A stretch of DNA of 26,777 nucleotides, from IMG/VR virus record IMGVR_UViG_3300028610_000649, positions 1 through 26,777 of that record; one strand, given 5' to 3'. The first letter of the stretch is position 1. Each line of letters opens with the position of its first letter. Position numbers and translations under genes: made by a program. The notes below the pieces were generated by a model. It saw only the letters and a program-made list of their open reading frames with translations. It was not told where the DNA came from and searched no databases. The DNA is from a virus. Of this stretch, positions 1-26,777 are shown one piece after another.

Positions 1-372
1 CGGAGTGAGTGTTACTATTGCTCGAAGTGCAGCACTAGATGCAGCCCCCTCCTCCGGACTCGCCGATGATAGATCCATATTTGCTATTGTACGGCCATCA
101 ATGTCTGGCTTCCCTGTCTCTAAATACTCACGCACAACTGCTGGTGCATCCCACAAATCAATTACTTGTAAAGCACACCATCGCGCAAAATCAAACAATA
201 ATTCCGTTACATCAATAGGTGCTTTCACCGCCTGCTCGTTATTTTCTAGTGTTACGACAACGTAAAGAAATCCATACAAACCGCCAGTTCCAGCCATTAA
301 GGCATCAAATGGATGTTCATAAGCAACTGGACTGTTGAACTTACGACCAGCAAAACAATAACTCACTCTCAT
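1..372 (-). CDS. Hypothetical protein, C-terminus cut by window edge
   Basis: An open frame runs on the minus strand from an ATG at 372-370 to the left edge without a stop, so only the first 124 residues are present. It begins MRVSYCFAGRKFNSP and has no motif I recognise. The middle is hydrophobic (LYGFLYVVVTLEN) and the end is acidic and alanine-rich. Its ATG overlaps the TGA of the upstream gene (ATGA), as elsewhere in this operon, and AGGTGGG lies just upstream, so the start is well supported. Function unknown. Confidence 0.75.
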   Translation of the reverse strand, partial: MRVSYCFAGRKFNSPVAYEHPFDALMAGTGGLYGFLYVVVTLENNEQAVKAPIDVTELLFDFARWCALQVIDLWDAPAVVREYLETGKPDIDGRTIANMDLSSASPEEGAASSAALRAIVTLTP

Positions 373-635
373 ATTCCCACCTGCGCTGGACGTGTAAGCC
401 GATAACCTGTCATCTTCTCAAACTCTTTCTTTGCACCTACAGGCAACGAGATTCTATAGACTCCGTATCGAAAGTGATCGAGCATGTCATCCGTGCCATC
501 GAAACATGAGTCATATAAATAGCCACGTAGTTTAATGAGTGCTTGCATCACCTTAGCAGTTGATGTTTTGCCAAGGTTTGGCGGCTTCCCGTCAATCTCT
601 TCGCCAACGTCCCAATATTTACACCCTTGTCTCAT
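369..635 (-). CDS. Hypothetical protein, 88 aa
   Basis: Small protein with no family I recognise. The sequence is mixed charged and aromatic (MRQGCKYWDVGEEIDGKPP at the N-terminus, YRLTRPAQ near the end), has no signal peptide or membrane segment, and looks like a soluble cytoplasmic protein. The ATG overlaps the TGA of the upstream gene and the TGA overlaps the ATG of the downstream gene, so it is probably translated by coupling within the left-hand operon. A G-rich stretch (GGGGGCGGGAG) precedes the start. The coupling on both sides is the main reason to believe it is real. Confidence 0.7.
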   Translation of the reverse strand: MRQGCKYWDVGEEIDGKPPNLGKTSTAKVMQALIKLRGYLYDSCFDGTDDMLDHFRYGVYRISLPVGAKKEFEKMTGYRLTRPAQVGI

Positions 636-952
636 ACTCCCGCCCCCTTCGCCATTGCTGAAACTGTTTTCGTTGGATCGAATCCTTCACACTGAAAGAT
701 CGAAACCTCTTCCATGATAATCCTGCCTATAACAACTCCAAGGCTGGATACATACTGCATAATCCGCTTAGGTTCATAGGTGATAACCCATTGCGATGGA
801 CACAGTTGTTGAACAAATGCACGAGCATCAGGAGAACTTCTACGTGCCTCTGGGATAAATGGGAGGAGTTCTTTACAAGTGGGGTAGTTTGTGAAATGCT
901 CGCTCCAAATCAAGAAGCCATTCATTTCAATGCTAACTTTGATTGCTCTCAT
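632..952 (-). CDS. Hypothetical protein, 106 aa
   Basis: The frame is open further upstream to 1036, but the start at 952 (MRAIKVSIEMNG) is chosen because GGAGG sits 7 nt before it and the ATG overlaps the upstream stop as ATGA; the longer version would overlap the upstream gene by almost 90 nt. The protein has alternating hydrophobic stretches (WVITYEPKRIMQYVSSLGVVIGR), no signal peptide and no motif I recognise. It sits in the coupled left-hand operon. Function unknown. Confidence 0.7.
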   Translation of the reverse strand: MRAIKVSIEMNGFLIWSEHFTNYPTCKELLPFIPEARRSSPDARAFVQQLCPSQWVITYEPKRIMQYVSSLGVVIGRIIMEEVSIFQCEGFDPTKTVSAMAKGAGV

Positions 953-1479
953 CTTCGGTCCTCCAATAAAAATGTTTGATCTCGTTGTGCCGTAGCTTGT
1001 AGGTCGTCGAACATGCCTTTCAAACCCCGTTGACAAAGAATCTTGTAGATGGAATTGAAAGCATAAAGAGCGCCCCTTGATAGATTTGCCTTAGCGCTAC
1101 AACCTGCCTTCACAGCATCACGCCACTGAGCTAACGAGCCGCTAATGACAACAGCATCAATGCCGCGAGCCGAGGTGAGAGTGAATGTGAATGGCATTGC
1201 CGCAACTTCCAGAATTTCCACCATGTCACGCTCATCAGCAGCAACAAGGAAACCGGCGTGAAGCATATTGAGTTCAAGAGTTGCTGCCTGCACAGTTGGG
1301 GAAACTTGCTCATCCTTAAAAGTGGCGATGCACGCAAGCTGGTGAGGTAGCTCTTGAAGTGGGATCGGAGCGCCGTCGGCATTTTTAGCCGGGCTGTAGC
1401 CGAGCATATCACGGGACAAAGGTAGAAATTGGGACAAGTCTAACTTAGAGGTCAGAACTAACGCTACTCCTGGATTCAT
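949..1479 (-). CDS. Hypothetical protein, 176 aa
   Basis: The start at 1479 (MNPGVALVLTSK) follows GGAGGAGG at short spacing; an in-frame ATG seven codons upstream at 1500 lacks this. The protein is soluble and mostly helical in appearance. The segment GSLAQWRDAVKAGCSAKANL, following FTFTLTSARGIDAV, faintly recalls the helix after the substrate loop of flavin-dependent thymidylate synthases, but the RHRxxS signature of that family is absent, so I do not assign it. It overlaps the upstream 50-residue gene by 35 nt and couples to the downstream gene by ATGA. Confidence 0.65.
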   Translation of the reverse strand: MNPGVALVLTSKLDLSQFLPLSRDMLGYSPAKNADGAPIPLQELPHQLACIATFKDEQVSPTVQAATLELNMLHAGFLVAADERDMVEILEVAAMPFTFTLTSARGIDAVVISGSLAQWRDAVKAGCSAKANLSRGALYAFNSIYKILCQRGLKGMFDDLQATAQRDQTFLLEDRR

Positions 1480-1597
1480 GTGCCTCCTCCATCGTCTCAT
1501 CTAACCATGCTAAAGTGTCATTCTCAGGTAACTCCACCACTCCTCTATACTCGTAACGGGCGGGTGAAACCGTCAAAGGAATCGCTGCATTTTCCAT
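1445..1597 (-). CDS. Small hypothetical protein, 50 aa
   Basis: A 50-codon gene starting MENAAIPLTVSPARYEYRG and ending ESRSSVSSDL. The ATG at 1597 lies directly after the TAG stop (1598-1600) of the upstream zinc-ribbon gene and is preceded by AGAGG at 5-nt spacing. It fills what would otherwise be a gap of about 120 nt between 1479 and 1598 and overlaps the downstream gene by 35 nt. The C-terminal half is acidic (LPENDTLAWLDETMEEAHES). No family recognised. The evidence is spacing, ribosome binding site and operon fit. Confidence 0.6.
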   Translation of the reverse strand: MENAAIPLTVSPARYEYRGVVELPENDTLAWLDETMEEAHESRSSVSSDL

Positions 1598-1936
1598 CTA
1601 TACCTCTAACTCTTCTTCAATGTAACCTTCTTCATATAGCCAACGGGCACAACCTTGACAGACCTTTACCAGTCGGCCGTCACCTATCACAAAGAGGCGC
1701 AAAGCAGATGTATGATGATTCTCTGAGCACAAGTACGCGTCATAGCCTTCAGACTCTAGATCATCACACGTTGTAAATCTCCGATGGAGATAAGCTGAGC
1801 ACTGTGAACACCTACACGCATAAGGGTAAGCGTCAACCTTCCAGCATCGACCACCGCATATAGGACAGTATTTGCGTAACACATCTCCCACATACTCAGT
1901 GACCATATCGTCAGCTACTCCATTATAGATCCTCAT
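1598..1936 (-). CDS. Putative zinc-ribbon protein, 112 aa
   Basis: The start at 1936 (MRIYNGVADDM) is chosen over the upstream ATG at 1969 because AGAGGAG sits 7 nt before it. Two cysteine pairs close to each other (CPICGGRCW then CRCSQC) look like a treble-clef or zinc-ribbon metal site, followed by further cysteines (C-D-D-L, LCSENHH, CQGC) that could make a second site. The C-terminus is acidic (EEGYIEEELEV). Such small zinc-ribbon proteins are common phage accessory proteins and may bind nucleic acid or host proteins; the specific role is unknown. It overlaps the upstream gene by 14 nt. Confidence 0.65.
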   Translation of the reverse strand: MRIYNGVADDMVTEYVGDVLRKYCPICGGRCWKVDAYPYACRCSQCSAYLHRRFTTCDDLESEGYDAYLCSENHHTSALRLFVIGDGRLVKVCQGCARWLYEEGYIEEELEV

Positions 1937-2333
1937 TACCCGGCTCCTCTTCCGGCGCGTCTTCCTCAAATCCCACCCACAATTTGTCGAAATTCTGTGT
2001 TGCTTCTTCGGGGCTCATACCATAAGCAACGACTTCAGTTCCTTCATACTCACCAAACTGATGCTTCATGGAAACGAATTCACAGACCCAGCGCAACCCG
2101 TCGTGATAAATGAGGACAGGGTAAAGTTTGCACGGTCGAAACTGTTGCATCACCAGCCGCTTTTGAAGCTCCGCTGTTTCAGACTTTGCCCTCGCCTCCA
2201 TAAGCATGAAGGTCGTAATAGCCTGTGCAACTGGAATCTCTGCCGCTTGCTTCACCGGCGAGCTATCAGTCGGGCCTATCTGTGCCGGGATCTCCCTAAA
2301 GTCAGATGGCGTTGTCTTAACCTCTTCAGTCAT
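1923..2333 (-). CDS. Hypothetical protein, 136 aa
   Basis: Begins MTEEVKTTPSDFREIPAQIG with a Pro/Glu-rich, probably disordered N-terminus. A short helix (residues about 38-62) follows, then a compact region with LYPVLIYHDGLRWVCEFV that resembles small beta-sheet phage proteins, and a strongly acidic tail (FEEDAPEEEPGNEDL). Start overlaps the upstream stop as ATGA. No family assigned. Confidence 0.7.
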   Translation of the reverse strand: MTEEVKTTPSDFREIPAQIGPTDSSPVKQAAEIPVAQAITTFMLMEARAKSETAELQKRLVMQQFRPCKLYPVLIYHDGLRWVCEFVSMKHQFGEYEGTEVVAYGMSPEEATQNFDKLWVGFEEDAPEEEPGNEDL

Positions 2334-2719
2334 TCCGTACCTTCAGTCTTAGGGACTTCCGCCCGAGCTACATCAGCAGCGGCTAAGGCAAGCTCAAACT
2401 CTTCCTCACACCCCTCCAAATGTTGCAACGTTCGTGCCACATTCTTTTCCGCTACTAGTAGGTCGCTCTTAACTCTGCTTTGCTCATTTAATGCAATGTG
2501 ATAATCCTGCTTAGCTTCTTGAGCAAGCATCTTGTCAGTATCGGCCTTTCGCTCCGAACGCTCAGCAGCTTCTTCAGCTTCGACGCGCGCCGCCAGAAAA
2601 CGTTGCCGCATGGCCTTGGCCCTAGCTTTTGAGACGACGGCTAAAGCTGCATCGGCAGCAGCTTCGGCTCTCTCTGCTTTCGCCAGCAAACGAACCGAAC
2701 TAGGCTTTCTTAAAGACAT
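2330..2719 (-). CDS. Alanine-rich coiled-coil protein, 129 aa
   Basis: The start at 2719 (MSLRKPSSVRLL) has GGAG 9 nt upstream; a longer frame would need a TTG start five codons earlier. Almost the whole protein is a predicted alpha-helix rich in Ala, Glu, Lys and Arg with heptad-like spacing (for example AERSERKADTDKMLAQEAK), so a coiled coil or helical hairpin is likely. There is no signal peptide. It is the first gene of the coupled run 372-2719 and lies just downstream of the tRNA-Glu gene. Function unknown; coiled-coil proteins of this kind can be structural or act as adaptors. Confidence 0.65.
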   Translation of the reverse strand: MSLRKPSSVRLLAKAERAEAAADAALAVVSKARAKAMRQRFLAARVEAEEAAERSERKADTDKMLAQEAKQDYHIALNEQSRVKSDLLVAEKNVARTLQHLEGCEEEFELALAAADVARAEVPKTEGTE

Positions 2720-2755
2720 TACACAATTCTCCAAAAGGTTTCAATGAAAAGTCAA

Positions 2756-2828
2756 TGACTCCGGTGGGAGTCGAACCCAACGTTACAAGATTGAAAGTCT
2801 TGCGTCCTAACCATTAGACGACGGAGCC
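2756..2828 (-). tRNA. tRNA-Glu (anticodon TTC)
   Basis: A 73-nt cloverleaf on the minus strand. The acceptor arms GGCTCCG and CGGAGTC pair over 7 bp with one G-U. The D-arm contains the conserved AATGGTTAGG, the anticodon stem CAAGA/TCTTG encloses loop CTTTCAA, giving anticodon TTC (Glu), the variable loop is TAACG, and the T-loop is TTCGACT with stem GGG/CCC plus T-A; the outermost T-stem pair is a T-C mismatch. The CCA end is not encoded. It sits between two small genes and would be excised from the operon transcript by host processing. Confidence 0.88.
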
Positions 2829-2838
2829 TTCCAGATAC

Positions 2839-3063
2839 TCAACTCTTTGGCGGTGACACACGGTTAGCCAAAGCTTCTTCACTAGGACTAACCACTTCAC
2901 CAAATTTAATAGGCACTGAATTACCACAGGTAATAGACCAACTATGGCCGCGTCCGTCGTCGCAAATACAAAGCGAAGGACAATCATGCTCATAACAAGG
3001 CCCCGGATATGCAACTCCGTTGCCACATCGAGGAGTGTCTTGAGCTTCATTACAGCATCTCAT
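2839..3063 (-). CDS. Cysteine-rich small protein, 74 aa
   Basis: The frame extends upstream to 3222, but that part runs through the tRNA-Met-like gene and a GC-rich hairpin, so the start is placed at 3063 (MRCCNEAQDTPRCGNG), with GGAG 10 nt upstream. There are ten cysteines in the first 50 residues (CC, C, C, C, C, C-x-C, C), a density typical of a small metal-binding or disulphide-bonded domain; the tail is polar (VVSPSEEALANRVSPPKS). No signal peptide, so metal binding in the cytoplasm is more likely than disulphides. Function unknown. It lies between two tRNA genes. Confidence 0.5.
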   Translation of the reverse strand: MRCCNEAQDTPRCGNGVAYPGPCYEHDCPSLCICDDGRGHSWSITCGNSVPIKFGEVVSPSEEALANRVSPPKS

Positions 3064-3080
3064 AGTTTTCTTACTCCAAA

Positions 3081-3151
3081 TTGCGGGGGGAAGAGTTGAA
3101 CTTCCAAGCACAAGCTTATGAGGCTTGGCGGGGCTACCGGCCCTCCCCGCA
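3081..3151 (-). tRNA. tRNA-Met-like gene (anticodon CAT) with a very short D-arm
   Basis: On the minus strand TGCGGGG pairs with CCCCGCA (7 bp acceptor), CAAGC/GCTTG encloses loop CTCATAA (anticodon CAT, the same loop as bacterial Met tRNAs), the variable loop is TGCTT, and GGAAG/CTTCC is a perfect 5-bp T-stem around the canonical T-loop TTCAACT. Discriminator is A; no CCA is encoded. The D-arm is odd: GGGC/GCCC with only a 5-nt loop (CGGTA), making the whole gene 71 nt. The CAT anticodon leaves three readings: elongator Met, initiator, or Ile if the C is modified to lysidine. The three G-C pairs typical of initiators are not present in the anticodon stem. Confidence 0.65.
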
Positions 3152-3154
3152 CCA

Positions 3155-3208
3155 TTGCGGTCACCGGTAGCTACATTCAAGCGCCTTGCGCCTGAGACGG
3201 TGCCGCAA
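3155..3208 (-). other. Strong RNA hairpin between a CDS stop and the tRNA-Met-like gene
   Basis: Starting 7 nt after the stop of the 222-residue secreted-protein gene, the minus-strand transcript can form TTGCGG-CACCG paired with CGGTG-A-CCGCAA, 11 bp with one bulged A. Inside, AGGCGC and GCGCTT form a second 6-bp hairpin, and GTAGCTAC is a self-complementary 8-mer. The 5-prime end of the tRNA-like gene begins 4 nt after the stem. No U-tract follows, so a classical terminator is not supported; a processing signal or stable 3-prime end barrier for the upstream mRNA is a reasonable inference. Confidence 0.45.
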
Positions 3209-3214
3209 CTCTTA

Positions 3215-3883
3215 TCACGCACGCCTACCCCTAGACCGTGAGAAGAAGCGATTCACTCGACCGCGTAAATGGTAGCGGCCCGCGACCTTATCCTCGACCG
3301 TATCCTCGACCGTATCCTCGGCGGGGCGGAGTTTGAGTTCCATCTCCTGTGCAATAGCCGCGCCCTTTTCACCAAGAGTTAGAACAGTCTCTAGTAAGGC
3401 GCTGGCGCGTTCCAAGTAAGTCGCCGCCTCATAGTAACAACACGCCGCTTTAGTGCGTAAGACAAGCGCCGCTGTTCCCTCAGCATCCTTGGACTCACGA
3501 ACAAAAACATCACCAAGTTCCAAGTATGTCGAACCATTAGTAAACAAGTCACGAGCCTTCCGGTAGTTTTTCTCTGCCTCTTCATAAAGCAGCGTCAACT
3601 CGCCTACATCAACACCTTCCGTAGTCAGGAATTCGGTAAGGTTCCGAAAATTATACAGAACCACGTCGGCCTTGGGGCCTAAGTCCGTCATAACCGGAGT
3701 CGCAGTATTCATAGCATACTGAAGTGCCACTTCTACTGTCTCTGTGACAGAGTCATTCACTGACTCAACTGTAACTTCTGTGCCCTCTGGTGCCGGCGGA
3801 ACTTCTGGTGCCAGCGTTTGCTTGGCAAAAGTAACACCAGTGAAAGCTACCAGCACGACCAAACTCAACAAAAAACGCTTCAT
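3215..3883 (-). CDS. Secreted (signal-peptide) helical protein, 222 aa
   Basis: The N-terminus MKRFLLSLVVLVAFTGVTFA is a clear Sec signal peptide with a probable cleavage site after Ala20, so the mature protein should be periplasmic or extracellular. The mature part is acidic, Thr/Val/Glu-rich at first, then mostly helical (about residues 85-175, with a TPR-like alternation LFTNGSTYLELGDVFV, AACCYYEAATYLERASAL). Near the C-terminus a DNA tandem repeat gives EDTVEDTVEDKV, followed by a basic tail RVNRFFSRSRGRRA. GGAG lies 7 nt before the ATG. It follows the SPFH lipoprotein gene across a terminator, so both may act at the cell envelope. No family recognised. Confidence 0.75.
   Translation of the reverse strand: MKRFLLSLVVLVAFTGVTFAKQTLAPEVPPAPEGTEVTVESVNDSVTETVEVALQYAMNTATPVMTDLGPKADVVLYNFRNLTEFLTTEGVDVGELTLLYEEAEKNYRKARDLFTNGSTYLELGDVFVRESKDAEGTAALVLRTKAACCYYEAATYLERASALLETVLTLGEKGAAIAQEMELKLRPAEDTVEDTVEDKVAGRYHLRGRVNRFFSRSRGRRA
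3289..3320 (-). repeat. 12-bp tandem repeat, 2.7 copies, in frame
   Basis: The plus-strand unit TATCCTCGACCG is present twice exactly and a third time for 8 bases. In the gene on the minus strand it encodes repeating VEDT residues. Twelve bases keep the reading frame, so copy number can change by slippage without breaking the protein. Confidence 0.8.
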
Positions 3884-3901
3884 AGTTTCTCTCCGTTGGA
3901 G

Positions 3902-3946
3902 TTAAAAGAGGAGGATCGCCCGGAGTCGCCTGGAGGGGCGATCCTC
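3902..3946 (-). terminator. Rho-independent terminator after the SPFH gene
   Basis: GAGGATCGCCC and GGGCGATCCTC form a perfect 11-bp stem around a 14-nt loop, followed on the minus strand by CTCTTTTAA. It lies 12 nt after the SPFH lipoprotein stop and immediately before the ribosome binding site of the next gene, so it would end or attenuate the SPFH transcript. Confidence 0.8.
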
Positions 3947-3958
3947 ACACAGACGACA

Positions 3959-4861
3959 CTACTTCGTAATCGTTCCAGTTTCACCAAGATGCATCAGAGG
4001 CAGGGGAGAAGGTGAATTACCGTCCAAGAAGTAAATCTTCGTGGCAGGATCTTTCGCCATGCTACTCAGCGTCTCTAATGCCCGCAGTTGAATATAGGCG
4101 GGGCTGTTAGCCAGGGCCAGATTGACCTTTTCAATCTCGTAAGCCTCAGCATCGGCCAGAGTTCGCTGCTTAATAGCTTGCTCCTCAGCAGCCTCACGTT
4201 CGGCAGCAGCCTCAGCTACCTTTTGCTCTTGCTCCGTCTTAAAACGTTCCAATTCGGCCTTCTGTTCTTCGACTTGCTGTTCTCGAACCTTTTTCTTCCG
4301 AATGGCATCAAGAATATGCGTGGGGAGTGCGATGTTACGAATCAACACAGCCGTAACAGTAGCGTAGTTACCAACCTTCTTCTGCAACTTTGTTGCAAGA
4401 TTAACCTGCATCGTCTGCTGAATCGAGTTATTAAATAACTCCTCACATCTAGCCACGGCTTTACCTTCAGAACGAAGCAAAGACCGGATATTTGGCTCAA
4501 TCTTTACATTGACGATGCTCTCAACCAAACCGATGTTTGATTTAGCAGCAGCACACGCATCGGCGCTGATTCGATACTGAACACTAATATCAATGAAAGA
4601 CGTTTGCTGGTCAGCCGTGGGCATCGGAATCTTAGGGACAGCTAAGCTCTTTTCCCTAACATCGTATTCCGACCAATCATAGAAAGGATTGACTGGGAAA
4701 TGCAGTCCATCAGGATAAGTCGTTTCTACGACGTTGCCAAACAACGTGGCTACGCCAACATGGCCGGCTGGAACTGTCTTGACAGCGCTACAGCCACCAA
4801 TAATCAATGCCAGACCGAGAACCCCGGCGACACATGAAAGAACAATCTGTTTCGTCTTCAT
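3959..4861 (-). CDS. SPFH/prohibitin-domain lipoprotein (HflK/HflC-like)
   Basis: The N-terminus has a hydrophobic helix ending in a lipobox, IGGC, with the acceptor cysteine at residue 24, so the mature protein is probably a membrane-anchored lipoprotein outside the cytoplasm. Residues about 25-190 match the prohibitin/SPFH pattern (VPAGHVGVATLFG, DGLHFPVNPF, FIDISVQYRIS), followed by a long charged coiled coil (about 190-260; VREQQVEEQKAELERF) and a C-terminal segment LANSPAYIQLRALETL typical of prohibitin-like proteins. SPFH proteins form ring scaffolds in membranes; bacterial HflK/HflC regulate the FtsH protease. In a phage this could modify host membrane functions or exclude other phages, which is inference. 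It has its own promoter and terminator, unlike its neighbours. Confidence 0.88.
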   Translation of the reverse strand: MKTKQIVLSCVAGVLGLALIIGGCSAVKTVPAGHVGVATLFGNVVETTYPDGLHFPVNPFYDWSEYDVREKSLAVPKIPMPTADQQTSFIDISVQYRISADACAAAKSNIGLVESIVNVKIEPNIRSLLRSEGKAVARCEELFNNSIQQTMQVNLATKLQKKVGNYATVTAVLIRNIALPTHILDAIRKKKVREQQVEEQKAELERFKTEQEQKVAEAAAEREAAEEQAIKQRTLADAEAYEIEKVNLALANSPAYIQLRALETLSSMAKDPATKIYFLDGNSPSPLPLMHLGETGTITK

Positions 4862-4905
4862 AACTACCTTTCGCGTAATAAGGGAAGTGGATTAAACTCT
4901 ATTCA

Positions 4906-4934
4906 AGTCTATATCACAAAACTACCCTTGTCAA
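4906..4934 (-). promoter_or_regulatory. Sigma70-type promoter for the SPFH gene
   Basis: On the minus strand a perfect -35 box TTGACA (4934-4929) is followed after exactly 17 nt by TAGACT (4911-4906), which matches the -10 consensus at four of six positions. Transcription would begin about 40 nt before the SPFH ATG and downstream of the terminator that closes the preceding operon, so the SPFH gene is likely transcribed independently. Confidence 0.75.
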
Positions 4935-4953
4935 GCTAATTGTTGGGATTTTC

Positions 4954-4990
4954 TAAAAATAGTTGGGTGGGTTGTAATGGCCCACCCAAC
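4954..4990 (-). terminator. Rho-independent terminator of the parB-like operon
   Basis: GTTGGGTGGG and CCCACCCAAC form a perfect 10-bp stem with a 9-nt loop, followed on the minus strand by TATTTTTAG. It lies 16 nt after the stop of the 244-residue protein gene and upstream of the SPFH promoter, so it separates the two transcription units. Confidence 0.88.
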
Positions 4991-5006
4991 TAGGGGGTAA
5001 CAAATG

Positions 5007-5741
5007 TTACCGGGCGCGGGTGGCAGAAGCTTCCTCTTCATCATTCACACGCTCAATGCCGTTATTCTTAGTAGCGGCAAACTTCTCTACCTCATCCCGA
5101 ACTCGTTCAAGCTTCGGAAGATCGGTAAAGGGCTCCGAGCACTTAGTTACAACGGGAACGTGCCAACCGTAGTCACGCCGTTGAATATAACGGTTTTTAA
5201 GCGTACAAGGAATAGGACCATGCGGCTCGACCCCAGTTGCTTCCGCCTTCTCTCGACTGAGAGGAAGGAACGGTCGCAGCTTACCAGATTCCCGCTGGGC
5301 AGATTTGTTTCCCATGAAGAGTTCATAGAAATTCCCAGTGCTACGCTCAAGGACCAAGAATGAAGGCCCATACATACACCCAGAGTTAGACTCCTGTGAG
5401 AGAAGCCTGATGCGCTCAAACTCGGGCAAATCCCTATCATAGACCGCGATAATAGCATCACGATCCCGCATATCCAACGCCTTAGCACGTACTACCAACG
5501 GCAGAATGTCAATCTCAGCGCCTAAGTCAAGAATCTCTTCACCGCCAGGTTGGGGTACGCCCCAACGACCAGGATTGATTTTTCCAGTGTCAACAAACTT
5601 GCCCTTTGTGACCAATTGAATCCTTTGCAGGAAATCGGTCCCCTTAGTAAGTTCATCAAGTTGATCGTCGGACACAAGTTCGACGCTCGGAAGTTGGTCA
5701 GCGTCAAAAGGAATCAAACTCGTCATTTTCTCTTTAGCCAT
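5007..5741 (-). CDS. Conserved-looking phage protein of unknown function, 244 aa
   Basis: The frame runs upstream to 5861, but the start at 5741 (MAKEKMTSLIPF) avoids overlapping the parB-like gene and has GGAG upstream. The protein has an acidic N-terminus, then a compact region with FVDTGKINPGRWGVPQPGG, IDILPLVVRAKALDM and CMYGPSFLVLERSTGNFYEL, and an acidic, disordered-looking tail. No signal peptide. I do not recognise the family. It is cotranscribed with a ParB-like gene next to the replication region, and no single-strand DNA-binding protein is evident elsewhere in the window, so a DNA-binding or replication accessory role is possible but unproven. Confidence 0.7.
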   Translation of the reverse strand: MAKEKMTSLIPFDADQLPSVELVSDDQLDELTKGTDFLQRIQLVTKGKFVDTGKINPGRWGVPQPGGEEILDLGAEIDILPLVVRAKALDMRDRDAIIAVYDRDLPEFERIRLLSQESNSGCMYGPSFLVLERSTGNFYELFMGNKSAQRESGKLRPFLPLSREKAEATGVEPHGPIPCTLKNRYIQRRDYGWHVPVVTKCSEPFTDLPKLERVRDEVEKFAATKNNGIERVNDEEEASATRAR

Positions 5742-5757
5742 TTCTCTTTTCTCCAGT

Positions 5758-6660
5758 TCACATGTTGTTGCGGTCTTTTTTCCGCAAGTCTGCCTGCTCC
5801 TCTTCCTGTACGTGTTGCAGAGCGAGTCTTTCTTTTTGCTCTGCCACCGCGTCAGGATCAAGATGCAGTACCCAATCTAAACACAAACGCCACCCGTCCA
5901 TAGGTGTCTTCGCTTTCATCCGTGTTAAAAGCTCAGCACCAGTCGCAGGAGTTCCGACCTCCGCTATAAGAACCCTCATCTTACGTAGATGTGGCACAGG
6001 GTCAATAAAAGAGCGGTAGTAGTCCTCCATACGTCCTGTTTTCAACGCTTCCCTGAAATGCCGAACTCTTTTCCTGATAATTGGTAGAAACTCTCCTGCT
6101 GGGATTACCACTGCTTGTGGCAACAGTTCCTTCTGTATGGCCGGCGGAACCTTAGCAATCTCATGTGCCACTGAGATTGACATTTGCCCCCGCCGCACAG
6201 CCGTGCTTGCTTCGGGACAAAGCCTAGTAATCTTCAGCATCTTCCTCACCCAAACCGGGCTCTTCTTGATAGTTCGCGCCATTTCGCCAACTGTCATTTC
6301 CCCCTCTTCCTTGATAATGCGCCATAATTGACGTGCAAAGTCAATCGGGTCAGTCTCCAATCTAACGGCGTTGGTCTGGACCTGAGCGATCAGCACCTCC
6401 GTGTCAGATAGCTCACGAACGAGGCAGGGAACGGTTTCGTGGCGCAGCTCCCGGCAGCAGTTATAACGATAGAAGCCATCCACTACGTCATACATGCCCC
6501 CTGAAGCCGGTCGTATCAAAAGAGGCTGCCACAAACCATGAGCTTGGATTGAATCCTTCAATTCTCGATATTCTACTGTGCGCTTGTCTACTGGACGAAG
6601 CTGAATCCTGCACTCTCGCAAGCTCTCAAGTTTAATGTGCGCCACCCGATTATCAACCAT
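5758..6660 (-). CDS. ParB-like protein
   Basis: The N-terminal domain fits the ParB/Srx fold: box I GLWQPLLIR (42-50), the DGxxRY equivalent of the ParB catalytic/CTP region (DGFYRY, 61-66), and AQVQTNAVRLE (92-102), which corresponds to the ALIENLQR region. A helix-turn-helix follows at about 122-143 (MTVGEMARTIKKSPVWVRKM). The second box is DGFYRYNCCREL rather than the GERRxRA form of chromosomal ParB, as in many phage and plasmid relatives. The C-terminal half is basic, then Glu/Gln-rich. AGAGGA lies 7 nt before the ATG. No ParA partner is present, so DNA binding, nicking or transcription control is as likely as partitioning. First gene of a two-gene operon reading away from the inverted-repeat region. 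Confidence 0.82.
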   Translation of the reverse strand: MVDNRVAHIKLESLRECRIQLRPVDKRTVEYRELKDSIQAHGLWQPLLIRPASGGMYDVVDGFYRYNCCRELRHETVPCLVRELSDTEVLIAQVQTNAVRLETDPIDFARQLWRIIKEEGEMTVGEMARTIKKSPVWVRKMLKITRLCPEASTAVRRGQMSISVAHEIAKVPPAIQKELLPQAVVIPAGEFLPIIRKRVRHFREALKTGRMEDYYRSFIDPVPHLRKMRVLIAEVGTPATGAELLTRMKAKTPMDGWRLCLDWVLHLDPDAVAEQKERLALQHVQEEEQADLRKKDRNNM

Positions 6661-6668
6661 TCTTCGTT

Positions 6669-6959
6669 CCTCTACTACCTAATACGGTTCCAAAGTGATT
6701 TTTCGGAAGTGGAATTTTGGTATTTCCCCAATTTTTCTGAAAACGCGCCACAGTTAAGGAGTTAATCGCTTCAGAACCATAGTAGAGAAAATAATATCTT
6801 GTTTTGTATTTCAAATTGACTTTTTGGAATTAACTACTAGAAAGTAACTATATTATTAACTTGTTAGTATATTTAGAACCCCCCATTGATACTAATCTAA
6901 CAAAATACTTAGAATTCACTTCTGAAAAATCACTTTGGAACCGTATTAGGTGGTAGAGG
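6669..6959. repeat. 43-bp inverted repeat enclosing a 205-bp AT-rich spacer
   Basis: The arms are 6669-6711 and 6917-6959; one is the reverse complement of the other at 41 of 43 positions. Each arm reads outward towards a gene (minus: parB-like gene; plus: the endonuclease/primase operon) with the shared core GAACCGTATTAGGT followed by TAGAGG. A further 12-base match (GGGTGGCGCACA) lies beyond the arms, inside the parB-like gene at 6636-6647 and in the plus leader at 6964-6975. The spacer is AT-rich, has a C6 run and a 7-bp inverted repeat (6864-6870/6889-6895), and contains no gene. This region is the only non-coding stretch over 300 bp, at the divergence of two operons; it is a candidate origin, operator or both. 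Confidence 0.92.
6816..6843 (+). promoter_or_regulatory. Possible promoter for the plus-strand replication operon
   Basis: TTGACT (6816-6821) matches five of six bases of the -35 consensus and TAGAAA (6838-6843) matches four of six of the -10 consensus with 16-nt spacing. It lies in the AT-rich spacer, so the transcript would begin before the right arm of the inverted repeat. This is the best candidate I see; the minus-strand promoter for the parB-like operon is not obvious. Confidence 0.35.
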
Positions 6960-7026
6960 CGAAGGGTGGCGCACAAACGAGTTAAGTCGCCGACAACATT
7001 AACTAGCTCTTAACTGGAAAGTAACG

Positions 7027-7515
7027 ATGATTAAGATTCCCTTAACTCAGGGTAAGTTCGCTCGTGTTGATGCTTGTGATTATGACTATTTGATGCAATG
7101 GAAATGGTGTTTCTCCAAAGGCCGTGGCGTTGGTTACGCTGTTCGCACTGACAATGCTAATAGGAAATGTGTGCGTATGCATCGTGTAATCCTTGAGCGG
7201 ATGGGACATGAGGATTTTGAACTAGGGAGTCATATTAACGGAGATGGGTTAGATAACTGTAGATACAATCTTCGACCAGTAACGCAAAAGCAAGCCGCAT
7301 ATAGTCGAAGAATGAGGAAGAACAATACTTCTGGCTATATTGGTGTATACTTTAGGGAAGATATGGGAAAAGGAGTATGGGTCGCTAGCGCACACCAAGA
7401 TGGGAAACAAGTACATCTTGGATATTGGAATGATCCAGTAGATGCGGCGCGTGCTTATAATGAGTTTGTACTGGAACATCGCGGCGAATTTGCAGTTTTG
7501 AATGAGGTAGACTGA
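7027..7515 (+). CDS. HNH endonuclease with AP2-type DNA-binding domain
   Basis: The N-terminal half has an HNH site: MHRVIL (His52), SHINGDGLDN (His69, Asn71, Asn77) and RYNLRPVT. The C-terminal half (about 98-160) is an AP2/ERF-like DNA-binding domain: NTSGYIGVYF, VWVASAHQDGKQVHLGYW, DAARAYNEFVLEH. This combination is typical of free-standing phage homing endonucleases, which cut DNA at a site in phages lacking the gene and are copied in by repair. The stop codon is directly followed by the ATG of the primase gene, with no spacer. GGAAAG lies a little upstream of the start. It is probably a selfish gene inserted in the replication operon rather than a component of it. Confidence 0.92.
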   Translation: MIKIPLTQGKFARVDACDYDYLMQWKWCFSKGRGVGYAVRTDNANRKCVRMHRVILERMGHEDFELGSHINGDGLDNCRYNLRPVTQKQAAYSRRMRKNNTSGYIGVYFREDMGKGVWVASAHQDGKQVHLGYWNDPVDAARAYNEFVLEHRGEFAVLNEVD

Positions 7516-10263
7516 ATGGCTAAGACACTTGAGGCAATTGAAACCTTCTTACACACTCTTGTTGAGCAGGGAAAACATAACAACCCAGACCTTATCTCTT
7601 GGTGGACGCCACAACTTGAGACTCAGGTTTACGTCTCTCCAGAGGGAGGATTCCCAGTAGATGGGAAGCGAAATGCGTGGTCAGACGGGAAAGGTGATAC
7701 GTGGAATCATGTGCGAATCCCATACAATGCTAGCGCAGAGCCTTACTGGAGGGATAGGGAGTTAAACTTCTTACTCGAAGAACACTGTATCTTCATAGGC
7801 ACCACAGGCTGGAATTGGGTCAATCGCGAATCATATTTCGTAGGCTTCGATGTAGATGATATCACGAGTCACGCTCCTGGTGTGGGGATTGATGAGCACC
7901 AGTTGGAGCAAGTTCGTCAAAAGGCCATGGCCCTGCCTTATGTAGACGTGATTAAGTCTACGGGTGGAAAGGGGCTTCACCTCTATGTACGCTTTGATAG
8001 GGAGAATGCCCCTAAAACTCAGAATCATAACGAACATGCTGCCATTGCACGAGCCTTGTTAGGCAAGATGAGCACCGAAGTTGGTTTCGACTTTGGAAGT
8101 CACTTGGATGTGTGTGGAAGCGTCATGTGGATCTGGGGTAAGAAGACTACTCCAGAGAATGAGGGTCATGCTCTGATTAAGAAAGCAGAACAACCCCTAT
8201 CTGCTAGCGACCTGCCAGCTAATTGGAAAGATCATCTTGAGGTATTATCCAGTACGAGTAAGACAAAGATTCGCGTTGTGGGCTATGATGGTGATGGTAA
8301 GAAAGTTGATGAGCAAGATGCATTAGCTGAACTTGCTGCCGCTCGCGTCAAGTACCCACTTAACGAAGTCCATAGGGCTATTCTAAACGACCTAGAACAG
8401 ACAGGCGCCTCAGTTGTATGGGTCGCTGACCATCACCTGGTACAGACTCACACCAAAGCTTTGAAGATCGTTTTCGACAAGTGGGCTGAAGAAGGCCACC
8501 CGATGAAAGGCTTCTATGAGACATTTTCTCAAGGAACCGATATTGGCAAGCCCAATTGCTTCGCCATTCCTGGCCCCAAAGGTTCATGGCTAGTTTATCG
8601 CTTCGGTAAAGGGACAGCAGAGCATAAGCTATGGAGTCAAGATGACGTTGGATGGACGTGGTGCCGCTATAATTGGCAGCCTAACTTGCGACAGGCATCC
8701 TTGGCTCTTGGCGGTAAAGAAAATGAGAAAGAAGGCTTTGTTTTCAACGAGACTCTCTCCGCGTGCAAGGCTGTTGAGAGCATCGGGGCAAAGCTCATCA
8801 TTCCTGAAGGTAATAAATATGAAGGGCGTGAAACCACTCTGAGGCGGCATAAAGATGGCCGTCTAATTGTAGAGCTTGCTAAGTGGGAGGGGGATGAAGG
8901 CTTTGACGATTGGCTTGTGAAGAGTGATCGCTGGATACGTATCTACAACATCAATACTAATCTAGCGGAAGAGGAGCGGGATTACTCTGAATTCAACTCT
9001 GTCGCTCGCTCGATTCGCACCCCGTCAAATGCGGATGCCGGTTGGATGTTACGAATTGGTGGCGATTGGGTTCATTCACCGTATACTAACGTGTCCTGTG
9101 TTCTCAAAGCCATTGCCCCATCAAGTAACACTGTAGAAATCATGGGCACAGCCATTCTCAATCAGTGGGTATTGGTAAACATGCCGTTTCACGAAGAGCA
9201 TCCAGGGGGTAGACAATGGAATTACGGTGCGGCTCAATTCAAATACAAGCCCGCCGACGTAGATGAGCCTCATCACCCTCATTGGGACAGAGTTCTCACC
9301 CACATCGGCTCAGATTTAGATAAAACGATACGAGAAACATCGTGGTGTAAGAAATGGAATATCCACAGTGGTAGGGACTATCTGACCACATGGATTGCTT
9401 GCATGTTTCGTGAACCTTTTGAACCGTTGCCATACTTATTCATCTATGGTGACCAAGGTTGTGGGAAGTCTATTTTCCATGAGGCTCTTTCTCTGTTAGT
9501 AACTGGCGGCGTTGTAAAAGCCGACAATGCGTTGACCAGTCAGGGTGATTTTAATGGGGAGTTAGCAAGTGGTGTTCTCGCAGTTATAGACGAGAAGAAT
9601 ATTGCTCGGGCCGGTCCAGCAGCTTACAACAAGATAAAAGAGTGGACAACAGGCTTAACGCTTGGTATCCATAAGAAAGGTGTAGATGTGTATCAACAAC
9701 GAAACAGTTTGCATTTTGTTCAGCTTGCAAATGAGAGAGACGCTTGTCCAATTATCCCAGGGGACACTCGCATAGTTGTAATCAGTATGAGTGCGTTAAT
9801 TGAAGAGATTCCTAAAGCCGCTCTTTTGAAAGCACTTGAAAAGGAAGCCTCTCACTTTATGAAGACGCTGATGAGCACGCCTATGCCAGAGTCAATGACT
9901 CGTCTCAGGCTGCCTGTAATTGAAACCAACACAAAAGAAGCTTTAATGGAGATGCACAGGAGCCCTCTTGAAGGATTCATTATAGAGCATTGTCATGTGA
10001 AGAATGGCCGGTACACGACGTTGAAAGATTTCTACGAAAGGCTACAGGCCACGTTGTCTCCGTATGAGCGAACTGTTTGGACAAAAGGTAAGATACGGCA
10101 GAACTTGCCGGAGACATTCCCGGTTGGAAACTACACAGGTAACAAAGTTTGCATCGGTAACATAAGTTTCGAGGACGTTAGTGTCCCGGAGAACGGACCA
10201 AAGTTCACCACACAGGGTGGGAAATTGAAATTGACACAAGAGGGAGGGGAAAACAATGAGTGA
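7516..10263 (+). CDS. Primase-polymerase/helicase fusion protein
   Basis: Residues about 80-240 form an archaeo-eukaryotic-type primase (prim-pol) domain: FDVDD with the acidic metal ligands (111-115), STGGKGLHLYVRF (148-160) with the nucleotide-binding His, and DFGSHLDVCGSVMWIWGKK (192-210) with the third acidic/basic region. Residues about 610-780 form a superfamily 3-like helicase ATPase: Walker A GDQGCGKS (645-652), Walker B VLAVIDE (687-693), and a sensor-type strand HFVQLANERDACPI (733-746). The region between has no recognised motif, and the C-terminus may be a DNA-binding domain. Proteins of this layout unwind DNA and make primers for phage or plasmid replication, so this is the central replication protein here. 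It abuts the endonuclease gene upstream and overlaps the next gene by 8 nt. Confidence 0.9.
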   Translation: MAKTLEAIETFLHTLVEQGKHNNPDLISWWTPQLETQVYVSPEGGFPVDGKRNAWSDGKGDTWNHVRIPYNASAEPYWRDRELNFLLEEHCIFIGTTGWNWVNRESYFVGFDVDDITSHAPGVGIDEHQLEQVRQKAMALPYVDVIKSTGGKGLHLYVRFDRENAPKTQNHNEHAAIARALLGKMSTEVGFDFGSHLDVCGSVMWIWGKKTTPENEGHALIKKAEQPLSASDLPANWKDHLEVLSSTSKTKIRVVGYDGDGKKVDEQDALAELAAARVKYPLNEVHRAILNDLEQTGASVVWVADHHLVQTHTKALKIVFDKWAEEGHPMKGFYETFSQGTDIGKPNCFAIPGPKGSWLVYRFGKGTAEHKLWSQDDVGWTWCRYNWQPNLRQASLALGGKENEKEGFVFNETLSACKAVESIGAKLIIPEGNKYEGRETTLRRHKDGRLIVELAKWEGDEGFDDWLVKSDRWIRIYNINTNLAEEERDYSEFNSVARSIRTPSNADAGWMLRIGGDWVHSPYTNVSCVLKAIAPSSNTVEIMGTAILNQWVLVNMPFHEEHPGGRQWNYGAAQFKYKPADVDEPHHPHWDRVLTHIGSDLDKTIRETSWCKKWNIHSGRDYLTTWIACMFREPFEPLPYLFIYGDQGCGKSIFHEALSLLVTGGVVKADNALTSQGDFNGELASGVLAVIDEKNIARAGPAAYNKIKEWTTGLTLGIHKKGVDVYQQRNSLHFVQLANERDACPIIPGDTRIVVISMSALIEEIPKAALLKALEKEASHFMKTLMSTPMPESMTRLRLPVIETNTKEALMEMHRSPLEGFIIEHCHVKNGRYTTLKDFYERLQATLSPYERTVWTKGKIRQNLPETFPVGNYTGNKVCIGNISFEDVSVPENGPKFTTQGGKLKLTQEGGENNE

Positions 10264-10729
10264 TGACTTAGACTTTGTAGTGGGTGATGTTAATAGCACG
10301 GCGAAAGGTTCTGGTGCCAGAGCAAACAAGGGTAAGATATCATTCGCACTTGTGCCATTTCATCTTCTCGGCGGCGTTGCCCGCGTATTTATGGGTGGCA
10401 AGCTGAAGTATGCTGAATGGAACTGGGCTAAAGGAATGAAATGGTCCGTGTGTGTAGACTGTATATTCAGACATTTGACAAAATGGTGGTGGATTGGCGA
10501 AGACACCGATCCGGAAACAGGAGAACATCATCTGGATCACGCTATCTGTAATCTGCTAATGCTTAAACATTACTTGAAAGCTTTTCCCGAAGGTGATGAC
10601 CGACCTGACCCAAAACTCACTTTGTTTGACGTTGATTGGGAAGACTTTTTCAGACTATTTGATGAAGAAGATTTTCTAAACCGCAACCCAGCAATAAGGG
10701 AGAAGTTAAATGCCGAGCGAAACGTCTAA
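10256..10729 (+). CDS. dATP/dGTP diphosphohydrolase-like protein (MazG superfamily)
   Basis: The sequence fits the phage dATP/dGTP diphosphohydrolase family (DUF5664-type, related to MazZ): GKISFALVPFHLLGGVARVF, then GKLKYAEWNWAKGMKWS, an RHLTKWW helix and GEDTDPETGEHHLDHAICNL (residues about 71-100) with the acidic metal-binding cluster. These enzymes remove pyrophosphate from purine dNTPs, altering nucleotide pools. In phages with 2-aminoadenine DNA a relative (MazZ) works with PurZ, but no PurZ or DatZ gene is in this window, so general pool control is the safer reading. GGAGGGG lies before the ATG, and the gene overlaps the primase gene by 8 nt and the next gene by 20 nt. Confidence 0.8.
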   Translation: MSDDLDFVVGDVNSTAKGSGARANKGKISFALVPFHLLGGVARVFMGGKLKYAEWNWAKGMKWSVCVDCIFRHLTKWWWIGEDTDPETGEHHLDHAICNLLMLKHYLKAFPEGDDRPDPKLTLFDVDWEDFFRLFDEEDFLNRNPAIREKLNAERNV

Positions 10730-11216
10730 GGAAGCTTTACGAAAGATAATTGCATCAGCTTTAGCCGATCTGATATCTTACATAGGATCGACGAAAGCTC
10801 CGATTGTTATCGGTGGCCAGTATTCAAATGAGCGACTCATTACAGTTTTCAAAGACTGGATGGCTGAAAGACAATTCAGTATCACAGGAGCGCCTGAAAC
10901 TGCGAAGAATTGGATCACCATGTGTAACGAAGGAATGTTTGTAGGCTCAGGTGTAATTGAAGCGCCCGCGCCGCCACCTGCCCCTCCGACTACTCCTCAT
11001 GTTGATGAGGTGGAGCCTGATGAGGTGGAGCCTGATGAAGTGGAGCCTGATGAGGTGGAGCCTGATGAGGTGGAGCCTGATGAGGTGGAGCCTGATGATG
11101 GCTATTTTTCAGCAGACGAATGGAAGCCGAAAAAAGAGCGTAAGCGTAACTGGCAAGAAGAGGGAGAAGATTGGAAGAAAGAAGGTTTCGAGGATGACGA
11201 TTTCCAACCAACGTAA
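10710..11216 (+). CDS. Hypothetical protein with acidic VEPDE tandem repeat, 168 aa
   Basis: Residues 1-85 look like a small folded helical domain (SKEALRKIIASALADLISYI, LITVFKDWMAERQF, ETAKNWITMCNEGMF) without a recognised family. A Pro/Ala linker (APAPPPAPP) leads to about six copies of DEVEP, then a charged C-terminus rich in Lys, Glu and Trp (RKRNWQEEGEDWKKEGFEDD). The highly acidic repeat could mimic DNA or act as a spacer. Starts within the end of the preceding gene and overlaps the exonuclease gene by 23 nt, so it is part of the replication operon. Function unknown. Confidence 0.75.
   Translation: MPSETSKEALRKIIASALADLISYIGSTKAPIVIGGQYSNERLITVFKDWMAERQFSITGAPETAKNWITMCNEGMFVGSGVIEAPAPPPAPPTTPHVDEVEPDEVEPDEVEPDEVEPDEVEPDEVEPDDGYFSADEWKPKKERKRNWQEEGEDWKKEGFEDDDFQPT
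11004..11093 (+). repeat. 15-bp tandem repeat, six copies, in frame
   Basis: Unit GATGAGGTGGAGCCT is repeated six times end to end, with one change (copy 3 has GATGAAG). It encodes DEVEP repeats. Fifteen bases preserve the frame. Near-identity of the copies suggests recent expansion by slippage. Confidence 0.95.
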
Positions 11217-11856
11217 ACCGAAGCTAATAAAGAATGAACTCCCTGACGTACCCAACAGTCTCATTAACCTAAATGGGAATATGTTGGCAGCAGTTGATGT
11301 TGAGACGACAGGGCGGCTTGCAGGATACCACGAAGTCATTCAAATAGCTGTGCAGCCTTTGACCAGCGATATTAAGCCTTTGCCTAATGTGAACCCTTTC
11401 TATATGAACATAGCCCCTCAACACACCGAACGTGTCGAAGGGACTGCAACTATGGTTCATGGGCTTGATATTGATGATCTGGTTGCGAATGCCCCAGATC
11501 AATGGAAAGCCGGCGACCTATTTGATGAGTGGTTTCAGCGCTTGAATCTACCTTTCAAAAAGCAACTTGTTCCCCTTGCCCACAACTGGGCATTTGAGCG
11601 AGGGTTCCTAACTCATTGGCTGGGATTAGAAACTTTCAATCAACTCTGGCACTTTCATCCGAGAGATACCATGCTGTTTGCACTGAGTATCAATGATGCC
11701 TGTGCATACCACGGTAAGGATATCCCTTTCGGCTATGTTGGACTTGGCTCATTGTGTGACAAGTTTGGTATAGAAATAGGAAAAGCGCACGACGCCTTAT
11801 GTGACGCGCGCGCTGAAGCTGAATTGTATCGACGTATGTTGTCCGCATTTGGCTAA
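11194..11856 (+). CDS. DnaQ-like 3'-5' exonuclease (DEDDh)
   Basis: Start placed at 11194 (MTISNQRKPK): GAAGG lies 8 nt upstream, and the longer open frame only reads the antiframe of the upstream repeats. Motifs: Exo I AAVDVETTG (Asp35, Glu37), Exo II AHNWAFERGFL (130-139) and Exo III HDALCDARAEAELY (His199, Asp204). These are the metal and water-activating residues of the DEDDh family, which proofread or trim DNA. The Exo II acidic residue is Glu135 where Asp is usual, which may affect activity. With 220 residues it is a stand-alone exonuclease. Last gene of the replication operon; its stop overlaps the convergent basic-peptide gene. Confidence 0.88.
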   Translation: MTISNQRKPKLIKNELPDVPNSLINLNGNMLAAVDVETTGRLAGYHEVIQIAVQPLTSDIKPLPNVNPFYMNIAPQHTERVEGTATMVHGLDIDDLVANAPDQWKAGDLFDEWFQRLNLPFKKQLVPLAHNWAFERGFLTHWLGLETFNQLWHFHPRDTMLFALSINDACAYHGKDIPFGYVGLGSLCDKFGIEIGKAHDALCDARAEAELYRRMLSAFG

Positions 11857-11972
11857 GATTTCTTCCCCGCCCGTCTCCTAGCACTTCGTTTTCCGGCTCG
11901 TGGTATACCTCTACCACGTTTGCCGCTTTTAGCTCTACGCCCCGCCTTCTTCCCGCCTGAACAACAACCCAT
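11853..11972 (-). CDS. Very basic small peptide, 39 aa
   Basis: Starts MGCCSGGKKAGRRAKSGKRG; 16 of 39 residues are Lys or Arg and most others are Gly, Ala or Ser, giving a protamine-like composition. The start has an excellent ribosome binding site (AAGGAGAGG, 4 nt before the ATG). It is the last gene of the tail-side minus operon and its stop overlaps the exonuclease stop by a few bases, so the transcripts converge. It might bind nucleic acid or be a short virion or ribosome-associated peptide; composition alone does not decide. Too short for a family call. Confidence 0.6.
   Translation of the reverse strand: MGCCSGGKKAGRRAKSGKRGRGIPRAGKRSARRRAGKKS
11899..11918 (+). terminator. Possible terminator hairpin for the replication operon
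   Basis: CGTGGTA and TACCACG form a 7-bp stem with a 6-nt loop 42 nt after the exonuclease stop, followed on the plus strand by TTTGCCGCTTTT. The U-tract is interrupted and the hairpin lies inside the convergent 39-residue gene, so it may only reflect coding sequence. Confidence 0.3.
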
Positions 11973-11993
11973 TTTTCCTCTCCTTATTAACAT

Positions 11994-12052
11994 CAGGTCG
12001 CCCGACTAGCGCGGCTCAATTCCGCTCGCCGGTAGCAATATCTAACGACCTG
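11994..12052. repeat. Inverted repeat in the leader of the basic-peptide gene
   Basis: CAGGTCG (11994-12000) and CGACCTG (12046-12052) are perfect 7-bp arms around 45 nt that is GC-rich in its centre (GCGCGGCTCAATTCCGC), allowing further internal pairing. The stretch between the 269-residue cysteine-rich gene and the 39-residue gene holds no ORF. No U-tract follows on either strand, so a terminator is not supported; an mRNA leader structure is possible. Confidence 0.4.
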
Positions 12053-12063
12053 GGTTTATCTTA

Positions 12064-12873
12064 TTACCAAAAATTCCTCGGACAGTGCTCCGTCGCCATT
12101 TTGATTTTGTTGAGGATAGCGATACCTTTTGGCTTCACTGCACAACCGCACCCTTTACAACGCCGTGACTCAGCATCATACCAATCGCAAGGGGCACAAA
12201 ACTCTTTGTGGATTCTCGCCACTTCCTCATCTGTTCGCTTTTTCCTCCCTGATGCGACCCATTTTCCCACAGCCTTCCAGTAATTGTCTAACAACTTACT
12301 AGCACTGGGGAAATCAGGTACATCGCCCCCAACTGGTTCTGGCGATGGGATATTGTCTCTGACAACTTTCTCATCGAGGTTGCCGCCGACTTTAGCCATG
12401 TCAGAAACGCATTGCTTACACTCTTCATGGCTGATTGCAGAATTATCTCGTGCTCCACAATATGCACGAACTTGCAAGTCACCACGAGGTGTGCGTTGAT
12501 TCACCATTCTACGATATTGGCACTGATCCCATTCAGTTACAAACCACCAACTCTCTTCCCCTTCATCAGACTTGCCTCTGTAGCCTTGCGGCGTCGGCGG
12601 TTGCTGAACCCCATCTTGAAACGGGTAGACTATATCCTCACCATCTTTATAGCAAGGCTCTGGCCAGATAGGATCTGCCGGAGGATGCTCCTTACAAGTT
12701 GGGGCGATTTTCAAGAGCGGCCGGCGAAGTACGCAACTTTGACACATAGATTCGTCTACAGTTTTTCTGTAGTTTTGAGTCACACCGTTTGCGCAGCGGT
12801 AATCCTCTCTCTTAGTCCCATCCTTGCTTCGGACGACAACGTGTCGTCGTTTTTGGCAGGATAAGTTTCTCAT
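12064..12873 (-). CDS. Cysteine-rich, probably zinc-binding protein, 269 aa
   Basis: Start at 12873 (MRNLSCQKRRHVVV) overlaps the upstream stop as ATGA and has GGGGGAG just before. Three cysteine clusters are visible. Module 1: C6, C27, C44, C47. Module 2: C118, C139, C152, C155. Both have C-x20-C followed by V(D/S)..E..CxxC and similar flanks (KRRHVVV/YRC and YRRMVN/AYC), so they are internal repeats. The C-terminal cluster (C226, C229, C239, C242, C244, C264) fits the small CxxCxWYD...CxxCGC...CP zinc-binding pattern found in many phage proteins near tail genes. Proline/acidic linkers separate the parts. Virion accessory or assembly role is inferred from position only. Confidence 0.75.
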   Translation of the reverse strand: MRNLSCQKRRHVVVRSKDGTKREDYRCANGVTQNYRKTVDESMCQSCVLRRPLLKIAPTCKEHPPADPIWPEPCYKDGEDIVYPFQDGVQQPPTPQGYRGKSDEGEESWWFVTEWDQCQYRRMVNQRTPRGDLQVRAYCGARDNSAISHEECKQCVSDMAKVGGNLDEKVVRDNIPSPEPVGGDVPDFPSASKLLDNYWKAVGKWVASGRKKRTDEEVARIHKEFCAPCDWYDAESRRCKGCGCAVKPKGIAILNKIKMATEHCPRNFW

Positions 12874-13154
12874 TTCTCCCCCTGCTTTTGAACACATTCC
12901 GCACAGTAATGAGCGTCAAGATTCGCAAGTATTTCCGCCGAGCGTTCATTAACCTCAACACTGTAAACTTCTGCCATTGACTCAGCTAACTCATCAGAGT
13001 CTTCAACAGGGTTTCTATTAGGACATGAACTACAAACTTCTTCATTAACTGGGGTGAAACAATTCTCACTATCTGGATTTTCACATCTTGAAAGATGAAC
13101 ATTCAATCTGGTCTCAAGCATTATACTTTGCCATTTACACATTCGACTTATCAT
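12870..13154 (-). CDS. Cysteine-rich small protein related to its neighbour, 94 aa
   Basis: Start overlaps the stop of the tail-tip gene as ATGA, with AGAGG 7 nt upstream. The first 50 residues carry C6, C24, C32, C41 and C44 in the same layout as the two modules of the downstream 269-residue protein (C...RCEN...VNEEVCSSCPNR), so it looks like a single-module paralogue. The C-terminal half is acidic and helical (DSDELAESMAEVYSVEV) and ends with another CxxC (HYCAECVQKQGEK). Probably binds zinc. Function unknown. Confidence 0.72.
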   Translation of the reverse strand: MISRMCKWQSIMLETRLNVHLSRCENPDSENCFTPVNEEVCSSCPNRNPVEDSDELAESMAEVYSVEVNERSAEILANLDAHYCAECVQKQGEK

Positions 13155-16078
13155 GTTCCCACCTCTCTCGGCTCATATCGTTCGCCTTGATTAGGCGCAT
13201 CAGGGTCGCCTGGCGGCACTTCATCACATGCACCCCCCGCCCCACTGCCAGCAACGCCTACCGGGTTACCTACCATATATACCTTAGTGACACCAGAACA
13301 ATAATTACAGTGTTGAATCTCGGCCTTTTTCGATGACGCGAACATTGTGGCTGCAAAAAGAGCACCAAACGTGTGGCAAAAAATGGTTACTGGACCTGTG
13401 CAGACGACGCCACACCGTGGATTTTTACAAGGACCTCTACACCCTTCCCCAACCAAATCTGGTGTAACATACCATACCTTAACCTCATATACACAGCCAG
13501 CACCAGCTTGTGCCTCTCCGCACGCTGTACGCGGGGGTTTCTTGTCAGCATCACCGCCTCCAGGCCCCCCGCCTCCAGGTGAGGGAGCGTTAGGACGTTG
13601 TTGATCTTCATCAACGCGGTCTCGCGTCCGCCTAGCTAACTTCAAAGCCTCAAACGACGGGTCATCTTCTTCGAGGATGGTGTCATCTGCTACCTCACAG
13701 GTAATAGTGGGCGCAGAGTCATCTAAGTCAGAAGGATTCTGATCTCCTGACGAGAGTATTACTGACGGGCCATCGCCGGGATCAACATAACCACTTCGTA
13801 AAATGTGGCCAATTGGAGGCGTTACATTAAAGGTATAGCCAGCGCCGGCATGAGCTTCTTCTCTTGTAGTAGGGAAGCGGCGATTAGCATTCTGATAGGC
13901 GGGCCATGCCCATTCATATTCCTCATCTGTACCTGCAAGGATCGGGGTCCAGCATTCAAAGTGAATGGTATTGGTGGCAGGATTATAAGTCGCCGATTCA
14001 ATAACCACTTTAATAGGCGTGGATGAAAATTGTGCCACATTCAATGTGATACAGTCAAAGATATCAAGATCCAAGTGTTTCAAAGGCGTGTCAAACGATA
14101 CACGTTTCCATGTATTGGCACGTCTAATTAGCCAGAAGGTTGCCGACTTCAATATTGTATCAAACGTATTTTGGGTATAGAAATTCCAATCACCTGAAGA
14201 GATGCCATACTTTGAAACATTATGCTTCAAGATAATCTTCAAGTCAATGTCATCATCATCCTCGACGCCCGCCTCAGTTTTCTGCCAATCAATCGTATGC
14301 TTTGTAGCGATATCCTCTGTTCCTGTTAATGATATCAGGAATGTATTAGTGACAATATCACTCTCCGTAATTGTACGGACAGAAGTTGGCTCTTCAGACA
14401 GATACTTGATGAAGACGATATTGTTTCGGATATAGACGGCACAACGGGCTTGATACGCAATATCATGAATCAATTGCAGAATATTCTTTCGCTCCTTGAC
14501 CCAAAAATTACTTGGGTAATTTGCCAGCTTAGTTTTTACATCATTAAAGGATGTAGTGTCAAAAGAGAGTGACGTGTATTTGTCCAATAACCACTCAATT
14601 GTATCAACTGGATTAGGCCCCTCATCTGACGTAAGCGAGACGTAAATATCGTCGCCCCAACCTTCATCATCATAAAGACTCAACTTTTTGTCAAAGCCAA
14701 TCTCCACGACTTGATAGCCGTCATAATCAGTCTCGTAAACAGTGTAGTAATCCGTTGGGACCTCCATTAAAAGACTACGCCCAGAAGGCATCTGCTTATA
14801 GGCAGCCACACTATCGACCGTTCCAGGTATTAGGCTTACTATGTAAAGAGTTTCCGCCTCCCCTTCTAAGAATACCTCGGTGCCTGCCGGTTTCCAAATA
14901 AAACCAGCAGAATCCATGTCCTCATACGCCTTCCAGGACTCGGAAGGGCCCCCTATCGACCCTGGACGCCATACGTCGCTCTCTGTTTGACAGTCATCTA
15001 ATGTCTCCGCCGGCTCCTGATCGTGATACCACGCCATTTGTGACTCTGTCTCATGCCAGTTCTCATCCCAGTTGGATGCGACTAGTCCATAAGAGTGGTC
15101 ATCCACCTCCTCACAAGTGGCATGATCCCAATCAGCATATTCAGTATGCTCACGGCTCCGAACAGTAAAAGTAGAACCGCTGAAACGACCTCGCAGAAAA
15201 GCACTACCTACATTAAGAATGATCTGTCGATTTTGCGGAAAGTTTTCCCCGCCTCTAATTGTAAGGGTCTCGTTCTCATACTCCATTTCTTGCTCAAGGC
15301 GATATATGAGATTGCAAACCGTTTCAAAACGATCATCGACGCACTGTGTATCAGGTCCAAATTCCCATTCCTCTTCCTCTGTATATGTATTATTAGGCCC
15401 GGGAGTAATAGTTGTAGTTACACCCTTTGCTACAGATGGACATTGAATATAACGAGCTTGGCACAGACGTGGATGCAACGTAAAGTCATGCCACCCTTCC
15501 CCACTCTCCAAGTAACCCTTTCGTGGCGACCGAACTTGAACAGCTTGCATGTTGCATACTTGTCCAAAAACAAGGGGCCATGTTTTGCCAAGAGCGTCTT
15601 CTGGAACATCCGGGAAGTCACCTTCCTCCATTGAGAAAGCAACTTCAGCGTCTTCTGTGTGTGTTAAAACAGTGAGAGAAAGAGTTCGCTCACCCTCATT
15701 CCATACTACTGGGCTATTGATTTCTCCTTGAAAAACGAGAAACTTATGATTAAGGCTCAAGCCACTAAAATGATGATAGACTTTGACTGGCTGTTTATGG
15801 ATATCATAATTGTTAAATATCCATTTTAACGAGCCATCAACATCATCTAAAGTCACACTAATTGACTGTGAATCACCAGAACCGGAAACCATTAAAGCAG
15901 TATCAAAACCACCCACTTGAATAATTGTCGGATGAGGGTAACTCGCACCATCAATTTTCTGATCTGAATAAAGAACCTCTTGATCGGTGCCAGTCCAATC
16001 AACTCCAAGAACTAGAATAGGTTCAGTTCCAAGATTTTGCTGCAAGTAAGTCAATGTTTGGGATGTGACCGTTCTCAT
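13151..16078 (-). CDS. Tail-tip/baseplate hub-like structural protein, 975 aa
   Basis: A large protein downstream of the tape measure and distal-tail-like genes, the usual place of the tail hub or tail-associated protein. The N-terminal 150 residues (KIDGASYPHPTIIQVGGFD, ISVTLDDVDGSLKWIFNN, KFLVFQGEINSPVVWNEG) resemble tail proteins that begin with a beta-rich ring-forming hub domain. The middle is beta-rich with many Asp, Trp and Tyr (VFIKYLSEEPTSVRTITESD is typical of hub proteins). A Gly/Pro linker (PSPGGGGPGGGDA) precedes a C-terminal part of about 123 residues with ten cysteines (CRGPCKNPRCGVVC, CNYC). Start overlaps the upstream stop as TAATG. No peptidase or lysozyme motif was found. 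Confidence 0.72.
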   Translation of the reverse strand: MRTVTSQTLTYLQQNLGTEPILVLGVDWTGTDQEVLYSDQKIDGASYPHPTIIQVGGFDTALMVSGSGDSQSISVTLDDVDGSLKWIFNNYDIHKQPVKVYHHFSGLSLNHKFLVFQGEINSPVVWNEGERTLSLTVLTHTEDAEVAFSMEEGDFPDVPEDALGKTWPLVFGQVCNMQAVQVRSPRKGYLESGEGWHDFTLHPRLCQARYIQCPSVAKGVTTTITPGPNNTYTEEEEWEFGPDTQCVDDRFETVCNLIYRLEQEMEYENETLTIRGGENFPQNRQIILNVGSAFLRGRFSGSTFTVRSREHTEYADWDHATCEEVDDHSYGLVASNWDENWHETESQMAWYHDQEPAETLDDCQTESDVWRPGSIGGPSESWKAYEDMDSAGFIWKPAGTEVFLEGEAETLYIVSLIPGTVDSVAAYKQMPSGRSLLMEVPTDYYTVYETDYDGYQVVEIGFDKKLSLYDDEGWGDDIYVSLTSDEGPNPVDTIEWLLDKYTSLSFDTTSFNDVKTKLANYPSNFWVKERKNILQLIHDIAYQARCAVYIRNNIVFIKYLSEEPTSVRTITESDIVTNTFLISLTGTEDIATKHTIDWQKTEAGVEDDDDIDLKIILKHNVSKYGISSGDWNFYTQNTFDTILKSATFWLIRRANTWKRVSFDTPLKHLDLDIFDCITLNVAQFSSTPIKVVIESATYNPATNTIHFECWTPILAGTDEEYEWAWPAYQNANRRFPTTREEAHAGAGYTFNVTPPIGHILRSGYVDPGDGPSVILSSGDQNPSDLDDSAPTITCEVADDTILEEDDPSFEALKLARRTRDRVDEDQQRPNAPSPGGGGPGGGDADKKPPRTACGEAQAGAGCVYEVKVWYVTPDLVGEGCRGPCKNPRCGVVCTGPVTIFCHTFGALFAATMFASSKKAEIQHCNYCSGVTKVYMVGNPVGVAGSGAGGACDEVPPGDPDAPNQGERYEPREVGT

Positions 16079-16461
16079 TACTCACGTTCCTCGAATTCGA
16101 GAGTTATCGTCATCGTTTCCCCACCGGGAAACGGTTCTGCTTTTGAGTCACCAGCAAATTCAAATGGGTTATTCTGTAAATAAGCAACCCATTTAACTTC
16201 GTTATGATCTGTGAATCGTATAGGGGTGGCAAAGTAAGCCTGGATGAAAGCACGTAATTCAAGAGCCTTGTTTCTCGAAATCTCAAAGTCAAATTGAAAT
16301 TTCTTTCTACCATCCCTTTGTTTTACATACGTGTACAGTGTGCCGTCCATAGCTCGTACTGAGGCTACAGAGGATGTAATTTCTACTGAATCACCCCAAT
16401 TTGGGCTGGGCATCCAAACTGTTGTTTGATACCCCGGATAAGGTGCTTCTAACTTGAACAT
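16078..16461 (-). CDS. Distal tail-like (Dit-like) protein, 127 aa
   Basis: Short beta-rich protein: RAMDGTLYTYVKQRDGRKKF, FQFDFEISRNKALELRAFIQ, then PIRFTDHNEVKWVAYLQ and a last strand MTITLEFEERE. The layout of strand, helix with hydrophobic faces, D-x-x-x-x-x-W strand and a terminal TITLEFE strand is that of small distal-tail or tail-tube-like proteins and is repeated inside the next gene upstream (residues about 325-455 of the 497-residue protein). AAGG lies 7 nt before the ATG; the stop overlaps the ATG of the tail-tip gene by 1 nt. Located between the tail-repeat protein and hub. Confidence 0.6.
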   Translation of the reverse strand: MFKLEAPYPGYQTTVWMPSPNWGDSVEITSSVASVRAMDGTLYTYVKQRDGRKKFQFDFEISRNKALELRAFIQAYFATPIRFTDHNEVKWVAYLQNNPFEFAGDSKAEPFPGGETMTITLEFEERE

Positions 16462-16463
16462 AA

Positions 16464-17957
16464 TTAGACCTTAATGAAGGTTGCAAATTGAATTAAGTCC
16501 AAAGTGTGGGCAGTGCCGCGTTGATAATCTACCTCTACGCCAATAGAATCAGTCAAATTCAAAGAAGTGCCTGGAGCGTAGCCATCAACTAATACGCCCT
16601 CAAATTCAAATGTAATCGTCCAACTACCTTCCCCGCATCCTCCCTTTCCGTCTTGAACGACAGCTTCATTCGGCGTCGTTACAACACCAACCCATTCCCT
16701 TCCTTCCCAATCTTGTATACCAATTTCCTCACCAAGATGTGCGACAAAGAAATCAAGCAAATCATCCACTTCAGTTTTTCCTAAGCCAACAAATGTAACT
16801 ATAACAGTCTGCACTTGAGGCCAATTGGGATCGGCGAAAACAGTTAGTTTCCCTCCCCGTGTCTCCCGTGCAATTCTACCAAATGCAACGCGATCAATGT
16901 TATCCAATTCAGGTGCTCTCAATTCGACCGTGTCGGTCGGCGGTACAAGTGCCGGCCACATCAGCTTGAAGCGTGTCGTTGTAGAATCATGGAGTACAGG
17001 GGGTACTGTCTCTGAAGGCGGGGTCGGTGCCCCGGCGACTGTGGTCTCACCAATAAAGGGTGCATATTGCTTACTTCTACACGCCCCATCAATGAAATAT
17101 GTTAAAGAGTGACCGATGATATTAGTATGCTCAATAGTACGTCGAAGGTCGCTTGAGAGAGCGACTGTCTGGGTAAGAGTTAGTGTTGTGGCTGCATCAT
17201 CCACCCCTTTTCCTCCCTCAACTGTTTGAACAAGGTTCAATGTTGAGCTAGGCGTAAACGAACGGTACATGTCGTGAGACATGCTGATAACGTTATTGAC
17301 ACTTATCTCCTGTGTTCGATTTACAACACTAACAAGACTCAAGGTATCTTCAAGTTCAACAGGAGCCCAAGGACAACCAAGAGGACCAGTCGCAGTATGA
17401 ACTAACTCAAACCATGTATTGAGGGTATGGTAACGTGGCCCTAGCCATTCAAGTTGCTGTGTGAGACCAAGGTCACTGACGAGTTGATGATAAAGACCAA
17501 TCCACCAATCAACTTGTTGAGTGAAGTTGATTACTGATGACACTGGCTCAAAGTCGTTAGGGATGTGAATATTGAGAACGTCGTGCGTAAGGTTCAATAC
17601 AGTAGAGGCGCTGGCCGCCCATGATCGACTCGCCACAGAAGCTAGACTCATCACGCTTGACGCGCTCAAATAGAGCGTCTGCCCCGCCACAACCACTTGA
17701 CTCAAATTCATAGTGTTTGAAGCACTTACATTTGAGATTAGAGGCGCACGGACAACATCTTGAGATAGGTTCAAACTGTGGCCGACACTCTCCTCAAAGA
17801 TGTCCCATGTTTGAGCTAATACCTCAACATGTTGCCGACTAACACGAAGCTCCCCTTCACCCTCCGCTAAAACTTCAGCGTGTTGGCGCGAGACGCGAAG
17901 CTCCCCTTCGCCGGAAGCGAGAACTTCATTATGTTGTCTGGACACTCGTAGAGACAT
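16464..17957 (-). CDS. Tail protein with N-terminal LRVSRQH repeats and a Dit-like domain, 497 aa
   Basis: Residues 3-19, 20-36 and 37-48 are three copies of LRVSRQHxEVLAxGEGE (the last incomplete). Residues about 60-290 contain at least ten looser beta motifs of type (S/T)xLxLxQxV spaced 10-30 residues apart (SLNLSQDV, TMNLSQVV, VLNLTHDV, VINFTQQV, TLNLVQTV, TLTLTQTV), two of which recur at the C-terminus (SLNLTDSI, TLDLIQFA). Residues about 325-455 have the same strand-helix-strand layout as the following 127-residue protein (TVFADPNW, LLDFFVAHLGEEIGIQD, WTITFEFEG). Repeated beta motifs suggest a fibrous or solenoid part of the tail. It lies between the LamG-like and Dit-like genes. Confidence 0.7.
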   Translation of the reverse strand: MSLRVSRQHNEVLASGEGELRVSRQHAEVLAEGEGELRVSRQHVEVLAQTWDIFEESVGHSLNLSQDVVRAPLISNVSASNTMNLSQVVVAGQTLYLSASSVMSLASVASRSWAASASTVLNLTHDVLNIHIPNDFEPVSSVINFTQQVDWWIGLYHQLVSDLGLTQQLEWLGPRYHTLNTWFELVHTATGPLGCPWAPVELEDTLSLVSVVNRTQEISVNNVISMSHDMYRSFTPSSTLNLVQTVEGGKGVDDAATTLTLTQTVALSSDLRRTIEHTNIIGHSLTYFIDGACRSKQYAPFIGETTVAGAPTPPSETVPPVLHDSTTTRFKLMWPALVPPTDTVELRAPELDNIDRVAFGRIARETRGGKLTVFADPNWPQVQTVIVTFVGLGKTEVDDLLDFFVAHLGEEIGIQDWEGREWVGVVTTPNEAVVQDGKGGCGEGSWTITFEFEGVLVDGYAPGTSLNLTDSIGVEVDYQRGTAHTLDLIQFATFIKV

Positions 17958-17958
17958 T

Positions 17959-18987
17959 TTAGCCTACTTTCACGCCGAATTTAGCCGCATTTATCCCACC
18001 CTCTGTCCAAAGATTTCCAGTATCGGGATCATTGTCGGTTACTCTTATCATAGTAGTATAGCTTGATGTTCCAACTACTTGTGGCGAGTCATCATATTGG
18101 CTACCACCAGATTCAATCGGCGTTATAAGTGAGAATGTTGTGGCATCAGTTTCACGACATTCAGTATTGACTTGAAGGCCGTAAATTGTCCCTAGATTAG
18201 GTACACTGCCATAATCGTAAAGATCGGTTACATTAACCGTAGGCTCTTCAACATACGATGTATCGTCATCCAATATAGTTTCATCAACATTCTCAAAGTG
18301 ATTTCCAGAAGGCGTGGAGGTAGTCCAGTTGGCAGTGTCATCACCGTCGGGATCAATTCTCACAACTTTACAATTGCCTAGAAAATCATTATTATCCGAA
18401 CCCGTGCTGTCAAGACAGTACAAGTCGTCAAATTGCACCGTAGAACTACCACTCTTACCTAACTGGAATGTTGTATGGTAGTTATTAGAGCCTTCTTTTG
18501 TGTCCGCACCAGTGTCGCTTAATACGTTCGCTTGAGCAACGCGAACCTCATAGGTTCCAGTTGAGTCGTGACAAACTACTTGAAATTCAATATAGTACCA
18601 TGTAAGTTGATTGAGTCCGAGACCACTCGTAGTAGCTAAGAGTGTGGTGTTACGGTAAACAGCTATTTCCCCAGCCGCAGTTATTCTAACATTCATCCCA
18701 GCTTGTGCGCCATCGAAGAAAGTTAAAAACTGAGTATCAGCAATAGTGAGAAAACGCACAGCAACGCCGACAGTTAAAGTATCATCTGTCGTCAATGCTT
18801 CAGGGCGCATATAAGTACCATTGGAATTTGCTTCAAGGGAGTATCCACTAAAACGCCCAGCCTCGGTATCCATTGTACTTTCAAAAGCAAGCACGCTATA
18901 TTTGCGTGCTACAATCCCCGTCGGACTTGGGGTGGAACCAGCGGACGTTCCAAAACCTTCAAAACCTTCAATCCAAAGTAATGCCAT
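17959..18987 (-). CDS. Concanavalin A-like (LamG-type) virion protein, 342 aa
   Basis: Residues about 1-205 have the jelly-roll pattern of phage LamG/concanavalin A-like proteins: N-terminal WIEGFEGFG, FSGYSLEAN, strands TLTVGVAVRF and TWYYIEFQVVCHD, and the characteristic FDDLYCLDSTGSDNNDFLG (about residues 186-204). The remainder (about 210-342) is a second beta-rich domain with PQVVGTSSYTTMIRV. Such domains bind carbohydrates in other proteins; here it is probably a tail surface protein that could contact the host or its glycans, which is inferred. AAAGGTG precedes the start, and a terminator-like hairpin lies just upstream of the gene. Confidence 0.78.
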   Translation of the reverse strand: MALLWIEGFEGFGTSAGSTPSPTGIVARKYSVLAFESTMDTEAGRFSGYSLEANSNGTYMRPEALTTDDTLTVGVAVRFLTIADTQFLTFFDGAQAGMNVRITAAGEIAVYRNTTLLATTSGLGLNQLTWYYIEFQVVCHDSTGTYEVRVAQANVLSDTGADTKEGSNNYHTTFQLGKSGSSTVQFDDLYCLDSTGSDNNDFLGNCKVVRIDPDGDDTANWTTSTPSGNHFENVDETILDDDTSYVEEPTVNVTDLYDYGSVPNLGTIYGLQVNTECRETDATTFSLITPIESGGSQYDDSPQVVGTSSYTTMIRVTDNDPDTGNLWTEGGINAAKFGVKVG

Positions 18988-19011
18988 CTTACTGCACCTT
19001 TATAAAGCTCC

Positions 19012-19051
19012 AGAAAAACACCTGGGCGCAGACGCAGACGCCTACGCCCAG
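19012..19051 (-). terminator. Terminator or attenuator upstream of the LamG-like gene
   Basis: CTGGGCG and CGCCCAG form a 7-bp stem on the minus strand with a 16-nt loop that contains GCGTCT twice, followed by GTGTTTTTC. It sits in the 92-nt gap between two tail genes. Because the same operon continues downstream, partial termination (tuning of gene dosage) is the likely effect. Confidence 0.65.
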
Positions 19052-19079
19052 ATGACCGAGGGAGAGAGACTACTTAAAA

Positions 19080-19577
19080 TCACCCACTGACTGTGTAAGT
19101 GATCTTCAGGGTATCGCCACTTTGGACGGAGACAGTCGAGCTAAAAGCTGCTGTCGCCCACAAAGTACCAGCAGAACCGGACTTTGTGTTGTCACTAGTA
19201 ATGAAAATACCTTTCAATGTCGCGCTACCGTTGATACTAAAGTCCACTGTAGCAGCATTTGTAATTTGACGCGCAGCGGCAGCACCCATAGTCCATTGAG
19301 GACGTGTGCCCGCGGAATAGACCGTAGACTCAGACCAGCCCGCGTGCGAGCCCATTGTGTCTCCGGCGGCGAATGCCGTCCAACCACTGTTGTCAACTAA
19401 ACCAATATACCAAGTCGTGACTGGTGTGCCAGCATGAAATTCTGTTTCCAGGATGTGGTTCATGCCAACATCAACAATACCGTTCGGGACTCGGTATATA
19501 CCGATCAGCTTTCCAGCCTTGTTGCGATGTTCAACAAGGAAGAAACCCTTTACTCGGAGTATACTTGCAAAATTCAT
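19080..19577 (-). CDS. Phage structural protein, small beta-rich, 165 aa
   Basis: The sequence fits a common phage virion type: NGIVDVGMNHILETEFHAG, WYIGLVDNSGW (56-66), GDTMGSHAGWSE (72-83) and TRPQW (91-95), then beta strands with Ser, Thr and Gly (TVDFSINGSATLKGIFITS, GTLWATAAFSSTVSVQSG). Such proteins are found in tail modules, where they may decorate the tail; the exact role is unknown. GGAGG lies 7 nt before the ATG. The upstream 84-nt gap has GC-rich inverted repeats (ACGGGC...GCCCGT, GTGCC...GGCAC). Confidence 0.72.
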   Translation of the reverse strand: MNFASILRVKGFFLVEHRNKAGKLIGIYRVPNGIVDVGMNHILETEFHAGTPVTTWYIGLVDNSGWTAFAAGDTMGSHAGWSESTVYSAGTRPQWTMGAAAARQITNAATVDFSINGSATLKGIFITSDNTKSGSAGTLWATAAFSSTVSVQSGDTLKITYTVSG

Positions 19578-19661
19578 TAGAAATCCTCCAAACGACTGTT
19601 ACGGGCTGTAATTTGTTAGTGCCCCGACGCGGCCCGTTGCATGACTTGGCACCCTGATCCA

Positions 19662-22600
19662 TTAACTAAGACGTGAAGTTCCACGCCTTAACTCTCGTTG
19701 TAAAGCTGTAGCGATATCACGCGCCGTTTGGCTCGCACCCTCGCCTTGTGTGACAGAAACATTTACGTCACCTATATTTGTAACTGGGCCACCACGCTCC
19801 CTATAAATAGGTTCGCGCCCAGTGTTCATGGCCTGAAGTTGAGATGAAAATCGCCGTGCATTCTTAGCACTTACAATAAACTCTCCAGGAGCGGCCATGA
19901 TCGGAATCCTATCCTGCCCCCTTGGTGAGAAACCCCCATCACTTCGATAACGGACTGAAGGTCCGCCGTAATAGGCAGCAGCGCTTCCGCCAGAACACGC
20001 CGCTGATGCAGATGCACATGCTGCTGCCGCCGCCATTGCAGCCGCCGCAGCGGCTCGCATAGCTGCTTCTGCGGCATACCCAGCATTAGCACAACCTTGC
20101 AATTGAGTTTGCCAACTACCAGCAGCCGTGGTAGCCGCATTAGTAGCTGTTGCTGCACCATTGATTGCAGTAGTCAAATTTCCCATCAATTCGATACCAG
20201 TGGTAATATGCACTGTAACCGCTTCAAAACCAAATTGCAGAGTACCAACGGCCATGGCAGCTTGATCCATACTTGCTGCAATCTGGGCGGCAATTTCAGC
20301 CGTGCCGCCTATAGCTTGAGTAACTCCGTCAATGTTTTCAAGAACAGTAGAGAATTGAGTATCAACCTTTATCAATTCACTGGTTAATTGACGTGCGGCT
20401 TCAGCTTGTGCGTTAAGTTCCTCCGCCGTTTTCTCAGGCGGGGGAGGCTGTGTGGGCGCAGCAGCCGCTTCAGCGGGTACTGTCTTAGCCAGGGTTAAAT
20501 CTTTTTGAGCTTGGACGGCGCCTTGAAGCTCAGCCTTTAACAGGCTGGCTTGGTTAGTTTCCTTACTTATAGCTTCCGTAGCTTGTGCTGCTACGCCAGG
20601 CATATCAACTACAGCTTGCTTAGCGCCCTCAAGTTGTTCCTTAGTGCCAACAGCTTCCTGAGTCGTCGCTTTCGCCGCCTCGGTCGCAGCTTTTTCCGCT
20701 GCTACTTTCTTATCCAGAGCCTCTACAGCGTTTAAGTAAGACCCTTCACCCATTTCAAGCTGCTCGTTAGTCGCTTCTACGGCTTCAAGACTTGCTTTTT
20801 GACCCTTCGCCAGTTGATTGAACGCGTTCTTAAATCCCTTGACCTGGTTATTCGTAAGCTCTCCGTTCTTCCGCATTATCTCGGCTATTCCTAGAAGCTG
20901 GGCATGTTGCAGACGCATTTCCCCAGTCCAAGGCTTTCCTGCCTCAGCAAGACCTAGAGCCTGCTGTGCTAAGATTTCTAGACCGCTGCGAATCCCTTCT
21001 ACTCCTTTATCCACTTTTCCAAAGCCAGTGTGGATATTATCAAAGCTGATACTTTCAATAGAGTTTTTGAGAGCATCTATAGACGTTTTTGTAGTGTTTT
21101 CGATCTTTCTTTGCAGTGCTTCCCAGTTCGCAATGATGTCCTTGAGCACTATCTCCATTTGCGAGCCCATTTTTCCCGCGTCTTTGAATATATCTATCTC
21201 ACCAAAGCGCTTTACAAACTCTTTGATAATATGCTCATTTTCGATTTCAATTTTGACACCGACTGTGTAAACTTTTTGACTAAGCGTAGTTTGAAGTTCA
21301 GTCGTTATATTACTCCAGTCGATCTGTGCTTTACTGAAGGAAGACTGAAGTTCACTCTTTATCTTATCCATTGATTCCTGAATATTCAATCTCTCGAATA
21401 TATCGAAATCAGATGGAAATGCAGCTTCCAACGAGGCTTGAATTTCGGGCATTAACTCAGCAATCTCTAAAGTATCTGCCTTTATTTGCGCCATGAGTTT
21501 GGGGACGCCTGCCTTAGCCATTGGATCAGCAAGCTTTATCAATTTCTTGTAAAGTTCCTCCGCCTTCACCCCAGCTTGGTCAAGCCGCAACAATTCCTCT
21601 TTATGAGTTGCATCTTGAAGCTTTCTTCGCTCCGCTTGGAATCCAAGCTCAGAACGAATTCTTGTTTGTCGGATTTTATCAAGTTCATTTTCAGCACGTC
21701 TTATGTCGCCTTTGTGCCCTAACTCCTCGGCGGTGGAAACGGCTTCTTCGGCACGAGACTCTGCGAGTTGCGACAATTTACGAGCATGGGCTGCATCTTC
21801 CTCATTAGCACCAGCAGTAGCATAAGCCTTACGTGCCCGCCCCGCCGCATCTTGAGCACGTTCAATTTCGGCCCATAATTTCTGGCGATCACTCATGTTA
21901 CGCTTTTCACGCTTGAATGCAGAATCAGAAATTGACTCTTGCGTCTTAGCAATTACTTCCATGGATGTTTTAATAGCGTCGTCCGCTCCTGTAGCGGCTT
22001 TCCTTATTTCATCAATCATCTTCTTTCTTTGTTGAAACAAGTCGTTGATCGTATTCGTAATAACAGTCTTAATTCCCGTACTCTCAGCCTCAAAGGCAAG
22101 TACAGCCCTTTTATATGCCTTTGTTTGAGCGGCCCAGCCGGCGCTCGTGATTTTTGAAATTTCCTCGAATTCCTTTTTGGTTGTTTGAATACGTCTCTGC
22201 GACCAGGCTTCATGCGCTGCTGTCCACTCTTCCGTGTTTTTCTTTTGCCGCTCCATTATCTCCGTTTGCACATCACTCCAGTCTTGAATCGCCTTAGTCA
22301 CATAGATCGTTGCCATCGCAGCCGCGACCGCGAGCGCAATAGGCCATAAGGACAATAACGATGCCGCTAATGCTTTAACAGAGACCGAGAAGCCTGCAAG
22401 AGTAAGCGCAGCAAGGGCAAATTTACCGCTCATTACTAACGCTGCGGCGCCGACGCCTAACATAGCGGCTGCAAGATAATCAAAGTTTGAAGTTAGAAGT
22501 GTGATAACCTTAGCAATAGGAGCACTTACTTCAAGTAACGATTTACCGAATTTGATGACTTGATTACTGAGAGCATTCCATGCTTTCTCTGCCTTACGGC

Positions 22601-23999
22601 CAGTAGTTTCTTCCATCAACTCGAAAGCTTTTTTCGCTGCTCCGGCACTGTTTTCCATTTCCTCCAGGGCTGCATTTAGCGCATTTCCCTCATTTGATGT
22701 GAGATTCAAAGCACCAACCATAGCGCGAACGCGACCAAGCAAATCAGCAAACTCTTTACTGCTGCCAGCAGTTGCGTCCTTCATTTTAAGCAACACGCCT
22801 TGGAGACCACCAAAACGACGAATCGCTTCAGGCCCGTCTTCAACGCCCCATTGATGGTACAACTCTTGTAGCTTTTCAGTAGGTCGCAGAAGTTTTTGGG
22901 ATACTTGTGTCAACTGAGTGATAGCCGTATGTGCCGGCACACCCTTTTGAGTAAGGGCTGCTATTGCAGCGGCCATTTCCTCATACTTGATTCCAAGAGC
23001 GGCGGTGAGAGGGGTAACACGTCCAAGCACGTCACCAAACTCACCCATGCGAAGACGACCTAATTCAATCGTCTTGAAAAGAACATCTGAAACACGATCT
23101 ACTTCAGATACATCTAAAGCATAACTGTTCATAATTGAGGACAGGGCGTTTACTGATTCCTTTAACTCGGAGTGAGTGGCAATAGAAAGTTTTGCCGCAT
23201 TCTCCTCGAAACGAAGTGCATCCCCAGCCTCAACAACTTGATTTGATAGAGTCTGATACAAACCTTCGGCAACTTCATCCGCTGCAATACCAAGATTAGT
23301 AGAAAGCTCTAAAACAGACGCGCTCGCCTCGTCGAATGAACCAAGAGCACCTCTAGCAATTGTGGAAACTTCACCAACGGCTATTGACAATTGCTTAGCA
23401 GCCTCATGTGCTTCAAAAAAGCCGCTAACTAGTTTACTAAGCGCGCGTACAATTACCTGTGCTTGGACAACTCTAATTACAGTTTTCCAAGACAAAGTAA
23501 TCAACTTGGCCGCATTCTGACCGGCATTGCCGGCGTTATTCATAGAGTTTTCAACTTTGGCCGCCGCTCCCGCTGTGGTAGTAGCCCCTTGTTGAACGAC
23601 CCTGCTAGATTGTGCAGCAGCTTGACCGAGACTGGTCACCGCTGTGACGCCTCGATTCACTCCGGTACTATATTGAGAAAATCCCGCCCCCGCCGAAACT
23701 ACAGTTTGTCCTAAGCTACTGAATGCTTGGTTAGTTTTCTGCACTGTAGCCGGAACCGATGGGGGCACGCCCCCAGCCTTTGCCAATCCTTGCATGGCGG
23801 ACCTAGCTGTTTTAGCAGCGGAGCCGAGTTCTCGCAATGCTGCGCTGGCTGGTTTCGCTTTAGTTGTAAATTTCGTTAGTGCCTTATTCGTAGATTCCAA
23901 GCCCAGCTTAAATTGATTAAGCTGCTCTTGCAATTTACGTAATTGCTCAATCGCACTTGAGGCGTCGAAACCTAGTTTTTGTGTAATTTCCTCTGGCAT
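19662..23999 (-). CDS. Tail tape measure protein
   Basis: At 1445 residues this is the longest gene of the window, and it sits directly after the tail chaperone region. The N-terminus is coiled-coil. Residues about 180-480 match the TP901-type tape measure core (VGEVSTIARGALGSFDEA, LSTNLGIAADEVAEGLYQTL, FGDVLGRVTPLTAALGIKYE, MAAAIAALTQKGVPAHTAITQL). Two hydrophobic stretches follow (about 508-536 and 541-568), which probably cross the host membrane during DNA injection. A long helical charged region follows, then a poly-Ala segment with cysteines (about 20 residues of AAMAAAA type) and the C-terminal motif GGFSPRGQDRIPIMAAPGEF. At about 0.15 nm per residue the tail would be roughly 215 nm. 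The ATG overlaps the upstream stop as TAATG. Confidence 0.96.
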   Translation of the reverse strand: MPEEITQKLGFDASSAIEQLRKLQEQLNQFKLGLESTNKALTKFTTKAKPASAALRELGSAAKTARSAMQGLAKAGGVPPSVPATVQKTNQAFSSLGQTVVSAGAGFSQYSTGVNRGVTAVTSLGQAAAQSSRVVQQGATTTAGAAAKVENSMNNAGNAGQNAAKLITLSWKTVIRVVQAQVIVRALSKLVSGFFEAHEAAKQLSIAVGEVSTIARGALGSFDEASASVLELSTNLGIAADEVAEGLYQTLSNQVVEAGDALRFEENAAKLSIATHSELKESVNALSSIMNSYALDVSEVDRVSDVLFKTIELGRLRMGEFGDVLGRVTPLTAALGIKYEEMAAAIAALTQKGVPAHTAITQLTQVSQKLLRPTEKLQELYHQWGVEDGPEAIRRFGGLQGVLLKMKDATAGSSKEFADLLGRVRAMVGALNLTSNEGNALNAALEEMENSAGAAKKAFELMEETTGRKAEKAWNALSNQVIKFGKSLLEVSAPIAKVITLLTSNFDYLAAAMLGVGAAALVMSGKFALAALTLAGFSVSVKALAASLLSLWPIALAVAAAMATIYVTKAIQDWSDVQTEIMERQKKNTEEWTAAHEAWSQRRIQTTKKEFEEISKITSAGWAAQTKAYKRAVLAFEAESTGIKTVITNTINDLFQQRKKMIDEIRKAATGADDAIKTSMEVIAKTQESISDSAFKREKRNMSDRQKLWAEIERAQDAAGRARKAYATAGANEEDAAHARKLSQLAESRAEEAVSTAEELGHKGDIRRAENELDKIRQTRIRSELGFQAERRKLQDATHKEELLRLDQAGVKAEELYKKLIKLADPMAKAGVPKLMAQIKADTLEIAELMPEIQASLEAAFPSDFDIFERLNIQESMDKIKSELQSSFSKAQIDWSNITTELQTTLSQKVYTVGVKIEIENEHIIKEFVKRFGEIDIFKDAGKMGSQMEIVLKDIIANWEALQRKIENTTKTSIDALKNSIESISFDNIHTGFGKVDKGVEGIRSGLEILAQQALGLAEAGKPWTGEMRLQHAQLLGIAEIMRKNGELTNNQVKGFKNAFNQLAKGQKASLEAVEATNEQLEMGEGSYLNAVEALDKKVAAEKAATEAAKATTQEAVGTKEQLEGAKQAVVDMPGVAAQATEAISKETNQASLLKAELQGAVQAQKDLTLAKTVPAEAAAAPTQPPPPEKTAEELNAQAEAARQLTSELIKVDTQFSTVLENIDGVTQAIGGTAEIAAQIAASMDQAAMAVGTLQFGFEAVTVHITTGIELMGNLTTAINGAATATNAATTAAGSWQTQLQGCANAGYAAEAAMRAAAAAAMAAAAACASASAACSGGSAAAYYGGPSVRYRSDGGFSPRGQDRIPIMAAPGEFIVSAKNARRFSSQLQAMNTGREPIYRERGGPVTNIGDVNVSVTQGEGASQTARDIATALQRELRRGTSRLS

Positions 24000-24514
24000 T
24001 ATGCCACCTTTGTCAATCGGAGGAACTTATACGGATTAGGTAAAACTGTATAACGTGCAAACCCTTCAAATTCCTTTGCCCCAGCCTCTTGGAAGTGGTA
24101 AGGTGTGTGGCTATGTAAGCCAGCACGTCTAAAAGGAGCGGGCGGTTCAGGGCCCCAAACTGCATGGTTATACTCATTATACGCAAGATATCGCAGCGAA
24201 CTACTATAACGAAAATGCCAGCGAGATGCTGAAGCTTTAAGCTCCAGCCCACCCTCGCCCGTGGAACGACCTAGTGACTCCCTGTCCTTACGACTTTGTT
24301 GGGGACCATAGGGAATACTCATGCCTACATCACGGGCCAGAGCTTGGAACGTAGCCCTTGACGCCTTGGACCACGTAGGAATAAGAGCGATAACAGTAGC
24401 GTGAAGCCACATTTGAGCAGCTTGCTTGATCCAATCTTGCATGAACTTGTCAAGATCGGCTTTGTAAGCTGACACATCAAGTTTAATTGACTTAAACCTT
24501 GGCTTCCATCTCAT
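23999..24514 (-). CDS. Hypothetical tail-module protein, 171 aa
   Basis: Between the tail chaperone frames and the tape measure gene. The N-terminus is basic (MRWKPRFKSIK) with two helices; the middle is polar (GPQQSRKDRESLGRSTGEGG), then beta-like YSSSLRYLAYNEYNHAVWGP and a Pro-rich end with PYHFQEAGAKEFEGFARY. The YSSSLRYLAYNEYNH element followed by an aromatic end recalls tail-completion (gp10-like) proteins, but their usual place is between capsid and tube genes, so I leave it unassigned. AGGAGGAGAGG precedes the start; the ATG overlaps the stop of the GT frame as ATGA and the TAA overlaps the tape measure ATG. Confidence 0.72.
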   Translation of the reverse strand: MRWKPRFKSIKLDVSAYKADLDKFMQDWIKQAAQMWLHATVIALIPTWSKASRATFQALARDVGMSIPYGPQQSRKDRESLGRSTGEGGLELKASASRWHFRYSSSLRYLAYNEYNHAVWGPEPPAPFRRAGLHSHTPYHFQEAGAKEFEGFARYTVLPNPYKFLRLTKVA

Positions 24515-24786
24515 CGGCGTCCTCTCCTCCTACCCTTAGCTGGTGGCTTCTTAGCGCCGCTTCCGCCGCCGCCAAGCATAGCCTTTTTCTCTTCCATCTC
24601 ATCATACTCGCGAACTTGCTGATAAGCTAGAATAAGTGCTTGCGTCCATACGTCAGTATCATCCCAGTTTTCCTTTACGCCTGGGGGACGGATTCCGAGA
24701 CGCTCGCAGGATCGCCAGATGGTGTACTCTCCAGTTCGGTATCGGGGCCATAATATTCGCCTGGCTCCTGAACTGGACCACGTAGA
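24511..24786 (-). CDS. T extension of tail assembly chaperone, made by -1 frameshift
   Basis: In the -1 frame relative to the G gene an open frame without its own start codon runs from about 24816 to the TGA at 24513-24511. It encodes a folded-looking segment ending the fusion: RRILWPRYRTGEYTIWRSCE, LGIRPPGVKENWDDTDVWTQ, ALILAYQQVREYDEMEEKK, then a Gly/Lys/Arg tail. This is the usual layout of tail chaperone G and GT. The best slip site is the minus-strand GGTTTTTC (24792-24785), where GTT TTT can slip back to GGT TTT; a fusion there would be 146 residues of G plus 91 residues of T (237 aa). The slip site is inferred. The TGA overlaps the ATG of the next gene. Confidence 0.78.
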   Translation of the reverse strand, partial: STWSSSGARRILWPRYRTGEYTIWRSCERLGIRPPGVKENWDDTDVWTQALILAYQQVREYDEMEEKKAMLGGGGSGAKKPPAKGRRRGRR

Positions 24787-25223
24787 AAAACCTCGCGGGC
24801 TTCCTTCAATTTGGCTTCATCCAAAGCGTTTGCTTGCATTACACAAACGATGATGCGGTTGACCTCTGTAGATGAAATACCAGCCTCTTTAAGTTCCTTT
24901 TGCCACTCCATCCATGTAGACGGATCACTAATGTTGATCTTTTCCCATTCAACGTTGCTAGGCTCAAGAGACTTCAGCACCATATAAGCAAAACGAAGCT
25001 CGCCATGTTGCTGAACTCGTTGCATATATGTTTCGTCATTGGCATTGGGCTTCCATCCATCTTTCGTACGGATTCCAGGCGGAGTAGGCAATGGACAGAG
25101 AGCTTCAAACTCATCCATATCTGCTACAGCCCGAGCACGAATTACAATGTTTTCACCTTCTAATCGCGGCAGTACAAGAACTTCTTCCGCCGGACCTTGA
25201 ATCTCTACTCCTCCAATTTTCAT
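24675..25223 (-). CDS. Tail assembly chaperone G
   Basis: 182-residue protein: MKIGGVEIQGPAEEVLVLPR, IRARAVADMDEFEALCPLP, a helical core (MQRVQQHGELRFAYMVLKSL, STEVNRIIVCVMQANALDEAKLKEAREVF), and an acidic Ser/Pro-rich end after the slip region. Size, position between tail tube and tape measure, and the -1 frame continuation identify it as the G part of a tail assembly chaperone pair, which binds the tape measure protein and helps tube polymerisation. GGGAG lies 7 nt before the ATG. The last 36 residues after the slip site are present only in the unshifted product. Confidence 0.85.
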   Translation of the reverse strand: MKIGGVEIQGPAEEVLVLPRLEGENIVIRARAVADMDEFEALCPLPTPPGIRTKDGWKPNANDETYMQRVQQHGELRFAYMVLKSLEPSNVEWEKINISDPSTWMEWQKELKEAGISSTEVNRIIVCVMQANALDEAKLKEAREVFLRGPVQEPGEYYGPDTELESTPSGDPASVSESVPQA

Positions 25224-25239
25224 CTTCTATCTCCCAGGG

Positions 25240-25274
25240 TTAAAGAAGGTGGGAGCGGGGAATCCGCCCCCACC
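25240..25274 (-). terminator. Terminator or attenuator after the tail-tube gene
   Basis: On the minus strand GGTGGGGGCGG and CCGCTCCCACC form an 11-bp stem (one G-U pair) followed by TTCTTTAA, 13 nt after the tail-tube stop and just upstream of the chaperone ribosome binding site. It would lower expression of genes after the abundant tube protein, a common arrangement in phage structural operons. Confidence 0.7.
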
Positions 25275-25286
25275 GAATTAACATAC

Positions 25287-25797
25287 TTATGCACTACAAT
25301 CAGTGATTGTACTACGTGCCGCAGTTGCTTCGCTTACATTGCAACGACCAGACACGGCGATTGTTGCTTCGCCAAGGTCAAATTCCAGCGACTCATAACG
25401 GAAGTCGGAGAACGTAACCAATTCGTCTTCATCGCTACCACACGGTACACAATGCATTACGATCATATCAACAGCATAAGGCTCGCACAAGTCAGACGAA
25501 CTTGACACCCACTCTGAAGCATCACTTTGCTGCTTCAAAGCATCGACTGGCGTAATGTCTTCGCTTGTGCCGGTTGTGATATGTTCATAAACAAATTCCA
25601 AGGATACTTCAAGCGGTTGCTCGTCACCTTCCTTAACTGTGTCGAGATCGCCACGGTCAAGCAAGTATTCGTATTCCTTAGCTTCTGTCCAAGTAACATT
25701 TCCTTCACCAATCTTCACCTCAATCCGTTGAGAGATGAATGTAATCACATCAGACTGAGCCGGAACTTCCGCACCCCAAGCAGGTGTGAAGACAAAG
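25287..25797 (-). repeat. About 510-bp direct repeat, shared with 26070-26580
   Basis: The 3-prime parts of the two tail-tube genes are direct repeats. Most differences are single third-codon-position changes, and a stretch of just over 100 bases (around 25335-25440 and 26118-26223) is identical by eye. The repeats lie in the same orientation about 780 bp apart, so recombination could delete or convert one copy. Confidence 0.9.
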
Positions 25798-26042
25798 TTT
25801 GTCGTCGGACCTGTAGTGGCAGGTGTTCTCCCTGTAACTGTATATGTGGTTACGTTATTCACGGTATTAACTGTAAACCGCGCGCCAACCGGCACTAAGT
25901 CAGTGTCAGTCGTATTCAAAACTACTGTGTTGATATCAACATCAGTATCAGATGTAGCTGGCGTAGCTTCATTGATTGTTGCACTGCCGCTTAGACCATC
26001 TTGAATGTAAATGGTCGCATCGCGCAATTCAATACGTGCCAT
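25287..26042 (-). CDS. Major tail (tube) protein, copy 2
   Basis: Start placed at 26042 (MARIELRDATIYIQDG), with AAGGAG 8 nt upstream; the open frame reaches 26060 but without a better start. Residues about 30-85 are Thr/Asn-rich beta strands; the second half has the tube-type signature RIEVKIGEGNVTWTEAKEY, YLLDRGDLDTVKEGDEQPLE, VSLEFVYEHITTGTSED, and FDLGEATIAVSGRCNVSEA. This fits a tail tube protein in the expected position upstream of the chaperone gene. Its last 170 residues are almost identical to those of the gene upstream, while the first part differs. The next start follows a terminator-like hairpin. Confidence 0.85.
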   Translation of the reverse strand: MARIELRDATIYIQDGLSGSATINEATPATSDTDVDINTVVLNTTDTDLVPVGARFTVNTVNNVTTYTVTGRTPATTGPTTNFVFTPAWGAEVPAQSDVITFISQRIEVKIGEGNVTWTEAKEYEYLLDRGDLDTVKEGDEQPLEVSLEFVYEHITTGTSEDITPVDALKQQSDASEWVSSSSDLCEPYAVDMIVMHCVPCGSDEDELVTFSDFRYESLEFDLGEATIAVSGRCNVSEATAARSTITDCSA

Positions 26043-26069
26043 AATATGGCTCCTTTTCAACTATCATGT

Positions 26070-26777
26070 TTACGCACTACAATCAGAAATTGTACTACGC
26101 GCTGCAGTCGCCTCACTTACATTGCAACGACCAGACACGGCGATTGTTGCTTCGCCAAGGTCAAATTCCAGCGACTCATAACGGAAGTCGGAGAACGTAA
26201 CCAATTCGTCTTCATCGCTACCACATGGTACACAATGCATTACGATCATGTCAACGGCATAAGGTTCACACAAGTCAGCCGAACTTGATACCCACTCTGA
26301 AGCGTCACTTTGCTGCTTCAAGGCATCGACTGGTGTAATGTCTTCACCTGTACCGGTTGTGATGTGTTCATAGACAAATTCCAAGGATACTTCAAGCGGT
26401 TGCTCGTCACCTTCCTTAACCGTATCTAGATCGCCACGATCAAGCAAGTATTCGTATTCCTTAGCTTCCGTCCAAGTAACATTCCCTTCACCAATTTTCA
26501 CTTCAATCCGTTGAGGAATAAATGTAATCACATCAGACTGACTAGGCGTTTCCGCCCCCCAAGCTGGTGTGAAATCAAAGCTTGATGTTGGAGCAATACT
26601 ACCCGCCACTGTTTCTGTAATAGTAACAGTCGTAGTGCCGCCAGTAAGGTTAGTTCCATCGCCTACCAACATTTCGCAATCTTTACTTCCTTCAGCACCC
26701 TTAAATTCAACAACCCAATTGGTTGAAGGACCAGGGCCACCCGTCACCGCTACATTACCAGTACCGATTGTCGATAA
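26070..26777 (-). CDS. Major tail (tube) protein paralogue, N-terminus cut by window edge
   Basis: The frame is open to the right edge with no start seen; 235 residues of the C-terminal part are present (beginning LSTIGTGNVAVTGGPGPS). From FTPAWGAE onward it is almost identical to the downstream tail-tube protein (differences such as FIPQ for FISQ, TTGTGED for TTGTSED and SSSADL for SSSSDL). The N-terminal part is different: TNWVVEFKGAEGSKDCEML, then VTITETVAGSIAPTS. It would be the first tube gene transcribed. AGGAG-type spacing for its start lies beyond the window. Confidence 0.8.
   Translation of the reverse strand, partial: LSTIGTGNVAVTGGPGPSTNWVVEFKGAEGSKDCEMLVGDGTNLTGGTTTVTITETVAGSIAPTSSFDFTPAWGAETPSQSDVITFIPQRIEVKIGEGNVTWTEAKEYEYLLDRGDLDTVKEGDEQPLEVSLEFVYEHITTGTGEDITPVDALKQQSDASEWVSSSADLCEPYAVDMIVMHCVPCGSDEDELVTFSDFRYESLEFDLGEATIAVSGRCNVSEATAARSTISDCSA

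Follow-up and report, generated by a model that had tools for sequence, protein, structure and literature searches.

A phage-specific element, probably a promoter/operator cassette, at the heads of divergent parB-like and primase operons in an uncultured virus and its relatives

The window analysed here, meaning the whole 26,777-base stretch of the IMG/VR viral record IMGVR_UViG_3300028610_000649, includes two operons that are transcribed away from each other. The leftward operon is headed by a gene on the minus strand (5758–6660) encoding a ParB-like protein with ParB_N (6e-14) and HTH_ParB domains, while the rightward operon starts on the plus strand with an HNH endonuclease-like gene (7027–7515; phrog_99, 7e-33), followed by its main gene, which encodes a DUF5906/primase-helicase-like protein (7516–10263, plus strand). 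The leftward operon also contains a tRNA gene (2756–2828, minus strand), and an Rfam search of the sequence returned nothing but tRNA. In the nearest relative, L006 (related loci are given as L numbers), the primase is 75% identical to that of the window and the ParB-like protein 67% identical, and the ParB-like protein of a further relative, L004, is 38% identical. The HNH gene varies in these relatives: the primase-adjacent copy in L006 (5539–5998) is interrupted by an in-frame TAG that follows its WKW motif (codon 27) and is likely broken, and the primase-side HNH-like gene of L004 (4051–5025) resembles several tandem copies of an N-terminal part in one reading frame.

At the junction of the two operons lies an inverted repeat with arms of 43 nt, and the coordinates and the two mismatches given for it in a preliminary description of this DNA were confirmed. 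The left arm (6669–6711, minus strand) is the core of an element copy directed towards the parB-like gene and the right arm (6917–6959, plus strand) of one directed towards the HNH/primase operon, with the similarity running inward beyond both cores to give 57 nt at 88% identity (6669–6725 and 6903–6959). The gapped local score of this repeat is 46, compared with 11.8 ± 1.2 for 30 dinucleotide shuffles, and no further copy of the arm was found within the 26.8-kb window record. As had been proposed, the two arms present one control sequence outward, each to its own operon, and a coupling of the two operons is plausible. A 12-mer reported beyond each arm, GGGTGGCGCACA, does match exactly between codons of the parB-like gene (6636–6647, minus strand) and the plus leader (6964–6975, plus strand), but its two occurrences are not in register with the arms, lying 21 nt beyond one and 4 nt beyond the other. 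As the 12-mer was not found in the aligned plus leader of L006, it may be due to chance or represent a relic.

Each copy includes candidate promoter hexamers, judged from the sequence and from alignment with relatives (four-way for the -10-like hexamers). The -10-like hexamer TATTAG is located at 6679–6684 (minus strand) in the left copy and at 6944–6949 (plus strand) in the right copy, with TATTAT as the equivalent in L006, and 18 nt before it stands a -35-like hexamer, TTCCGA in the left copy (6703–6708, minus strand) and TTCTGA in the right copy (6920–6925, plus strand). At the former, a CTTCCG block is common to the window and L006. Read by eye, the sigma-70-like boxes are TTCYGA-18-TATTAG in the window and TTCCGT-17-TATTAT in L006, and a sigma-70 promoter scanner gave no match coinciding with the arms.

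Relatives were collected using a profile built from four primases, which recovered 80 viral loci at approximately 36–55% identity as well as three loci in prokaryote metagenome-assembled genomes (MAGs), two of them Planctomycetota. No match was obtained when the arm DNA and the ParB protein were searched in viral contigs, the 1.8-kb junction against 50,697 phage records, or the primase in plasmids. In most of the recovered loci the ParB-like gene is immediately divergent from the primase gene, and the layout is conserved, with the divergent parB-like/primase junction kept in about 65 related phage loci. After removal of same-sequence junctions, 61 parB/primase junctions remained, some close relatives still being among them, and at 44 of these the inverted repeat scored at least 20, compared with 0 of 487 same-length windows from the same loci. 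The remaining 17 scored below 20, and some of them (e.g. L022) scored higher after corrected boundaries or finer splits. Across the relatives, arm length varies between 17 and more than 150 nt and spacer length between 4 and several hundred nt, and almost every phage has a different arm sequence. The preliminary description had named loss of the repeat from this junction in close relatives as grounds for rejecting its reading, and this comparison found that the inverted repeat is kept while its sequence is changed, so that the reading was not refuted on this count.

Several observations concern individual relatives. L045 features, directly upstream of the primase gene and near the contig start, 47-nt arms that match perfectly as an inverted repeat around a 14-nt spacer (735–842). 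In the L096 record (G027) the arm core AATGGAAAGTATGAT is found again as a second pair at 57819 (minus strand) and 57912 (plus strand), on opposite strands and about 35 kb from the parB/primase junction. Further, in a second subgroup (L051, L061, L073, L078, L096, L097 and L099), many junctions share the palindromic GATTTGATT / AATCAAATC in or beside the arms. A tyrosine integrase was detected in only 2 of 18 records, and we therefore make no claim of a generally temperate lifestyle; the phage record of L034 (G010) holds three tandem tyrosine-integrase genes (41393–43774).

The two arms of a junction are alike within a phage and diverge between phages. About half of the arm sites differ between the window and L006, and 13 sites group the arms by phage, with none grouping them by side and none crosswise. 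The pattern could be resolved by position in 17 phages with compact junctions, for which a profile was made by anchoring each copy on its TAGG. Positions -15 to -5 are identical between the arms in 17 of 17 phages and position -16 in 16 of 17, whereas between the phages this 12-bp stretch (-16 to -5) agrees mostly at only 0.34–0.69. The block at -34 to -29 (xxGAAA) is about 90% identical between arms, TAGGT is nearly constant in all copies of the group, and the linker at -28 to -20 is near random, with an agreement of 0.35–0.59 even within one phage. Two blocks with a drifting linker were likewise seen in L048, L006, L041 and L035. The arms of the window match almost throughout, nearly without a drifting linker, and recent copying may therefore have added to their similarity.

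Copying could in principle account for more than this, as the likeness of the arms might be a by-product of gene conversion or template switching between inverted repeats and not reflect a shared binding site at all. The near identity of the window arms over all 43 nt is what such a process would leave, as are the very long arms of some relatives (76 nt in L041; 47 nt at 100% in L045) and a left arm that in L004 reaches into the parB coding sequence. Wholesale copying of arms would, however, homogenise the linker as well, and the linker separating the two conserved blocks has stayed heterogeneous, for which reason a protein that recognises both arms explains their likeness better. Copying is also at odds with the further copies situated tens of kilobases away at a gene termed X and with the unlinked, non-inverted copies of L086, both described below. 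We regard it as unlikely and largely refuted as the cause of the likeness; it may add to selection, but it cannot replace it.

When whole contigs were examined, relatives had one additional occurrence of the arm, which reads into the beginning of X, a gene family of about 180 aa. This third copy was found in eight phages, namely L031 (19/19 nt), L041, L044, L028, L032, L050, L058 and L086, and the sequence before X resembled the arm of its own phage most closely in six of seven phages. No clear copy was seen before X in L042, L077, L089, L092, L096, L097 and L098. L100 has a degenerate CTGAA-N19-TTTACTGT near its X gene, and a search of the L100 MAG for the core with at most one mismatch returned the two junction copies only. 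X had no match in PHROG and none above threshold in Pfam. The one operon examined is that of L031, where the 7 kb after X include genes for a GpA-type terminase (Pfam 1.7e-31) and for a 603-aa protein of portal-like appearance without a Pfam match, and this position suggests that X is a terminase small subunit. X was not found in the records of the window, L006 and L004, those of the window and L006 being fragments. Overall, one element heads several operons of a genome, with three copies (before parB, primase and X) in relatives and two visible in the partial window record.

Two relatives serve as natural experiments on what the element requires. In L086, parB has relocated to a site about 6 kb distant and no longer forms a divergent pair with the primase gene, and the inverted repeat is absent; even so, parB, primase and X are each preceded by GCGTAAAA, about 11 free bases and GCCTATAGTATG. 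Because L086 keeps the element without the inverted repeat, the functional unit is the single element and not the symmetry, and the symmetry of the switch that the preliminary description had offered as one possible function finds no support. In L048, no ParB was found in the 77-kb and possibly incomplete record with either the family (A3) model or PF02195, and the next gene of the operon faces the primase gene. This phage nevertheless retains a 55-nt repeat, in which two blocks are near-perfect, and thus the arms are independent of a ParB detectable in this record, which may be incomplete.

These observations also bear on another early suggestion, a ParB-like binding site, for which partition or autoregulation would be the possible uses. 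The parB-like gene adjoins the junction in nearly all relatives, its product has a helix-turn-helix that could bind DNA, and the central TTTCAG...CTGAAA dyad of the compact group vaguely resembles parS half-sites. Against this stand the repeat kept in L048 without a ParB detected, the copies upstream of X, and the difference at about half of the arm sites between phages whose ParB-like proteins are 67% identical; additionally, ParB divergence explains nothing beyond what primase divergence explains. We consider ParB binding a very unlikely role for the arms.

The spacer between the arms (6712–6916) is AT-rich and has a C6 run, as first described, and the C6 lies inside a block common to the window and L006. 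A conserved 33-nt spacer block, ATTAACTnGTnnGTAnATTnAGAACCCCCCATT (6855–6887, plus strand), is shared only with L006, the nearest relative, and within the viral collection the 33-nt C6-run block AGAACCCCCCATT was confined to these two. Across the spacer and the plus leader (6752–7015) there are seven TTAACT/AGTTAA boxes, at 6752, 6760, 6830, 6856, 6980, 6999 and 7010, compared with an expectation of 0.62, and none of 1000 shuffles reached seven. L006 has five such boxes (5261–5485), a number reached by one of 1000 shuffles, and several of the boxes occupy equivalent positions in the two phages. In relatives further removed they are few or lacking, and they may serve another protein as binding sites or belong to an origin.

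The boxes, set in an AT-rich spacer beside a primase-helicase gene and in several cases matched in L006, are the support for reading the junction as a replication origin with the arms as symmetric initiator-binding sites. Their scarcity in the other relatives speaks against it, as does the presence of the arm element before X and, in L086, before separate genes. The check by GC skew that had been recommended gave no evidence for an origin, since the skew tracks the coding strand: its sign changes near 6.5–7 kb together with the coding strand and reverses again near 11.9 kb, where genes are convergent. An origin of this kind appears highly improbable, and none is needed for explaining the arms.

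With regard to what reads the element, T7-group phages have one promoter sequence that is repeated within the genome and differs between phages, and the element described here is likewise repeated and phage-specific. In length and general look, the compact form further resembles such promoters, with a variable recognition part followed by TATAGG, and it varies from phage to phage. However, the corresponding polymerase domain (PF00940) was found in 0 of 43 related records, with T7 itself as a positive control at 1e-110, and the use of the element as a promoter by a T7-type RNA polymerase has in our judgement only the slightest probability, resting on a very divergent polymerase, which is conceivable. 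A phage sigma factor was also sought, and PF04542 (sigma-70 region 2) was present in only 2 of 18 records; the 23 nt from the GAAA block to TATAGG in the compact element are unlike sigma-70 spacing. When element divergence was compared with that of neighbouring protein families, none tracked it beyond the primase's own divergence, and no regulator was singled out. The most likely mechanism is host polymerase acting together with a putative phage regulator.

Based on these sequence comparisons, we consider it probable that the arms are back-to-back copies of a phage-specific promoter/operator cassette, read by a factor that is itself probably phage-encoded and that would switch the operons together. 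Each arm would then be one lineage-specific cassette placed directly upstream of an operon, with a third cassette predicted to act before X in relatives with longer records. The two copies face outward and are seen as an inverted repeat because the parB-like operon lies next to the primase operon and is transcribed away from it. If the specificity of the factor drifts between lineages, all copies in one genome would be expected to change in step. Both the promoter/operator role and the recognition by a phage factor are what we infer from the layout and the pattern of divergence. More tentatively, and with less than even confidence, the reader may be a new and fast-evolving phage transcription factor, distinct from ParB, from T7-type polymerases and from recognisable sigma factors, for which the two-block asymmetric element would be a master switch at operon heads across a wide phage family, some apparently of Planctomycetota, with a specificity changing almost phage by phage.

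A literature search found no direct description of this arrangement, and the known parallels are partial. Cluster A mycobacteriophages (L5, Bxb1, Trixie) have short asymmetric operators/stoperators, about 30 per genome and mostly not at promoters (PMC6550527). As in those phages, the element is asymmetric and phage-specific, differs between relatives and changes jointly within a genome; the cluster A sites are matched to the phage's own repressor (PMC6550527), whereas here no repressor candidate was singled out, and in place of some 30 sites oriented with transcription there are at most a few copies per record, two or three in number, located at operon heads and built of two blocks and a linker. 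In cluster K mycobacteriophages, the SAS is a shared 13-mer, GGGATAGGAGCCC, with 11–19 copies per genome, and ESAS pairs, for which a phage-group-specific consensus is reported and protein binding suggested, lie upstream of single genes (PMC3203893). These elements are similarly repeated immediately upstream of particular genes (PMC3203893), but here the copies are placed before operons and nearly every phage has a sequence of its own, and the SAS 13-mer is absent from the window junction and arms. Neither the cluster A nor the cluster K elements match the operon-head layout or the copy number seen here. Cluster O mycobacteriophages have divergent promoters, PL1 and PR2, in one intergenic region together with a repeated motif and a ParB-like protein, but their repeat is a short palindrome that is present 34 times in Corndog and common to members of the cluster (PMC4351075).

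With this analysis, an inverted repeat that looked unique becomes one case of a rule that holds generally across a large group of uncultured phages: two or three operons begin with a control element private to the phage, and this element changes in sequence far more rapidly than the genes that it would control. It also holds a caution, as an inverted repeat between divergent phage operons can represent two promoter copies and not a palindromic site. On the reading preferred here, the element would be a direct readout of regulator specificity, perhaps of immunity groups, and it could be used for predicting operon starts in fragmentary viral contigs and for framing a concrete search for the regulator.
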